A DNA stretch of 64,000 bases from Bombilactobacillus bombi (GTDB lineage: Bacteria; Bacillota; Bacilli; Lactobacillales; Lactobacillaceae), in NCBI RefSeq assembly GCF_003522965.1, contig NZ_CP031513.1:806001-870000 (forward strand), given 5' to 3'. Position numbers and translations under genes: made by a program. Shown piece after piece: positions 1 to 64,000 of this stretch. The notes under the pieces were generated by a model. It was not told the origin of the DNA, did no database searches, and was given only the letters and a program-made list of their open reading frames with translations. Positions within the stretch are counted from its first letter, which is position 1. Each line of letters opens with the position of its first letter.

Positions 1-2
1 AC

Positions 3-497
3 CAAAATTTTACAGTGATAGATTTATATGCAGATGGATTTATACCATTTTACGACCAAGAAGAATTGCGGCTCTTTCATACTGGCCAAACTCATGATCC
101 TTTAGTCACAAAATATCTTCATTTATTACAGGCAACCCAAGGAATTATATTTATCAGTCCGATTTGGTGGAATAGTATACCTGGCATGCTTAAAGGTTTT
201 ATTGACAAAGTAATGAAAGAAGGACCAGGATTGTCGCATACGGTTTCTCAAACTGGTATTCATGGAGAATTAACTAATATCAAAAAAGCCTATGTTTTGA
301 CTACTTCCACGTCACCAACTTTATATTTTCGCTGTTTAATGGGTAATGGAATTCAAAAAATATTTATTCGAAAGACATTAAGACAATTAGGTATTAAACA
401 TGGTCAGTGGCAAAATTTTGGCGGTATTTCTAGTTCAACTAACAGTAAGCGGCAAAATTATTTAGAGCACTTATCACAACAAAATTTTAATTTCTAA
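3..497 (+). CDS. NAD(P)H oxidoreductase, flavodoxin-like fold (5' truncated by window)
   Basis: The reading frame is open to the left edge. The GTG at 15 is an internal valine within NFTVIDLYADGF, so the true start lies outside the window. The visible part has the ISPIWWNSIPGMLKGFIDK segment of the NAD(P)H:quinone oxidoreductase / KefF-like flavodoxin family, where the motif lines the flavin site. These are soluble FMN or FAD enzymes that reduce quinones or other acceptors with NAD(P)H. About 164 residues are visible, close to the family's usual length of about 180-200. The substrate cannot be deduced. A shared terminator separates it from the convergent asd gene. Confidence 0.8.
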   Translation, partial: QNFTVIDLYADGFIPFYDQEELRLFHTGQTHDPLVTKYLHLLQATQGIIFISPIWWNSIPGMLKGFIDKVMKEGPGLSHTVSQTGIHGELTNIKKAYVLTTSTSPTLYFRCLMGNGIQKIFIRKTLRQLGIKHGQWQNFGGISSSTNSKRQNYLEHLSQQNFNF

Positions 498-500
498 TAA

Positions 501-533
501 AAAAGATGGCTGCAATTTGCAGTCATCTTTTTG
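501..533. terminator. Bidirectional intrinsic terminator between oxidoreductase and asd
   Basis: Inverted repeat AAAAGATG-CTGC / GCAG-CATCTTTT around an AATTT loop, with one bulged position and A/T runs on both sides. It lies between two convergent genes and can stop transcription from either side. Confidence 0.85.
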
Positions 534-539
534 TTAATA

Positions 540-1598
540 TTAAGGCACGCGTACAAGATCTCTTTTTACCAGACATTCAGCAATATCAACAGTATTACTA
601 GCAGCACCTCTTAATAAATTATCAGCTACAACCCACATATGGAAAGCTCCAGGATTTTCATTATCTGCACGGACACGCCCTACAAAGGTATCTCTCTTTC
701 CAGCAGCTAATAATGGTTGCGGATAAATCTGTTCTTGTGGCTTATCTTGTAACACTAAGCCGGGGGTTTGTTCAATTTCTGATTGTATTTCTGATGCTAC
801 GGCACTTTTATCTTCCACAGTGAAATAAACTGCTTCACCATGGCCAATTTCTACTGGCACACGAACACAAGTTGCAGTTACTTTAATCCGTGAAGAATCT
901 TGATCATTAAATAAAATCTTTTTAGTTTCATGAATCATTTTCCATTCTTCATGGGTATATCCATCATCTTCAAAAACATCAATTTGTGGTAATAAATTGA
1001 AAGCTAATGGATAATGCTTTTTATCAGCTGCTGTTGGCAAAATATTAGCTACTAATTCTTCATTATCCAAACGTTCTTGCGCTTGTTGTAACATTTCATT
1101 CCAGGCTGATTGACCAGCGCCGGAAACAGCTTGATAAGTCGAAACAATAATCTGTTCTAATCCCCAACGTTGATAAATGGGGAATAAGGCAGCTACCATT
1201 TGAATAGTAGAACAATTAGGATTAGCAATAATTCCTTTATGCTGGTTTAATTGTTGCTCATTCACTCCTGGAATAATTAAAGGAACATTTTCATCCATTC
1301 GAAAGGCACTAGTATTATCGACACAAACTGCACCACGCTTCACTGCCTCAGGCAATAATTGTTTGGAAACTGTGCCTCCTGCGGAAGATAAAACCAAATC
1401 CACATTTTCAAATGATTTTGGAGTAGCTTCTTCCACTATTACTTCTTGATCATTGAATTTCAACTTTTTCCCTGCAGAACGTTTTGATGCTAAAAATTTT
1501 ACATCTTTTACAGGAATGTTTGATTGCTCTAATTCACTAATTAACCGACTGCCAACTGCACCAGTTGCACCTAAAATAGCCACAACATACTTTTTCAT
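540..1598 (-). CDS. asd: Aspartate-semialdehyde dehydrogenase
   Basis: NADPH-dependent reduction of L-aspartyl phosphate to aspartate semialdehyde, the second step from aspartate towards DAP, lysine and threonine. The 352 residues match the family length. The N-terminal Rossmann motif GATGAVG is at residues 10-16 and the catalytic cysteine is Cys129 in NPNCSTIQ. It is the last gene of the lysA-dapH-dapL-dapA-dapB-patA-asd operon. Its ATG shares one base with the patA stop (TAATG), so translation is probably coupled. It is expected to respond to the lysine riboswitch upstream of lysA. Identity is secure. Confidence 0.97.
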   Translation of the reverse strand: MKKYVVAILGATGAVGSRLISELEQSNIPVKDVKFLASKRSAGKKLKFNDQEVIVEEATPKSFENVDLVLSSAGGTVSKQLLPEAVKRGAVCVDNTSAFRMDENVPLIIPGVNEQQLNQHKGIIANPNCSTIQMVAALFPIYQRWGLEQIIVSTYQAVSGAGQSAWNEMLQQAQERLDNEELVANILPTAADKKHYPLAFNLLPQIDVFEDDGYTHEEWKMIHETKKILFNDQDSSRIKVTATCVRVPVEIGHGEAVYFTVEDKSAVASEIQSEIEQTPGLVLQDKPQEQIYPQPLLAAGKRDTFVGRVRADNENPGAFHMWVVADNLLRGAASNTVDIAECLVKRDLVRVP

Positions 1599-2785
1599 TA
1601 ACCTTTGACCTCTGTTTTTAAAAATTTTTGTATACGATTCATTGCTGTTTGTAAATCTTTATCGCTCGCAGCGTAAGAAAAGCGTACGTAGCCTGCACCT
1701 CCGGGACCAAAAGCACTACCTGGTGTACCTCCCACTTTAGCCTTTTGTGCTAAATCTAAAGCAAATGCTTCGTCATCTGTACCATAAACCGATGGAATCT
1801 TCACAAAAATATAAAAGGCACCTTCACTTGTGATAGTTTCCAATCCCATCTGCTTTAAAGCTGTCATAATATAATCTCGACGTTGCTGATAAATCTTTCT
1901 AGCTGCTATTGGATCAGCAGCACCATTTTCTAAAGCCTCCGCTGCAGCAGCTTGTGCTGGATTTGATGGAGCTGTTACCATAAAAGCATGCATTTTTGTA
2001 ATTAAGCCAATTAAATCTTTGGGACCCACAACATAACCTATCCGGTAACCCGTCATTGCATGCGATTTAGAAACTCCATTAATTAATAACGTTCGTTCTG
2101 GTAAATAGCGGGCAATTGAAACATGAGGTTGATCATAAGTAAATTCACTATAAATTTCATCAGAAATGACATATAAGTGATGTTCTTTAATAATTTCAGA
2201 TAATTGTTGTAAATCTGTTTGTGAGTACTCACGTCCAGTAGGATTAGTTGGATAATTTAATAAAATGGCTTTAGCTTGAGGATGCTGTTTTAAGGTAGTT
2301 TCTAAATCTTCAGGAGTTAAAACAAAATCACTATGCGCTGTATTAATAGCAACTAACTGCGCTTGTGTATATTGAATTAGAGGAAAATAAAGTGCATAAG
2401 ATGGTGTAGGTACGATAATTTCATCCCCTGGCTGAAATAGTGCCAACATTGTAGCTGCTAAAGCTTCTGTCGCTCCTACAGTGACAACAATTTCATTTTG
2501 AGGATTATAATCTAAGCCTTCTGTGCGTTGCAAATAATGGCTAACAGCTTGCCGCAACTTTAAAGTACCTGTTTGTGCTGAATAGTGAGAATCATTATTC
2601 AAAATACTCTGCACTGCTGCTTGTTTCACATGATCTGGTGTGTTTAAATCAGGTTCTCCCAAAGTCAGCTTGACAATTCCAGGAATATTTTCTACTTTTT
2701 GTGAAAAAGCTCTAATGCCTGAAGGTTTAATATTTTTAATTCGCGTTTGCGTGATTTGTGCTAAATCCGCGGGTAAGTCTGGCAT
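1598..2785 (-). CDS. patA: N-acetyl-LL-diaminopimelate aminotransferase (class I/II, PLP)
   Basis: A fold-type I aminotransferase of 395 residues with the PLP lysine in SKSHAMTGYRIGY and the substrate-binding region NYPTNPTGR. Class I/II aminotransferases are broad. The operon position, between dapB and asd and together with dapH and dapL, points to the transamination of N-acetyl-2-amino-6-oxopimelate with glutamate, the PatA/DapX step of the acetyl branch. This substrate is inferred from context. The gene follows dapB by about 12 bases and overlaps asd by one base. A general aromatic or aspartate aminotransferase is the alternative. Confidence 0.88.
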   Translation of the reverse strand: MPDLPADLAQITQTRIKNIKPSGIRAFSQKVENIPGIVKLTLGEPDLNTPDHVKQAAVQSILNNDSHYSAQTGTLKLRQAVSHYLQRTEGLDYNPQNEIVVTVGATEALAATMLALFQPGDEIIVPTPSYALYFPLIQYTQAQLVAINTAHSDFVLTPEDLETTLKQHPQAKAILLNYPTNPTGREYSQTDLQQLSEIIKEHHLYVISDEIYSEFTYDQPHVSIARYLPERTLLINGVSKSHAMTGYRIGYVVGPKDLIGLITKMHAFMVTAPSNPAQAAAAEALENGAADPIAARKIYQQRRDYIMTALKQMGLETITSEGAFYIFVKIPSVYGTDDEAFALDLAQKAKVGGTPGSAFGPGGAGYVRFSYAASDKDLQTAMNRIQKFLKTEVKG

Positions 2786-2797
2786 TTTTATACTTCC

Positions 2798-3559
2798 TTA
2801 TAATATTTTTTCTAATCCAACTACTAATTCAGATAAGTCTAATACCCGATCTAAAGCTACTTGAACTCCTTGCATAAATGAAGATCGATCAAAAGAATCT
2901 TGTCTGATTGTTAAAGCTTCTCCAGGTCCACCAAAGAGCACTTGTTCATGAGCTAAATAACCGGGCAAACGCACCGAATGGACCTTAACCCCTTGATAAT
3001 CAGTCCCTCGAGCAGCTACTTCATTCGAGTTATCTTTTGTTAAAGGCTGTTTTAAGCGACTTTGAGCTATGAGTTGTGCTGTTTTAATGGCTGTTGCTGA
3101 TGGAGCATCAATTTTATCTTGATGATGCATTTCAATCACCTCAGCATCTGGAAAATATTTAGCCGCTTCTTGAGCAAACTTCATCAATAAGACTGCTGAT
3201 AAGCCGAAGTTAGGAGCAATAAGGCCGCCAATATGCTGTTTATTCGCTAAAGCTTGAAGTTGTTCAATTTGAGAATCTTTTAATCCACTAGTACCAATAA
3301 TGGGACGAATTTGATGCTCCAAGGCGTATTTAGTGTTTTCAAATACTGCTTGCGGAGTTGTAAAGTCAATCCAAATATCAGCAGCAATATCAACGTCAGC
3401 TAATTTTTCAAAAATTTGTACATCTGCTGGTAAATTTGTTAATTTTTGGGCATGAGGCGCTAAAGCGGCTACTAATTGGCAATCAGATTGCTTCATGACT
3501 AACTGTGCTGCTTGTTGTCCCATAGAACCTGTAATACCTGCAATTATCACTTTTTTCAT
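2798..3559 (-). CDS. dapB: 4-hydroxy-tetrahydrodipicolinate reductase
   Basis: NAD(P)H-dependent reduction of 4-hydroxy-tetrahydrodipicolinate to tetrahydrodipicolinate in the DAP pathway. The 253 residues show the N-terminal dinucleotide motif GITGSMGQ (residues 8-15), the central IIGTSGL and APNFGLSAVLLM segments, and the catalytic MHHQDKIDAPSATA loop with the HH pair and lysine. It lies four bases after dapA and just before patA in a tight operon. Length and motifs are typical. Confidence 0.96.
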   Translation of the reverse strand: MKKVIIAGITGSMGQQAAQLVMKQSDCQLVAALAPHAQKLTNLPADVQIFEKLADVDIAADIWIDFTTPQAVFENTKYALEHQIRPIIGTSGLKDSQIEQLQALANKQHIGGLIAPNFGLSAVLLMKFAQEAAKYFPDAEVIEMHHQDKIDAPSATAIKTAQLIAQSRLKQPLTKDNSNEVAARGTDYQGVKVHSVRLPGYLAHEQVLFGGPGEALTIRQDSFDRSSFMQGVQVALDRVLDLSELVVGLEKIL

Positions 3560-3562
3560 AAT

Positions 3563-4486
3563 TTAATTAACTCCTAACTCTAATGGTAATGCTCCCGATA
3601 AAGCATGTTCTTGGAGTCCTAAGTGCAAAGCTAATTGCTCTTTTTCAGATTCATTTAAATCCATAATTGGTAAACGACAACTACCACTAGCAAGTCCCTG
3701 TGCTGTTAATACAGCCTTTACTGGCGATGGGGAAGGATACATAAACAAAGCTTGCATTTTAGGTAGTAATTGCCGTTGTAATGTTCCTGCAGTTTGAACA
3801 TCGCCTTCGGCCAATGCACCATACATTGATCGCATGGCTTTTCCATAAATATGTGCAGCTACGGATATGACGCCACGAGCACCCAAAGTTTTAGCCGTTA
3901 AAGCCTGTGCATCTTCTCCAGTATAAACCATAAAATCATCTGTGGTATTTTCTATGATATATTCTAAGTCTTCTAATGAAGTACATTGCTTAACACCAGC
4001 AATTTGTGGGTTTTGAGATAATTCCACAATTGTCTCTTTAGCAATCGTAATCCCTGTTCTTCCTGGAATATTATAAATCATCAAAGGAATTTGCGATTGA
4101 GCTGCTACTGCTGCAAAATGAGCTTTAATACCACGCTGGTTGGGCTTATTGTAATATGGGGCCACTACTAATGCTGCATCAACTCCTGGAATTTGACTTA
4201 CTTCACGGGTAAATTGAACTGTCTCTGCAGTATTATTACTTCCTGTACCAGCAATTACTGGAACACGTTGTGAGATAATTTGCGCAAAATTCGTATACAA
4301 TTCAATTTTTTCATCATGACTCATTGTAGCCGCTTCGCCAGTTGTACCGCCAATTACAAATCCGCGACTGCCCGTTTTTAATAAATGCTCAGTTAATTGT
4401 TCTAATCCAGGATAATCAATACTGCCATCATCTTTAAAAGGCGTAATAATTGCTGTCATTAAATCAGCATTTGTAAAATTTGTCAT
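3563..4486 (-). CDS. dapA: 4-hydroxy-tetrahydrodipicolinate synthase
   Basis: Condenses pyruvate with aspartate semialdehyde, the committed step to DAP and lysine. It is a TIM-barrel class I aldolase of 307 residues. The [15 protein letters not shown] segment, the [10 protein letters not shown] segment and the Schiff-base lysine in AGVKQCT are present. The start ATG follows the AGGAGGAAAG site. It stands between dapL and dapB. Whether the enzyme is itself inhibited by lysine cannot be judged here, but the operon carries a lysine riboswitch. Confidence 0.96.
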
Positions 4487-4500
4487 TGCACTTTCCTCCT

Positions 4501-5655
4501 TTAATTAGTTTGCATATGGTTATTCAAAAAGCCAATCATCGCTTGCATCCCAGCAAACATTGCATCTTCTTGAGGATTAAAAGTTGCAGAATGCAATTGT
4601 GCCTTATCTTGAACGCCCAGCCAAAACATTGTTCCTGGAATTTGTGCTAACAAATATCCAAAATCTTCTCCTGTCATAGCTGGTTGCGTTTCTTGATACT
4701 TAATATCAGGATTACTTTTCATATAATTAATAAATTCTGCTGTTAATTGGGGATTATTTTCAACAGGCCAATAACCGCCTTGATGGAGCTCTACTTGCAC
4801 ATCAGCATTAAAACTCTTAGCAATACCAGCACCAATTTCTTGCAAACGTTGATCGATTCTTTCAATCATAGTTTGTGTTAATCCTCTAATAGTACCTTCC
4901 AAATGAGCGTGACCAGCAATTACATTCCGAATAGTTCCAGCTTCCATTTTCCCGATTGTCACTACCCCACCTTCAATTGGGTCAATACTACGAGAAATAA
5001 TTGTCTGTATTTGTTCAATCATTGCTGATGCCGCTACAATCATATCATTAGCTCTTTGAGGGTAAGCAGCATGCCCATCTTGTCCTTGCAGATCAATATT
5101 TATTTCTGTAGTACCTGCAAATAAAGTTCCTAAACGACAGCCAATTGTGCCTGATGGCAAATCTGGTGTTACATGTAGGGCATAAAATTCATCTGGGCGC
5201 CAAGCACCTTGAAAAACTCCCTGTTCATAAGCCAGCTTCCCGCCATTTTCACTTTCTTCAGCAGGCTGGAAAAAGAAGATTAAATCATCTTGTGGTTGGT
5301 GTTCACTGAAATAATTTAAAATGCCTAAAGCTACAGTCATATGCAAATCATGACCACATGCATGCATTTGTCCAGTATGACAAGAAGAAAACGCTAAGTT
5401 AGTTTGTTCTGTTACAGGTAAGCCATCAATATCAGCACGATAGCCAATAGTTTTTTGAGGATGGGAGCCATGTACTTTTACTAATAAGGCAGTAGGCAAT
5501 TGCGGAATTGTTTTTATTTCTAAATGTTGCGCATTAAATTGTTTAATTATTTTGATTAAATAATCATGAGTTTGTGTTTCTTGTAAAGCCAATTCAGGTA
5601 TTTGGTGTAAATCGCGGCGAATTTGGAGTAGTTGTTGTTTGGTTAAAATACTCAT
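4501..5655 (-). CDS. dapL: N-acetyldiaminopimelate deacetylase (M20 family)
   Basis: Removes acetate from N-acetyl-LL-DAP. A metallopeptidase-fold M20 amidohydrolase of 384 residues. Metal ligands are visible in HACGHDLH, in the AEESENGG region and in the late [10 protein letters not shown] region. It lies directly after dapH (4-base gap) and before dapA, which favours this role over an indole-acetyl amino acid or hippurate hydrolase of the same superfamily. It corresponds to the ykuR-type gene of bacilli and is sometimes called dapE-like, though it deacetylates rather than desuccinylates. Confidence 0.92.
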
Positions 5656-5659
5656 AAGC

Positions 5660-6373
5660 TCACAACTTTCTCAAATCAGTTTCAATTTTGGTTTTAGCAC
5701 TAGTTTTAGCATCGATTTTTTTAATCAATTTAGCCGGAACGCCCGCAACTACGCTATGAGCAGCTACATCTTGGGTAACGACTGCGCCGGCAGCAACGAC
5801 TGCCCCAGCACCCACCTGTACTCCTTCTAACACAACCGCATTAGCGCCAATTAAAGCACCCGCACCTATTCTTACTGGTTGGGCCGAAGCTGGTTCAATC
5901 ACTCCAGCTAAAACTGCACCCGCACCAATATGAGCATTAGCGCCAACAATCGCTCGACCACCCAAAACTGCGTTCATATCAATCATGGCACCCGCGCCTA
6001 TTTCTGCACCAATATTGATAACTGCTCCCATCATAATGACGGCTTGATCACCTATTTCAACTTGATCACGGATAATTGCTCCTGGCTCAATCCGCGCATT
6101 AATTGCTTTCATATCTAAAAGTGGAACAGCCGAATTACGACTACTATTTTCGATTTGATAGTCCGTAATTTCATTAGCATGTTGTTTTAAAAATGGACCT
6201 AAATCTTCCCAATCACCAAAAACCACTCCAGTTGTTTTTTCAATAAAAGTTTGCACTCCCTGAGGCCAGGAAAGATTTTCTAAATCACCTTTCACATATA
6301 CTTTAACTGGAGTTTTTTTAGGAGCATCACTGATAAATTTGATGATTTCTGGTGCTGATAATTTGTTTTTCAT
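5660..6373 (-). CDS. dapH: Tetrahydrodipicolinate N-acetyltransferase
   Basis: Transfers acetyl from acetyl-CoA to tetrahydrodipicolinate, defining the acetyl branch of DAP synthesis. The 237 residues have an N-terminal alpha domain and a left-handed beta-helix of hexapeptide repeats from about residue 90 to 200 (many I-G-A/N-A steps such as [11 protein letters not shown] and GANAVVLEG). The start at 6373 is chosen because a GGGGGG-rich ribosome site lies seven bases upstream; the frame extends 11 codons further but would run into lysA. It also appears in annotations as dapD. Confidence 0.94.
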
Positions 6374-6375
6374 AA

Positions 6376-7695
6376 CTAATTCCCCCCTTTTTGTTGATAA
6401 AAACAATCATGACTTACTAAATCAGCGTACGTTTCCCGTTTTATAACTAATTGAGATTTGCCTGCTTCCGCAAAGACTACTGCAGGACGCGGAACGCGAT
6501 TATAATTGGAAGCCATGCTGTAACCATAAGCACCAGTTGCTAAAACTGCAACAATGTCTCCCGGATGGCTAGCGGGCAATTTTTGTTGATCAATTAAAAT
6601 ATCTCCTGATTCACAATATCGTCCAGCTAAATGGACTGTTTCTACTGCTGCTGCTTGAGGATTTCTAGCCAAAATAGCTTCGTAATCAGCCTGATATAAT
6701 GCAGGGCGAATATTATCACCCATTCCTCCATCAACATTAACATAAGATTGCAAACCGGGGACATCTTTTCGTGAGCCAATTGTATATAAGCTATAGCCTG
6801 CTGCCCCAACAATTGAGCGTCCTGGTTCAATCCAAATAGCGGGGATGGACAATTGATACTTGCTTGCAGATCTTTTTACTGCTTGAACAATGGCTTTGAC
6901 GAAAACTTCTGGCTCAATAATTTGATCTTGAGCTGTATAACGAATACCAAAACCACCACCTAAATTCAACACTTGTGGCTGATAGTCATACTGCTGTGAC
7001 CAGTCTTTAATGATTTGCATCAAAGCTTGCACTTCTAATTCAAATCCTTCGACCTCTAAAATCTGTGAACCAATATGAGCATGGATTCCAATTAAATCCA
7101 TGCGAGAATTAGCTAAAACCATTTTGAGAGCTCGAGTTGCTTGTCTTGAACGAACATCAAAACCAAATTTACTATCTTCTTGCCCAGTTTGATCATATTG
7201 GTGAGTATGAGCTGTTACTCCAGGAGTAATGCGCAGCATAACTTTAATTTCAGCTTGATTTTCTTGCAGAATTTGATCCAACAATTCAATCTCATAAAAA
7301 TTATCTAAAATAATAACTCCCACATGCTGCTTAACCGCTAATAATAATTCTGCTGGTGTTTTATTATTTCCATGAAAGCTCACTTTCTCCATCGGAAATC
7401 CAGCCTGTAAAGCGGTATACAATTCTCCTCCAGAAACAACATCAATATGTGCCCCTGCTTGGTTTACTACTTGATACATAGCAATAGCTGCAAATGCCTT
7501 ACTGGCATAACTAACAGCATAATCAATATTTTGTTGAGCAAATGCTGTTTGAAAAGCTTGCAGCTGCTGTTTAATGCGAGCCACATCATAAACAATTAAT
7601 GGTGTCCCAAAATTTTGAGCTAATTCTAAAGCATCAACCCCACCAATAGTTAGATGGTTATGCTCATTAATATCATATAGATTATTTGTTAGCAT
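6376..7695 (-). CDS. lysA: Diaminopimelate decarboxylase
   Basis: PLP-dependent decarboxylation of meso-DAP to L-lysine, the final step. The 439 residues show the fold-type III PLP lysine in YASKAFA, the GGGFG phosphate-binding stretch, the EPGRSIV segment and the CESGD motif near the C terminus. The start at 7695 has an AGGAG site at the right distance. An in-frame ATG 54 bases earlier lies inside the riboswitch terminator hairpin and is not credible. It is the first gene of the DAP operon and is directly governed by the lysine riboswitch. Confidence 0.96.
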
Positions 7696-7712
7696 TGGCA
7701 ACTCTCCTATTA

Positions 7713-7756
7713 TATTAAAAAAGACTCTTTTGTGCGCATAAGCAAACAAAAGAGTC
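7713..7756 (-). terminator. Riboswitch expression-platform terminator upstream of lysA
   Basis: On the minus strand the arms GACTCTTTTGT and ACAAAAGAGTC form an 11-bp stem closing a loop of about 12 bases, followed by a run of T. It sits between the lysine aptamer and the lysA ribosome site, which is the usual place for an attenuator. High lysine should favour this hairpin. Confidence 0.9.
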
Positions 7757-7785
7757 CTTCAGACAAGATATTATCTGGTTTCAAT

Positions 7786-7960
7786 TTTGTCGATAGCGCT
7801 CCGCAAATTATCATTTGCGACAGTCCGCAATTTATTGGATTACGTCCCAGCTAATTAATCACTGCAATAATTAATGCTTCGGCAACCGCCCCTTTCACTA
7901 GTTTCGATGCCTTTGCAGAAACTCCACTAGCTAATCATGTTGATTGCGACCTCTTCGATT
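7786..7960 (-). promoter_or_regulatory. Lysine riboswitch (L box) controlling the lysA-dap-asd operon
   Basis: Read on the minus strand, the leader contains the conserved L-box core blocks in order: AGAGGTCGC, then GTGAAAGGGGCGGTTGCCGAAG, then GCTGGGACG, a GGACTGTC segment and the closing GGAGCGCTATC. The 5' and 3' ends can pair as a P1 stem (TCGA with TCGA). The conserved bases match the known lysine aptamer, and the genes behind it are lysine synthesis genes. A terminator hairpin follows directly, so control should be by premature termination when lysine is bound. Confidence 0.95.
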
Positions 7961-7967
7961 AACAAAA

Positions 7968-7996
7968 ATATTATTATTAATTAATCATAATGTCAA
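7968..7996 (-). promoter_or_regulatory. Sigma-A promoter of the lysine/DAP operon
   Basis: Minus strand TTGACA (7991-7996), a 17-base spacer, and TAATAT (7968-7973). The start of transcription would fall just upstream of the L-box aptamer. Confidence 0.85.
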
Positions 7997-8189
7997 CACT
8001 TTTCATAATTTATTAATTAAAAAGTGCAAAAATAAAACCACAATTGCCAAAATAACTTCACTGCCAGCTTAATTTATTTTAAAAATCAAAGCCAGAAAAA
8101 TTGCTTCAAAATAGGACTATACCAATATTTTCAACTTTCAAAATAAATAATTTTTTTCAATAATGCTCCTTAGTCGTTGAAATTTATAT

Positions 8190-8217
8190 TTGCAGATTAA
8201 AATTAAAATGTTACAAT
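8190..8217 (+). promoter_or_regulatory. Probable promoter of lysC-dapF
   Basis: TTGCAG (8190-8195), 16-base spacer, TACAAT (8212-8217), giving a short leader of about 45 bases before lysC. The roughly 170 bases further upstream are AT-rich and I see no second L box or other gene there. Confidence 0.6.
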
Positions 8218-8266
8218 TTAGCCTAATTACATTAAAAAAATTTTAATAAAAGAAGGATTCGTCAAA

Positions 8267-9619
8267 ATGAGAGTTGTTAAGTTTGGTGGTAGTTCACTCG
8301 CTAATGGTCCTCAAGTTCAAAAAGTACTTAATATTATTTTAGCTGAACCTAAACGTCATGTCATCGTTACTTCTGCACCTGGAAAAAGGTCAGATTCTGA
8401 CATTAAGGTAACCGACCTTTTAATCAAATATGCAAATTGTGTACTTCAAAAAAGAGATTATCAGGCAGCCTTAAATCAAATCTGGACACGTTATCAAGAA
8501 ATTGCTGATTTTTTTGATATTTCTCAAAATTCATTGCAACCTTTAAAACAAGAACTCATTGAATTACCCTTAACTAACTATGCCAATTATGATTTTTTAA
8601 TGGCTGCTTTCAAAGCGCATGGAGAAAAAATTAATGCCCAATTACTTACTCTAATTCTGCAAAAACAAGGTGTTGCAGCACGCTTTTTAGATCCAAAAAC
8701 TGCTGGATTACTGGTAAGCGATGTGCCTAATGATGCCGCCGTTTTACCACAAACTTATCAAAATTTAAAAAAATGGCGCCACACCCAAGAATTGTTAATC
8801 GTTCCAGGATTCTATGGCGTCACTGAAAGTGGGCAAATTGCGACCTTTTCACGTGGTGGTTCTGATATTACCGGTGCCATTTTAGCACAAGGGCTACAAG
8901 CTGAGCTGTACGAGAATTTTACTGATGTCAATGCAATTTATGCTGCTGATCCTCGAATTGTAACACATCCTCAACCAATTCAAGTTATGACTTATCGTGA
9001 ATTGCGGGAGTTATCTTATGCAGGTTTTTCGGTGTTCCACGATGAAGCATTGATACCTGCAATTGAGGGCCAAATTCCAATTAAGGTCAAAAACACTAAT
9101 CATCCTAATCTTCCTGGAACTATGATTGTTCCTGAACAACATTTTCATACTCAAAATGTCATTACTGGCGTGGCTAGTTCCAATCATTTTGCAGCACTTT
9201 ATTTGCATCGCTATCTGCTTAATAAAGAAGTTGGTTTCACATTAAAACTATTACAAATTTTTTATCAATTTAATATCTCTTATGAACATATGCCGTCAGG
9301 GATTGACGACTTGACAGTTATCTTTGACAAACGCCAATTTACAGAGGAATTACGCCAACAAATGTGTCAAAAAATTCAAGAAGTTTTAAATCCGGACTAT
9401 TTAGAATGGATTGACGACTATGCTATTCTGATGATTGTAGGTGAAGGAATGCGAAATAAAATTGGTGTCATGAAATTAATCACTTCATCTTTGGCCAAAA
9501 AAAATATTGGACTGCATATGATTAATCAAGGTGCTTCTCGGATTTCAATTATGTTAGGAACCAAACAAGCTGATGCACCTATCGCAGTTTCAGAAATTTA
9601 TCATCAATTTTTTAATTAA
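8267..9619 (+). CDS. lysC: Aspartate kinase
   Basis: Phosphorylates L-aspartate to start the aspartate family of amino acids. The 450 residues begin with the nucleotide-binding motif VKFGGSSLAN. They contain FSRGGSDITGA in the kinase core and two C-terminal ACT-like regions (about residues 300-450, with GEGMRNKIGVM and LHMINQGASRISIM). Such domains usually bind lysine or threonine as feedback effectors. It forms an operon with dapF (11-base gap) and is divergent from the DAP operon. The ribosome site is AGAAGGA. The symbol denotes the family; the feedback ligand is not deducible. Confidence 0.93.
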   Translation: MRVVKFGGSSLANGPQVQKVLNIILAEPKRHVIVTSAPGKRSDSDIKVTDLLIKYANCVLQKRDYQAALNQIWTRYQEIADFFDISQNSLQPLKQELIELPLTNYANYDFLMAAFKAHGEKINAQLLTLILQKQGVAARFLDPKTAGLLVSDVPNDAAVLPQTYQNLKKWRHTQELLIVPGFYGVTESGQIATFSRGGSDITGAILAQGLQAELYENFTDVNAIYAADPRIVTHPQPIQVMTYRELRELSYAGFSVFHDEALIPAIEGQIPIKVKNTNHPNLPGTMIVPEQHFHTQNVITGVASSNHFAALYLHRYLLNKEVGFTLKLLQIFYQFNISYEHMPSGIDDLTVIFDKRQFTEELRQQMCQKIQEVLNPDYLEWIDDYAILMIVGEGMRNKIGVMKLITSSLAKKNIGLHMINQGASRISIMLGTKQADAPIAVSEIYHQFFN

Positions 9620-9630
9620 AGGAGAATATC

Positions 9631-10617
9631 ATGGTTACAATTCAAAAAGTGCATGGCTCTCAAAATCAATTTTTTTTACTTGATCAAACTACTTTACAAC
9701 AGCCACTCACCCAAGAAGAATTAGTCATCCTAGCAAAAAATATTACTAATTCACAAACTGGACTTTTAGGTGGTGCTGATGGCTTGTTAGTAGTTAGTAA
9801 CTCTCAACATCTGCCAGCACTGGGAAAAATGCAAGTAATTAATGCTGATGGTACTATTGCTTCAATGTGCGGTAATGGTCTTCGTACTGTAGGACGCTAT
9901 TTAGCCGAAAAATATCAGCAAAATGATTTTATTGTGGAAACTGAGCAGGCTGATTTAAAAGTTACTTGCCAAGCTGATTGGGCGCCAGATGTCAAAGCTA
10001 TCAGCGTGGAAATTAGCCCAGTCAGTTTTCAACGTGCGGCATTACCCTTTGACAACTTAGGAACGGAACAATTAATTAATCAACCTGTCCCAGTATTAGC
10101 TTCTGATTTAAAGTTCACAGCTATTGCTGTGCCCAATCCACACTTAATTAGTTTTGTATCGGCTAAAATTTTAGCTGGCGACTTACTAAAAAATTTAGGG
10201 ACCAAACTTAATCAAGCTAATCCTTATTTTCCCGATGGTGTCAATGTCAGTTTTGCTCAAATTATTAATGAGCAACAACTATTTGTTCAAACTTTTGAAC
10301 GAGGCGTTGGCTTCACTAATGCTTGTGGTACAGGGATGTCGGCGACTAGTCTTGCCTTTGCTCTCATTCATCCAGAGTTGAACATTTTCGATCGTTTGCT
10401 GACAGTTTATAATCCCGGCGGTTATGTTCAAACCCGAGTTCATCAAACTGATAATCATTACTGGATTGAACTTATTGGTAATGCCACAATCACCCACTAT
10501 CTAGACTTAAATGAAAATGACTTGCATCATGCCACTATCGACCCAGCACAAGTAAAAATCACTCCAACAGTTGAAGATGCTGCTTATCAACAATTTATTA
10601 AAGATCGTCGTCCATAA
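9631..10617 (+). CDS. dapF: Diaminopimelate epimerase
   Basis: Interconverts LL-DAP and meso-DAP, supplying the peptidoglycan cross-linking residue and the substrate of LysA. The 328 residues hold both catalytic cysteines, one in SMCGNGLRTVGRY and one in TNACGTGMSA, arranged in the two pseudo-symmetric halves of the fold. The protein is longer than the typical 270-280 residues, with extra sequence at the C terminus (the segment after about residue 290). It is cotranscribed with lysC. Together with the other operon it completes the pathway within one 10-kb block. Confidence 0.95.
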   Translation: MVTIQKVHGSQNQFFLLDQTTLQQPLTQEELVILAKNITNSQTGLLGGADGLLVVSNSQHLPALGKMQVINADGTIASMCGNGLRTVGRYLAEKYQQNDFIVETEQADLKVTCQADWAPDVKAISVEISPVSFQRAALPFDNLGTEQLINQPVPVLASDLKFTAIAVPNPHLISFVSAKILAGDLLKNLGTKLNQANPYFPDGVNVSFAQIINEQQLFVQTFERGVGFTNACGTGMSATSLAFALIHPELNIFDRLLTVYNPGGYVQTRVHQTDNHYWIELIGNATITHYLDLNENDLHHATIDPAQVKITPTVEDAAYQQFIKDRRP

Positions 10618-10635
10618 GTAAAAACGATATTATTT

Positions 10636-10676
10636 AAAATAGTTCCTACCTTTACTAGAGGTTAGGAACTATTTTG
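10636..10676 (+). terminator. Intrinsic terminator after dapF
   Basis: AAAATAGTTCCTA-C / GGTTAGGAACTATTTT inverted repeat with an AT-rich flank, closing the lysC-dapF unit. Confidence 0.8.
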
Positions 10677-10726
10677 CTCACTTGTATGATGCGTTATAAT
10701 TATTAAATACTCATGAGGAGGTTCTT

Positions 10727-13132
10727 ATGAAATTAAATCAATTTGCTATCAAACCCACTGACGTACAGCAAGAAATTTTTGAACTACAGCAGATTCATTT
10801 TATTGACGCAGATTTTCTTGATTTGGCACCACATCAAGCCTTAAAGCAGCTATTGCTCACTAGTTTTCCCGAATTGGATGATATTAAATCTCAAACAGTT
10901 CAATTACGAACTTTGATGGCGACTTCTCACCAAAATGCTGAAGAATATGTACAACAAGAGCAAATCACAGCCACCGCTTTTTACAATCTTTATTTTCAAT
11001 TGTTAGGCTTTGAAGTTGAGCAAGATTTTGATTTGCAGCAACCTTTAAAAATCAAAGCTGATGTTCACCATCCGCAATTTGTCGACCAACAGCTAACTAC
11101 TTCAGACTTGGTTCATGGATGGTATCAACTCTTAATTACTCATACTGTTCATGGACAAACATTCTTAGATGAGTTGGCTAGTCGCGGTTATTTTGAAACA
11201 ATAATGCACAATAGTTCTAAACCGTTGATTTTTAATGGCAAGACTCAGCCTGTTTTTGATACTAATCAACTTCTTCATGAGGTGGTTTATGTAGAATCTA
11301 GCTTAGATAGCGATCATGATGGTCAACGTGATTTGTTAAAAGCCGAAATTATCAGGCCCAGTGAATCTAATCACCAACCGGTTCCTGTCCTTTATACCGC
11401 TTCACCTTATAATCAAGGGACTAATGATGTAGCTGGTGAACGATTAACCCATAATGTTAATGTTTCACTCACACCTAAACAACCTACTGTATCCACGATT
11501 GAGCAAAATCAAACTACTTCATCAAAAATTCCTGCACCCAGAGCTATTAAGGGACAAACCAAGCATGCTCAAGCTAGTTTTGGTAATCATTTTAGTTATA
11601 GTTTGAATGATTATTTTCTTGCACGTGGATTTGCAGTGGTGTATGCCGCAGGTATCGGCACGAAAGATTCTCAAGGTATGCGCATCTGTGGTGATGATCA
11701 AGAAACTCAATCTGCAACTGCAATTATTGAATGGCTTAACGGTCAACGCACGGCTTTTACTGACAAAACCCAACAAATTAGTATCAGTGCCTGGTGGTGC
11801 AATCACCATATTGCTATGACTGGTCGCTCTTATTTAGGCACTCTTGCAACTGCTGTTGCTACAACTGGTGTTGCTGGACTCAAAACCATTATTTCCGAGG
11901 CAGCAATTTCTAGTTGGTATGATTATTATCGTGAAAACGGACTCGTAGTTGCTCCGGGAGGATTTCCAGGTGAAGATGCAGACGTTTTAGCAGAAGAAAC
12001 TTTTTCCCGTCAAAAACAGGCAGGTGATTATCAGCAGATTAAAGCCACTTGGCTGGAACAATTACACCAAATAAAACAACAGCAAGATCGTCAAACGGGT
12101 AACTATAATGATTTTTGGGATAAACGCAACTACCGTCATAATATTAAAAAAATTAAAGCCGATATTATCATGGTTCATGGCTTAAATGATTGGAATGTGA
12201 AACCCAAAAATGTTTACAAACTATGGCAGGCTTTAAAAGACATCCCCGTAACTAAAAAGTTAATCCTTCACCAAGGTCCTCATATTTATATTAATAATTT
12301 TCGTTCATTGGACTATACTGATATGATGAATCTTTGGCTAACATATAAGTTGTACGATGTTAATAATCAAGCAGCACAGATTCTTCCAGATGTTTTAATT
12401 CAAGATAATGCACAAGCAGAAACCTGGCATAGTCAAACTGACTGGGGCAATAAAAATAATTCACACCAAGTTTATTATTTACAAAATCAACAACTGCAAA
12501 CTCAGCCAGCACCTAAAGATTTGACACCGCAAATTTATCGTGATTATCTGATTCCAGAAAAATTTAATTATTATACAAATCATTTAGAAAATTGGAAAAA
12601 TGACTTGGTTCAAACAGATTCCGATTTGGCAGCAACACGTTTAATCTTTAAAACGGCACCTCAAACTGAAACTCTCATCTTAGATGGCAGACCACAGGTC
12701 AAGTTACGTTTAGCCAGTGATCACAATATCGGGTTAATAAGCTGTCGTTTAATTGACTATGGTACTTATCACCGTTTAGAGAAATTACCCCAAGTTCTAG
12801 AAACACAAGCCTTTGATTTGGGATTTCATTATCAAAAAGAAGATTTACGCGAATACCAATTGTCTAACTCAACTAGCGATTACCAGCTTATTTCTTTGGC
12901 CCACATGAATCTTCAAAATCGTACTGCCTTAACTCAAGTTGAAACCGTTAATCCCGGGGAATTTTATGAATTCACTTTAGCATTACACCCCACCCATTAC
13001 CGCTTATTACCAGGGCATCAGCTGGGATTAATTGTCTATGCTACCGATATGGAAATGACAATTCGAGGCAATCAAGATATTCATTATCAACTTGACTGTG
13101 CTAATTCTAAATTAATACTTCCGTATTGCTAA
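10727..13132 (+). CDS. pepX: Xaa-Pro dipeptidyl-peptidase (S15)
   Basis: A cytoplasmic serine peptidase that releases N-terminal X-Pro dipeptides and is central to using proline-rich peptides. The 801 residues match the lactic acid bacterial family. The catalytic triad can be placed at Ser368 (GRSYLG), Asp488 (HGLNDWNV) and His519 (QGPHIYI). An N-terminal helical domain precedes the alpha/beta-hydrolase core, and a beta-rich C-terminal domain follows. A strong GAGGAGG site lies before the ATG. It is a single gene flanked by terminators. Confidence 0.96.
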   Translation: MKLNQFAIKPTDVQQEIFELQQIHFIDADFLDLAPHQALKQLLLTSFPELDDIKSQTVQLRTLMATSHQNAEEYVQQEQITATAFYNLYFQLLGFEVEQDFDLQQPLKIKADVHHPQFVDQQLTTSDLVHGWYQLLITHTVHGQTFLDELASRGYFETIMHNSSKPLIFNGKTQPVFDTNQLLHEVVYVESSLDSDHDGQRDLLKAEIIRPSESNHQPVPVLYTASPYNQGTNDVAGERLTHNVNVSLTPKQPTVSTIEQNQTTSSKIPAPRAIKGQTKHAQASFGNHFSYSLNDYFLARGFAVVYAAGIGTKDSQGMRICGDDQETQSATAIIEWLNGQRTAFTDKTQQISISAWWCNHHIAMTGRSYLGTLATAVATTGVAGLKTIISEAAISSWYDYYRENGLVVAPGGFPGEDADVLAEETFSRQKQAGDYQQIKATWLEQLHQIKQQQDRQTGNYNDFWDKRNYRHNIKKIKADIIMVHGLNDWNVKPKNVYKLWQALKDIPVTKKLILHQGPHIYINNFRSLDYTDMMNLWLTYKLYDVNNQAAQILPDVLIQDNAQAETWHSQTDWGNKNNSHQVYYLQNQQLQTQPAPKDLTPQIYRDYLIPEKFNYYTNHLENWKNDLVQTDSDLAATRLIFKTAPQTETLILDGRPQVKLRLASDHNIGLISCRLIDYGTYHRLEKLPQVLETQAFDLGFHYQKEDLREYQLSNSTSDYQLISLAHMNLQNRTALTQVETVNPGEFYEFTLALHPTHYRLLPGHQLGLIVYATDMEMTIRGNQDIHYQLDCANSKLILPYC

Positions 13133-13136
13133 GCAA

Positions 13137-13177
13137 TAAAAAAACTTGATTAATCATAGACTAATCAAGTTTTTTTA
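13137..13177. terminator. Bidirectional terminator between pepX and permease
   Basis: AAAAAACTTGATTA / TAATCAAGTTTTTTT inverted repeat with A and T runs on either side, lying between convergent genes. Confidence 0.88.
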
Positions 13178-13179
13178 TT

Positions 13180-14631
13180 TTAACTATTTTTCTTTTCCAA
13201 ATAGGAATGATGCATACCATAAAAGAAGTAGACCAAGACCCCTACCAAGAACCAGGCTCCAGCATATAATTTAGCTGCGTGGCTCAAACCATAAAACACT
13301 ATCAAAGAACCAAGAAAACCTAAAAATGGTAATACTGGATAAAGTGGCATTTTAAAACCTGTATTCACAATATCTTTACCCTCACGCCGGCGAAGTCCAT
13401 AAATACCTAAAGAAACAAACATAAAAGCAATCAACGTCCCTGCTGAAATCAGTTGTGATAATTCATCAAAAGGAAATATGGAACCAATAATAACAGAAAC
13501 TAGTGTAATCACAATTAAAGCATGATTTGGTAGATTTTTATCATTTACTTTTCCCAACCATTTTGGCAATAAACCATCACGACCAAAAGAATAAATCAAT
13601 CTTGAACCAGCCAGCATCATCCCAATCAAGGCTGTAAACATGCCAATAACAGCAATTGCTTGGACTACAGAAGCAACAATACCATGTCCACTATGACGTA
13701 AAGCCCAGCCAACAGGCTCAGCATTATTTGCATATGAGGTATATTTAAACATTCCTACTAATACCAAGGCAACAGCAACAAACAATACTACTGCAATCAC
13801 TAATGAACCTAAGATTCCACGAGGCATTGTTTTTTGAGGTTCTATAGCTTCTGCAGAATTAGCTGCAATTGAATCAAAACCAATATAAGCTAGAAAAATC
13901 ATTGAGACCCCGGCATAAATACCCTGCCAGCCGCCAAAAGCACTCCCATCTGGATTAGCATGATACTTCGGAATGAACGGCGTATAATTTTGAGCATGAA
14001 TAGCTGTTGCGCCAACAATAATAAATAAAATAATAGCTAAAACTTTAGCCACCACTAAAACATTCTCTACACGAGCTGCTTCTGTTACACCACGAGAAAG
14101 CAGGAGGGCTACACCAATAGTCACAATCGCAGCGACTAAATCTATTACTCCTCCATTACTGCCTAAAGGATTAGCTAAAGCATTGGGCAATTTTAAACCC
14201 AAAGGAGCAATTAATCCTCGAAAATTAGCAGATAAACCAGAAGCCACAAAAGCAACTGCAATAAAATATTCTGCAAGTAAAGCCCAACCGGCAACCCAGC
14301 CAAAAAATTCACCAAAGATTACATTAATCCAAGAATATGCCGAACCGGCAAAAGGCATTGCTGAAGCCATTTCTGCATAAGCAAAAGCAACTAATCCGGC
14401 AACCACGGCTGCACCTAAAAACGACAAGATAACTGCTGGTCCAGCATGCTCAGCTGCTACAGCTCCCGGCAAAGTAAAAATAGTGGTCGAAACAATTGTC
14501 CCCACACCTAAAGCCAAAAAATCACGCACTCGTAGGGTCCTCTCTAAATGCGCATCTTTAATTTCGTATACACTTGGATCTTCTTTACGCAACATCCGCT
14601 GTAGTAATTTATTCAAGCTCGGTACCCCCAT
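13180..14631 (-). CDS. APC-family amino acid permease (cationic/branched amino acid type)
   Basis: An integral membrane transporter of 483 residues with about 12-13 hydrophobic segments. The first core helix carries the APC substrate-binding motif GVGTIVSTTIFTLPG, and FAYAEMASAMPFAGSAYSW follows. These match the YfnA/CAT-type subgroup that imports amino acids by proton symport. The neighbourhood of pepX and lysine genes suggests amino-acid supply, but the substrate cannot be assigned. The start at 14631 lacks a strong ribosome site (only AAAGAAAT upstream). Confidence 0.85.
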   Translation of the reverse strand: MGVPSLNKLLQRMLRKEDPSVYEIKDAHLERTLRVRDFLALGVGTIVSTTIFTLPGAVAAEHAGPAVILSFLGAAVVAGLVAFAYAEMASAMPFAGSAYSWINVIFGEFFGWVAGWALLAEYFIAVAFVASGLSANFRGLIAPLGLKLPNALANPLGSNGGVIDLVAAIVTIGVALLLSRGVTEAARVENVLVVAKVLAIILFIIVGATAIHAQNYTPFIPKYHANPDGSAFGGWQGIYAGVSMIFLAYIGFDSIAANSAEAIEPQKTMPRGILGSLVIAVVLFVAVALVLVGMFKYTSYANNAEPVGWALRHSGHGIVASVVQAIAVIGMFTALIGMMLAGSRLIYSFGRDGLLPKWLGKVNDKNLPNHALIVITLVSVIIGSIFPFDELSQLISAGTLIAFMFVSLGIYGLRRREGKDIVNTGFKMPLYPVLPFLGFLGSLIVFYGLSHAAKLYAGAWFLVGVLVYFFYGMHHSYLEKKNS

Positions 14632-14751
14632 GATTTCTTTGAAATTTAAATTAGAAATTGATTAATATTTTCTAACAACAGTACCATTTTGTCAATAACT
14701 TGAACCCAATTTAATGGAAAATAATGAAATAAATAATATTTTTACAGAAAA

Positions 14752-15237
14752 CTAATCATTTAATGATTTTTTCATTACGATATCCGTGGGAATAAAACCC
14801 ATTTTTTGATATAAATGCTGAGCTATTTGATTTTTACCAAAAACATGAAGTCCTAAATGTTGATAACCGAGTTTTTTAGCCTGCTCAAAAACTAATTGTA
14901 AGCCTTGCTGGCCATAGCCTTGATTTTGATATTTGGGCAAAATCGCATAATCATTGATAAACAAATAAGGTTCATCAGGCTGATCACCGTCCACCACTTC
15001 TGCTAACCAGACGTAGCCATATATTGGCTGTGACTTTGAACATAAAACATAGAAATAGTTATGATAAGTATCAAGTCCTTGTGGAAGTAACATCTGAAAA
15101 TCTTCAGCAGCTCGCTGTTGAGCCTGATCTGGATGCCATAATTTATTGGCTACTTTTTGTTGTGCATATTCATGAATTTGTGAATGCAAAAATTCATTAA
15201 ACTGTTGTTTTGTCATTGCTTGTAGTTGTAATTGCAT
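14752..15237 (-). CDS. GNAT-family N-acetyltransferase
   Basis: A 161-residue acetyltransferase of the GNAT fold. The acetyl-CoA motif A is recognisable as ILPKYQNQGYGQQGLQLV (about residues 106-123), and the C-terminal NQIAQHLYQKMGFIP is the usual motif B. The ATG at 15237, with an AAAGTGAG site, is preferred over a GTG nine codons upstream. The acceptor substrate is unknown. The gene is divergent from the glycosyltransferase. Confidence 0.85.
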   Translation of the reverse strand: MQLQLQAMTKQQFNEFLHSQIHEYAQQKVANKLWHPDQAQQRAAEDFQMLLPQGLDTYHNYFYVLCSKSQPIYGYVWLAEVVDGDQPDEPYLFINDYAILPKYQNQGYGQQGLQLVFEQAKKLGYQHLGLHVFGKNQIAQHLYQKMGFIPTDIVMKKSLND

Positions 15238-15326
15238 AAATTTCTCACTTTCTATCTTAATCACAGCTAGAAATTTAGCTTAATTAAGGTTATGATTATT
15301 TTATCAAATAAAGAGGTTAGAACATA

Positions 15327-16259
15327 ATGAACCAAAAAGTTAGTATCATTGTTCCTTGCCACAACGAAGAGGAAACAGTTGAACTTTTTTATCAAGCAAT
15401 TAAAAAAACTTTTAGCAAATTACCTAACTATCAACCGTCCATCTTATTTATTAATGATGGATCTACTGATGACACATTAACCAAATTGCGGCAATTAACG
15501 GATAAAACGGATATTGATACTCATTTTATCTCATTTTCACGTCAATTTGGTAAAGAAGCTGGAATATATGCGGGACTGAAGAACGCTGATGGTGATTTAG
15601 TCACTATTATGGATGCAGATCTTCAAGACCCACCAGAAATGTTGATTCAAATGATTCAGCTTTTAGAAACTACCGACTATGATTGTATCGGCACTGCCCG
15701 CACGGATCGTAGTGGCGAACCTAAGCTGCGGTCTTTTTTTTCTAATATGTTTTACAAAATTATTAATCGGATTTCAGATACCCAAATCGTTCCGGGAGCC
15801 CGAGATTTTCGGCTTATGCGACGTGACATGGTTGATGCCATTATTGAAATGAGCGAATATAATCGTTTTTCCAAAGGCATCTTTTCTTGGGTGGGCTTTA
15901 AAACAAAATACCTCCCTTATAAAAATGTAGCCCGAGCAGCGGGCACTACGAGTTGGAATTTTTGGAGTTTATTCAAATATTCGATTGAAGGCATTACGGA
16001 TTTTTCAACCGTCCCGCTGATTATTGCCGTTTGGTTAGGCTTATTTGTTATGTTTGTTGCCTTTGCTGGATTAATTTTTATTGTTATTCGGTCGCTGATT
16101 TTTGGCAATCCCACTAAGGGATGGTCATCAACGATCTCCATTATTCTCTTTTTAGGGGGAATGCAGCTGTTCTTTTTGGGGATTATTGGCAACTATATTG
16201 GGAAGATTTTCTTAGAAGTTAAAAAACGTCCTATTTATATTATTAAAGAGAAAAAATAA
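15327..16259 (+). CDS. Polyprenyl-phosphate glycosyltransferase (GT2, GtrB/CsbB-like)
   Basis: A 310-residue membrane-anchored family 2 glycosyltransferase. The N-terminal GT-A domain has VPCHNEEETV, NDGSTDDT and the DADLQDPPE metal and acceptor motif. The C terminus carries two transmembrane helices (about residues 233-260 and 270-295). Such proteins transfer a sugar from a nucleotide to undecaprenyl phosphate for later decoration of wall polymers. No flippase or acceptor glycosyltransferase gene is adjacent, so the pathway is open. A single-gene unit with its own terminator. Confidence 0.88.
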   Translation: MNQKVSIIVPCHNEEETVELFYQAIKKTFSKLPNYQPSILFINDGSTDDTLTKLRQLTDKTDIDTHFISFSRQFGKEAGIYAGLKNADGDLVTIMDADLQDPPEMLIQMIQLLETTDYDCIGTARTDRSGEPKLRSFFSNMFYKIINRISDTQIVPGARDFRLMRRDMVDAIIEMSEYNRFSKGIFSWVGFKTKYLPYKNVARAAGTTSWNFWSLFKYSIEGITDFSTVPLIIAVWLGLFVMFVAFAGLIFIVIRSLIFGNPTKGWSSTISIILFLGGMQLFFLGIIGNYIGKIFLEVKKRPIYIIKEKK

Positions 16260-16263
16260 TTAA

Positions 16264-16303
16264 GAAAAAAACTCCATGATTTTAATAATCAGGAGTTTTT
16301 TAA
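16264..16303. terminator. Terminator after the glycosyltransferase
   Basis: AAAAAACTCC-TGATT / AATCA-GAGTTTTTT inverted repeat. It overlaps the 3' end of the opposing small gene and could serve both. Confidence 0.85.
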
Positions 16304-16473
16304 TTGGGGAATTTTTTAATTTTTTCTAAATCACTTGCCTCTAAATAAAATTTAACTTCCCCAGTTTGTTCATTAACTTTAAGAACTAAGGGCTTAGAGA
16401 TAGTAAACAACACGTCTGATTTTACTTTTAGACTGTTGGGCGAAACTACCAATTTATATTTATCATCTTTCAT
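16300..16473 (-). CDS. Small hypothetical protein
   Basis: A 57-residue polar protein beginning MKDDKYKLVVSPNSLKV. I do not recognise its family. It has no signal peptide or membrane segment and a beta-rich pattern of short hydrophobic stretches. The ATG at 16473 has a GGGGAAGG site three bases away, which is close, so the start six codons upstream is possible. It is flanked by two hairpins, so it may be a monocistronic gene. Confidence 0.5.
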   Translation of the reverse strand: MKDDKYKLVVSPNSLKVKSDVLFTISKPLVLKVNEQTGEVKFYLEASDLEKIKKFPN

Positions 16474-16537
16474 TAACCTTCCCCTATTCATCTTTTTGAC
16501 TAATTATACACACCCTAATAGACTTTTACTATTTAAA

Positions 16538-16578
16538 GTTAAAAGAGGACGAAACTCATCGTTCCGTCCTCTTTTAAC
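16538..16578. terminator. Long perfect hairpin, probable terminator after pgi
   Basis: A 14-bp perfect inverted repeat GTTAAAAGAGGACG / CGTCCTCTTTTAAC with a 13-base loop that contains a further short complement. It lies about 45 bases beyond the pgi stop. The T-rich tail is inside the stem (TTTTAAC), so it is an unusual terminator shape but very stable. Confidence 0.65.
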
Positions 16579-16624
16579 AATAGTCTTCAATAAAATTATA
16601 TCTTAGCACTTTTATGCTTAATAG

Positions 16625-17965
16625 TTATAGTCGCTTATTTAATTGTTCACCTAATTCTTCATATCCAGGACGACCTAATAATGCGAACATGTTCTTCTTA
16701 TAAGCTTCAACACCAGGTTGATTAAATGGGTTAATGCCATTTAAATAACCTGAAATAGCTACTGCAATTTCAAAGAAGTAAATCAAGTAACCTAACGTAT
16801 AAGCATTTTGTTCAGGAATATGAACGCTCATTACCGGGACACCACCATCAGTATGGGCCAAAACTACTCCTTCATAAGCACGCTTATTCACGTAATCCAT
16901 AGACTTACCTTCTAGATATTGCAAACCATCAAGATTACCAGCTTCTGCTGGAATAGTAACATCGTGACGTGGATTATCAATCATAATCACTGTTTCCATT
17001 AAATTACGACGTCCCTCTTGGATATATTGTCCAAGAGAATGTAAATCAGTTGAAAAGTTGGCAGAAGCCGGGAAAATACCCTTTTGATCTTTGCCTTCAG
17101 ATTCACCCATTAATTGTTTCCACCATTCACCAAAATATTGCAAATTAGGTTCATAGTTTTCTAATAATTCTGTTGTATAACCTTTTCGATATAAAATATT
17201 TCTTAAAGCTGCATATTGATAAGCTTCGTTTTGATCTAAGTCAGCAACATTATAGTCACTCCGAGCTGCAGCAGCACCTTGCATTAATTGATCAATGTCA
17301 ATACCAGCAACTGCAATTGGCAATAACCCTACAGCAGAGAGAACGGAAAAACGACCCCCAATATCATCAGGAACTACGAATTCTTCATAACCTTCAGCAT
17401 CAGCTTCGGTCTTCAAAGCCCCTTTAGCCCGGTCAGTTGTAGCAAAAATTCGTTCTTTGGCGCCTTCTTCGCCGTATTTCTCAATTAATTTAGCCTTCAA
17501 AATTCGAAAAGCAATGGATGGTTCTGTAGTTGTACCTGATTTAGAAATGACATTAATACTGAAATCACGCTCACCAATAACTGCAAGTAAATCAGCCAAA
17601 TAATTAGGACTAATGGAATTTCCACAGAAATAAACTTCTGGAACTTGGCGATCATTGTGAATATTATAAAAACTGCTACTTAAAAAATCAATTGCGGCCC
17701 GCGCACCTAAATATGAGCCCCCAATACCAATACCAACAAAAACTTCAGAATTAGATTGAATTTTTTGGGCAGCTTTTTTAATCCGAGCAAATTCTTTCTT
17801 ATCATAATCAACAGGTAAGTCAATAAAACCCCGAAAATCATGGCCGGCACCTGTACCAGCTCGTAATTCTTGATCAGCTGCTGTAACCAGTGGCTGCATT
17901 TCCTTTAGTTCATTATCATGAACAAATTTTCCTAATTTGGATGCATCAAATTTAATATGTGCCAT
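16625..17965 (-). CDS. pgi: Glucose-6-phosphate isomerase
   Basis: Interconverts glucose 6-phosphate and fructose 6-phosphate in glycolysis; cytoplasmic. The 446 residues have the family signatures [18 protein letters not shown] and the [14 protein letters not shown] region, with the catalytic glutamate and lysine regions downstream. The ATG at 17965 follows a strong AGGAGG site, while the frame's earlier ATG has none. It is a single gene separate from the glycolytic operon at 54917-60460. Confidence 0.97.
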
Positions 17966-18058
17966 AGTTTCCTCCTCAATTATTATCTTCATTGACTATT
18001 TTAAACTACTACTGCTCAAATTGTCAGGTGTTTTTTGTAAACTCGACAATTAACTAAG

Positions 18059-18679
18059 CTATTTTTTAATTTTTTTCATGAAAGTTTGATATAAAGCAAA
18101 GCAAGCATAACCAATAGCTGCACCTACTGTATTAAAAATAACATCGTCAATGTCACTTACACCAGTAAATAAAACGAATTGCAAACTTTCTATCAATACA
18201 GAAAGCAACATTCCTGAAAATACTGTTTTACTGAAATTAATTTTTAACGGATTTAATAGTGGTAGTCCCAAGCCCCAAGGAATAAACCATGCAATATTAC
18301 CACCAAAATTATATATAAAATCAAGAATTGATTTTCCGGTCGTTAATTTAAAAGTTTGCACTAATGGCTGAAAATTAATATTGGATAAAGAACGATGCCA
18401 GTAAAAATGAAAATCCCAAGGAAAATAACCATGTCGAAAAACGGTTAGAAAAAATAACAGCAATAAATAAATGGTAAAAACACTCAGAAGTATTTCATGT
18501 TTCCAATTCGATTTTTTTCTTTTGATCAACAAATAAACCACTCTAATTATTAAAAAGAGCAGAAAATAAAAGATTGTTTTATCTAAGCTATAAAATATCA
18601 ATCTAATTAAAGGAAAATGATTGATTTTGTCAGAATATTGGAAATATACTTGTTGATAGATTGAGTTCAAAAAAATCAT
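18059..18679 (-). CDS. VanZ-like membrane protein
   Basis: A 206-residue protein with about five hydrophobic segments. The conserved VanZ-fold signature is present: NIAWFIPWGLGLPLL, then LLSVLIESLQFVLFTGVSDIDDVIFNTVGAAIGY, where IESLQ and DIDDVIFNTVG are diagnostic. VanZ itself gives low-level teicoplanin resistance, but the function of most relatives is unknown. The start ATG has an AGAGGGA site. A second, shorter VanZ-like gene is at 34218-34721. Confidence 0.8.
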   Translation of the reverse strand: MIFLNSIYQQVYFQYSDKINHFPLIRLIFYSLDKTIFYFLLFLIIRVVYLLIKRKKSNWKHEILLSVFTIYLLLLFFLTVFRHGYFPWDFHFYWHRSLSNINFQPLVQTFKLTTGKSILDFIYNFGGNIAWFIPWGLGLPLLNPLKINFSKTVFSGMLLSVLIESLQFVLFTGVSDIDDVIFNTVGAAIGYACFALYQTFMKKIKK

Positions 18680-18766
18680 ATTAGTCCCTCTGTGGCTATT
18701 TAACCTAATAAAATGTTAGAATTGAATTTATATTAACAGATAACTTATCTGGAGAGAAAAGTATTA

Positions 18767-20926
18767 ATGATGACAACGAAATTAAAACAACTTTTAAAAC
18801 AGCGTACTGGTTGGATTTTATTATTAGTGATTTTTATTTGGATCAAAACAGTTATTGCGTATTATTTAGACTTTAATATGGGAGCAATGGATCCATTACA
18901 GCATTTTCTAATGATTCTCAATCCGATTGCTTCGACGCTTTTATTGATGAGTTTGACCTTATATTTTAAAAAGCCTAGTACAACTTATATTACCGCAATG
19001 ATTATTTATCTTTTAGAAACTATTTTGTTATACAGCAACATTTTGTATTATCGCGAATTTAATGATTTTATTAGTTTTAATACTATTATGAGTGTTGGTA
19101 AGGTTTCTAAAGGTCTTGGCAGTAGCGCCATCGCGATGGCTCAGGCTCATGATTGGATTTACTTTGTGGATTTTGCCGTTATAATCATTTTATTCTTTAC
19201 CAAAAAAATCAAGATTGACCATCGACCTTACAGTCGCTTACAAGCTTTTACAGTAACTAGTATAGCTTTATTTGGTTTAGTCTTAAACTTATTTTTGGCT
19301 GAATTAAGTCGACCTCAATTACTAGTGCGTACTTTTGATCGAACTTATATTGTCAAATACTTAGGACTAAATTCCTTTTTAACTTATGATGGTTTGAAAA
19401 CTGCTCAGAGCAATTCGTTGCGTTCAGGAGCACAAGGCACTAGTATGGATCCAGTTTTAAAATTTGTTAATCAAAATTATGCTGCGCCTAATCCCCAATA
19501 TGCTGGTGTAGGACGCGGCAAAAATGTGATCATCATCCACTTAGAAAGCTTTCAACAGTTTTTAATTGATAGCAAGGTTAAAGATCAAGAAGTAACGCCC
19601 TTTCTCAATAGTTTATATCATGATGATAATACCTTATCGTTTTCCAATTTTTTCCATGAGGTGGGTCAAGGTAAAACTAGTGATGCTGAAACAATGTTAG
19701 AAACCAGTTTATTTGGTTTACCTGAGGGATCTTTCTTTACTAGTTTAGGTACTAATAACACTTTTCAAGCAGCACCTGCCATCTTAGATCAACAGCAAGG
19801 CTACACGAGTGCAGTTTTTCATGGTAATATTGGATCATTTTGGAGTCGTGATACTGTTTATAAAAATATGGGCTATCATTATTTCTTTGATCAAAAATAT
19901 TACCAACAAACTGCTGACAGTAACACTTATTGGGGCAGTAAAGATAAATTACTCTTTTCTGAAAGTGTTAAATATTTAGAGCAGCTGCAACAACCATTTT
20001 ATGCCAAATTTTTAACAGTGACTAACCACAACCCTTATGAACTATCAGATACTGATACTGAGGGCTTTGAAAAGCCTGATACCCCTAATACTATGGTTAA
20101 TAATTATTTTGCTACAGCACATTATCTCGATGAAGCTTTGCGTGAATTTTTTGATTACTTAAAAGCTAGTGGTTTATATAATAATTCCATCGTTGTCTTA
20201 TATGGTGATCACTTTGGTCTGAACGAAGGTGATGAAAAAGCACTAGCTCCTTTATTAAATCGTGACCCTGATACCTGGACTACATTTGATCACTTACAAT
20301 TACAACGAGTGCCTTTCATGATTCATATGCCTGGACTGAAAGGTGGCATTCAAAAGCAATATGGTGGTGAAATTGATGCCTTACCTACTTTATTACATCT
20401 TTTAGGTGTCAATACTAAGCCATATATCTTTATGGGAACAGATTTATTATCACCTCAGCATAATCAAAATGTTATTTTCCGTAATCATTCCTTCGTTACC
20501 CCTAAATACACTGTTGTAAATAGTAATAATGACAAATTAACGATTTATCAAAATAGTAACGGTGAACTTTTAACCAATCCTGATCCGCTCATTCAAAAAC
20601 GCCTTCAAAAAATTTCTCAGCAAAAAGTTCACGAATTAGAACTATCTGATATGATTAATAAAACCAACTTGTTACGTTTTTACACACCTGCTGATTTTAA
20701 ACCTGTTAATCCTAAAAATTATAATTACCAAAATCAATATCAGCAGCTGTTAAAAATTCGCAATAACTTAGGTGAACACTCGACCAGTCTTTTTTCCAAA
20801 AATGGTAATAAGTCCACAACGGGACTTTATAAAACTAATGCTCCAGAACTTCAAAATAACAATGCTGCCCTTTACGAAATTCCTCAATTGAATAATTCTC
20901 CTAATAGCAATTCTTCCAGTAAATAA
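18767..20926 (+). CDS. ltaS: Lipoteichoic acid synthase family protein
   Basis: Polymerises glycerol phosphate from phosphatidylglycerol onto a glycolipid anchor at the outer membrane face. The 719 residues begin with five predicted membrane helices (about residues 17-190) and continue with an extracellular sulfatase-fold domain. The catalytic threonine is Thr304 in GQGKTSDAE, and metal-site segments are IIHLES and LYGDHFG. The C-terminal tail after about residue 640 is Asn/Ser-rich and low complexity. It could be an LTA primase-type paralogue; the length fits either. Confidence 0.88.
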   Translation: MMTTKLKQLLKQRTGWILLLVIFIWIKTVIAYYLDFNMGAMDPLQHFLMILNPIASTLLLMSLTLYFKKPSTTYITAMIIYLLETILLYSNILYYREFNDFISFNTIMSVGKVSKGLGSSAIAMAQAHDWIYFVDFAVIIILFFTKKIKIDHRPYSRLQAFTVTSIALFGLVLNLFLAELSRPQLLVRTFDRTYIVKYLGLNSFLTYDGLKTAQSNSLRSGAQGTSMDPVLKFVNQNYAAPNPQYAGVGRGKNVIIIHLESFQQFLIDSKVKDQEVTPFLNSLYHDDNTLSFSNFFHEVGQGKTSDAETMLETSLFGLPEGSFFTSLGTNNTFQAAPAILDQQQGYTSAVFHGNIGSFWSRDTVYKNMGYHYFFDQKYYQQTADSNTYWGSKDKLLFSESVKYLEQLQQPFYAKFLTVTNHNPYELSDTDTEGFEKPDTPNTMVNNYFATAHYLDEALREFFDYLKASGLYNNSIVVLYGDHFGLNEGDEKALAPLLNRDPDTWTTFDHLQLQRVPFMIHMPGLKGGIQKQYGGEIDALPTLLHLLGVNTKPYIFMGTDLLSPQHNQNVIFRNHSFVTPKYTVVNSNNDKLTIYQNSNGELLTNPDPLIQKRLQKISQQKVHELELSDMINKTNLLRFYTPADFKPVNPKNYNYQNQYQQLLKIRNNLGEHSTSLFSKNGNKSTTGLYKTNAPELQNNNAALYEIPQLNNSPNSNSSSK

Positions 20927-20937
20927 ATTATAAAATC

Positions 20938-20974
20938 TTAAAAGGCTGAGACCAACAATTGTCTCAGCCTTTTA
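20938..20974. terminator. Bidirectional terminator between ltaS and the histidine kinase
   Basis: TTAAAAGGCTGAGAC / GTCTCAGCCTTTTAA is a perfect 15-bp stem around CAACAATT, between convergent genes. Confidence 0.92.
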
Positions 20975-20995
20975 AATATATTTATCTAATCATTA

Positions 20996-22465
20996 TTAAC
21001 TGTCTTTCTTTTTTGTAATAATTGTTTCATCATAAAAGATTAACGTAAAAGTAGTCCCAACATTTAATTCACTGTGCACTTTAATCTTACCTTGATGTTG
21101 TTGCATTAACTGATGAACAATTGCTAGACCTAAACCAGATTCACCATATTTAGTACTTTTACGTGAGGGATCGGCCTTATAATATCTTTCCCAAATATTT
21201 TTAACTTGATCTTTACTCATTCCAATACCATTATCAGTAATAGTAATAGTTGTTGTCGCCAAATCAGAATCATGTATGGCTTTAATTATGACTGTACCAT
21301 TTTTAGTAAATTGAATTGCATTTTGTGTGATATTAAAAATAATTTGAATAAAACGATCATAATCTGCATACACTGTAGCCTTTTCATCCACAATTAGTTG
21401 AAGCTGATCTTGAGCTGCTTCTGCTTTTTTAGTTAGTTGCGAAACAATATTTTCTAAAGGTGACTTAATGGCAAAAGTTCTCTGATGCAGAGGTATTTGA
21501 TTAGTTCTAATTTTTTCATAGTCAAGATTTTCATTGACTAAGCGAATTAGCCGTTTAGTTTCATTCCGCATTAAAGTAATGCTTTTATCACGTGATTCTT
21601 CCGGAATAGCATTGTAAGCTAATCCTTCTAACAAACCATTAATTGTTGTTAATGGTGTGCGCATTTCGTGAGCCGCATCGGCCATAAAATCTTTTCGTCG
21701 CTGTTCTTGACGTTCAATCTCTTCATCAGATTTTTGCAACGAATGAGTCATTTCATTAAAGTCCGAAGCTAAATCATCAATTTCGTCTCGCCCATTTTGT
21801 GTAATTTGGACACTAAAATCACCAGCAGCCACTTGCTTTGTTGCCCGTCTTAAGCGATCAATTCTTTTAACTTGCCAGTTGGCTAAAAACCAACTCATAA
21901 TGACTGCAATAATTGTCGAAATTAAAAACGCCAAAATTACATTATTTTTAATAGAATTAATACTTGTTTCCACTGCTGAAACTTCGGCCCCAACCCACAA
22001 AATTGCTACTAAATTATTGTCTTTATCAAACCAAGGTTTAATAATATAAGTCATCGGATGTTTACGAAATAAAGGTGCTTGTTGATTATGATTACTATTG
22101 CGTTCTCGGATAACGGTACCAGCGTTTAACAATTTCCATGTCCGATGATCAAAAGATGGTTCATTAGTAACAGAAGGATACAGTTCATGTCCGCGCTTGT
22201 CAAACATAGCAAAAGTCACTTTTTCATTGGCCAAAACATCTTGCACCGAAGCAAAAGTTTCTGGAGTTATATTTTGAATATTCCCAGTTGCTGGATTTAC
22301 TCTGAGTGCCATCGCCTGTAAGTTATCAGAATAGCCTTCCATCTGCATCCAAGTCTGTTGATAAGCCATATTTTCACTGTAGTGATAAATAGCAAAAGCA
22401 ATAATACTCAAACAAGTAACAACAACTACTAAAAATCCGAGCATATATTGATAAATTAACTTCAT
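20996..22465 (-). CDS. Sensor histidine kinase (OmpR-type partner)
   Basis: A 489-residue membrane kinase. It has a transmembrane helix at about residues 8-28, an extracellular sensor region of about 145 residues, a second helix at about 175-197, a HAMP domain, and a HisKA domain with the phospho-accepting His266 in DAAHEMRTPL. The C-terminal ATPase domain has DNGIGM and GLGLAIV. Its ATG overlaps the response regulator stop by four bases (ATGA), so the pair is translationally coupled. The stimulus is unknown. Confidence 0.9.
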   Translation of the reverse strand: MKLIYQYMLGFLVVVVTCLSIIAFAIYHYSENMAYQQTWMQMEGYSDNLQAMALRVNPATGNIQNITPETFASVQDVLANEKVTFAMFDKRGHELYPSVTNEPSFDHRTWKLLNAGTVIRERNSNHNQQAPLFRKHPMTYIIKPWFDKDNNLVAILWVGAEVSAVETSINSIKNNVILAFLISTIIAVIMSWFLANWQVKRIDRLRRATKQVAAGDFSVQITQNGRDEIDDLASDFNEMTHSLQKSDEEIERQEQRRKDFMADAAHEMRTPLTTINGLLEGLAYNAIPEESRDKSITLMRNETKRLIRLVNENLDYEKIRTNQIPLHQRTFAIKSPLENIVSQLTKKAEAAQDQLQLIVDEKATVYADYDRFIQIIFNITQNAIQFTKNGTVIIKAIHDSDLATTTITITDNGIGMSKDQVKNIWERYYKADPSRKSTKYGESGLGLAIVHQLMQQHQGKIKVHSELNVGTTFTLIFYDETIITKKKDS

Positions 22466-23184
22466 TTAGTTTGCACGTCCGAATCGTCAAATTTATATCC
22501 TACTCCCCAAACAGTTTGTATAATTTGAGGACCTACTTGTTCTACTTTATGACGTAATTTTTTAATATGGGCATCAACTGTCCGTTCATCACCAAAATAA
22601 TCATAACCCCAAACTTGTTGTAACAGTTGTTCACGTGTAAATACTTGCTTAGGTTTACTAGAAAGTGCCTTTAATAAATCAAACTCTTTAGGTGTTAAAT
22701 CGGGAATTTCTTGCTCTAATAAGTATGCTTCTCGAGTTGCACTACTTAATTTAAAATGTTTAGTTTGAATATCAAATTTTTTTTCTTGCGCTTTTTCTTG
22801 CGCTTTATGTTCTTCTTGTAAGCCTGAGCGCCGATATAAGGCTTTAATACGCGCAATTAGAGTAATAGGACTAAAAGGCTTAGTCACATATTCATCTGCA
22901 TATTCTAATCCTAAAACTTGATCACTTTCAGAATCGCGTGCTGTTAACATGATAATCGGTACTGTTTGTGATACATCACGGATTTCTTTAGCTACTTCCA
23001 TCCCATCTTTGCCCGGCAAATTTAAATCTAAGGTAATGACATCCCATTCTTGCGCATGTTGATTAAATAACTCTATTGCTTCATCACCATCATAGGCAAA
23101 AACAACTTCCCAATTTTCCTTTTGAAAAAACATTGACATCATTTCTGAAACAGATTTATTATCCTCAATCATTAGTAATTTCAT
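22462..23184 (-). CDS. Response regulator, OmpR/PhoB family
   Basis: A 240-residue regulator with an N-terminal receiver domain (phospho-acceptor Asp53 in TLDLNLPG, conserved Lys102 in VTKPFS) and a C-terminal winged helix (about residues 143-235). The GLEYADEYVTKPF stretch is slightly shorter than the commonest form of this loop. The linker contains an in-frame AQEK-AQEK duplication made by a 12-bp tandem repeat. It is cotranscribed with the kinase and probably with the HAD gene 24 bases upstream. Confidence 0.93.
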   Translation of the reverse strand: MKLLMIEDNKSVSEMMSMFFQKENWEVVFAYDGDEAIELFNQHAQEWDVITLDLNLPGKDGMEVAKEIRDVSQTVPIIMLTARDSESDQVLGLEYADEYVTKPFSPITLIARIKALYRRSGLQEEHKAQEKAQEKKFDIQTKHFKLSSATREAYLLEQEIPDLTPKEFDLLKALSSKPKQVFTREQLLQQVWGYDYFGDERTVDAHIKKLRHKVEQVGPQIIQTVWGVGYKFDDSDVQTK

Positions 23185-23208
23185 GTGTTCTCATTTCCCA
23201 TCTATCAA

Positions 23209-24036
23209 TTAGTTATTAGTTAAGATAAACTTCTTAATGACTTCTGCCACTGCATCATGATTATAATCATTAGATGTTACATAATTAGCAGCATCTTTAA
23301 CCTCTTTGGCAGCATTTTGAACAGCTACACCTAATCCTGCAACTCTAATCATACTCAAATCATTAGTATTGTCACCAATGGCAATAATTTCAGTAGGCTT
23401 AATATTTAAAATTTCAGCTAATTCTAATAGTCCCTTGCCCTTATTAATCCCCGCTTTATTAAATTCCATATATCGATTTGACGAATAAGTACAGGTAGTA
23501 TCTGTCAGAATATCTTGCGGAATTTGTGAGTGTAAATCATCAAGATTAGCTCGTTCTTTATCTTTGTACAACATTTTAATTAAAGGCTGATTTTGTAAAA
23601 AATCTAAAGATGGCTCATCAAAAACATGATAAGCAAATCCCATTTTATCAAGATAATTTTTTTCGTCATTTTCGATATTATATACATAAATATCTGTTAG
23701 AGTGTAGATATGCATTGTGGCTTTATTTTTTACACCTACTTGAAATAACGTATTCACTGTGGCAAAATCCATCAATGTTTTAGCAATTACTCGTTCATTT
23801 CTATTTTCAGTAATTGCACTGCCATTAAAAGAAATAACATACTCATTGCTGGCCTCGGTCAAATTTAATTCTGATAAGGTTTGATGAATTAAAGTAAAAC
23901 CACGACCTGTATTGGGAACAAAAATAACCCCCAAATCCCGGGCCATTGCAATTGCTTCCTGCGTTTTTTGACCGACGTGTTTTTCGTCATTTAGTAATGT
24001 TTCATCTAAGTCACTTGCAACTAATTTATATTTCAT
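23209..24036 (-). CDS. Cof-type HAD-IIB phosphatase
   Basis: A 275-residue haloacid-dehalogenase phosphatase. Motif I DLDETLLND is at about residues 9-17, motif III is the lysine in NKAGINKGKGL, and motif IV is IGDNTNDLSMIRVAG. A large C2B cap lies between. Members act on sugar phosphates, FMN or pyridoxal phosphate; the substrate is not predictable. It is the probable first gene of a unit with the two-component system that follows 24 bases downstream. Confidence 0.9.
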   Translation of the reverse strand: MKYKLVASDLDETLLNDEKHVGQKTQEAIAMARDLGVIFVPNTGRGFTLIHQTLSELNLTEASNEYVISFNGSAITENRNERVIAKTLMDFATVNTLFQVGVKNKATMHIYTLTDIYVYNIENDEKNYLDKMGFAYHVFDEPSLDFLQNQPLIKMLYKDKERANLDDLHSQIPQDILTDTTCTYSSNRYMEFNKAGINKGKGLLELAEILNIKPTEIIAIGDNTNDLSMIRVAGLGVAVQNAAKEVKDAANYVTSNDYNHDAVAEVIKKFILTNN

Positions 24037-24181
24037 ATTTATAAAACTCCTATTATTATTATACTTAGTTTACTGTATCATTAATGTTGCTAAAATTAAA
24101 ATTCACCTGATTATTTTTAAGATTTATTATCGTAATTTATTTGTCTCATGTATAATAAAATAAAAAACAATGGAGACAAAG

Positions 24182-24655
24182 ATGACTAAAAAGAACATTC
24201 TTTATTTTGCCTGTTCCTGGTTTTCAACACAAGAAAAAGAATTTATGGAAAAAGGACAACAAGCTTTAAAACAAAATCCCACTGTTGACTGGGAAAATAC
24301 CTTTCGCCCCTTAGAACATCAATATCACAATATTGATGTTAGCCAGCATCCTGAAGCTCTTGCCGATCCAGCTTGGCAAATGGGAACTTTTCGTAATGAC
24401 TTGTTTGGTATTGATCGTGCAGATTTTGTTTGTGGCTTATTTTTGCCCCAAAAACCAGATTCTGGTATGGCTTTTGAGTATGGTTACGCTTACGCAACTC
24501 ATACGCCAATTGTTTCTGTTATTCCAGATGATGATCAATCCGAAATTAATTTAATGCTTTTACCTAGTGTGACTCGTTATTTACACTTAAGCGAACTAGC
24601 CACTTTTGATTTCAATCAAATAGAATTTGATTTATTTTCTGCAACTGCATTTTAG
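24182..24655 (+). CDS. ntd: Nucleoside 2-deoxyribosyltransferase
   Basis: Transfers the 2-deoxyribosyl group between nucleobases, a salvage enzyme typical of lactobacilli. The 157 residues keep the family plan: N-terminal YFACSWFS, FRNDLFGID with the conserved aspartate, and GMAFEYGYA with the catalytic glutamate at Glu99. It resembles the type II (purine and pyrimidine) enzymes more than the purine-only type. The ATG at 24182 is used because the ATG four codons earlier overlaps the GGAG ribosome site. A TATAAT at 24151 may be its -10 box. Confidence 0.92.
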   Translation: MTKKNILYFACSWFSTQEKEFMEKGQQALKQNPTVDWENTFRPLEHQYHNIDVSQHPEALADPAWQMGTFRNDLFGIDRADFVCGLFLPQKPDSGMAFEYGYAYATHTPIVSVIPDDDQSEINLMLLPSVTRYLHLSELATFDFNQIEFDLFSATAF

Positions 24656-24660
24656 TTTCC

Positions 24661-24698
24661 AAAAAGCGATATCTCTTATTTGAGAGATATCGCTTTTT
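24661..24698. terminator. Bidirectional terminator after ntd
   Basis: AAAAAGCGATATCTC / GAGATATCGCTTTTT inverted repeat, overlapping the stop of the opposing small membrane gene. A perfect stem with A and T runs. Confidence 0.92.
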
Positions 24699-24895
24699 TA
24701 ATGATGTATTAAAATTATTATTCCTAATACAAATAAAAGAATTCCAATTAAACCTGTAATTGCAGCTAGTAGTTTCATTAATTGACTAATATTAATATCT
24801 TTTTTATGGAATCCTTCTTGAAAGTTACGAAAGGCATAAAAAATTTGTCCAATCGCAATAATAATTAAGCCAATACCAACAATTACTCGTAACAT
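24698..24895 (-). CDS. Small two-helix membrane protein
   Basis: A 65-residue protein with hydrophobic segments at about residues 2-20 and 43-62 joined by a charged loop (FQEGFHKKDINIS). The family is not recognised. It sits 12 bases after the NlpC/P60 gene on the same strand, so it may share its transcript, and ends within a terminator. Confidence 0.6.
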   Translation of the reverse strand: MLRVIVGIGLIIIAIGQIFYAFRNFQEGFHKKDINISQLMKLLAAITGLIGILLFVLGIIILIHH

Positions 24896-24907
24896 TTAAA
24901 GCTCCTG

Positions 24908-25555
24908 TTAGTTGTTATTTAAACGTCGGCCAAAAGAAGGAGTAAACCATTGTAACTTACCTACTTTTACGTTTTGACCAGGTGCTGGAGCATGGATATA
25001 TTGACCATTGCCTAAATAAATTGCAACATGCTCAGCCGTTCCTACATCTCCCCAAAACAATAAATCTCCGGGTTTAATCTGTGATAATGGTACATAAGTA
25101 CCATAAGTACTTTGTTGCTGTGAAGTACGCGGCAAATTAATACCATTTTCGCGAGCAGTATACTGCACTAAACCTGAACAGTCAAAACCATTAGGTGTGC
25201 TTCCGCCCCAAACATATGGTACCCCTAAATATTTTTGCGCTGTCTGAGTTAAATCAGTTGCTGAAAAATCGGCCGCTACATCTTCAAAATCTATATTAGA
25301 AAAGATAGTCGTTGTGGTTGTAGTAGTTTGAACAGGTGCCAGCGTTGTAACAGGTGCAGACTGTGGCGCAAATGCTGCTGCATTAACAACAATTGGTTCT
25401 GCAGTTTTCACTGTTTTATCAGTTACAGCTATTTCAGGATTTTCTTGATGACTGACAACAATATCTTGTGCAAATACAGTGGTAGTTGATACAGACGTTA
25501 ATCCCACACAGACGCCTAAAGCTGCTAATATTGGTAAAGATAATCTCAAATTCAT
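24908..25555 (-). CDS. Secreted NlpC/P60 peptidoglycan hydrolase
   Basis: A 215-residue exported protein. It has an N-terminal signal peptide (about residues 1-29, ending near VFA), a Thr/Val-rich linker to about residue 95, and a C-terminal NlpC/P60 domain. The catalytic cysteine is in GFDCSGLVQY, the histidine in AEHVAIYLG, and a third polar residue in YIHAPAPG. These enzymes cleave the D-Glu to DAP bond of stem peptides, which fits the DAP pathway in this window. No LysM or other wall-binding domain is present. Confidence 0.88.
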   Translation of the reverse strand: MNLRLSLPILAALGVCVGLTSVSTTTVFAQDIVVSHQENPEIAVTDKTVKTAEPIVVNAAAFAPQSAPVTTLAPVQTTTTTTTIFSNIDFEDVAADFSATDLTQTAQKYLGVPYVWGGSTPNGFDCSGLVQYTARENGINLPRTSQQQSTYGTYVPLSQIKPGDLLFWGDVGTAEHVAIYLGNGQYIHAPAPGQNVKVGKLQWFTPSFGRRLNNN

Positions 25556-25654
25556 TAATGTTTCCCCTTTATTGCCTTCAATCTATTAATTATCATAACA
25601 TAATTGTCTATAGGATGGCACTTTTCTTCCAATTTCCAGTGCAAGAAAGTTTGT

Positions 25655-25672
25655 TTGTGAAATTACAATCAA
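25655..25672 (+). promoter_or_regulatory. Possible Rex operator upstream of the alcohol dehydrogenase
   Basis: TTGTGAAATTACAATCAA carries one full Rex half-site (TTGTGAA) and a degraded second half, immediately upstream of the -35 box. Rex commonly controls NADH-linked fermentation genes. The match is partial. Confidence 0.3.
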
Positions 25673-25676
25673 ACCG

Positions 25677-25705
25677 TTTACAAGTTACTTTCAGGGTGCT
25701 ATATT
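25677..25705 (+). promoter_or_regulatory. Promoter of the iron alcohol dehydrogenase gene
   Basis: TTTACA (25677-25682), 17-base spacer, TATATT (25700-25705), about 35 bases before the start codon. Confidence 0.6.
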
Positions 25706-25739
25706 TAAGTTGCTGACAAAGCAGATTGGAGATTATCTT

Positions 25740-26909
25740 ATGAAAGAAAATTTTGATTTTTTAATGCCTAGTGTGAACTTTTTTGGTAAAGGTGTTATCA
25801 AAAAAATCGGTAACAGAGCCCAAATGCTTAATATGCATAAGCCGTTAATTGTTACTGATAAATTTTTACGAAAAATGGATAATGGTCCTGTTGAACAAAC
25901 TTTAAATTCCTTAAAGGAAGCTAAAGTTGATTATGTTATTTATGATGGTGTTGAACCTAACCCTAAAGTACGGAATATTGAAGCCGCTAAAAAAATTTAT
26001 TTAGATAATAATTGTGACAGTATTATCACTGTTGGTGGTGGCTCATCTCACGATGCTGGTAAAGGTACAGGTATTATCCTTACTAATGGTGACGATATTA
26101 CTAAATTGGCTGGCATTGAAACTCTTGAAAATCCCCTGCCACCGCTCATGGCTGTTAATACAACTGCTGGAACCGCTTCCGAATTAACTCGCCATTGTGT
26201 TATTACTAATGAAGAAACTAAACTTAAATTTGTTGTCGTCTCTTGGCGTAACGTACCATTAGTATCATTTAATGATCCAATGTTAATGTTAGATGTTCCT
26301 GTAGGACTCACAGCAGCAACGGGGATGGATACCTTTGTACAAGCTATTGAACCTTACGTATCTACTAATCGTAACGAAATTACTGATGGTCAATGTGTTC
26401 AAGCTATTAAATTAGTAGAAGAAAGTCTTCGCGAAGTAGTTGCTAATGGTCATAATATTGAAGCTCGTACCAAAATGGTTGAAGCCGAAATGTTAGGTGG
26501 CATGGCTTTTAATAATGCTGATTTAGGTTATGTTCATGCCATGGCTCATCAATTAGGCGGTCAATACGATGCTCCCCATGGCGTATGTTGTGCTATTTTA
26601 TTACCTATCGTGGAAAAATATAACATTATTGCTTGTCCTGAAAGATTTGCACAGTTAGCTGAGATTATGGGTGAAGATACAACAGGACTTTCAACTCGTG
26701 ATGCTGCTGAATTATCCATTAAAGCAATGCGTCAAATGTGTGATGATGTTCATATTCCTCGTAGTATTAAATCAATGGGAGCTAAACCGGAGGATTTTGA
26801 ATTAATGGCAGAAAATGCTCTCAAAGATGGTAATGCTCCTTCTAATCCTCGTAAAGGTACTAAAGAAGAAATTGTTCAACTATTCCAAGAAGCATATGAT
26901 GCTGAATAA
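25740..26909 (+). CDS. Iron-containing alcohol dehydrogenase
   Basis: A 389-residue group III dehydrogenase. The NAD-binding GGGSSHDAGKG segment (about residue 100) and the NTTAGTASE motif are present. The metal-binding histidines lie in HAMAHQLGG and DAPHGVCCA. It probably reduces short-chain aldehydes or a diol product with NADH; 1,3-propanediol or lactaldehyde reductase are other family options. The ATG at 25740 has a GGAG site, while the earlier in-frame codon has none. It is monocistronic. Confidence 0.88.
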   Translation: MKENFDFLMPSVNFFGKGVIKKIGNRAQMLNMHKPLIVTDKFLRKMDNGPVEQTLNSLKEAKVDYVIYDGVEPNPKVRNIEAAKKIYLDNNCDSIITVGGGSSHDAGKGTGIILTNGDDITKLAGIETLENPLPPLMAVNTTAGTASELTRHCVITNEETKLKFVVVSWRNVPLVSFNDPMLMLDVPVGLTAATGMDTFVQAIEPYVSTNRNEITDGQCVQAIKLVEESLREVVANGHNIEARTKMVEAEMLGGMAFNNADLGYVHAMAHQLGGQYDAPHGVCCAILLPIVEKYNIIACPERFAQLAEIMGEDTTGLSTRDAAELSIKAMRQMCDDVHIPRSIKSMGAKPEDFELMAENALKDGNAPSNPRKGTKEEIVQLFQEAYDAE

Positions 26910-26938
26910 CTAATAATTCAATAACAAATAGAACCAAT

Positions 26939-26970
26939 AAGCAATCAAATTTTTAATTGATTGCTTATTT
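26939..26970 (+). terminator. Terminator of the alcohol dehydrogenase gene
   Basis: AAGCAATCAA / TTGATTGCTT hairpin followed by ATTTT. Confidence 0.75.
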
Positions 26971-26981
26971 TAATTTAAAAA

Positions 26982-27022
26982 CCAAAAAAGCCCCGAACCA
27001 CTTGGTGGCTCAAGGCTTTGAC
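26982..27022 (-). terminator. Terminator of the tmRNA gene
   Basis: Minus strand AAAGCC-GAGCCAC / GTGG-TC-GGCTTTTTT, about 30 bases beyond the mature 3' end of ssrA. Confidence 0.85.
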
Positions 27023-27053
27023 TGCTATTGGTTAAAGATGAATAAATCTAAAA

Positions 27054-27418
27054 TGGAGATGAGGAGAATCGAACTCCTGTCCATACATACTGCCACACCA
27101 GCATCTACATCCATAGTCATACTATTTATAGTTCACCGTTAAGAACGCTGTATGACTGAGCTAACCTTAACGGCTAGCCTGGAAGTCTCTTTCTAGTTGC
27201 TCAGGTGGTGCAACTAGACGTAGCTCAATTTTTTAAGACCCAATTTAACCCTTGAGCGAAGCTAAACGGATCACGCTAAAAACTGTTTTTAAGCAGCTAA
27301 AGCGTAAGAATTATTATTATTTTTTGCAGTTATAATTTAACTGTAACGTTTTTACGTAGACGTAACCTACGAGATGCAACCAGTGCTCAACTACATATGT
27401 CGAATCCATAACATCCCC
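27054..27418 (-). ncRNA. ssrA: tmRNA (transfer-messenger RNA)
   Basis: Rescues ribosomes stalled on broken mRNA together with SmpB. The mature 5' end GGGGATG pairs with CATCTCC at the 3' end to make the alanine-type acceptor stem; CCA is not encoded. The TTCGATTC T-loop is near the 3' end. The resume frame, on the minus strand in the 27290s-27320s, reads AKNNNNSYALAA then TAA, the tag form seen in lactobacilli. The length is about 365 nt. The partner smpB is at 48370-48843. Confidence 0.97.
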
Positions 27419-27432
27419 GTTAAGCAACAACA

Positions 27433-27461
27433 AGTATAATCCAAATAATATCATATTTCAA
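27433..27461 (-). promoter_or_regulatory. Promoter of ssrA
   Basis: Minus strand TTGAAA (27456-27461), 17-base spacer, TATACT (27433-27438), placing the start about 8 bases before the mature 5' end. Confidence 0.75.
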
Positions 27462-27480
27462 GTAATATCAAAATAAAATA

Positions 27481-27520
27481 CCTCATTACTGCAAACATTA
27501 AATGTTTTGCAATAATGAGG
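27481..27520 (-). terminator. Terminator of ackA
   Basis: CCTCATTA-TGCAAA-CATT / AATG-TTTTGCA-TAATGAGG inverted repeat just beyond the ackA stop, T-rich on the minus-strand exit side. Confidence 0.8.
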
Positions 27521-27538
27521 TAATAGACTTAAATGATT

Positions 27539-28729
27539 TTACTTAACTAAACGTTCAAATTCATGAACGATCATTAATTCTTCATCGGTGGGAACTACTA
27601 AAGCTGTAATTTTTGAATCTGGAGCGGAAATTTGACGGATACCTTTGCCATTTTCATTAGCTGCTTGATCTACTTTCATACCTAAGAAGTTAAAATTATC
27701 CATAATTGCTTGTCGAATAACGGGATTATTTTCTCCCATCCCAGCTGTAAAAATCATAACATCTATACCGTGCATTTCAGCAATATACGAACCTATATAT
27801 TTAACGATTCGATTAATAAAGACTTCAATAGCTAACTTAGCATCAGGATTACTATCCTTTGCGGAAATCAAATCCCGCATATCAGGAGAAATACCAGATA
27901 TTCCCTTTAATCCTGATTCATTATTCAGAATATCGATCATTTCGTGAATATCATTAATCTGTAATTTTTCCATTAAAAATGCAACTAACGAAATATCAAT
28001 ATCGCCAGCACGTGAACTCATCGTTACTCCTGAAATTGGTGTAAATCCCATTGAAGTATCAAAAGAATGTCCATCCTTAATAGCGGTTACAGATACGCCA
28101 CTGCCCATATGCAAGCTAATCATTTTTTGTTGGCTATAAGGAATGTCTAAAAATTCAGCTGCCTTATGGGAAACATAATCATGACTAGTACCATGGGCAC
28201 CATAACGATGAGCACCAAATTTTTCATCATATTCTTTCGGTATTGAATATACTTGATTCATTTTAGGTAATTTTTTGTGGAAAGTTGTATCAAAGACTGC
28301 AACTTGTGGAACTTCAGGAAGCATTTGCGCAAATGCCTCAATACCCTTTCTTTCTGCGGGATTATGCAATGGTGCATACTCATCAATTTGAGATAGCTTA
28401 GATAAACTTTGCTCATTTAACAAAGTTGAATCATCAAAATATGGTCCCCCAGAAACTACTCGATGACCAATTCCTGAAATATCTTGAACGTCGTTAATAA
28501 CATTTAAATCTAATAGTTGTTTAATTAGAATTTCTACAGCTTGGACATGACTGTTAATAGGAATTTCTTGTGTATGTTTTTGTCCTTGATAAGTAATTTC
28601 AAAAACTGAATGATCCAACCCCAGTCGGTCAACCATCCCTTTAACAATCACTTCTTCTTCAGGCAAAGCAAATAGTTTGAATTTTAAGGTAGAACTACCC
28701 GAATTTACTACTAAAACCTTCCGCTTCAT
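27539..28729 (-). CDS. ackA: Acetate kinase
   Basis: Makes ATP and acetate from acetyl phosphate. The 396 residues show the phosphate-binding VVNSGSSTLKFKLF at the N terminus, FDTTFH, the GAHGTSH segment, MGFTPISGVTMSSR and TAGMGEN. The start at 28729 has a GGGAG site; the upstream in-frame codon is inside ytxK. It follows the ytxK-like gene by one base. The partner phosphotransacetylase (pta) is at 43790-44764. Confidence 0.97.
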   Translation of the reverse strand: MKRKVLVVNSGSSTLKFKLFALPEEEVIVKGMVDRLGLDHSVFEITYQGQKHTQEIPINSHVQAVEILIKQLLDLNVINDVQDISGIGHRVVSGGPYFDDSTLLNEQSLSKLSQIDEYAPLHNPAERKGIEAFAQMLPEVPQVAVFDTTFHKKLPKMNQVYSIPKEYDEKFGAHRYGAHGTSHDYVSHKAAEFLDIPYSQQKMISLHMGSGVSVTAIKDGHSFDTSMGFTPISGVTMSSRAGDIDISLVAFLMEKLQINDIHEMIDILNNESGLKGISGISPDMRDLISAKDSNPDAKLAIEVFINRIVKYIGSYIAEMHGIDVMIFTAGMGENNPVIRQAIMDNFNFLGMKVDQAANENGKGIRQISAPDSKITALVVPTDEELMIVHEFERLVK

Positions 28730-28730
28730 A

Positions 28731-29759
28731 TCATTTCTCCCAATCAAATGTTTTTTGACTCCAATTTTGTAATTGGTTCTTAAACTTAATTATATCACTG
28801 GTATCGCTTAGATTGGGGATTTGTCCCATTAATACCTCTTTGGTTTGTTTGGCGTTTGCGCCGTGGCGTTGTAAAACAACCAATGATTTTTCGGCAGCTT
28901 CACTTGTAAATAAAGATTGTGGCAAGCTTAACACGGCTTGCAAATATACTGAATTTACTAACCAATGTGCTAAAGTTGATGCTTGATCAGTTTGAAAAAT
29001 TTGGGAAGGCACAATAAATATGCCAATACCTCCTGCGTGCACATTTTTCATTGATTGTTCCATAATCAGGTGATGAGCGTAAGAATGACCAGATTGAGCT
29101 TTAGTTTGAAAATTTAAAGTATTTTCATCAAGTGGATAATAACCTACTGGTAAATCTGCCAAAATCAAATCATAATCGCTGACAATCCAATCAGCAACTG
29201 CATCTTGATGATATAAATCGATTTCACTTTTTAAGGCGTTTCCAATAGCAGCAGCCAGTTCTAATGAATTATGATCATTATCAATGCCATGCATCGACAA
29301 ACCCAAAGTGGTACTTTTTTTCAATTCTAAGTTGGTTTCAATTAATAAATTACCTGTGCCTACTGTGGAATCCATTGTTTCCAAAGTTTTGCGCGGATAG
29401 TTACGAAACACTTCTGCTATCACCAGTGAACTTAAAGTTCCGATTACATCCGGTGTCATCAACAAGTTTACATCTAATTGATCAATCTTTTGCGCTTTGA
29501 TAACGGCAAACTCTAAAGCACGCTTTATATCTAACAAAGAATAATCATTCAAATTAAAATTTTGATATTTTTGATCTAGCTGTTGGGCTTGTTCTCTAGT
29601 AGGATAGCCGTCTTCAACATAAGTTTTTTGTTCCAGAATATTAAAAATATTTTCCGATAAAGCTTCTCGATAAGAAATATTTAAAATCTTTCGCAATTCT
29701 TCAGTCGTTTGATCAATAAAACCAAATATTTGGTTCAACGGCTTTTTTATTTGAGCCAT
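28731..29759 (-). CDS. Class I SAM-dependent methyltransferase (YtxK-like)
   Basis: A 342-residue protein of the N6-adenine DNA-methylase-like group found next to ackA in bacilli and lactobacilli. An N-terminal helical region is followed by the SAM-binding segment TVGTGNLL (about residues 135-145). The expected catalytic (D/N)PPY is replaced by ADLPVGYYP (about residue 213), so true DNA methylation is doubtful. No restriction partner is adjacent. The start at 29759 has a GGGG site. It lies downstream of the comG genes on the same strand. Confidence 0.8.
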   Translation of the reverse strand: MAQIKKPLNQIFGFIDQTTEELRKILNISYREALSENIFNILEQKTYVEDGYPTREQAQQLDQKYQNFNLNDYSLLDIKRALEFAVIKAQKIDQLDVNLLMTPDVIGTLSSLVIAEVFRNYPRKTLETMDSTVGTGNLLIETNLELKKSTTLGLSMHGIDNDHNSLELAAAIGNALKSEIDLYHQDAVADWIVSDYDLILADLPVGYYPLDENTLNFQTKAQSGHSYAHHLIMEQSMKNVHAGGIGIFIVPSQIFQTDQASTLAHWLVNSVYLQAVLSLPQSLFTSEAAEKSLVVLQRHGANAKQTKEVLMGQIPNLSDTSDIIKFKNQLQNWSQKTFDWEK

Positions 29760-29813
29760 ATATCCATCCCCTAATATCATAACATCTGTTAATATATGTT
29801 AACGGAAATTATC

Positions 29814-29984
29814 TTATTTAGCAAAGGTTATAATTTTTTGTGAATAAATATAATCAAGCTGCTGATAGTTTTTTAACTCTTGTGTATAAAAATTCAAGTA
29901 AGCTAGTATCAAAATACATTCAATATTCAACAATAAAACTGCAATTAGAGTTGTTGATGCAGACCGTTTTTTATTGAAAGTCAA
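29814..29984 (-). CDS. comGG: Putative ComGG minor pilin (short)
   Basis: A small frame following comGF with a hydrophobic segment near its N terminus (TTLIAVLLLNIECILILAYL). I prefer the TTG at 29984, just before the comGF stop, giving 56 residues; an ATG at 30023 gives 69 residues but has no ribosome site. It is placed as comGG by order alone. It is much shorter than the Bacillus protein and lacks a clear prepilin cleavage motif, so it could be a remnant. Confidence 0.45.
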   Translation of the reverse strand: MTFNKKRSASTTLIAVLLLNIECILILAYLNFYTQELKNYQQLDYIYSQKIITFAK

Positions 29985-30441
29985 GATAATATTCCCACTT
30001 TCTTTGGAATTGGTCAATAGCATTTATTTGCACAGTATGTCCTTTAGTTATGAAGTTAATATTTTGTTGATTTAACAATAAGGGCATATGTCCTTCTGTC
30101 TTTCCTGTAACCCGCAACATATTGTGATAAACCTGTAAATGATATATCTTATGAGGAAATTTATAATTAGCACCTGATTCAAATTCAATCGTTTTATTAT
30201 CTGCTTTAATTAAAGAAGCATCTGCTGTTAATTGTTCCAAGCGCAACATGGAAATAGCCCAGCTGCTTTCATTTTGAAATAGGTGTTTGTTATTATTATG
30301 ATAGGAATTAATTAAAAAGACCATTATCGAGAAAGTTAGTATTAAAATAAATAAAGAAACAAGGGCTTCACTAAGTAAAAAAGCGGAATGTTTTTTGTTT
30401 GCGATCATACTCCAAAGATTGGTTTTTTTGGTAAATTTCAA
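29971..30441 (-). CDS. comGF: Competence minor pilin ComGF
   Basis: A 156-residue pseudopilin. The prepilin-like leader KKHSAFLLSEALVSLFIL has the conserved glutamate of the hydrophobic helix, although the glycine at the cleavage position is replaced by alanine. The TTG start at 30441 has a GAGGA site eight bases upstream. It overlaps comGE by 71 bases in the other frame. It belongs to the DNA-uptake pseudopilus assembled by ComGA and ComGB. Confidence 0.75.
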   Translation of the reverse strand: MKFTKKTNLWSMIANKKHSAFLLSEALVSLFILILTFSIMVFLINSYHNNNKHLFQNESSWAISMLRLEQLTADASLIKADNKTIEFESGANYKFPHKIYHLQVYHNMLRVTGKTEGHMPLLLNQQNINFITKGHTVQINAIDQFQRKWEYYLDFQ

Positions 30442-30676
30442 GTTTTTTTCCTCGATTATAAAAATAATACTTTTTATTTTTAAGTGTTATCTGCGTGATA
30501 TCTGGATGCTGTATTTTTTGCCAGCAAGCTAATTTCAAAAAAGACCTTTGTTGAACTTGCTGTACTTTTTGTTGAGTAGGAATAATACAAAGTGGAATCA
30601 CTGCCACAGCTTGTAAAACCAAAAAAAATCCTAACATATTATCTAATAGTAAAAATGCCTTATGTTTTGTCTTCAA
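30371..30676 (-). CDS. comGE: Competence minor pilin ComGE
   Basis: A 101-residue protein with the leader KHKAFLLLDNMLGFFLVLQ and a short globular tail. The TTG start at 30676 has a GGGGAGA site. It overlaps comGD by 17 bases and comGF by 71. Assignment rests on position in the operon and the type IV pilin-like N terminus; sequence conservation of ComGE is generally low. Confidence 0.65.
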   Translation of the reverse strand: MKTKHKAFLLLDNMLGFFLVLQAVAVIPLCIIPTQQKVQQVQQRSFLKLACWQKIQHPDITQITLKNKKYYFYNRGKKLEIYQKNQSLEYDRKQKTFRFFT

Positions 30677-31133
30677 CTATCTCTCCCCAATGCATTTGAA
30701 CTGTTAACTTGAACTGTTGCTTTGTAGTTCTGGAAGTAAAAATTATTTTTTGTGGTGTGACTTCTCCGCAAGTGATACGAATAAATGGTTTTTGTAAACG
30801 GCACTCCAATTCTGCCGGTAGTTTTTGTGTATATGATCTTTCTGGATGCACAGGATCAATAAACTGCAATTGATGCTTTTGAGAATTAAAGCTTAAATCA
30901 CGCACTTCATTATATAAAAAGGAATCATTAACCAAATTATGCCAGTTACTTTGAAAAGCAATAACGGCAATTTTTTCCTGTTGTAATTCTAATTGTTCAT
31001 GATAATTAATTGTTGGTAACAATAAAAGTGCACAGACTATTCCTAAAGTGATAACAGCTTCAATTAAAGTAAATGCAGCTATGGGCTTATTTATTTGGTG
31101 CCACCACATTACCATCATTAATCTTATAACCAT
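30660..31133 (-). CDS. comGD: Competence minor pilin ComGD
   Basis: Up to 157 residues. The prepilin motif KPIAAFTLIEAVITLGIV is clear, with alanine at the cleavage site and the conserved glutamate at position +5. The start is uncertain: the ATG at 31109 (eight codons in) gives a more usual short leader, and neither codon has a strong ribosome site. It overlaps the end of comGC, implying translational coupling. Confidence 0.75.
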   Translation of the reverse strand: MVIRLMMVMWWHQINKPIAAFTLIEAVITLGIVCALLLLPTINYHEQLELQQEKIAVIAFQSNWHNLVNDSFLYNEVRDLSFNSQKHQLQFIDPVHPERSYTQKLPAELECRLQKPFIRITCGEVTPQKIIFTSRTTKQQFKLTVQMHWGEIVEDKT

Positions 31134-31386
31134 CTTTAACGGCCTTTTTGGCTTGTGATTCAGATAAGTAATGTTCTTTTTCTAGAATTTCCCAACTTGG
31201 ATTTTGACCATCGTACATATCTACTTGAGTTTGTAAGGTAGTTCTAAAAGCAGCATTTGTTTTATTTTCGGCAGATTTTTTTTGTTGATTCACATTAGGA
31301 ATAATAATTAACAATAATAAAGAAATAATAAATAAAACAATAACCATTTCAATTAATGTAAAGGCAGAATGTTTAGTTTTAAGCAA
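31087..31386 (-). CDS. comGC: Major competence pseudopilin ComGC
   Basis: The 99-residue main subunit of the transformation pilus. It starts with MLKTKHSAFTLIEMVIVL, a classic prepilin N terminus processed by ComC (PilD). A 20-residue hydrophobic helix follows, then a small soluble domain with YDGQNP and LSESQAKKAV typical of ComGC. The TTG start has an AAGGA site ten bases upstream. A prepilin peptidase gene is not in the window. Confidence 0.9.
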   Translation of the reverse strand: MLKTKHSAFTLIEMVIVLFIISLLLLIIIPNVNQQKKSAENKTNAAFRTTLQTQVDMYDGQNPSWEILEKEHYLSESQAKKAVKDGYKINDGNVVAPNK

Positions 31387-31390
31387 TGAT

Positions 31391-32392
31391 CTACATTCCT
31401 TTCATCAAAGAATAAATTGGTAATAAAATACTTAAATAAGTACCTAAGATAAGGACTGCAACAAGTAAAAAAAACAATGGCTGAATTTGATTAATTAATT
31501 TTTGCATTTGTTGTTGCAACCGCTGATGCTTGATTTCTGCTATTGTCTGTAATTCTAAAGCAGTTTGCTTTGCACTATGCCCTAAATTCATCGCAATATT
31601 AATTTCTGTGGGTAAAAAAGGATTATGTTTAATAATTTGAGAAAGTGATATTCCAGTGAGAATTTGTTGTTGCACTTTTTCAGCTAATTGCCGCTGAATT
31701 GATCCTAGTGTTAATTGTTTACTGGCTACTAAGATTTCATTTAAAGAAAGTCCACTTTTTAAAAAAGTTGCAACCGCTGACAAAATCACATAATGAAAAT
31801 AATTTCGATACATACTACCAATAATCGGCCAACGCATTTGATGTAAAGCTCGTTGTGTTTCTGTGGCATGCACTAAATATCCTATTTCCCCAATGATACC
31901 TAAAATTATCAATCCCACTAATATCTTAACTAAAATCCAATACATTGTAGGCAATGCCAAATGAGGTAGTTGTTGAGCCATTTCCACTTTTAAAAAAACT
32001 ATTAAAGAAATTAAACTGATTAATAAAAAACAAGGATACGCCAATAAATTCAAAATTTTTTGTAAATTTTTTTGTCGGATAGTCAAAGTAGCTGCATTTT
32101 CTCGTAAACATTTAATTAAATTGCCATGAATATCTGCAATAGTAATTTGGCTGAGAATTGTTTTTGATAAACCTGTAAGAGCTAATGTGTCAGCTAAACT
32201 TTGCCCCTTATCCAATTGTTGAATTAAATTGATCAGCAATGGATTTTCATCTGGTAAAATCAACCGCATAGATTCCAATGCCATTTCTATAGAAAAACCA
32301 TTTTCTAATAATTTTGCTAAAATTAGCAAAAACGTGGCTTGTTGTTTGAGCTTTAGTTTAACCGGTTTTATATCTTTGATACGTTTGTTCAT
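31391..32392 (-). CDS. comGB: Competence pilus inner-membrane platform protein ComGB
   Basis: A 333-residue type II secretion F-family protein with two related cytoplasmic halves and three transmembrane segments (about residues 108-130, 148-170 and 305-327). Conserved glycine-rich turns such as DKGQSLADTL and ATFLKSGLSLNEIL are visible. It anchors pilus assembly powered by ComGA. The start overlaps comGA by 35 bases and has an AAAGGGA site. Confidence 0.88.
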   Translation of the reverse strand: MNKRIKDIKPVKLKLKQQATFLLILAKLLENGFSIEMALESMRLILPDENPLLINLIQQLDKGQSLADTLALTGLSKTILSQITIADIHGNLIKCLRENAATLTIRQKNLQKILNLLAYPCFLLISLISLIVFLKVEMAQQLPHLALPTMYWILVKILVGLIILGIIGEIGYLVHATETQRALHQMRWPIIGSMYRNYFHYVILSAVATFLKSGLSLNEILVASKQLTLGSIQRQLAEKVQQQILTGISLSQIIKHNPFLPTEINIAMNLGHSAKQTALELQTIAEIKHQRLQQQMQKLINQIQPLFFLLVAVLILGTYLSILLPIYSLMKGM

Positions 32393-33329
32393 CTAGTAAT
32401 CCCTTTTTATAATCGATTTGTAACATTGTTTGCCAATCAGAATAATTACTTTGCGGAATTTGAATCGCTTGGCTTAAATTTTCTTCTAATAAAACGTCGC
32501 GATAAGCCTTTACGATACCTGTAGTTTGAAGAATTAAACGTTGATAAATAACACAATTTAAAACAGAATGTAATTCTCGTTGACTAATACCTAATTCCAT
32601 CATGCGCCCAATGACGGCAAATTTATTACGCGCATGAACTGTTGAAATAACCAGATGCCCACTCAAGGCAGCTCGAATTGCCATTTCACTACTTTCTTCA
32701 TCTCGTATTTCTCCTAAAATCAAAATATCTGGGCGATGACGCAAAGATGTTCTAATCAAATCTGCGTAACTCATTTGTGCACGTTTATTGACTTGAATTT
32801 GTAAAAAATCGGGTTCAATAACCTCTACTGGATCTTCAATTGCTAAAACAATTTTGTGTTGGCTATATTTTTTTGTTAATTGATACATAGCCGTTGTCTT
32901 TCCTGATCCTGTTGGCCCGCTAAATAAAATTAGCCCTCTTTGATTCATAATATCTTGCCACTGTTGTCCGTTTAATTCATTTTGTGTGAGTTGACGTAAG
33001 GGATAGATTAAGCGAATAACAAGCGACTCTTTATTGGAATAATTTCCTAAGGATGATAAACGTAAATTCACTACTTGATCTCGAAAATTAAAATTACGCG
33101 CTCCTGCTTGTGGACGCCGATGCTCACTAATATCCATATCAGAAGTGAATTTCAAATAATTTATAACTCCCACCGCAAAATCGGCTTCTAAAAGCTGATA
33201 ATCATGAATACCATCAATTTCTCGCATTTTGATTATCATTTTATCTTTTTGAGGCAAGAAAAAAATATCGGAAACATCTCTTTGACAAGCAAAATCTAAT
33301 ATTCTTTTTACATATTGTTCTGGCTTCAT
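32358..33329 (-). CDS. comGA: Competence pilus assembly ATPase ComGA
   Basis: A 323-residue PilT/PulE-type ATPase that energises pseudopilus assembly for DNA uptake. Walker A is GPTGSGKTTAM, the Asp box is IEDPVE, and Walker B is ILGEIRDEES, followed by the His box ISTVHARN. The start at 33329 is preferred because AAAGGAG lies nine bases upstream; the ATG three codons earlier abuts that site. First gene of a complete comGA-GG operon. Confidence 0.92.
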   Translation of the reverse strand: MKPEQYVKRILDFACQRDVSDIFFLPQKDKMIIKMREIDGIHDYQLLEADFAVGVINYLKFTSDMDISEHRRPQAGARNFNFRDQVVNLRLSSLGNYSNKESLVIRLIYPLRQLTQNELNGQQWQDIMNQRGLILFSGPTGSGKTTAMYQLTKKYSQHKIVLAIEDPVEVIEPDFLQIQVNKRAQMSYADLIRTSLRHRPDILILGEIRDEESSEMAIRAALSGHLVISTVHARNKFAVIGRMMELGISQRELHSVLNCVIYQRLILQTTGIVKAYRDVLLEENLSQAIQIPQSNYSDWQTMLQIDYKKGLLDEQTYQRYKTG

Positions 33330-33372
33330 TCTCCTCATCTCCTTTCCAATAATAAAATACCCAAAAAACAAA

Positions 33373-33403
33373 AAAAATCCCGAAATTATTTCGGGATTTT
33401 TTA
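33373..33403 (-). terminator. Terminator after yebC
   Basis: AAAAAATCCCGAAAT / ATTTCGGGATTTTTT inverted repeat between yebC and comGA on the same strand. It separates the competence operon from the upstream gene. Confidence 0.9.
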
Positions 33404-33411
33404 TTTACTTA

Positions 33412-34140
33412 TTAGTCTTCATCAGCTGCAGCTGTGAAAACCTCAGAAACATCATCATCGTCTTCTAATTGATCAATCATATGTTCAAATTGTTCTTTTT
33501 TATCTTCAGGAACCGGAACTGTATTTTTAGGAATCATCGTTAAAGTTGCATTGGCTAACTTATATCCCTTAGCCTCTAAGGCATCACGCACAGCGGCAAA
33601 TTCTTTGGCTTCTGTATAAATTTCATAGGCATCATCGGATGTCTGCAAGTCATCGGCTCCAGCATCCATTAAATCTTCTAACATTTGATCTTCATCTGCA
33701 TCAGTTGTAGAGCGATCAATTACAATATAACCTTTACGATCAAATAAATAAGATACTGAACCCGCAGATCCCATGCTACCCCCATTACGAGTAATTGCCA
33801 CTCGTACAGAAGTTGCAGTCCGATTTTTATTATCAGTTAAAGTATTAACTAAAACTGCTACTCCGCCCGGTGCATAACCTTCATAAGTAATTTCTTCATA
33901 ATTAGCTCCACCAGCACCAGAAGCTTTATCAATTGCGCGTTTAATATTATCTTTAGGCATATTAGCAGCACGTGCTTTATCCATCACCAAACGAAGAGCC
34001 GCGTTGTTCGCCGGGTCAGAATCACCACCCTTTGCTGCCATATAAATTTCACGGGAAAGCTTTTGGAAAATCTTTCCACGTTTTGCGTCTTGGGCATTTT
34101 TACGTCCTTGTATATTATGCCACTTAGAATGTCCTGACAT
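33412..34140 (-). CDS. yebC: YebC/PmpR-family regulatory protein
   Basis: A 242-residue member of the TACO1/YebC family. It begins with the highly conserved [21 protein letters not shown], followed by [11 protein letters not shown] and a [14 protein letters not shown] segment. Members have been described as transcriptional regulators and, more recently, as factors helping ribosomes through proline-rich stretches. Upstream placement of comGA is common in this family of bacteria. Confidence 0.95.
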
Positions 34141-34217
34141 CCGCTAACTCCTTCTTTCTATATTTAGTGTGAATAACATAAAACCGTATATTATCATATC
34201 AGAATACTGCTTGTGCT

Positions 34218-34721
34218 TCAATGCTTTTTGCTTAATCTACTATAAATAAATAAGATAATTATAGTTAATAAAATTCCACAAAATGCTCCTGAACTATCAA
34301 GTATCACATCTTGAACAAGTGGTGTACGTCCAGAAGTTAACATTTCGTGAAATTCATCAAATCCAGCCCAGCCCGTAACAGTAAACCAAGCCAACCAAGG
34401 AGATAAAGCAACATGCTTAACTTCATTTTTTAAAAATAAGAATGTTGCTATTCCTAACAAACCAAAAATGCTAAAATGGGCAAATTTGCGGATGAAAAAT
34501 TCTACCAACTTAAAATAACCTACCGCTGCGATTGATTTTTCTTTATCCGCATATACAAATTTAATTTTGCTTAAAGAATCATAAAAAGGCTGATTGGCTA
34601 AATAACGTTTTAAAAATGGAACTGATGTTTGCTGATGATAAGTCATTGAAGAACTAATAAATAATCCTCCGATAATTAATACTATTACTACTAAAGACAA
34701 CCATTGTGCTTTATTTTTCAT
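34218..34721 (-). CDS. VanZ-like membrane protein (short)
   Basis: A 167-residue protein with an N-terminal membrane segment and three later ones. The segments RKFAHFSIFGLLGIATF and AGFDEFHEMLTSGRTPLVQDVILDSSGA carry the VanZ signature (FxHFxxFGLL, DExHQxxxxGRxxxxxDVxxDxxG, here with DEFHE). The function is unknown. It is distinct from the VanZ-like gene at 18059 and closer to the phage-type short subgroup. The ribosome site is GAGGG. Confidence 0.8.
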   Translation of the reverse strand: MKNKAQWLSLVVIVLIIGGLFISSSMTYHQQTSVPFLKRYLANQPFYDSLSKIKFVYADKEKSIAAVGYFKLVEFFIRKFAHFSIFGLLGIATFLFLKNEVKHVALSPWLAWFTVTGWAGFDEFHEMLTSGRTPLVQDVILDSSGAFCGILLTIIILFIYSRLSKKH

Positions 34722-34842
34722 TAATTAACCCTCTAATTAACTTTAATAATACCAATATAACCCATTTTGTTCAAAAATAAAAAATAATATTGTAACAAAC
34801 TGACTTTTTCAAACATTGATAGTGTCCAACTTAATTTTTATC

Positions 34843-34882
34843 AAAAAAATTCGTAAAGATGGTCAATTATCTCTACGAATTT
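34843..34882 (-). terminator. Terminator of glmS
   Basis: Minus strand AAATTCGTA-AGAT / ATCT-TACGAATTTTTTTG hairpin 28 bases beyond the glmS stop. Confidence 0.85.
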
Positions 34883-34909
34883 CCACTCAAAATTAATCTA
34901 ATAATTATT

Positions 34910-36721
34910 TTATTCTACTGTGACACTTTTAGCTAAATTACGTGGCTGATCAACATCATTGCCATGTTCTACAGCTGCATAATAAGCAAACAATTGCGCG
35001 GGCACTATTGCTACCAACGGCATCAACCGTTCATCGATATCTGCTAGAACTATTTGATCATCTGCATTTGATAAATCCTTTTTGCTAATGATTAAAGCAT
35101 GTGCGCCTCGACTTAAAACTTCTTTGACATTACTACGAGTATGAGCAGCAGTGCTCTTCTCTAAAACAAAAGCAACAACTGGTGTTTGCTCTTCAATCAA
35201 AGCAATTGTTCCATGCTTCAACTCTCCTGCTGCAAATCCTTCTGCGTGAATATATGATACTTCCTTCAACTTCAAAGCAGCTTCTAAAGCAGTAGCATAA
35301 CCATTACCTCTACCAATAAAAAAGGCTGCCATTTGATTATAAAAATAATCATGAGTTAATTGTTTTAAATAATCTTTTTGATCAACAATCGTTTGGATTG
35401 CATTGGCTGCTAAACTTAATTGATTATCGATATCTATTTTTTTAGCAGCATTAAGCTCTTTTTGTATACCCAAAGACTGAGCAATAACTGCCTGTACAGC
35501 GATTTGGGCCACATAAGCTTTAGTAGAAGCCACGGCAATTTCTGGACCAGCACATAAAGGCAAAGCAAAATCAGCTTCACGTGCTAAGGTCGAATTTGCG
35601 ACATTAGTCACAGTTAGAGTTGGACAATCTAATTGACGAACTTTATCTAAAACCTGACGACTATCTGCTGTTTCCCCACTTTGGCTTAAGAAAACAAAAA
35701 ATGGTTTTGCTGATAATTTAGGCAAATGATGACCAAATTCACTGGCTAATTGTACTTCTACAGGTACATCTGCTAAATCTTCGAATAATTGCTTACCAAC
35801 TAAACCAGCATGATAACTTGTTCCAGCCGCCACAATATATAATCGATCAGCTTGTTGTAACGCTGTTAACAATTGAGAACTAATGCTAGCTTGTTCATTA
35901 TGATAATAATGTTCACTAATGCGGCGCAAAACAGCTGGTTGTTCATCAATTTCTTTTAACATGTAATTATCATAAGTACCCTTGGAAACATCATCAGCAT
36001 CCATTTCTACTTTGTAAGATTGGCGTTCAATAGTTTGTCCTTCCAAATTAAATAATTGAATGTGATCTTTAGTTAAAACGCCTAATTCACCATCATGTAT
36101 TTCCATGAAAGTGTTAGTTTGATCTAACATTGCTAAAGCGTCAGAACAAATAACATTAAAGCCTTTTGCCAAACCTATTAATAAAGGGCTTTTATTTTTA
36201 GCAATAAAAAGTTTATCCGGTTCTTGCCGATCCATTAAAGCAAACGCATATGATCCTTCTAAAAGTTGAAGTGTTTTTTGCAAGGCTTGTTGTGCATTTA
36301 AGTGTTCAGTTGAAGCAAAATAAGCAATTAATTGGACTACAACTTCCGTATCAGTATCACTTTGAAATGGAACATCTCGCAAATATTCTTGTTTTAATTC
36401 CGCAAAATTAGTAATCACACCATTATGAACCAAATAAAAACGACGATCCTGAGAAAAATGAGGATGAGCATTACTCTGACTTGGTTCTCCATGTGTTGCC
36501 CAGCGCGTATGCCCAATACCGGACAAACCTTGATCAGCATTAGTAATAGAATTTTGTAAATTAACAATTTTTCCAGTTCTCTTGATTAAAGCATCATGAC
36601 CTTCTTGGTTATTAACATAAATGCCAGCTGAGTCATAACCACGATATTCTAGCTTTTTTAATCCAGATAACAAAATTTCGGTTGTATTGGGATTACCAAC
36701 CACACCTACAATTCCACACAT
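34910..36721 (-). CDS. glmS: Glutamine--fructose-6-phosphate aminotransferase (isomerising)
   Basis: Makes glucosamine 6-phosphate for peptidoglycan. The 603 residues have an N-terminal class II glutaminase with nucleophile Cys2 (MCGIVGVVGN) and GHTRWATHG, then two SIS domains with GTSYHAG and SQSGETADS, ending in the conserved LAKSVTVE. The start at 36721 follows from Cys2; the frame extends 32 codons further without meaning. GlmM, which uses the product, is at 38505. I see no glmS ribozyme in the leader. Confidence 0.97.
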   Translation of the reverse strand: MCGIVGVVGNPNTTEILLSGLKKLEYRGYDSAGIYVNNQEGHDALIKRTGKIVNLQNSITNADQGLSGIGHTRWATHGEPSQSNAHPHFSQDRRFYLVHNGVITNFAELKQEYLRDVPFQSDTDTEVVVQLIAYFASTEHLNAQQALQKTLQLLEGSYAFALMDRQEPDKLFIAKNKSPLLIGLAKGFNVICSDALAMLDQTNTFMEIHDGELGVLTKDHIQLFNLEGQTIERQSYKVEMDADDVSKGTYDNYMLKEIDEQPAVLRRISEHYYHNEQASISSQLLTALQQADRLYIVAAGTSYHAGLVGKQLFEDLADVPVEVQLASEFGHHLPKLSAKPFFVFLSQSGETADSRQVLDKVRQLDCPTLTVTNVANSTLAREADFALPLCAGPEIAVASTKAYVAQIAVQAVIAQSLGIQKELNAAKKIDIDNQLSLAANAIQTIVDQKDYLKQLTHDYFYNQMAAFFIGRGNGYATALEAALKLKEVSYIHAEGFAAGELKHGTIALIEEQTPVVAFVLEKSTAAHTRSNVKEVLSRGAHALIISKKDLSNADDQIVLADIDERLMPLVAIVPAQLFAYYAAVEHGNDVDQPRNLAKSVTVE

Positions 36722-36733
36722 AAATATCTCTCC

Positions 36734-36835
36734 TAAAATTGGTATAGTCCTTATCGTTATAAGCAAATCGAACTTAACAACTGAAATGTTAACAATCTTA
36801 AGAAAATTTGTCAACAAATATATAAAATTGGTATA
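36734..36835 (-). promoter_or_regulatory. Paired 13-bp direct repeats flanking the glmS promoter (NagR-like sites?)
   Basis: The 13-mer TAAAATTGGTATA (plus-strand reading) occurs exactly at 36734-36746 and 36823-36835, 89 bases apart, one near the glmS ribosome site and one just upstream of the -35 box. ATTGGTATA resembles the half-site of NagR/YvoA GntR-type repressors that control amino-sugar genes including glmS in some Firmicutes. The assignment is inferred. Confidence 0.5.
36786..36814 (-). promoter_or_regulatory. Promoter of glmS
   Basis: Minus strand TTGACA (36809-36814), 17-base spacer, TAACAT (36786-36791). The leader would be about 60 bases, too short to contain a glmS ribozyme. 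Confidence 0.8.
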
Positions 36836-36910
36836 CCTTGATATCAGATAATGTCGAATGTAATAATATTTAACTAGCCTTAATTATTAACCATAAAATG
36901 CTTAATTTTA

Positions 36911-36939
36911 TTTATCTCGTAATATCAATGTGATATTAT
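36911..36939 (+). promoter_or_regulatory. Promoter of the RHH-OB/SPFH operon with palindromic operator
   Basis: TTTATC (36911-36916), 17-base spacer, TATTAT (36934-36939). A perfect palindrome TAATATCA-ATG-TGATATTA at 36920-36938 covers the spacer and -10 box. A small DNA-binding protein is the first gene, so autoregulation through this site is a natural reading. Confidence 0.6.
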
Positions 36940-36959
36940 AAGACAAAGGAGGTAATGCT

Positions 36960-37295
36960 GTGACATCTATCATGACAACAATTCGTTTTCCTAATGAAAT
37001 TTATCAGCAATTAAAACAAGTAGCACAATCTCAACATACCAGTATTAATCAAATGGTAGTCCACAGTGTCCAACAAGCTTTAAACGGCGCTAATACACCT
37101 TCGATTGAAAATCAATTGGTAATCAACCAAATAGTTCCTCCAGAGCAAATCCTGAGTGACAGCGGACTAGTTAAGGTCAATGGAATTTATTATCGTTATC
37201 TCACTGAAAATAACGATTCTATTATTGCAGATACGGCCTATGTTGTCATTGCTGCCACAGGCAATATTCTCACTATAAGAGCAATTAAGAAATGA
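36960..37295 (+). CDS. Ribbon-helix-helix protein fused to an NfeD-like OB domain
   Basis: A 111-residue soluble protein. Residues 5-45 (TTIRFPNEIYQQLKQVAQSQ onwards) fit an Arc/CopG ribbon-helix-helix DNA-binding fold: a beta strand, then two helices with the NQMV turn. Residues about 66-111 (SGLVKVNGIYYRY, then AYVVIAATGNILTIRAI) resemble the C-terminal OB domain of NfeD proteins, with the G-x-V-x-V-x-G start and G-x-x-L end. NfeD genes normally neighbour stomatins, and a stomatin-like gene follows 13 bases later. The GTG start has a full AAAGGAGG site. The domain combination is unusual; the OB assignment is inference. Confidence 0.65.
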   Translation: MTSIMTTIRFPNEIYQQLKQVAQSQHTSINQMVVHSVQQALNGANTPSIENQLVINQIVPPEQILSDSGLVKVNGIYYRYLTENNDSIIADTAYVVIAATGNILTIRAIKK

Positions 37296-37308
37296 GGTAA
37301 ATTATATT

Positions 37309-38160
37309 ATGCCCTTTGGAATTAAAGTAGTATCCCAAAATTGTCAAGGTTTGGTAGAATCTTTTGGCAAATATAAACATAGTGTTGAATCTGGTTTGCA
37401 TTTTTATATTCCATTAGTTCAACATATACGTATAGTAAGTCTGGCAATGCAGCCGATAGAATTACCCCATTATTCCATAATTACTAAAGACAACGCAGAA
37501 GTATCAACTTCAATTACCTTGAATTATCATGTAACTGATGCAGTTAAATATGAATACAATAATACCGATTCCGTAGAATCAATGGCACAATTAGTCCGGG
37601 GCCACTTACGCGATATCATCGGTCGTATGGAACTTAATGATGCTTTAGGTTCTACTGCCAAAATTAATGCTGATTTATCTATTGCTATCGGAGATTTAAC
37701 TAATACTTATGGTATTAATGTAGATCGTATCAATATTGACGAATTACTTCCTTCTGAAGAAATTCAACGGGCTATGGATAAACAATTAACAGCAGATCGC
37801 CAACGCATTGCTACTATTGCGCAAGCTGAAGGAGAAGCAGAATCTATTCGCCTGACCAACGAAGCCAAAAACAACGCTTTAATGGCTACGGCCAAAGCCC
37901 AAGCTCAAGCTACTCGTACTCGTGCTGATGCTGAACGTTATCGAATTGATACTGTGCAAGCTGGTTTGACTCATGCAGATGATAAATATTTTAAAAATCA
38001 ATCTATCAATGCCTATAGTAAGTTGGCAGAATCAGCTGCTAATGTTGTTGTGGTCCCTAATGATGACAGCAGCAATTACGGTCAAACAGCGTTAATAGCC
38101 CAAGCACTAAAGCAAGATAATAATTTTACTGATGATTATCAATCATCGGAGCCCAAATAA
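37309..38160 (+). CDS. SPFH/band 7 (stomatin-like) protein without a membrane segment
   Basis: A 283-residue stomatin/prohibitin-family protein. It has GLVESFGKYKHSVESGLHFYIPLV, then ITKDNAEVSTSITLNYHVTD, the RDIIGRMELND segment and the DELLPSEEIQRAMDKQLTA segment, all in the standard SPFH order. An alanine-, glutamine- and charge-rich helix suited to a coiled coil spans about residues 165-220. The usual N-terminal hydrophobic anchor is absent: the protein begins directly with the SPFH fold. Its stop codon overlaps the next ATG (TAATG), and that gene encodes a membrane helix. Confidence 0.85.
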   Translation: MPFGIKVVSQNCQGLVESFGKYKHSVESGLHFYIPLVQHIRIVSLAMQPIELPHYSIITKDNAEVSTSITLNYHVTDAVKYEYNNTDSVESMAQLVRGHLRDIIGRMELNDALGSTAKINADLSIAIGDLTNTYGINVDRINIDELLPSEEIQRAMDKQLTADRQRIATIAQAEGEAESIRLTNEAKNNALMATAKAQAQATRTRADAERYRIDTVQAGLTHADDKYFKNQSINAYSKLAESAANVVVVPNDDSSNYGQTALIAQALKQDNNFTDDYQSSEPK

Positions 38161-38450
38161 TGTTAGCCGGTGGATGGATGGAATTAATCGTAGTTATATT
38201 AGTAATATTTTTCTTATTATCGAAATTAGTTAATTGGGCTTACTCGCATAAAAATAAGAATTTACCGAAAGCACAAAAACATCCCGGAGTATTAACTAAT
38301 GTGAAACATTATCGACCGTCACATTTTGTTCAACAAGCACAAACAGATACGCAAGATAAAGCTGTTTCATCTGAGTCTTCACTACTAAATAAAAACATTA
38401 AGCAGCATCTCAAAAAGAAGTCACAGCACCATCATGATAAAACCAAATAA
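38160..38450 (+). CDS. Small single-pass membrane protein of the SPFH operon
   Basis: A 96-residue protein with one hydrophobic helix at about residues 7-28 (MELIVVILVIFFLLSKLV) and a basic, His/Lys-rich cytoplasmic tail (ending KKKSQHHHDK). The family is not recognised. Its ATG shares a base with the SPFH stop, so the two are probably made in fixed ratio. It may supply the membrane anchor that the SPFH and OB proteins lack. Confidence 0.65.
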   Translation: MLAGGWMELIVVILVIFFLLSKLVNWAYSHKNKNLPKAQKHPGVLTNVKHYRPSHFVQQAQTDTQDKAVSSESSLLNKNIKQHLKKKSQHHHDKTK

Positions 38451-38487
38451 AGCCAACAATAGGAATAATCCGTTGTTGGCTTTATTT
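38445..38487. terminator. Bidirectional terminator between SPFH operon and glmM
   Basis: AAATAAAGCCAACAA / TTGTTGGCTTTATTT perfect 15-bp stem between convergent genes. Confidence 0.92.
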
Positions 38488-38504
38488 GATATACTTATTT
38501 TAAA

Positions 38505-39860
38505 CTATAATCCCATTTTTGCTTGTACTACTTGGGCGATTTGTTCAGTGTATTGATTAGCTTTTTCTTCACTGGCTGCTTCTACCATTACGCGTAATAA
38601 TGGTTCTGTTCCACTAGGACGAACTAAAACGCGACCGTCACCATTCATCTCTTTTTCAACTGTATCAATAGCTTCTTGAATAGCAGGATAGTTCTTCCAA
38701 TTTTCTTTATCTGTGACTTTAATATTAACTAACTTTTGTGGATAAGTTTTTACAGGTGCTGCCAATTCTGAGAGTTTTTTACCAGTTTGTTTCATTACAT
38801 TTAATAATTGAATCCCTGTTAACATACCATCACCTGTATTATGCACATCGAAAATAATAATATGTCCAGATTGCTCGCCTCCCAAATTGTAACCATTTTG
38901 AACAATTTCTTCAGCAACATGCCGATCGCCAACGGCGGTTTGAACAGATTTCATATCGGCAGCTTCAATTGCCTTATAAAGTCCCAAATTACTCATAACA
39001 GTAGTCACAATAGTATCTTTCTTTAAGCGGCCATGATCTTTAAAATATTTTCCTAAAATATACATAATTTTATCGCCATCAACAATATTGCCTTTCTCAT
39101 CAACAGCAATACAACGATCCCCATCACCATCAAAGGCTAAACCAGCTTGTGCTTCTTGAGCAACAACTTCACGAGCTAATTTATCTGGATGTGTTGAGCC
39201 TACACCGTCATTAATATTAATTCCATCAGGATTAGTAGCAATTGTTGTAAATTCAACATTTAAATCTGCGTAAAGTTTGGTAAGTAATTTGCTAGTAGAA
39301 CCATTGGCTCCATCTAATACAATTTTCATCCCTGATAAATCATCAGAAATGCTTTGCCGTAAAAATTCTAAATACTTTAAGGAACCTTCTTTATAACTTT
39401 CCAATGTGCCTAAACCTTCAGCTGCTGGTCGCGGTAAGCTATCAACTTCCTGATCCAAAAAATGTTCAATTTCAGCTTCGGTTGCATCTTTCAGTTTATA
39501 GCCGTCAGATCCAAAAAATTTAATACCATTATCACTAGCAGGATTATGTGAAGCTGAAATCATGATTCCAGCATCAGCATCTTGAACCTTAACCAGATAA
39601 GCAACTGCTGGAGTTGTAATAACTCCTAAATCTAACACTTCTATCCCCACAGATAATAATCCAGAAATTAAAGCCATTTCTAACATTTGTCCTGATTTGC
39701 GAGTATCGCGGGCTACCAAAACTGTTGCTCGATCGTCATCATTATCCTTTTGTTCTGATAATACATAACCACCAGCTCTACCCAGCTTAAAAGCTAGTTC
39801 TGGAGTTAATTCTTTATTTGCTACACCACGAACACCATCAGTTCCAAAATATTTAACCAT
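38505..39860 (-). CDS. glmM: Phosphoglucosamine mutase
   Basis: Converts glucosamine 6-phosphate to glucosamine 1-phosphate for UDP-GlcNAc. The 451 residues include the phosphoserine loop [12 protein letters not shown] with Ser104, the metal loop DGDGDRC, the sugar loop GGEQSGH and the phosphate site [11 protein letters not shown]. Last gene of murB-cdaA-cdaR-glmM. In several Firmicutes GlmM binds CdaA and lowers c-di-AMP synthesis, so the cluster links wall supply with osmotic signalling. Confidence 0.97.
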
Positions 39861-39908
39861 TTTTTAACCTCTTAACTTACTTTTTATATTTAGTATTTAA
39901 TCGATTCT

Positions 39909-40916
39909 TTAATTGCTCCCACCAATTTCGCCTACGTTAGAATTAACCTGGTTATCAGAATTACCTCGCCGGGCATAAACTTTAATTGTGCGTGGGTTTG
40001 AATCTATAATATCAGATTTTATTTGATTAAGTGTTATTATTTCATAATTCTTCTTTCCCAACTTAGTGACGTCAATTGGAACTACAATTTCATTTGTCTT
40101 GTCTAAAACCGATTTACGGGCAAAAATTGTCACTTCATTAACCTCTGAAGAAAGATTATATTCCTTGTCAGAAGCTCCAGTTTGAGTAAACCTTAAGGGA
40201 ACTTTCTTTTTTGGTAAAGAAATTGGTATTTTAACATTAGTTGTTTGAGGTGACATTAAAACTGATAATGTATGCCCCTGGGCATCTAATGCTTGTAAAA
40301 GTACTTCTTGATGAAAATCTGTAGTGGAATTTTTAGGTAAATTAGCACGAGCTACTATTTGACTAACACGCTGGACTTCTGAACGGGCTCCTACAACCTG
40401 AACTATCTGTGGATTAACAGAAACATCCCCTACTTCGTATCCTTGTGCTACACCACCTGAATTATATGCAGTTTGAATAGGAAAAACTTTTTCCATCCGT
40501 GGTTCAATGTCTATATCGACATAATGTGGCTTAATTGTATATTTTAATTCGCGATTTAAACCATTTTGTCGAATACGTACGCGGTGTTTCCCAACTCCTA
40601 ATTGACGTAAATCAATATACGTAGTAAAATTTTGCGTATTTTTAGTAGCAGTTACTAGAGCTGCTGGTCCTTGGATTTTGACTTCAACTTGCTTAGGATA
40701 ACCTGTGACAAAAAAACTATTAGTATCAACATTTACCTGTAAATTCATGGTGATTGTTGCACTTTTTTCTGCCACTGCCACATTGTTAGAATTAGCGGCA
40801 CTCCGGGTACTTCCCAACCCTGGGGCCGAAACACTAATATAAATCCAGATGGCAACTGCTAGTGATAAAATCATATAAAAGTATTTAGAATTAGTAAAAT
40901 GACGCCATTTATTCAT
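39909..40916 (-). CDS. cdaR: CdaA regulatory protein CdaR (YbbR repeats)
   Basis: A 335-residue protein with one N-terminal transmembrane helix (about residues 12-30) and an extracellular portion of about three YbbR repeats (each near 80 residues, with patterns such as GYPKQVEVKIQGP and VQVVGARSEVQRVSQIVAR). It tunes diadenylate cyclase CdaA at the membrane. Its start overlaps the cdaA stop by four bases, consistent with complex formation. Confidence 0.93.
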   Translation of the reverse strand: MNKWRHFTNSKYFYMILSLAVAIWIYISVSAPGLGSTRSAANSNNVAVAEKSATITMNLQVNVDTNSFFVTGYPKQVEVKIQGPAALVTATKNTQNFTTYIDLRQLGVGKHRVRIRQNGLNRELKYTIKPHYVDIDIEPRMEKVFPIQTAYNSGGVAQGYEVGDVSVNPQIVQVVGARSEVQRVSQIVARANLPKNSTTDFHQEVLLQALDAQGHTLSVLMSPQTTNVKIPISLPKKKVPLRFTQTGASDKEYNLSSEVNEVTIFARKSVLDKTNEIVVPIDVTKLGKKNYEIITLNQIKSDIIDSNPRTIKVYARRGNSDNQVNSNVGEIGGSN

Positions 40917-41752
40917 TTGTTAGCCCCCTTTTTACTACGTGGGATAAGACTACCAAAAAAGGATTTATTTTTTTCAACACGTGGTTCTAGTTGAGCTCGT
41001 AAATAATTCAAATAATCATCACGACTTAAATCCAGCATCATATGATTTTTATGTGTAATCATTACCCCGCCAGTTTCTTCAGAAACTACTACTGTTAAAG
41101 CGTCGGTTACTTCACTAATTCCTACTGCTGCACGATGTCTCGTTCCTAATTTCTTCGGAATGGCATTGCTTTCTGATAACGGCAAATAAGCTGCTGCAAC
41201 CTCAATTTTATTTTTATTAATAATAACAGCACCATCATGCAACGGAGTGTTAGGAATAAAGACATTTATTAACAATTCACCAGTGACATCAGCATTTAGT
41301 TTGATACCGGTTTCGACATAATCTTCCAACCCTGTATCCATTTGAATCGTAATTAAAGCGCCTATACGACGTTTAGACATATATTCAATAGCTTTATCTA
41401 ACGCATTGATTAAGTTGTCAGCAATATCTTTTTGCTCATTTTTCACAGGAAAGAAAAATGGCATTCGTCCTAACTTTTCTAATCCTCGTCGAATTTCCGG
41501 TGCAAAAATAATAATAATAACAATGACTGCCCAATTAAAAACTTGATCTGTCAAATATGCAACTGTCCGTAGATTTAAAAACCAACTTATTAATTTAATA
41601 ATAATTATAATTGATAATCCCTTAAGCAGTTGAATAGCTTTAGTGCCTCGTATTAACATTAATAATTTATAAATTAAATACCAGACAAATAAGATGTCAA
41701 TTATGTTAGTCAAAGTACTTAAAGTAAATAAATGACTGATAATATTTTGCAT
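40913..41752 (-). CDS. cdaA: Diadenylate cyclase CdaA
   Basis: Condenses two ATP into c-di-AMP, the essential second messenger for potassium and wall homeostasis. The 279 residues comprise three N-terminal transmembrane helices (to about residue 85) and a DAC domain with the catalytic DGA at 173-175 and RHR at 205-207. It stands between murB and cdaR in the conserved cluster. All catalytic motifs are intact. Confidence 0.96.
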   Translation of the reverse strand: MQNIISHLFTLSTLTNIIDILFVWYLIYKLLMLIRGTKAIQLLKGLSIIIIIKLISWFLNLRTVAYLTDQVFNWAVIVIIIIFAPEIRRGLEKLGRMPFFFPVKNEQKDIADNLINALDKAIEYMSKRRIGALITIQMDTGLEDYVETGIKLNADVTGELLINVFIPNTPLHDGAVIINKNKIEVAAAYLPLSESNAIPKKLGTRHRAAVGISEVTDALTVVVSEETGGVMITHKNHMMLDLSRDDYLNYLRAQLEPRVEKNKSFFGSLIPRSKKGANK

Positions 41753-41769
41753 ATATTCTTCCTTAACTT

Positions 41770-42660
41770 TTAATCTTCACCAATAATTCGCACTTCAGTT
41801 TCGAGCTGGACTGCAAATTTTTCCTTAACGGTTTTTTGAATTAAATGAATTAAGTTCAAATAATCTGTCGCGGTGGCATTACCGATATTAATGATAAAGC
41901 CAGCATGCTTCATAGACACCTGAGCGCCACCAATCGTTTTGCCTTGTAATCCTGCTTGAATAATTAAAGGCCCTGTAAAATGGCCTTCAGGACGTTTGAA
42001 GACACTACCACATGATGGATATTCTAACGGCTGTTTAGAACGGCGTAATGCATTTAATTCATCCATTTTAGCTTGAATTTGGGATTGTTGTCCTTTTTGT
42101 AAAGCAAAGGTCACTGATACTACGATACCATGATTTTCTTGGACGACACTATGCCGATAAGAAAAATGTAAGTCAGCCCCTGATAAAACTACTTCGCGCC
42201 CATCGGGTAAAATTTGATCAATACTATGAATGACATTTGCCATTTCTCCACCGTAAGCACCCGCGTTCATAAATGCTGCTCCTCCAACACTTCCCGGAAT
42301 TCCTGCCGCAAATTCTAAGCCAGTCAAGCTGGCTTGACAAGCTACTTTAGTTACATCAATAATTGCTGCTCCTGCTTCAGCAGTAATTTGTTGATTATCA
42401 ACTTTTATTTGTTTAAACTTGGGCAACATAATTACTAAACCACGAATGCCCCCATCTTTAATAATTAAGTTGCTGGAATTGCCTAAAGTCGTTACTGGAT
42501 AACCTAAATTGCTTGCTGTTTTTAATAATAATTTTAATTCTTGTCGATTAGTCGGAAAAGCCAAAAAATCCGCTGGTCCACCAGTTTTGGTGTACGTATA
42601 GTTACTTAAAGGCTCATTAAGTTTAATTTCAATTGGTAAATCTTGTAATTTTTTTATCAT
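41770..42660 (-). CDS. murB: UDP-N-acetylenolpyruvoylglucosamine reductase
   Basis: FAD/NADPH enzyme that makes UDP-MurNAc. The 296 residues show YTYTKTGGPADFL, the FAD-binding GNSSNLIIKDGG, GIPGSVGGAAFMNAGAYGGE, and the catalytic serine region YPSCGSVFKRP, then the terminal glutamate in LETEVRIIG. It is the first gene of the murB-cdaA-cdaR-glmM group, with 17 bases to cdaA. It is of the type IIb length usual in Gram-positive bacteria. Confidence 0.96.
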   Translation of the reverse strand: MIKKLQDLPIEIKLNEPLSNYTYTKTGGPADFLAFPTNRQELKLLLKTASNLGYPVTTLGNSSNLIIKDGGIRGLVIMLPKFKQIKVDNQQITAEAGAAIIDVTKVACQASLTGLEFAAGIPGSVGGAAFMNAGAYGGEMANVIHSIDQILPDGREVVLSGADLHFSYRHSVVQENHGIVVSVTFALQKGQQSQIQAKMDELNALRRSKQPLEYPSCGSVFKRPEGHFTGPLIIQAGLQGKTIGGAQVSMKHAGFIINIGNATATDYLNLIHLIQKTVKEKFAVQLETEVRIIGED

Positions 42661-42768
42661 TTCAAATTTAACCTCTTAACTTTAATATGAACAAAGTTAA
42701 TATTTATCATTGGTACCAAATATAGTATATAATGAAAATTCAGAATAATTCACTAAGGAAGTAAAATT

Positions 42769-43305
42769 ATGAATTTTGTGGCAATGGATTTTGAAACTGC
42801 TAATGGTCGTGGTTCCAGCGCTTGTTCATTAGCGTTAGCTTTAGTCGAAAACAATCAAATCACGGATACTTTTTATACGTTGATTAATCCTCTTCAAGAC
42901 TTTAATTATCGTAATATTGCAATTCATCATATTCGACCAGCAGATGTGGAAAAAGCTCCTACATTTGATCAAATTTGGCCTCATATCCAAGATCTTTTTA
43001 CTTTGGATAATATTGTTGCAGCCCACAATGCTAACTTTGATATTCGAGTTTTACGCCAGACAATGGCAATGTTTAATTTACAAGCGCCATCTTATTACGC
43101 AATAGATACTGTGCGGACTTCCCGTAAATTATATCCCGAAATGCCTAATCATAAATTGAACACTGTTGCCAGTTTGTTAAAAATACCTCTCCATCATCAC
43201 CACCACGCTCTTGATGATACCATTGCTTGTGCAGAAATTCTAATTAAAACTGCTGCGCAATTTGGTGAGGAACCAATTAAAAAGATGACCAAAATTATTT
43301 CTTAG
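42769..43305 (+). CDS. DEDDh 3'-5' exonuclease (DnaQ/epsilon-like)
   Basis: A 178-residue stand-alone exonuclease. Exo I is MDFETANGRGSSACS (Asp7, Glu9), Exo II is AAHNANFD, and Exo III is HHALDD with the catalytic histidine. The latter is preceded by four extra histidines. It resembles the DNA polymerase III epsilon family, but without a polymerase domain, and may act in repair or RNA turnover. The ribosome site is AAGGAAG. It is divergent from murB. Confidence 0.85.
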   Translation: MNFVAMDFETANGRGSSACSLALALVENNQITDTFYTLINPLQDFNYRNIAIHHIRPADVEKAPTFDQIWPHIQDLFTLDNIVAAHNANFDIRVLRQTMAMFNLQAPSYYAIDTVRTSRKLYPEMPNHKLNTVASLLKIPLHHHHHALDDTIACAEILIKTAAQFGEEPIKKMTKIIS

Positions 43306-43317
43306 GTCATCTTTTTT
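43279..43317. terminator. Terminator overlapping the 3' end of the exonuclease gene
   Basis: AAAAAGATGACC / GGTCATCTTTTTT inverted repeat. The left arm is inside the coding sequence and the stop codon falls in the loop. It also serves the convergent tsaE. Confidence 0.85.
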
Positions 43318-43319
43318 AA

Positions 43320-43787
43320 TTACTTTTTATCAAAGTCTTGAAATAGACTATTTAACAAATGGTGATAGTGTTGACCAAGTGCTTGAAATTCTAATTGACG
43401 CTGAAGTGCAGTTTGACGCGTAATTTTAATCCGCAAATAAGTTGATGGCAATTGCTCAGCAATAAATTGGGACCATTCAATAATCACTACCCCATCACCA
43501 TTGAAATATTCATTCAAACCCAATTCATCAGCTGAAGAATTCTCCAAGCGATACATATCCATATGATATAAAGGAATCCTTCCAGTTTGATATTCTCTAA
43601 TCAAAGTAAAAGTGGGACTTTTAACTGGACGAGTGATATCTAATCCGCGAGCAATTCCTTGTGTCAATGTAGTTTTGCCAGCACCTAAGTCGCCATCTAA
43701 CAAAATTAAATCTTGTGGTTGTAACAATTTACCTAACTTTTGTCCACAAGCCACAGTTTCAAGATAATTGTTAGTTATATATTTCAT
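43320..43787 (-). CDS. tsaE: tRNA N6-threonylcarbamoyladenosine biosynthesis ATPase TsaE
   Basis: A 155-residue P-loop protein of the t6A complex (with TsaB and TsaD, not in this window). Walker A is [13 protein letters not shown], followed by [10 protein letters not shown] and the YHMDMYRL segment. The start at 43787 is two bases after the pta stop; the longer frame reading into pta is not used. No strong ribosome site, so translation is probably coupled to pta. Confidence 0.93.
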
Positions 43788-43789
43788 CT

Positions 43790-44764
43790 TTAATTTTGCA
43801 ATGCTTGGGCAGCTGTAATTAAAGCTAACTTGTAAACATCTTCTTCGTTGCATCCCCGTGATAAATCAGATACTGGTTTATTTAATCCTTGAAGAATAGG
43901 TCCGATTGCTTCAAAACCACCAAAACGTTGTGCAATCTTGTAACCAATATTACCTGATTGTAACTCTGGGAAAACAAAGACAGTAGCTTGACCAGCCACT
44001 TGAGAATCTGGTGCCTTTTGTTGTGCAACTGTTGGTACAAAAGCAGCATCAAATTGTAATTCACCATCTAAAACTACTTCTGAATCCATCTCATGAGCTA
44101 ATTTGGTTGCTTCAGCAACTTTAGTGACCTCATCACCTTTAGCAGATCCCTTAGTAGAAAAACTCAACATAGCAACTTTAGAATCAATATCAAATAACTG
44201 CGCCGTTTTAGCAGATGTTACCGCAATTTCAGCTAATTCTTGTGCACTAGGATTAATATTTATTGCACAATCAGCGAACAAATAACGTTGATCGTCTTTT
44301 TGCATGATGAAAGCACCGCTAGTTCTGGTTAAACCAGGTTTAACTTTAATGATTTGTAACGCAGGACGTACTGTATCACCTGTAGGATGAATAGCTCCGG
44401 AAACCATCCCATCTACTTGATCTAAATAGACTAACATTGTACCGAAATAATTAGGATCGCGTAACATCTGTTGTGCTTGTTCAGCCGTATTTTTACCGTG
44501 ACGACGTTCAACAAACGCAGACACCATCTGAGCAAACTCGGAGTAATTATCAGGATCTAAAATAGTAATATCGGATATATCAACAGTTGCACTTTGAGCT
44601 GCTGCTTGAACTTGCTTTGGATTACCTAAAAATACCGGCTCCAAAATTTTTTCTTGATGTAAACGAGCTGCCGCCTTTAAAATTCGAGCATCTGTTGCTT
44701 CTGGAAACACAATTCGTAAGTTTTTACCATCAATTTTTTGTTTTAATGATTCAAATAATTCCAT
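43790..44764 (-). CDS. pta: Phosphate acetyltransferase
   Basis: Interconverts acetyl-CoA and acetyl phosphate, feeding AckA for ATP formation. The 324 residues match the short class of Pta and carry MLSFSTKGSAKGDEV, TFVFPELQSGNIGYK and the terminal GPILQGLNKPVSDLSRGC signature. It is in an operon with ung upstream and tsaE downstream, an order common in lactobacilli. The start has a GGAGG site. Confidence 0.97.
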   Translation of the reverse strand: MELFESLKQKIDGKNLRIVFPEATDARILKAAARLHQEKILEPVFLGNPKQVQAAAQSATVDISDITILDPDNYSEFAQMVSAFVERRHGKNTAEQAQQMLRDPNYFGTMLVYLDQVDGMVSGAIHPTGDTVRPALQIIKVKPGLTRTSGAFIMQKDDQRYLFADCAININPSAQELAEIAVTSAKTAQLFDIDSKVAMLSFSTKGSAKGDEVTKVAEATKLAHEMDSEVVLDGELQFDAAFVPTVAQQKAPDSQVAGQATVFVFPELQSGNIGYKIAQRFGGFEAIGPILQGLNKPVSDLSRGCNEEDVYKLALITAAQALQN

Positions 44765-44775
44765 TATAATGCCTC

Positions 44776-45474
44776 CTAATTTTCTTTTACTTCTTCTGGC
44801 AGCTGCCAGTTAATTGGTGTTTCACCATATTTCTCTAACGCATCATTAGTCTGAGAAAAGGGACGGGAACCAAAGAAACCATAATTGGCTGAAAAAGGGC
44901 TTGGATGAGTAGAACTAATAATTGTATTTTGAGCGGTATCAATTAAGACTGATTTTGACTTTGCAGCCTTTCCCCAAAGTATAAAGACAACGTGTCCCTT
45001 TTTAGAAAGTTCACTAATGGCCTTATCTGTTAATTTTTCCCAGCCTTTACCTTGATGAGAAAACGCTTGACCCTTGCGAACTGTCAAAACTGAATTTAAT
45101 AGCAAAACGCCTTGATCCGCCCAACTTTTCAAATATCCATGGTTAACTGGTGTAATGCCCAAATCAGCTTGTAATTCTTTATAAATATTTTGTAAAGAAG
45201 GTGGCACCTTATTACCCGGCAAAACGGAAAAACTCAAACCATGCGCTTGATGTGGGCCATGATAAGGATCTTGACCTAAAATTACTACTTTCGTATCTTT
45301 AAACGATGTCCATTCAAAAGCTTGAAAGATATGATACATGTCTGGATAAATGGTCTGTGTTTGATATTCAGATTTTAAAAACTGATGTAACTGCCGATAA
45401 TAATCCTTGTCAAATTCCGGTCCTAAAATATCTTGCCAATCATTTTTTATTAATTGTTTCAACTCAATACTCAC
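44776..45474 (-). CDS. ung: Uracil-DNA glycosylase
   Basis: Removes uracil from DNA. The 232 residues carry the water-activating motif [18 protein letters not shown] with Asp69, the uracil-binding [15 protein letters not shown] region, and the leucine-loop [14 protein letters not shown]. It is a family 1 enzyme of normal length. It precedes pta by 11 bases in a shared transcript and is divergent from a HAD gene. Confidence 0.97.
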
Positions 45475-45521
45475 CCTACTTATGTTAAAATTTCAATATA
45501 AAGTTGAGAGGAGATTTACTC

Positions 45522-46418
45522 GTGATTAAATTAATTGCTTCTGATATGGATGGCACCTTATTAAATAATAAATCAATTGTATCGCAAGACAATATTGCAG
45601 CTATTGAAGCTGCTCATCGTGCACACATTAAATTCGTCGTTGCCACCGGTCGAGGTTTATCTGAAGCTGCACCTTTAGTACAAGAATTAAATCAACGTCC
45701 CGATTTTATCACCCTCAATGGTGCCCTAGTTTATAATCAACAACTGCAACCAGTTGTTAAACTGCCTATTACTAACGAAGCTTTAACTGCTAGTTTAAAT
45801 ATTCTTGCGCAACATCACCTTTATTATGAAATCGTAACCACTGACGGTATCTATTCTACCAGTAGAATCCAACGAATTCAAAACACAGCTTACTTTTTAA
45901 AAAAATTAAATCCAACTCTATTGTATAAGATGGCAGTCGCACGAGCAACATCTCGCAGTGAATTAATGAATATTACTTACGTCAATAATTTTGCTCCCCT
46001 TTTAAAAAATCCGCAAACTGAAGTGATGAAAATTTTAACATTTAAAGGAAAAAATGCACAAGATTTCAGCGATGCTCGCCAAGAATTACAGAATTTAGAT
46101 GATATCATTGTTACCTCATCATCACCTAACAATATTGAAATTAATAGCCAAAAAGCTCAAAAAGGAATTGCTCTAACTAAATTTGCTGCTGAACAAGGTA
46201 TACAAATGCAAGAAGTCATGGCCATTGGTGATAATCTGAATGATCAATCAATGATTTTAGCAGCAGGAATCGGAGTGGCTATGGATAACGCTATTGAACC
46301 AATTAAAGAAATTGCTCAATATCAAACTAGTGATAATAATCATAATGGAGTCGCTCAGGCCATTTGGCATGCTATTAAATTGAACCGCACCATGGAGAGG
46401 AATGGTAAAAATAATTGA
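45522..46418 (+). CDS. Cof-type HAD-IIB phosphatase
   Basis: A 298-residue phosphatase with motif I ASDMDGTLLNN, motif II in TLNGALVY, and motif IV IGDNLNDQSMILAAG, plus the C2B cap. It is related to, but not the same as, the HAD gene at 23209. The GTG start at 45522 has GAGAGGAG eight bases upstream; a TTG six codons before overlaps that site. The next gene begins inside its stop region. Confidence 0.9.
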   Translation: MIKLIASDMDGTLLNNKSIVSQDNIAAIEAAHRAHIKFVVATGRGLSEAAPLVQELNQRPDFITLNGALVYNQQLQPVVKLPITNEALTASLNILAQHHLYYEIVTTDGIYSTSRIQRIQNTAYFLKKLNPTLLYKMAVARATSRSELMNITYVNNFAPLLKNPQTEVMKILTFKGKNAQDFSDARQELQNLDDIIVTSSSPNNIEINSQKAQKGIALTKFAAEQGIQMQEVMAIGDNLNDQSMILAAGIGVAMDNAIEPIKEIAQYQTSDNNHNGVAQAIWHAIKLNRTMERNGKNN

Positions 46419-46975
46419 TTTTTTATATGCAATTTAATGCTGCTAATATTCCGGGAGTTATTGAGGTTACAAATGTTAAACAAGAACAGCTTTATTATTT
46501 AATAAGAACCCAGCCCCACTGGAAAACTAGCTATAATTTATTAGGCATTAGTCAAGATGTTATTGGTCAGATTAAACAAATATCTTCTAGTAATTGGCCT
46601 AACTTTAAAATAACAATTGGTTCACAAGCAATTACCAATGTTTATCATGTCAGTAATTCACGCCATCAACTAATGATAGCACCTAGTTTGCATTGGATTA
46701 TTAAGGGTAACCTTTTTGAAAATAATTATATTGTCCATAATTTTCATCATAAATTAATAATGACGGTTGATAATATTTATTTTAAAAATGGACATGAAGG
46801 CTACTTGCTCAATATTGAAGACACAGCTGAACCTAAAATTGGCATTTTATTGGCGGCAGTTCTTAATCAAACTAGTCGTAATACTAAAAATAAGCGCTCT
46901 ATTGAGCGCTTAAAAGGTCAACAAATGAAAGTTAGCTTAAAAAGAAATATCGATATGCATTTCAACAAACGCTAA
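46415..46975 (+). CDS. Uncharacterised protein, possibly LURP-one/Tubby-like fold
   Basis: Up to 186 residues, predominantly beta-strand with a short hydrophobic helix near the C terminus (IGILLAAVLNQTS). The YNLLGISQDVIGQIKQ and ILLAAVL patterns recall YxjI/LURP-one-related proteins, but the match is only by eye. The start is a TTG overlapping the HAD stop, or the ATG at 46427; neither has a good ribosome site, so coupling to the HAD gene is likely. The tail is basic. Confidence 0.5.
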   Translation: MIFYMQFNAANIPGVIEVTNVKQEQLYYLIRTQPHWKTSYNLLGISQDVIGQIKQISSSNWPNFKITIGSQAITNVYHVSNSRHQLMIAPSLHWIIKGNLFENNYIVHNFHHKLIMTVDNIYFKNGHEGYLLNIEDTAEPKIGILLAAVLNQTSRNTKNKRSIERLKGQQMKVSLKRNIDMHFNKR

Positions 46976-46991
46976 TTTTCATAATAAAAAA

Positions 46992-47543
46992 TCATAACTT
47001 TTTTTGCATATGATAATATTGATGACTACCAATTGGCATTTCACCTACAATCTCAAATCCCAAATGTTGATAAAGCTTTGAAGCTTTGTTATTTGTAAAA
47101 TCTACATTTAAACCCAAGACAGAAGCATCAAAGAACTGGGGGATTGCTTGAATGAGTTGCGTAGCAATACCCTTTCCTTGATAGTTGGGTGCCACCGCTA
47201 AACAGTCTAAATACCATTCTCCAGGTAAACTCTCTTTATCAGGAAAAAGCTCAAAATTGGCTCCTAAACCATATTCTTGGGCGACAGATTGATAGTATTC
47301 ATCAATTTGTGCTTCCATTTCTGCAGGATATCCCACTAACACCCCTACTACTTGTTGATCAATCTCAGCCACAAGCGTATTTTGATAATTATAATGCGTT
47401 CCCGGCTTATCAAAAGCATCTTCTAGCAAACTTTTAATTTGCTGAGGATGCTTTTGCATTGTCTTTAACTCCATATCGATAAAAATTGGTTCTAAAATCT
47501 TAAAAACTATTGAAGCATCTTTTTTTTGCGCTTGTCTAATCAT
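46992..47543 (-). CDS. GNAT-family N-acetyltransferase
   Basis: A 183-residue acetyltransferase with motif A LDCLAVAPNYQGKGIATQLIQAI (about residues 112-134) and motif B NKASKLYQHLGFEIVGE. The substrate is unknown. It is similar in plan to the GNAT at 14752 but longer at its N terminus (region with DMELKTMQKHPQQ). The ribosome site is AAAGGTGG. No operon partner. Confidence 0.87.
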   Translation of the reverse strand: MIRQAQKKDASIVFKILEPIFIDMELKTMQKHPQQIKSLLEDAFDKPGTHYNYQNTLVAEIDQQVVGVLVGYPAEMEAQIDEYYQSVAQEYGLGANFELFPDKESLPGEWYLDCLAVAPNYQGKGIATQLIQAIPQFFDASVLGLNVDFTNNKASKLYQHLGFEIVGEMPIGSHQYYHMQKKL

Positions 47544-47634
47544 AATCCACCTTTACTAAAATTATTCAAATATAATAGATACTCTAATATAGAATCTATT
47601 TAAAGACAAATTTTTAGTTTGATAATTAGACCAA

Positions 47635-47660
47635 AACAAAAAAGCCGTTACCGGCTTTAA
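47635..47660 (-). terminator. Small terminator downstream of the 28-codon frame
   Basis: Minus strand AAAGCCG-GTAA-CGGCTTT followed by TTTTG. It lies right after the stop of the tiny frame at 47663-47749 and about 120 bases beyond the TetR gene. Confidence 0.75.
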
Positions 47661-47662
47661 TG

Positions 47663-47749
47663 TTATCGTTTGTTGATGTTTTTATTATCATCAAGCTTTC
47701 CTGATGACAATTTAAATAATAACAGTAAAATAATTAAAAATAAAGCCAC
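47663..47749 (-). CDS. Putative tiny hydrophobic peptide (28 aa)
   Basis: A GTG-initiated frame reads VALFLIILLLLFKLSSGKLD followed by DNKNINKR and TAA: a hydrophobic N-terminal helix of about 12 residues and a charged tail. A terminator begins three bases after the stop. Upstream lies a short GTTCC/GGGAC hairpin but no convincing ribosome site. The architecture recalls type I toxin-like or small membrane peptides. It may also be chance, or the 3' region of the TetR transcript. Confidence 0.3.
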   Translation of the reverse strand: MALFLIILLLLFKLSSGKLDDNKNINKR

Positions 47750-47782
47750 ATTTTAGCAAATATGTCCCGCTTTGGGAACTTT

Positions 47783-48343
47783 TTATTGCATTGTATCATT
47801 ATTGAAGTGGAATAAAAACATTTCAAGCCCACAATTTAATTTTTTAATAATAACTTCAGGCTTTGCTTGTAATTGCGAATCAAACCAATCCATCAAATTA
47901 TACAATATCCCAGCTACCATAAAATCCAATTCATATGGATACTTATTAAGGAATATCTTAAAATAAGGACCATAATCTTGTTTATCAATATAGGTCAACA
48001 AAAATTGCTTTAGCATTTCTAATAAATAAAATTGTTGTTTTTGATTAACCAATAATTGATATACATTAAGACAACAAATACGATGATGAACAATATAACT
48101 AATACTGTAATCAATTAGTTGCGGCCAACTATTTAATTTTTGCTGTAGTAATCTCTGCAAATCTTGACGCAACATTTCAAGACACAAATCTTGCATCCCC
48201 GCAGGAAAATTACGATAAATTGTACTACGGCTCATAGCACTATAAGCAGTTAATTCTTTAATAGTTAAATTACAGCCTTGCGGCTGAGATAATAATTCAC
48301 GTAATTTTTGTATTAAATAAGCAGTTGTCGCCACTGTTGTCAT
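47783..48343 (-). CDS. TetR/AcrR-family transcriptional regulator
   Basis: A 186-residue repressor-type protein. The N-terminal helix-turn-helix is LTIKELTAYSAMSRSTIYRNFP (about residues 27-48), with the family's typical YRNF. The ligand domain is rich in leucine, glutamine and tyrosine and ends in FDSQLQAKPEVIIKKLN. The ATG at 48343 uses the GTGAGGA site; the GTG five codons upstream is that site itself. No transporter or oxidoreductase is adjacent, so the target is unknown. Confidence 0.82.
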   Translation of the reverse strand: MTTVATTAYLIQKLRELLSQPQGCNLTIKELTAYSAMSRSTIYRNFPAGMQDLCLEMLRQDLQRLLQQKLNSWPQLIDYSISYIVHHRICCLNVYQLLVNQKQQFYLLEMLKQFLLTYIDKQDYGPYFKIFLNKYPYELDFMVAGILYNLMDWFDSQLQAKPEVIIKKLNCGLEMFLFHFNNDTMQ

Positions 48344-48369
48344 TAAAATCGTCCTCACGTATTTATTAC

Positions 48370-48843
48370 TTAATGCAAAACGTTCTTTAAATTGCGGCGA
48401 ATTTCACGTTCTTGATCGCGCCGTTTCAAAGTTTCCCGCTTGTCATAAAGTTTTTTACCTTCAGCTACTCCTATCAAAACTTTAGCAAAACCATGTTTCA
48501 GATAGACCTTTAAAGGGACAATTGTAATTCCTTTTTTCTGAATTTGATTTGCTATTTTTTTAATCTCTTTTTTGTGTAGAAGCAACTTACGATTACGTAA
48601 AGGATCATGATTGAACTGATTTCCTTGATCATATGGACTAATATGCACATTGGAGAGTAACAATTCGCCATTATGAATTTGCGCAAAACCGTCTTTAATA
48701 TTAATTCTTCCAGCTCGAATTGATTTAATCTCTGTGCCTGTTAAAGCCATTCCCGCTTCATATGTGTCCAAAATATTATAATTATGGCGCGCTTTTTTGT
48801 TAGTAGCCATCACATTAGCCGGTTTTTGGGGGTGTTTTTTCAA
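48370..48843 (-). CDS. smpB: SsrA-binding protein SmpB
   Basis: Binds tmRNA (ssrA, at 27054-27418) and delivers it to stalled ribosomes. The 157 residues contain [36 protein letters not shown], and [18 protein letters not shown] with the basic C-terminal tail. I choose the TTG at 48843 because AAGAAGG lies just upstream; the longer frame has no ribosome site. It follows rnr closely, so RNase R and SmpB, which cooperate in trans-translation, are coexpressed. Confidence 0.94.
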
Positions 48844-48867
48844 CACAATCACCTTCTTCAAGCGAAA

Positions 48868-51183
48868 TTATGATTTACGCTCATATTTATTGCTTCGATT
48901 ACCTGAATATTTGTGTTTATGATCAGTATTACTATTTTGTCGACGTCGATTGGAAAAACTACGTTTAGCTTCTTGGCGTCTTTGTTTTTCTGCGTCAGCA
49001 CGTTCTTGTTCTTCTGCAGTGAGCACCGGTTCAAAATCTACTTGGCGTTGTTGGGCATCAGCTCGAATTAAGCGTACCTTAATAGGGTCACCCATTGTAT
49101 AGGTTTTATGGGTACTCTTGCCTACCAGGGATAATTCTTTTTCGTGATATTCATAATAATCATCTAACATATTGGATATATGCACTAGACCTTCAACTGT
49201 GTTTTCTAAAGAAACAAACATTCCAAAGCTCATCACAGAATTAATGACTCCATCATATTCTTGACCAACTTTATCCATCATAAATTCTGCTTTTTTCAGA
49301 TCATCAACAGCTCGTTCTACATCAATCGATTTCCGTTCACAAGCTGAAGTATTCACTGCAACCTCAGGTAATTGTTCATCCCATTTATCTTGAATTGGTA
49401 ATTCTGTTCCCTCATCTGCATAACTATGAATCATCCGATGAACCATTAAGTCAGGATAACGTCTAATGGGCGAAGTGAAATGTGTATAATAAGTTGCTGC
49501 CAAGCCAAAATGTCCTAGAGGATCAGGCGAATATTTAGCCTGTTGCAAGCTACGCAATAACATAGTTGTAATAACCGTTTCTTGAGGCTTACCGGCAACT
49601 TTTTCTAAAACTGTTTGAAACATTTTAGGAGTAACATCATTGGCATTACCTGGAACAGATAAACCAAAAGAACTAGCAATTTCAAAAAAGTTTTTTACTT
49701 TATCGCCATCTGGCTGTTCATGAACTCGATACAAGAAAGGCACGTGCATTTTATTATAATGTTCTGCAACAGTTTCATTTGCTGCCAACATAAATGACTC
49801 AATCATTTTTTCTGAAGTTCCGCGTTCACGTAATTTAATATCGAGTGGTTTACCATTCTCATCAACAATAATTTGAGCTTCAGTTTCTTCAAAATCAATG
49901 GCACCTCGTTGGTGACGCATATTAAAGAGAATATCATGCAATTGTGCCATTTCTTCTAACATTGGTACTAACTCTTGATATTTTGTACGTAATTGCTCAT
50001 CGCCGTCTAAGATTTTATTGACATTATTATAGGTTAAACGTGCATGAGAACGAATCACACTTGGATAAATTTCATGGTGCACAACTTTTCCATCAGCATT
50101 AATCTCCATGTCACAAGTTAATGTACACCGATCTTCTCCTGGATTTAGGGAACAAATTCCATTGGACAAGCGAAATGGCAGCATTGGAATCACACGGTCA
50201 ACTAAATAGGTACTTGTGCCCCGTTCATAAGCTTCTTTATCTAACCAACTATCAGGTTTAACATAGTGGGTCACATCAGCAATATGCACCCCTAAATGAT
50301 AATTGCCATTCTCTAATTTCCAAACAGTAACAGCATCATCAAAGTCTTTGGAATCATCACCATCAATTGTGACAACTTGTTGTTTAGTATTGTCGCGCCG
50401 ACCTTGCCAGTCTTGAGGCTGTAACTTATCCGGAATGGTTTGCGCTTCTTGGAGCACTTCTGGTGGAAACTCATCTTTGACATCATTTTGATAAACAATT
50501 GTCATTTCATCTACGCCAGGGGCATTTTTATTGCCTAAAGTCTTCAAAGCAATTCCCATCATACTCCGTGGAAATTGATCATTCGGATAAGATTCAATCT
50601 CTACTTGCACCATATCTCCCATTTGCGGCACAAGACCATTACTTTTAATAAATACCGGATTGTTGGCTAATTTTTTTTCATAGCTGTGAACATAACCAAT
50701 TAATCCTGTTTTTTGGGCTTGAACATCGCTATAAGGCATGAATTCACCCACTAGCTGTTTCACACCATGGTCAATGATTTTAGTAATCTTACCTTCGGCT
50801 CCATTATCGCCCCAAGGATTAGCTGGTTTTATAATTTTAACTTCTACTTCATCATCATTAATTGCATGTAGAGTATTAGGTTTTGCAATAAAAATATCCG
50901 GCTCCTCTTCATCATAGCGCACAAAGCCGAATCCCCGATCATTAGCCCGAAAATTTCCTGTTACAGTCTGATTAATTGGGGCTAACTTAAATTGATTATT
51001 ATTATTGACAGCAATTTTATCTTCGCCTTCTAACACAGCTAAGGCTTTTAAAACCCGATTATACGCTGTCGTTCCATGCAGACGAAGAAAATCTGTAATT
51101 TGTTGAGCTGTATATTTACGTTCTGGATATTGTCGAAAAACTTCAAGAACATCCGAGATTAATTTATTTTTTTCAAATTCCAT
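48868..51183 (-). CDS. rnr: Ribonuclease R
   Basis: A 3'-5' exoribonuclease of 771 residues. An N-terminal helix-turn-helix (about 1-65), cold-shock domains (TGNFRANDRGFGFVR), the RNB catalytic domain with the metal-binding DGDDSKDFDDAV, and a C-terminal S1 domain (GVINSVMSFGMFVSL) are followed by a Lys/Arg-rich tail. It degrades structured RNA, including the faulty mRNA released by tmRNA. It is in the secG-est-rnr-smpB block. Confidence 0.97.
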   Translation of the reverse strand: MEFEKNKLISDVLEVFRQYPERKYTAQQITDFLRLHGTTAYNRVLKALAVLEGEDKIAVNNNNQFKLAPINQTVTGNFRANDRGFGFVRYDEEEPDIFIAKPNTLHAINDDEVEVKIIKPANPWGDNGAEGKITKIIDHGVKQLVGEFMPYSDVQAQKTGLIGYVHSYEKKLANNPVFIKSNGLVPQMGDMVQVEIESYPNDQFPRSMMGIALKTLGNKNAPGVDEMTIVYQNDVKDEFPPEVLQEAQTIPDKLQPQDWQGRRDNTKQQVVTIDGDDSKDFDDAVTVWKLENGNYHLGVHIADVTHYVKPDSWLDKEAYERGTSTYLVDRVIPMLPFRLSNGICSLNPGEDRCTLTCDMEINADGKVVHHEIYPSVIRSHARLTYNNVNKILDGDEQLRTKYQELVPMLEEMAQLHDILFNMRHQRGAIDFEETEAQIIVDENGKPLDIKLRERGTSEKMIESFMLAANETVAEHYNKMHVPFLYRVHEQPDGDKVKNFFEIASSFGLSVPGNANDVTPKMFQTVLEKVAGKPQETVITTMLLRSLQQAKYSPDPLGHFGLAATYYTHFTSPIRRYPDLMVHRMIHSYADEGTELPIQDKWDEQLPEVAVNTSACERKSIDVERAVDDLKKAEFMMDKVGQEYDGVINSVMSFGMFVSLENTVEGLVHISNMLDDYYEYHEKELSLVGKSTHKTYTMGDPIKVRLIRADAQQRQVDFEPVLTAEEQERADAEKQRRQEAKRSFSNRRRQNSNTDHKHKYSGNRSNKYERKS

Positions 51184-51296
51184 TAAGTTTGTTATACTCC
51201 CGTTAATATAATGAATTTTAGATAGTTTTTAACTTTAATAAATACTATTCCAAAGTCAAATTTTTTATTCTTAATACACAGCAAAAACTGTTGTTA

Positions 51297-52040
51297 TTAT
51301 TTCAATTGTTCAAGAAATTTCAGTAAATCTTTCTCTAATTGTGGTCGCGCTGAGTTAACTGTAATTACATGACCTGCATCTTGATATAAATGAAAATCAG
51401 TCTCAGTCGTTAAATGAGACTGTAGCTGTTGGGCTGCTTGATAATTAACCATTTCATCTTTGGTACCATGACCAATGAATACCGGTTGCTTAATTTTGGC
51501 TAACTGTTGCCCTACTTCTAAGGTTGCTTGAGAAATAGAGTCTAAAGCTGGGCCTAATAAGCGCTCAATCGTCCTTTGATGCTGGGCCTGTTGGGCAATA
51601 CTTATTTGCTGCAACTGATCTATTTTTCGTGCATATTCAAAAAATCCCGCACGTACATTAGTAAAATCCTGTGAAAATAATGGTGAACCCAAAACTCCCC
51701 CGCCTTTAATTTGCGGATAAGTTTCTAGAGCTTTTAAAGCAAATATTGAACCTAATGATAACCCAAAAATCGCGGTAACTTTTTTGTTTTGCTGTTGCAC
51801 AAACTCTATTGCCTTTTGCGTATCATTCCACCAAGCAGTCACACTTCCCTTATTCAAAATATCTAAAGGATTATTTGTGCCGTGTCCGCTAAAAAGCGGT
51901 GCATAAACACTAAATTGGGCTTGCTTTAATCTTCTCATAACTGCTCGAAAATCATTAGGTGAACCTGTATACGAATGTAACAAAATAATTGTTTGGGAAT
52001 CCTGATTTATAAATAATGTTTTAGGGGGAACTATTGCCAT
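51297..52040 (-). CDS. est: Carboxylesterase (alpha/beta-hydrolase, Est/YvaK-like)
   Basis: A 247-residue hydrolase. The oxyanion segment is LLHSYTGSPND, the nucleophile elbow GLSLGS, the acid in GHGTKDEMV, and the histidine in DAGHVITV. Family members hydrolyse short-chain esters or act as monoacylglycerol lipases. It is located between secG and rnr as in Bacillus. The start at 52040 has a GTGAGG site. A terminator hairpin lies between secG and this gene. Confidence 0.88.
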   Translation of the reverse strand: MAIVPPKTLFINQDSQTIILLHSYTGSPNDFRAVMRRLKQAQFSVYAPLFSGHGTNNPLDILNKGSVTAWWNDTQKAIEFVQQQNKKVTAIFGLSLGSIFALKALETYPQIKGGGVLGSPLFSQDFTNVRAGFFEYARKIDQLQQISIAQQAQHQRTIERLLGPALDSISQATLEVGQQLAKIKQPVFIGHGTKDEMVNYQAAQQLQSHLTTETDFHLYQDAGHVITVNSARPQLEKDLLKFLEQLK

Positions 52041-52057
52041 TGTAAAAACCTCACAAT

Positions 52058-52092
52058 ACAAAAAAATCCTACTGCAAAAAACAGGAGGATTT
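52058..52092 (-). terminator. Terminator between secG and est
   Basis: Minus strand AAATCCT-CTG / CAG-AGGATTTTTTT hairpin just after the secG stop and directly before the est ribosome site. It should reduce read-through into est-rnr-smpB. Confidence 0.75.
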
Positions 52093-52097
52093 AATTA

Positions 52098-52334
52098 CTA
52101 TTTTGACGATAAGAAAGCCAATGCTAACGCACAAACAAAGAAAATAATTGCTAATACTGTCGTCACTTTTTCCATGAATGCTTCAAAGCCCCGCTTCTTT
52201 TGGGTATTAAATAAATCACCCGCACCGCCAGACAAAGCATTCAAAGCATCTTGTTGTTTTTGTGGTTGCATCATAACGGCAATAACAATCAAAATTGAAT
52301 CAATAATCAGAATATTCATTATTAGATTATACAC
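52098..52334 (-). CDS. secG: Preprotein translocase subunit SecG
   Basis: A 78-residue component of the SecYEG channel with two transmembrane helices (about residues 2-20 and 52-74) and the conserved loop MMQPQKQQDALNALSGG. The GTG at 52334 (MYNLIMNILIID) is the best start, having GGAGG eight bases upstream and matching family N termini; other ATGs give longer or shorter forms. First gene of the block. Confidence 0.92.
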   Translation of the reverse strand: MYNLIMNILIIDSILIVIAVMMQPQKQQDALNALSGGAGDLFNTQKKRGFEAFMEKVTTVLAIIFFVCALALAFLSSK

Positions 52335-52439
52335 GTGTAAAACCTCCGCTACTAGCACTTCTACTAGAATAGCATAAAACAGACTTCTTTACCAGTAAGA
52401 CATGATATAATAGTTAAAATAATCTAAAGAAGACCTGCT

Positions 52440-53056
52440 ATGAATCAAAGACCACAATTTTCTTACAGCTAAATTGTCAAGAATTTCAACAATATTATTG
52501 GTATAAACAAGAACTACAAGAAATTTGCCGCCAGTATCACTTGCCTGTTAATGGTACAAAAGCTGAACTAACACAATACATTTTGCGTTTATTGCAAGGA
52601 GAAAAACCTCAAACCATTAAACCCCTTCGCAATATATCTACTACCTTTTTGCTAACGGCCAACCAAAACTAAACTATTAGCTAGTAATTTTCGTCTTAAT
52701 AACCAAGCGCGTCAATTTTTCGCAAATTATTTTCACAAAGAAAATTTCCACTTCAAAAATCGATGGCGATTAAATTACGGGCTGTTCAACAAAATCAAGA
52801 TCAAAATGCCACCGTCCAAGATTTAGTTGAAGCATACATACATCCTAATACTAGTAAAATAAATAACACTGACGAAGAAAAAACTTATCAATGGAATAAT
52901 TTTGTCAAAGACTTTTGTGCTGATCCTCAAACTGAAAAATTTCCTAATAAACTGAAAACAGCTGCCATTTTATGGAAGCATGTCCGTGATAGTAATTTAC
53001 CAAAAACTTATACTTCGTCGTTATTAACTAAATATGCGCAAGAAATTAATGCTTAA
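52440..53056 (+). pseudogene. Frameshifted SAP/DUF6434-type protein gene
   Basis: The start ATG at 52440 runs into a stop after ten codons. Shifting frame gives a SAP-like stretch (FQQYYWYKQELQEICRQYHL, then PVNGTKAELTQYILRLL). A second frame gives NNQARQFFANYFHKENFHF, and a third gives the open part from 52763 (MAIKLRAVQQ, ending KYAQEINA). In intact relatives these follow one another in a single protein of about 200 residues. At least three frameshifts are therefore needed. The last part alone is open (97 codons). Decay or sequence errors could explain it. Confidence 0.7.
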
Positions 53057-54714
53057 TACACTTTACGTAATTTTTTTAGTAATTGCCATTTATGTTCACT
53101 GACAATCAATACTAAGCCGATAAGACTAAAACAGCTAATTGCTAAAGCCACTTTAGCTAAAATAGTGTATTGGTAGCTAATTTCAATATTATTAACTCCT
53201 GACTGAGTTTGTATTTGCACTGTACCCCGATGAGAACTATGTGCTGGCACTGTAACATTATTAATTGTTGCGTGAACTCCCTTATAAAATAAAATTGGTA
53301 AATCTAGTGTTGCCGATTTTTTATTATAATATTTGACTTGATATATATCCGGTGTCGTTTGATAATTCAACTTAGTTTTAACACCATCAACTAAAAATAG
53401 ATGGTGCTTAATTTGTTTGCTATAAGGCAAACTTTTTTGGGGATAGTAGTCTAACTGATTGAATTCATGAATTTGACGGTTGATATTTTGAGATGTGATT
53501 ATTGCTAAAGGCTGTGTTTGTTGAAACAATTGTTGTGCACTCATATAAACTTGCAACACACAAGCAGTCATTACCGTCAATAAAGTCATTAACTTGACAA
53601 TAGCAGAAAATTTTTGGACGATTTTAACTAAAATATGACTCAAATAAATTGCCAAAAAGAAATTGGCAATATTTAAAAAACGCCACGGAAATTGTAGATA
53701 ATTCAAAGGTGTATTTTGTAAAGATGACCAAGGAAAAATTTTAGTCGATAAAATCACTGCGATAATTGCTTCAATTGCAACAATGCGATAACTAAACTTA
53801 TCTTGCCAAACGAATAAAACAATTAAAATAAGTGCAGCTATTGCAATGATTCCTAAAGAGTAACTGCGAATATCAGTATGCAGAGAATTTTTGAATAACA
53901 AATAAGGGCTTTGGGCAGTTTGGGCTAAATCCAGTAATGCTGGTCGATTAATTTGAAGTGCTCTCTTTTGTTCAATCATTGGAAGAAAAAAGCCAACACT
54001 GGTAATTATCACTAAAACTATTGCTTTTGCTCCATTGACAAGTAGTTCTCCCCAATATTGCCAATGATGTGAAACCTTATTGAACAATATTAAAATGGGC
54101 AATGGCAGCATTATTATAATAACCGTTACGGCAGTTAATGGATGAGTCAAAATAATTAAACTCATTCCTAACGCTAATATTGGCCAACTTTCAAATTCTC
54201 CAGCCAATAATTTAGCTGCTGCATAAAATACCATCGGCATAAAGATATAGGAAAGATACTCAGCAACACCGACACGATAGAAAACACTAGCTAAGCGGAA
54301 GAATGATAATGTGTAAATAATGGCAAACAATAATGACTGTAAGGTATTGTGCGCCCATTTATTCATAAAATAATAAGCGCTGACCATTGTTAAAAAGGTA
54401 ATCAATGTTAAAAAAATCAAAAACCCTAATAATGGTGTTCCGACTAATTTGTAGATTAGATATCCTGGCAAAATGGTTAACCATGGATAAAACATATTAG
54501 TAAAATTACCCACATGATTCCAATAATCAAAATTAGTCGGCGATTCTAAAATATTGCCTAAACTATCAATTCGATTCCAATGAAACAATAAATCATAACT
54601 ATCTAACAAATGAATGGAGCCATGTGGTGCAAATAAAAAAGTATAAAAAATACTAATAATTAAAAAAGTTAGACCAATGATGGTGTACTTGATAATTTTA
54701 TTATGATTAGCCAT
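53053..54714 (-). CDS. Polytopic membrane protein, PTPS-related (GT-C-like)
   Basis: A 553-residue protein with about 11-12 hydrophobic segments. The N-terminal region has DSYDLLFHWNRIDSLGNIL and FTNMFYPWLTILPGYL, the pattern of the 6-pyruvoyl-tetrahydropterin-synthase-related membrane family, which resembles GT-C glycosyltransferases. An extracellular beta-rich domain of about 100 residues lies near the C terminus before a final helix. The function is unknown; a role in surface glycan transfer is a guess. The second of two ATGs has the better spacing to AAGGAG. Confidence 0.7.
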   Translation of the reverse strand: MANHNKIIKYTIIGLTFLIISIFYTFLFAPHGSIHLLDSYDLLFHWNRIDSLGNILESPTNFDYWNHVGNFTNMFYPWLTILPGYLIYKLVGTPLLGFLIFLTLITFLTMVSAYYFMNKWAHNTLQSLLFAIIYTLSFFRLASVFYRVGVAEYLSYIFMPMVFYAAAKLLAGEFESWPILALGMSLIILTHPLTAVTVIIIMLPLPILILFNKVSHHWQYWGELLVNGAKAIVLVIITSVGFFLPMIEQKRALQINRPALLDLAQTAQSPYLLFKNSLHTDIRSYSLGIIAIAALILIVLFVWQDKFSYRIVAIEAIIAVILSTKIFPWSSLQNTPLNYLQFPWRFLNIANFFLAIYLSHILVKIVQKFSAIVKLMTLLTVMTACVLQVYMSAQQLFQQTQPLAIITSQNINRQIHEFNQLDYYPQKSLPYSKQIKHHLFLVDGVKTKLNYQTTPDIYQVKYYNKKSATLDLPILFYKGVHATINNVTVPAHSSHRGTVQIQTQSGVNNIEISYQYTILAKVALAISCFSLIGLVLIVSEHKWQLLKKLRKVY

Positions 54715-54868
54715 CATATCTCCTTTGGTATTTAAAAAATTTATGGTGCAAAACCATTTTATATTACACAGCTTAATCCCTTAATAATTTTCTAAGAGGC
54801 GGTAGTTATCTTGTTGACTTACATAGTATAACATGTTAATAATTTATATTTTAAATCAGATATGTACC

Positions 54869-54905
54869 AAAAAAGCCGATCTCAGTTTCAAGACCGGCTT
54901 TTAAT
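54869..54905 (-). terminator. Terminator of the glycolytic operon (after eno)
   Basis: Minus strand AAAAGCCGGTCT / AGATCGGCTTTTTT hairpin 12 bases beyond the eno stop, with one G-T or mismatch position. Confidence 0.88.
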
Positions 54906-54916
54906 TAGTTTAGAGC

Positions 54917-56212
<1,296 letters not shown>

Positions 56213-56278
56213 TTATAATTCTCCTTTGTTTAAATACGTTCGTTTCAATTTTAACATTTAACCATGTACAAATAAATA

Positions 56279-57034
56279 TTAATCTTGATAATTAACAAGC
56301 TGCAAGAAAGATTCTGGCTCTAAGCTGGCACCACCAACTAAGCCGCCATCAATATCAGGTTTGCTCATTAAATCTTTCACGTTAGCTGGTTTAACTGAGC
56401 CACCATATTGAATGCGAACATTATCAGATGTTGTTGCATCATATAAATCCTTCACAGTTTCGCGAATAACATGGCAAATTTCTTGAGCTTGATCAGAAGT
56501 AGCAGTCTTACCAGTTCCAATGGCCCAAATTGGTTCATAAGCAATTACTAAACCAGCAACTTGCTGAGCTGATAATCCCTTTAAGGCTGCAGTTACTTGA
56601 TTTTGAACCCATTCTTCTGCTTTACCAGCTTCACGAGTTTCTAAAGTTTCACCACAGCAAATGATTGGTGTCATTTGATTATCTAAAACCGCATGTGCTT
56701 TTTTATTGATATCATCATCAGTTTCGTGGAAATAATCACGCCGTTCCGAATGACCAATAACAACATAATTAATACCCATTTCATTTAAAACTTGGGGACT
56801 AGTCTCACCAGTAAAAGCACCAGAATTTTCAAAATAGCAGTTTTCGGCTGCAGTATGCAAGTTGCTTCCTTTAGCAGCAGCTAACAAAGCGGGTAAGTCG
56901 ACTGCTGGTGCAGCAATTACTGATTCAACTTTATTAGAATCAGGTAATTGATCCTTAACAGCATTAACAAATTTGGTTGTATCTTCAGGATTATTGTTTA
57001 GTTTCCAATTTCCTGCAATAATTGGTGTCCGCAT
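56279..57034 (-). CDS. tpiA: Triosephosphate isomerase
   Basis: Interconverts dihydroxyacetone phosphate and glyceraldehyde 3-phosphate. The 251 residues contain the N-terminal GNWKLN with catalytic Lys12, VIGHSERR with the catalytic histidine, and the [15 protein letters not shown] signature with the catalytic glutamate and loop 6. It follows pgk by about 20 bases. Confidence 0.98.
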
Positions 57035-57054
57035 AGGAATCTCCTTTAAATAAA

Positions 57055-58269
57055 TTATTTATCTGAAATTGAAGCAATACCAGGTAGGTCTTTACCTTCC
57101 AAGTATTCCAAGGAAGCTCCACCACCAGTAGAAATATGAGTTAATTGGTCAGCAATACCTAATTGTTGAGCTGCGGCAGTTGAGTCACCACCACCAACAA
57201 TTGTAGTAGCATCTTGCAAATCACCCAAAGCTTTACCAACTTGTAAAGTACCGTTAGCAAAATTGCTCATTTCAAAAGCACCCATTGGACCATTCCAAAC
57301 AACAGTCTTAGCACCTTTTAATGTATCTTCAAATAATTTGATTGTCTTCGGACCAATATCCAAAGCCATCATATTATCAGGAATTTCAACATCATCAGTC
57401 ACTTCATGGTCAGCATCGTTGGAAAATTCACTGGCAACTACGTGATCAACAGGCAAAACAATCTTGTCTCCAGCTTTTTCTAATAATTCTTTTGCCATAG
57501 AAACACGATCTTCTTCAAACAAAGACTTACCAATCTTATGGCCTTGAGCAGCTAAGAAAGTATAAGCCATTCCACCACCAATTAAAATGTGGTCAGACTT
57601 AGGAATCAAATTGTCAATAACTGCAATTTTATCAGAAACCTTAGCTCCACCCAAAATAGTTACGAATGGATGAACTGGATTTTCAACAGCGTTACCTAAG
57701 AATTTAATTTCTTTTTCCATTAAGAAACCAGCAGCAACTGGTTTATTAGCAGCCTTCATGGCAGAAGAAATACCAACGTTTGAAGCATGAGCACGATGAG
57801 CCGTACCAAAGGCATCATTTACAAATACATCACCTAAAGAAGCCCAGTATTCCCCCAATTTTGGATCGTTTTTGCTTTCACGTTTGCCAAAGTCGTTATC
57901 AATATCTTGGAAACGAGTATTTTCCATTAAGATAACATCGCCATCATTCATAGTGTTAATAGCATCTTCTAATTCTGCACCTTCATTGACAGGTACAAAC
58001 TTAACGTCTTGATTTAATAATTCAGATAAACGTTCAGCCACTGGTTTTAAAGTTAATTCTTTCTTGTCATCATCACTTTTAACACGTCCTAAATGTGACA
58101 AAAGAATTAATTTACCTTGATGTTCAATAATATATTTGATTGTTGGCAATGCTGCCACAATCCGGTTATCATTGGTAATTTTATTATCTTTTACTGGAAC
58201 GTTAAAGTCAGCCCGCATTAAAACCTTTTTACCTTGGACATCAACGTCAGAAACGATTAATTTAGCCAT
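57055..58269 (-). CDS. pgk: Phosphoglycerate kinase
   Basis: Transfers phosphate from 1,3-bisphosphoglycerate to ADP. The 404 residues carry [43 protein letters not shown] and the nucleotide-binding GGGDSTAA near the C terminus. It is separated from gap by about 100 bases containing a terminator-like hairpin, so its expression may be lower than that of gap. Confidence 0.98.
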
Positions 58270-58294
58270 TTATCAAATGCCTCCAATTTTTCAA

Positions 58295-58333
58295 TAAAAA
58301 AAGGCCGAAGGAGAATGCCTCCCTCCGCCTTCT
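58295..58333 (-). terminator. Internal terminator/attenuator between gap and pgk
   Basis: Minus strand AGGC-GAGGGAG pairs with CTCCTTC-GCCT over about 11 of 12 positions (one mismatch, one or two G-U), followed by seven T. This is a complete intrinsic terminator inside the operon and would give more gap than pgk-tpiA-eno transcript. Confidence 0.7.
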
Positions 58334-58368
58334 TCAAGTAATTCATATCCAACTTTTAAAGTTATGGA

Positions 58369-59385
58369 TTACAACAAGCTTGCAAATTTTTGCAAAGTAC
58401 GGATCATTTGAGCTGTAAAGCCTGATTCGTTATCATACCATGCAACTGTCTTAACAATTTGTGCATCGCCAGCTGTAACAACTTGTGTTTGAGTTGGGTC
58501 AAATACGGAACCAAATTCTGTACCAATGATATCTGAAGAAACAATTTCATCATCATTGTAACCGAATGATTCACTGCCATCTGTAACTTTCTTAACAGCT
58601 GCATTAACTTCTTCAGCTGTAACTTTCTTGTCTAAGATAGCATCCATTTCTGTTAAAGAACCAGTGATAACTGGAACACGTTGTGCATGTCCATCTAATT
58701 TACCCTTTAATTCAGGGATAACCATACCAATAGCCTTAGCAGCACCAGTTGAATGTGGAATTGTGTTTTGAGCAGCAGCACGAGCAGCACGTTTGTTACC
58801 TTTACGGTCTGGACCATCTTGTAACTTTTGTGTAGCTGTGTAAGCATGGATTGTTGTCATTGTACCAACTTTGATACCGAAAGCATCATTAACAGCTTTA
58901 GCTAAAGGTGCCAAGCAGTTTGTTGTACATGAAGCAGCAGAGATGATTTGATCATCTTTAGTGATTGTGTCATCATTAACGCCATAAACAACTGTCTTCA
59001 AATCGCCAGCTGGAGCGGAAATAAGCACTTTCTTAGCACCTGCATCAATATGAGCTTGTGCTTTTTCTTTTGATGTGTAGAAGCCAGTACTTTCAAGTAC
59101 TAATTCAACACCGTCATTCTTTACCCAAGGAATGTTACGAGCGTCGGACTCTGCATATACAGGAATTTTCTTACCATCAATAACAATTGCATTGTCAGTT
59201 GAAGAAATTTCATGTTTGAAAATACCATGTGCAGTATCATATTTAAGCAAATGTGCCAACATTGCTGGTGATGTTAAGTCGTTGATTGCAACAACTTCCA
59301 AGTCATCATTTGCAACTTCATAAATACGACGCAAAGCCAAACGACCAATACGTCCGAAACCATTAATACCTACTTTTGTAGCCAT
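58369..59385 (-). CDS. gap: Glyceraldehyde-3-phosphate dehydrogenase, type I
   Basis: The NAD-dependent oxidation step of glycolysis. The 338 residues show the Rossmann motif [11 protein letters not shown] (residues 7-17), catalytic Cys153 in [12 protein letters not shown], and the NAD-specificity and substrate segments (WYDNESGF). It follows cggR and is expected to be repressed by CggR at low fructose-1,6-bisphosphate. Strong GGAGG site and codon bias. Confidence 0.98.
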
Positions 59386-59422
59386 GTTAAGATTTCCTCC
59401 TTCAGGAAAAATAAGTTTTATT

Positions 59423-60460
59423 TTAAAGGTTTTTATCCCTTAAAATCATTTCTGAGGCTGCCTCATCAGTAATCAAAATTGTTTGATGAGGAGCAACTTT
59501 CATATATGACTCAATTGCAGCGGCCTTTTGTGGCCCACCCGCAATCGCAATCACATGTGAAATATCATTAAGATCCGAGATCTGTAATCCTATCTTCGGT
59601 ACCTTATATACTACATGTCCTTGAGCATCCAAGAAATCGCCAAAGGCTTCAGCTACTGCTTGTCTTTCAGCCAATAAATTAACCTCAGCTGTTGGCATAT
59701 TCCGCCGATTAGCCATTGTCTTTGCCCGGCCAATACTGTGAATAACGACGTCAGCATGATTAATTAAATCTAATACTGATTTGACAACTGGTTCTTGAAG
59801 TAGTGGTTCTACACTTTTAGTAGAAATATCTTCTGGAACATACAAGTTACGGTAACGTCCACCACTATGTGTTGCCATCTCTGCACAAACAGTATTAGCT
59901 TGAATGGCCATGGTTTCACCTAATCCACCCCGAGCTGGAACAAATAATAAATTACGCTCATGAGACAAATTAACTGATAGTGATTCGCTAACTGAGGCCA
60001 TCGTTGTCCCACCCATCACCGCAATGATTGAGCGTCCACCAGGAAGGATGGCTGCTAACAATTCATTTAATTGTTGACCCATTAGATCAAGAATGCTGTG
60101 ATGATGTTCACTATTGCCAGGTACAATTATAACTCGACTAATACCTAAAACTGAAGCTAATTGCTCACTTACAACATTAGCATCATGTAGTCGGTTCATC
60201 AAACCACTTAACTGCTGGACCAATTCCAAGCCTTTAGGAGTCAAAGACATACCAGACTTTGATGATTCTAATAAGCCACTATTACGAAACAAATCGGTTT
60301 CTCGCCGCAAAGTACGCTCAGTCGTTTTTAAGTCAGCCGCCAAGATTCTCCTACCAACTGGCTGCATCCAACTAATTCTCTGCAAAATGCGATATCGCCA
60401 TTGAACTGTTTGTAAAAAGTCGGGCGCAATGGATTCTATTAACTTTAAATCATTATCCAT
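59423..60460 (-). CDS. cggR: Central glycolytic genes regulator CggR
   Basis: A SorC/DeoR-type repressor of 345 residues. The N-terminal winged helix is at about residues 30-65 ([23 protein letters not shown]), followed by a sugar-isomerase-like effector domain with [10 protein letters not shown] and [12 protein letters not shown] segments. Fructose 1,6-bisphosphate relieves repression of the gap operon in Bacillus. It is the first gene of the operon, and an operator-like sequence lies 20 bases before its start. Confidence 0.95.
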
Positions 60461-60479
60461 TTAAACACGTCCTTCTCAT

Positions 60480-60516
60480 GGGACGTCAATTGTCCCTGTG
60501 TGACATAATTAGACCC
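60480..60516 (-). promoter_or_regulatory. CggR operator in the leader of the glycolytic operon
   Basis: Minus strand shows two tandem repeats, GGGTCTAATTATGTCA and GGGACAATTGACGTCC, spaced like the two halves of the known CggR operator (GGGAC...TGTC pattern). It lies between the promoter and cggR, about 50-80 bases after the -10 box, where binding would act as a roadblock. Confidence 0.8.
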
Positions 60517-60534
60517 ATCACTTCCAAAATAAAG

Positions 60535-60558
60535 GTGAGTTGCTATTCCTTAACTCAC
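60535..60558 (-). promoter_or_regulatory. 5'-terminal hairpin of the cggR transcript
   Basis: GTGAGTT / AACTCAC, 7-bp stem with a 10-base loop. It begins at the predicted transcription start, so the mRNA would carry a protective stem-loop at its very 5' end. Confidence 0.5.
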
Positions 60559-60564
60559 AAGTAG

Positions 60565-60593
60565 ATTATAACAAGTGTAAATTCTAATTGCAA
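60565..60593 (-). promoter_or_regulatory. Promoter of the cggR-gap-pgk-tpiA-eno operon
   Basis: Minus strand TTGCAA (60588-60593), 17-base spacer, TATAAT (60565-60570). Confidence 0.85.
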
Positions 60594-60621
60594 CCAAGTA
60601 GCCCAAAATATTTTTAATAAC

Positions 60622-60650
60622 AAAAAAAGACCGCTCAATACAGCGGTCTT
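60622..60650 (-). terminator. Terminator of the tRNA-Arg gene
   Basis: Minus strand AGACCGCT-GTATTG-AGCGGTCTTTTTTT, a perfect 8-bp stem with a long T run. Confidence 0.92.
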
Positions 60651-60659
60651 CCAAAATTA

Positions 60660-60731
60660 TGCGCCACCTGGGAGTCGAACCCAGATCCCAAGAACCGGAA
60701 TCTTGTGTGCTATCCATTACACTAGCGGCGC
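60660..60731 (-). tRNA. tRNA-Arg (anticodon CCG)
   Basis: A 72-nt cloverleaf on the minus strand. The acceptor stem is GCGCCGC with GTGGCGC (one G-U), the anticodon stem-loop CAAGA-TTCCGGT-TCTTG has anticodon CCG, and the T arm is CTGGG-TTCGACT-CCCAG. CCA is not encoded. It reads CGG arginine codons. Confidence 0.95.
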
Positions 60732-60743
60732 AACACGAGTTAT

Positions 60744-60772
60744 ATTTTAACCCGTGTTTATTATTTTGGCAA
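60744..60772 (-). promoter_or_regulatory. Promoter of the tRNA-Arg gene
   Basis: Minus strand TTGCCA (60767-60772), 17-base spacer, TAAAAT (60744-60749), about 13 bases before the tRNA. Confidence 0.75.
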
Positions 60773-60830
60773 GTATCAATTCTTAAATATATGATTTAGT
60801 ATAAACATATTAATGTAGGTAAATCTAAAA

Positions 60831-61088
60831 TCAAGCTGACTCGCGCTTCCTGTATTTAAGAACACGATAACTAAATAGTACAAGAAAAATCACCAATGTT
60901 AAAATCAAATACAAACCGAGTAGTATGAATAAAACAACTAGCCAACCTCTGGAATCTCGTTGTGCCATTTGAAATAATTCTATAAATCGCTGCAATCTAA
61001 AGACCATTTTGCTTACAATCCGTGATACAAATAAAACCATTGCAATAACTAATGCATCAACTAAAGATCGCCTAGCTAATTTTTTCAT
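60831..61088 (-). CDS. Small membrane protein of unknown function
   Basis: An 85-residue protein with two hydrophobic segments (about residues 10-28 and 48-73), separated by a basic stretch with RLQRFIELFQMAQRDSRGW, and a basic end RVLKYRKRESA. I do not recognise a family. It starts three bases after the upstream membrane gene and is surely cotranscribed with it. Confidence 0.6.
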   Translation of the reverse strand: MKKLARRSLVDALVIAMVLFVSRIVSKMVFRLQRFIELFQMAQRDSRGWLVVLFILLGLYLILTLVIFLVLFSYRVLKYRKRESA

Positions 61089-61091
61089 AAA

Positions 61092-61472
61092 CTACCTCTC
61101 TTTATGATTATCATTTATTTGCTCATAGGCTGATAATGTAAAAATAGTTAGAACCAACGACATAATCACACCTGCTAAGATAGAAAAAATCATCAATTTG
61201 GACTGAGACATTGTTTGAGAAAACAACAATAAGCAAGGTAACATGCCGCCAAGAAAATACAGTAACCACGCATATTTAATTTTAATTTTGAAAAAAATTA
61301 CAACGGCCGACAACAAAAAAGCTAAAATGACAACACTTGCTCCTATCCAATTAAAAGATTGTTGAAAGATCAAGTCAAAAATCAAGTAGAAAGTTAATAG
61401 CTCTATAAGAGCAATCAATAACCGCAGAAAAACATTTTGTGCTTGATACCATTGTCGATATCGTTTCATCAT
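61092..61472 (-). CDS. Membrane protein of unknown function (four helices)
   Basis: A 126-residue protein with four hydrophobic segments (about residues 14-34, 43-62, 66-84 and 92-114), a basic N terminus MMKRYRQWYQAQN and a charged C terminus. The family is not recognised. It pairs with the 85-residue gene downstream, which suggests a two-component membrane assembly, but nothing nearby shows the role. Confidence 0.6.
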   Translation of the reverse strand: MMKRYRQWYQAQNVFLRLLIALIELLTFYLIFDLIFQQSFNWIGASVVILAFLLSAVVIFFKIKIKYAWLLYFLGGMLPCLLLFSQTMSQSKLMIFSILAGVIMSLVLTIFTLSAYEQINDNHKER

Positions 61473-62001
61473 TAATCACCTACCGAATTTTTAATTAGTA
61501 ATAACTAAAATTATAATTGACAGAATTCTAAAAAGCGATAATTTTATGAAATAATAATTGCAATGAACTCAATTATTTAGTCAGTTTATATAATTGTATA
61601 ATGACTTAAAATCTAATTATACGGTGGTAGAAAATTATTTTTCTTTAGCTTTCAAAAGTACTGATTTTTAACTTTAACAAATTAATGTTTAACTAATGTC
61701 AAACAATTAATTTATGATTTGCAAAAATGACGCAATTACTCAATATTAATTATCCATCTTTAATCTCAACACTAAAGTAGACTGGTCATTTTGCTTTAGA
61801 ACCCCACTCTGCACAATTGCTGCCTTAATTACTGGTTTATTTAGCTAAATTAAAATCTCTAAAAGTTATAATTATCAAGCGATTTATTCCTATAAATTGA
61901 ACCGGATTGATTATTCAAAATTAAAAGGAACAAATCTCAGCATTTTTTGTAAGACCTCGATATACTATTTATGAAGTTTAAAAAAGAAAGAGGTTTTTAT
62001 T
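61473..62001. other. Non-coding AT-rich interval
   Basis: About 530 bases without a convincing gene. A TATACT at 61961 could be the -10 box of the following gene, though no good -35 is seen. A 33-codon open stretch without a start codon on the minus strand (61746-61844) is the only coding-like trace, and it is not convincing. Confidence 0.5.
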
Positions 62002-62556
62002 ATGACAAAGACTATTGGAATTTTTGTAGGCAGTTTGCGCAAGGGTTCTTATTCACGGATTATTGCTCAGGAGATGGCTAAACAATTTCCTGCTGGTTAT
62101 GAAGCTAAATTCATCGAAATTGGTGACTTACCTTTATACAACCAAGACTTTGATGACTTGAACGAAGTACCTGCACAATATCCAAAATTCCGTGATGAGG
62201 TCAAAGCAATTGATGCTGCTTTGTTTGTTACACCAGAATATAACCGCAGTGTTCCAGCAGTTTTGAAGAACGCTTTAGATGTTGCTTCTCGTCCTTATGG
62301 TGCTAATGTTTGGGATGGCAAGCCAGCAGCTGTTGTTTCTGTTTCTATTGGTGCCATTTCTGGCTTTGGTGCTAACCAGCATTTACGTCAAGCATTAGTC
62401 TTTTTGAACATGCCAACTTTGCAACAACCAGAAGCTTACATTGGTAATGTTACTAACTTTATTGACGAAGACAAGGGCGAAGTTAATAATCAAGGAACTA
62501 AAGACTTTTTGAAGTCAATTGATGAAGCTTTTGTTAAGTTAATTGACCGTTATTAA
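62002..62556 (+). CDS. NAD(P)H-dependent FMN reductase
   Basis: A 184-residue flavodoxin-fold reductase. The FMN phosphate loop is GSLRKGSYSR (about residues 10-19), FVTPEYNRSVPAVLKNALD is the family signature, and VSIGAISGFGANQHLRQ is the re-face segment. It reduces FMN, quinones or azo and chromate compounds with NAD(P)H. The ribosome site is AAAGAGG. Codon use is biased, suggesting good expression. A single gene with its own terminator. Confidence 0.92.
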   Translation: MTKTIGIFVGSLRKGSYSRIIAQEMAKQFPAGYEAKFIEIGDLPLYNQDFDDLNEVPAQYPKFRDEVKAIDAALFVTPEYNRSVPAVLKNALDVASRPYGANVWDGKPAAVVSVSIGAISGFGANQHLRQALVFLNMPTLQQPEAYIGNVTNFIDEDKGEVNNQGTKDFLKSIDEAFVKLIDRY

Positions 62557-62563
62557 TAATCTC

Positions 62564-62592
62564 GGCATCCGTTTAATTCGGATGTCTTTTTA
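62564..62592 (+). terminator. Terminator of the FMN reductase gene
   Basis: GCATCCG-TTTAATT-CGGATG hairpin followed by TCTTTTTATTT. Confidence 0.82.
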
Positions 62593-62614
62593 TTTACATA
62601 CGAAGCTTTGATAG

Positions 62615-62642
62615 TTGACTTTTCCTGTAAATGTGATAAATT
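62615..62642 (+). promoter_or_regulatory. Promoter of clpP
   Basis: TTGACT (62615-62620), 16-base spacer, TAAATT (62637-62642). It overlaps the start of a CIRCE-like repeat. Confidence 0.7.
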
Positions 62643-62667
62643 AGCAGAGTAACCAATAGAGTGCTAA
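62641..62667 (+). promoter_or_regulatory. Degenerate CIRCE (HrcA) element before clpP
   Basis: TTAGCAGAG-N9-GAGTGCTAA. The right half is the exact CIRCE half-site and the spacer is exactly nine bases; the left half matches six of nine positions of TTAGCACTC. It lies between promoter and ribosome site, as CIRCE elements do. Confidence 0.65.
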
Positions 62668-62689
62668 TTAATAAATAGGAGGCTACGAA

Positions 62690-63280
62690 ATGTTAGTTCC
62701 AACAGTTATTGAACAAAGTCCCCGCGGCGAACGGGCTTATGATATTTACTCACGCCTTTTAAAAGATCGAATCATTATGTTGTCTGGTGAAGTGAATGAT
62801 CAAATGGCAAACACTGTTATTGCCCAATTATTATTCTTAGATGCACAAGATTCTAAAAAAGATATTTATATGTATATTAACTCTCCTGGTGGTTCAGTCA
62901 CAGCTGGCTTAGCAATCATGGATACTATGAACTTTGTTAAAGCTGATGTCCAAACCATTGCAATGGGGATGGCAGCATCTATGGCTAGTGTCTTGTTATC
63001 ATCTGGTGCCAAGGGCAAACGTTTTGCTTTGCCAAATTCCACAGTCTTAATTCACCAACCTTCTGGTGGTGCTCAAGGACAACAAACAGAAATTGAAATT
63101 GCTGCTGAAGAAATTCTCAAAACGCGTGAACGTTTGAATAAGATTTTGGCTGACAATTCTGGTCAAGATATCGAAACCATTAAAAAAGATACCGAAAGAG
63201 ATAACTACATGACTGCTCAAGAAGCCAAAGATTATGGTTTGATTGATGACATCATGGTTAATAAATCCGCGGAAAAATAA
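62690..63280 (+). CDS. clpP: ATP-dependent Clp protease proteolytic subunit
   Basis: The serine peptidase ring of ClpCP, ClpEP and ClpXP. The 196 residues have catalytic Ser97 (GMAASMAS), His122 (LIHQPSGG) and Asp171 (ERDNYM). It degrades misfolded and tmRNA-tagged proteins. The strong AGGAGG site precedes the ATG. Heat-shock control is suggested by the CIRCE-like repeat. I see no full CtsR heptad repeat in the short upstream region. Confidence 0.98.
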
Positions 63281-63288
63281 ATAATAAT

Positions 63289-63327
63289 TAAAGAGCCTGA
63301 GATAATTCTTACCTCAAGCTCTTTTTG
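63289..63327. terminator. Bidirectional terminator after clpP
   Basis: AAAGAGC-TGAG / CTCA-GCTCTTTTT inverted repeat between convergent genes. Confidence 0.85.
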
Positions 63328-63343
63328 TTTACAGAGAAATAAT

Positions 63344-64000
63344 TTATTTAGCTTGCAATTGCCGTTGAGCTTTTTGAGCTGCAACATTCATAATATTCCA
63401 AGGACAATCAAATCCAGGTTGGAAGAAGAAATCCGTATAAGCTAAATCTGCCACAGTTAAATGTTGCTGAATGGCTAAAGAAATTGTATTAATATTCGCC
63501 GTAACATCAGCAGTCGACATGATTTGTGCCCCTAAAATTTGACCATTTTCAGGATTATAAGTTAATTTAAATTGTACTTTAGCATTATGAGCGTCAGGCA
63601 CAAACGGTGGACGGTAGCTATCTTCCACATACACTGAAGCTGATTGAACAGGATAGTTTTTGGCAGTTGCATCTTTAATGCCCGTCGAAGCAAAATGATA
63701 ACGGAACACTGAAAGTGCAGAAGATCCCGAAACAGCAGGTGTTGGTTGACTAGCCTTTTCCAAATTTTTCACTGCATAGCGACCTTGGCGCCGACTATTA
63801 GTGGCTAAGGCAATTTTAGCAGGTTGACCAGTAGGTGCAAAAGTTACATAAGTTGCATCTCCAACAGCAAAAATATCTGGTTGACTAGTACGTTGGTATT
63901 GGTCAGTTTTTATTGTTTGATCATCATTTAATTCTAAAGTATCAGCTAACCAAGCAGTATTAGGTTTAACTCCAACGGATTCAATCACTAAATCCGCTGC
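63344..64000 (-). CDS. FAD-dependent NADH oxidase-like protein (N terminus outside window)
   Basis: The frame is open to the right edge; about 218 C-terminal residues are visible. VGVKPNTAWL and the FAD-binding IFAVGDATYV motif identify the pyridine-nucleotide disulfide oxidoreductase fold. The C-terminal dimerisation domain (ILGAQIMSTADV, FFFQPGFDCPWNIMNVAAQ) is typical of water-forming NADH oxidase, NADH peroxidase and CoA-disulfide reductase. The diagnostic redox cysteine near residue 42 lies outside. It probably regenerates NAD+ with oxygen. Confidence 0.82.
   Translation of the reverse strand, partial: AADLVIESVGVKPNTAWLADTLELNDDQTIKTDQYQRTSQPDIFAVGDATYVTFAPTGQPAKIALATNSRRQGRYAVKNLEKASQPTPAVSGSSALSVFRYHFASTGIKDATAKNYPVQSASVYVEDSYRPPFVPDAHNAKVQFKLTYNPENGQILGAQIMSTADVTANINTISLAIQQHLTVADLAYTDFFFQPGFDCPWNIMNVAAQKAQRQLQAK

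What the first reader, a model, noticed from the sequence alone, without database searches (positions are those of the whole stretch)
36911..38450. RHH-OB(NfeD-like) / SPFH / small membrane protein operon: a rearranged stomatin-NfeD module with a DNA-binding domain
NfeD proteins are normally membrane proteins whose OB domain partners stomatins. Here the OB-like domain (about residues 66-111 of the 36960 gene) is instead fused to an Arc/CopG-type ribbon-helix-helix domain, and a stomatin-like gene follows 13 bases later. This would connect a membrane-scaffold protein directly to transcription. The RHH and SPFH parts are read from sequence; the OB identity and the coupling are inference.
Basis: partly seen in the sequence, partly recalled or inferred. 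Interest (0 to 1): 0.75.

Follow-up and report, generated by a model that had tools for sequence, protein, structure and literature searches.

The report
Self-regulating stomatin partner with DNA-binding domain
In lactic acid bacteria, the small protein that normally sits in the membrane beside a stomatin-like scaffold has swapped its membrane part for a DNA-binding part that very probably recognises its own promoter, which suggests a scaffold whose production is read out through its own partner protein.

Summary
The 111-residue protein at 36960-37295 is an Arc-type ribbon-helix-helix (RHH) domain fused to an NfeD-type OB domain: the AlphaFold2 model matches solved NfeD OB domains best (PH1510-C, QmcA-YbbJ) and RHH repressors in its N-terminal half. 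The fusion is widespread in Lactobacillaceae; all 126 loci fetched with it as the query have an SPFH gene next. Samples outside the family gave only RHH-part matches. (2) 101 of 104 partner SPFH proteins lack an N-terminal hydrophobic anchor, against 5 of 35 others. Best reading: an NfeD-derived autorepressor whose OB domain docks on an unanchored SPFH assembly. Autoregulation is well supported by sequence; OB-SPFH docking and feedback are inferred. The third gene is local. A new variant of the SPFH-NfeD module; no description seen in the papers listed.

The parts
36920..36938 (.). Operator TAATATCA-ATG-TGATATTA: two 8-bp near-palindromic boxes, 11 bp apart
   Evidence: Only exact match to TRATATCANNNTGATATYA in the 1.84-Mb genome; same layout at 3 or fewer of 16 mismatches upstream of 86 of 107 distinct full-length RHH-OB genes; base frequencies
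36931..36939 (+). Extended -10-like element TGATATTAT inside the operator (inferred promoter)
   Evidence: Sequence; TGnTATnAT lies in 66 of 86 operators, 61 with at least 3 of 6 matches to a -35 at 16-18 nt (no shuffle control; a box followed by T fits the element by itself). The consensus promoter scan did not list this site
36960..37097 (+). RHH (Arc-like) domain, about residues 1-46; R9 is the covarying strand residue
   Evidence: Pfam Arc E 1.3e-5; fold matches to PutA, NikR, Arc, CopG, Z about 6.0-6.5
37101..37292 (+). NfeD-type OB domain, about residues 48-111
   Evidence: Foldseek/VIA matches to 3wwv, 3cp0, 8z5g; Pfam NfeD E 0.0025, below cut-off
37309..38160 (+). SPFH (stomatin/QmcA-like) protein, 283 aa, without N-terminal hydrophobic anchor; beta strands from residue 4, long helix 150-221
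   Evidence: Band_7 E 5.9e-32; model m2338be1ee223, pLDDT 74.8; nearest solved structures HflK/C and QmcA, 29% identity to QmcA; hydropathy
38160..38450 (+). Small membrane protein with one hydrophobic stretch, 96 aa; local third gene, not part of the conserved unit
   Evidence: Sequence; hydropathy; homologue in L003 (E 1.6e-11), weak in L132

Best explanation
The first gene encodes an NfeD-derived autorepressor. Its RHH dimer binds two (sometimes more) TGATATCA boxes placed 11 bp apart over the extended -10 of its own operon and blocks transcription. Its OB domain, the part by which NfeD proteins hold SPFH proteins, docks on the SPFH protein made from the next gene. As the SPFH protein assembles, it takes up RHH-OB molecules, so the promoter reports whether enough assembled SPFH is present. 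NfeD's membrane helices and the SPFH anchor have both gone, and the RHH dimer may replace those helices as the clamp between neighbouring subunits. Shown by computation: domain identities, linkage, operator, arginine-operator association, lack of hydrophobic anchors. Inferred: direct DNA binding, dimerisation, OB-SPFH docking, the titration feedback.
For: Fold. Family scans: (NfeD in 10 of 63 members at E<=0.1; HicB in 61, Arc in 55 of 63). Linkage: 16 of 16 intact loci; 126 of 126 loci fetched with RHH-OB as query, 47 unnamed and 79 named (the 80th named locus, L070, is cut by its contig end); these include repeats of the same place. Over all loci held, 147 of 148, 105 of 106 distinct (some of the later loci were chosen around SPFH). 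Operator: 61 exact sites in 56 of 397 Lactobacillaceae genomes, 0 for the reversed control pattern; 47 of 61 lie 4-57 nt upstream of an RHH-OB match, 14 elsewhere. Association: 86 of 92 with Arg have the operator at <=3 of 16 mismatches, 0 of 15 without; shuffles reach this in 0.4%. Both proteins of the QmcA-YbbJ complex are near structural matches of this pair.
Against: Pfam NfeD stays below its curated cut-off for the window protein. No Foldseek match reaches E 0.001, and Z of 8 or less can mean only a common arrangement (note). Profile-profile support is modest: hhalign P 9e-5 (probability 59) against all NfeD rows, P 7e-4 (26) against family members alone, P 0.0034 (9.5) against other families alone; RHH-half controls P 0.11 and 0.027. 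The Arg-operator association rests on few independent events: 4 pairs on supported branches, 3.4 on average in the expected direction, 0 against, not significant by sign test; 13 of the 15 Arg-less proteins come from loci I fetched later, around weak RHH-OB or SPFH hits. 6 of 92 Arg-bearing loci lack a clear operator. 15 of 107 proteins keep the RHH domain without it, so the RHH must do something else there or bind another site. Anchor loss was judged by hydropathy alone; amphipathic or lipid anchors were not tested. No complex could be predicted with these tools.
Confidence: 0.66

Rival explanations
1. The RHH domain is mainly a dimeriser. It replaces NfeD's membrane helices as the clamp between neighbouring SPFH-OB units in a cytosolic cage; autoregulation is a side benefit that some lineages dropped.
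For: 15 of 107 distinct RHH-OB proteins have another residue at the strand Arg and no operator, yet keep the RHH domain beside SPFH. 101 of 104 partners lack the SPFH anchor.
Against: 86 of 92 Arg-bearing loci have the operator, so DNA binding seems to be under selection in most of the family. OB proteins without a recognised RHH also sit beside unanchored SPFH in L217-L219 (L217 may be a truncated frame), so RHH may not be needed for that.
Confidence: 0.25
2. A toxin-antitoxin-like pair: RHH antitoxin with autoregulated operon, and the SPFH gene as the effector it restrains.
For: RHH N-terminus, first gene of a two-gene unit, palindromic operator at the promoter: all typical of type II antitoxins (general knowledge); Pfam antitoxin RHH families match many members, for example FitA-like RHH 44 of 63.
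Against: The C-terminal part resembles an NfeD OB domain. The second gene is a conserved SPFH protein (63-83% identity to the window's in 44 relatives), not a known toxin family; no PADLOC match in the first two proteins. OB partners without RHH exist next to SPFH.
Confidence: 0.05
3. A DNA-tethered SPFH scaffold: RHH-OB anchors the SPFH assembly to DNA and organises the nucleoid or a locus rather than controlling transcription.
For: Lack of the SPFH hydrophobic anchor together with a DNA-binding partner.
Against: One exact operator in the window's genome, at its own promoter; with up to 2 mismatches 13 sites against 11 for the control pattern, so no genome-wide set of anchor sites. 66 of 86 operators contain an extended -10.
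Confidence: 0.07

Closest known systems
QmcA-YbbJ (SPFH-NfeD) module of Escherichia coli, PDB 8z5g
   Same: SPFH protein and OB-domain partner encoded in one operon (PMC8656257 passage); both proteins of the window match their counterpart in 8z5g structurally
   Different: YbbJ has membrane helices and QmcA a membrane anchor (recalled; the structure paper was not read); I know of no DNA-binding domain in either
NfeD family (Pfam PF01957; PH1510-C, YuaF)
   Same: OB-fold C-terminal domain, gene next to an SPFH gene
   Different: No membrane helices; N-terminal RHH domain instead; below the Pfam cut-off
Arc/CopG/HicB-type RHH autorepressors
   Same: RHH fold, strand Arg, repeated palindromic boxes about one helical turn apart at the own promoter (the comparison is general knowledge)
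   Different: C-terminal domain is an NfeD-type OB domain and the neighbouring gene encodes an SPFH protein
YdjI with YdjG/YdjH of Bacillus subtilis (PMC8581546, passages read)
   Same: SPFH protein predicted to lack its own membrane anchor
   Different: YdjI is brought to the membrane by membrane proteins; here the conserved partner is an OB protein with a DNA-binding domain

Membership tests
NfeD (PF01957) | C-terminal OB-fold domain | tested here: met
   residues 46-111 match 3wwv, 3cp0, 8z5g_AA best (Z 8.0, 7.4, 7.1); predicted model, no match under E 0.001
NfeD (PF01957) | Pfam curated score | tested here: not met
   18.4 bits against cut-off 29.1; best of 63 members E 0.002; best relative E 1.9e-4, 22.7 bits (G032)
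NfeD (PF01957) | Gene in tandem with an SPFH gene | tested here: met
   126 of 126 loci fetched with RHH-OB as query; 147 of 148 in all
NfeD (PF01957) | N-terminal membrane helices | tested here: not met
   RHH domain in their place; ordinary membrane NfeD seen in some relatives (L049-L054, L056)
Arc/CopG-type RHH regulators | RHH domain | tested here: met
   Arc E 1.3e-5 above cut-off; fold matches
Arc/CopG-type RHH regulators | Repeated operator at own promoter, tied to the strand residue | tested here: met
   phylogenetic control too small to be significant
Arc/CopG-type RHH regulators | Direct DNA binding and dimerisation | not testable with these tools
   Needs biochemistry
SPFH (Band_7) | SPFH domain | tested here: met
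   E 5.9e-32; fold matches
SPFH (Band_7) | N-terminal hydrophobic membrane anchor (in 10 of 12 subfamilies, PMC2636767) | tested here: not met
   No hydrophobic segment; 101 of 104 RHH-OB partners lack it. Amphipathic or lipid anchors not tested
SPFH (Band_7) | Ring or cage assembly | not testable with these tools
   Single chains only could be modelled
Type II toxin-antitoxin | Second gene is a toxin | tested here: not met
   SPFH protein by Pfam and fold, no known toxin family; no PADLOC match

The most novel reading that the evidence does not exclude
Lactobacillaceae have turned the membrane-bound SPFH-NfeD cage into a cytosolic, vault-like SPFH assembly whose NfeD partner is a DNA-binding autorepressor. 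Assembly of the cage itself would be the signal that switches the operon: an SPFH assembly state read directly by a promoter, which I have seen described nowhere.
Probability: 0.35. Interest if true: 0.87.

Novelty: new variant of a known kind. Interest (0 to 1): 0.74.

Why it matters
What SPFH assemblies sense and how their amount is set is an old open question. Here nature offers a two-gene, genetically simple version, probably soluble, found in many food bacteria, with a defined operator as a read-out: the state of an SPFH assembly could be followed with an ordinary promoter reporter. The Arg-less relatives give natural negative controls. It also gives a meaning to a gene annotated 'hypothetical protein' beside 'SPFH domain-containing protein', and shows that SPFH partners in this family are modular: membrane NfeD, free OB-like proteins, OB with other N-terminal parts, and RHH-OB.

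Tried and rejected
Toxin-antitoxin and DNA-tether readings were weighed and put low (see rivals). A wider regulon in the window's genome: not seen, 13 near sites against 11 for the control pattern. I first thought the extra gene between RHH-OB and SPFH in group g18 (L015, L045, L048) was fused to SPFH in four Pediococcus loci (348-356 aa SPFH; L103, L104, L107, L135); one search does not support homology, so I dropped it. A conserved wider neighbourhood: not seen, neighbour families stay almost entirely within one genus (79 named loci). A phage origin: no match in the phage collection. Anti-phage system: no PADLOC match in the first two proteins, one weak one (E 0.017) in the third. NCBIfam gave only matches below cut-off. 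The association between RHH-OB and anchor loss is strong by count but rests on about 5 changes on the tree and reaches no significance by independent pairs. The simple dyad score alone was weak in AT-rich upstream DNA (35 of 109 with at least 8 of 9 pairs); the fixed-pattern test was the informative one. The base frequencies come from sites picked for likeness to the consensus, so they overstate conservation. Rows dropped: one search leaves out 6 of the 145 rows (loci numbered 141-197: unrelated long branches or repeats); one search drops loci with identical protein ends or under 80 nt upstream (107 of 148 kept); one search uses 105 rows. 14 of 61 exact operator sites lie elsewhere: three between convergent genes (L171-L173), some before membrane-protein genes, the rest unexplained.

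Literature: no paper on an RHH-NfeD fusion or on this operon appeared in the rows listed (20 of 30 listed; 5 of 5; 10 of 11; 10 of 12; 8 of 8; 3 of 3; 12 of 35; 12 of 6,338; 12 of 4,488) were swamped by unrelated papers. The library lacks most subscription papers. The QmcA-YbbJ structure paper was not read; what I say of its cage and helices is recalled, apart from its mention in passages of PMC12624060 and PMC13100048.

Full report
What is in the sequence. Pfam sees an Arc-type RHH domain (E 1.3e-5, above its cut-off) and, weakly, NfeD (E 0.0025, residues 65-107, below its cut-off) in the first protein, and a clear SPFH domain (E 5.9e-32) in the second. The window's genome has a single SPFH match. 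A genome search with the NfeD model found nothing there at E <= 1; it also missed the RHH-OB gene itself, so it speaks only against an ordinary NfeD.

Is the C-terminal half an NfeD OB domain? A model built from the window protein and 62 relatives (mean pLDDT 83.3, pTM 0.51) has two RHH helices, a linker of low confidence (44-47), a short helix and a small beta barrel. The first three Foldseek matches among solved structures are PH1510-C, the 'stomatin operon partner' (3wwv, E 2.1e-3), chain AA of the QmcA-YbbJ complex (8z5g, E 2.9e-3) and an NfeD homologue's C-terminal domain (2exd, E 0.013); 2k5h and 3cp0 follow. None passes E 0.001. VIA-align gives Z 8.0, 7.4 and 7.1 over residues 46-111 for 3wwv, 3cp0 and 8z5g, with the N-terminal half aligning to PutA, NikR, Arc and CopG at Z about 6.0-6.5; the tool warns that Z below 8 may mean only a common arrangement. 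Sequence support is modest but points the same way: NfeD in 10 of 63 members at E<=0.1, E 1.9e-4 in one relative and 0.001 in an OB-only relative; hhalign P 9e-5, 7e-4 and 0.0034 against three NfeD sets, RHH-half controls 0.11 and 0.027. An alignment with membrane NfeD proteins of the same family shows shared glycines and the strand pattern. With the gene linkage on top I take the OB identity as established in practice.

Is it conserved? A profile finds it at E<=0.001 in 199 of 397 Lactobacillaceae genomes, 32 of 40 genera, including a tail of weak or partial hits; SPFH is in 359 of 397. Of 17 loci first found (own included), 16 are intact and all 16 have SPFH directly downstream; the 17th, L018 in the window's own genus, has remnants of both genes. 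A scan of 84,980 species' genomes gave 84 relatives, 80 kept, from Levilactobacillus (21), Leuconostoc (13), Ligilactobacillus (9), Pediococcus (7), Lentilactobacillus (6), Furfurilactobacillus (5) and others of the family; all 79 with a whole RHH-OB frame have SPFH next. Together 126 of 126 loci fetched with RHH-OB as query have an SPFH frame next to it, gap -20 to 463 nt, repeats of one place included. Over all loci held, 147 of 148 (105 of 106 distinct), median gap 11 nt; the miss, L200, comes from an over-long SPFH reading frame that overlaps its neighbour. In samples of 198 genomes of the order and 249 of the phylum, matches outside the family cover only the RHH part, none beyond model position 67 and 56 of 113 (the phylum search listed E<=1e-6 only). 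Ligilactobacillus salivarius carries a copy on megaplasmids (19 records), annotated in the one I opened as 'hypothetical protein' beside 'SPFH domain-containing protein'.

An operator. The upstream regions share a motif: TGATATCA-N3-TGATATCA. In the window it reads TAATATCAATGTGATATTA at 36920-36938, the one exact match in the genome; up to 2 mismatches give 13 sites against 11 for the reversed pattern, so no wider regulon is visible. In 397 genomes the exact pattern occurs 61 times in 56 genomes, the reversed pattern not once in the rows shown; 47 of the 61 lie 4-57 nt upstream of an RHH-OB match, 14 elsewhere. In 80 aligned sites, chosen for likeness to the consensus, box positions are 74-100% one base while the flanks drift. 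66 of 86 operators contain an extended -10 element, as in the window at 36931-36939, which fits repression by occlusion; the simple promoter scan did not list that site.

Residue and operator go together. Of 107 distinct full-length proteins, 92 have Arg at the RHH strand position of R9 (recalled to correspond to Arc Arg13, which touches DNA). Of these 92, 86 have the operator at 3 or fewer of 16 mismatches; of 15 with another residue, none has; shuffles reach this in 0.4%. The Fisher p of 7e-14 ignores ancestry, and 13 of the 15 come from loci fetched later around weak RHH-OB or SPFH hits. On a tree of the SPFH partners (105 rows) Arg changes 8 times and the operator 12; in independent pairs on supported branches (4) the two went the same way 3.4 times on average and never opposite, too few for significance. 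Loss occurred inside the window's own genus (L005, Gln, no operator). One Arg-bearing relative, L048, has TGATAGCA-N3-TGCTATCA, the same layout with a changed box.

Anchors. The SPFH of the window begins directly with the SPFH domain (beta strand from residue 4 in the model, pLDDT 74.8). In 139 SPFH proteins compared by hydropathy, 101 of 104 RHH-OB partners lack an N-terminal hydrophobic segment, against 5 of 35 others; the three exceptions are L017, L226 and L216; of the five, L070 is cut by a contig end, L200 is a divergent RHH-OB locus and L217-L219 have OB frames without RHH. This rests on few changes on the tree. Relatives show plausible stages: membrane NfeD with anchored SPFH, free OB-like proteins of 64-86 aa with anchored SPFH (several recognised by eye only), OB with other N-terminal parts, RHH-OB with anchored SPFH, RHH-OB with unanchored SPFH. 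The order of these steps is inference. Nearest solved structures of the SPFH model are HflK/C and QmcA (29% identity to QmcA; vault proteins further down).

How it most likely works. RHH-OB represses its own operon and is taken up by the SPFH protein through the OB domain, as NfeD is by QmcA; the promoter then reports free RHH-OB. DNA binding at the own promoter: likely (about 0.9). OB-SPFH docking: likely by homology and linkage (about 0.8), untested. Titration feedback: about even. The RHH dimer may also replace NfeD's membrane helices as a bridge, which would explain why 15 Arg-less proteins keep the domain.

Literature. Hinderhofer et al. 2009 (PMC2636767, passages read; the author name is recalled) sort SPFH proteins into 12 subfamilies, call only SPFH8 and 9 soluble, and report no NfeD partner for subfamilies 3, 4 and 6-12; 'lactobac', 'Oenococcus' and 'Leuconostoc' do not occur in its main text. 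I did not place the window's SPFH in that scheme. YdjI of B. subtilis is a soluble SPFH protein recruited by YdjG/H (PMC8581546, passages). Nothing on an RHH-NfeD fusion appeared in the rows listed; two searches were uninformative.

Noticed in passing
L182:1063-1654, L179:424-1033, L248:3-229: In genomes G208, G380 and G405 (group g22) an exact operator lies about 30 nt upstream of a ~187-aa putative membrane protein; the gene is in 4 of 26 g22 genomes (in two pieces on two contigs in G405, partial in G389) and the operator stands before it in 3 of the 4. A possible second target of RHH-OB.
   Followed up: partly
L175:1029-1047, L176:1049-1067: Exact operator between divergent reading frames, one a 122-aa putative membrane protein, in two g4 genomes.
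   Followed up: no
L201, L202, L232, L233, L234: Two small OB-like proteins (69-108 aa; OB likeness partly by eye) in tandem upstream of an anchored SPFH gene.
   Followed up: no
L205, L208, L209, L235: OB-like partner proteins of 125-132 aa with a different N-terminal part.
   Followed up: no
L015:1855-2193, L045:1882-2268, L048:1866-2204: An extra basic, low-complexity gene between RHH-OB and SPFH in group g18; four Pediococcus SPFH proteins (L103, L104, L107, L135) carry a basic N-terminal extension. Homology between the two is not supported.
   Followed up: partly
L018: In another species of the window's genus (G003) both genes are broken into short frames.
   Followed up: partly
L243 (NZ_CP007647.1 75268-83600): The L. 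salivarius megaplasmid copy lies near a Dps-type stationary-phase protein and a Crp/Fnr regulator.
   Followed up: no
window 27054-27418: tmRNA with tag peptide AKNNNNSYALAA.
   Followed up: no
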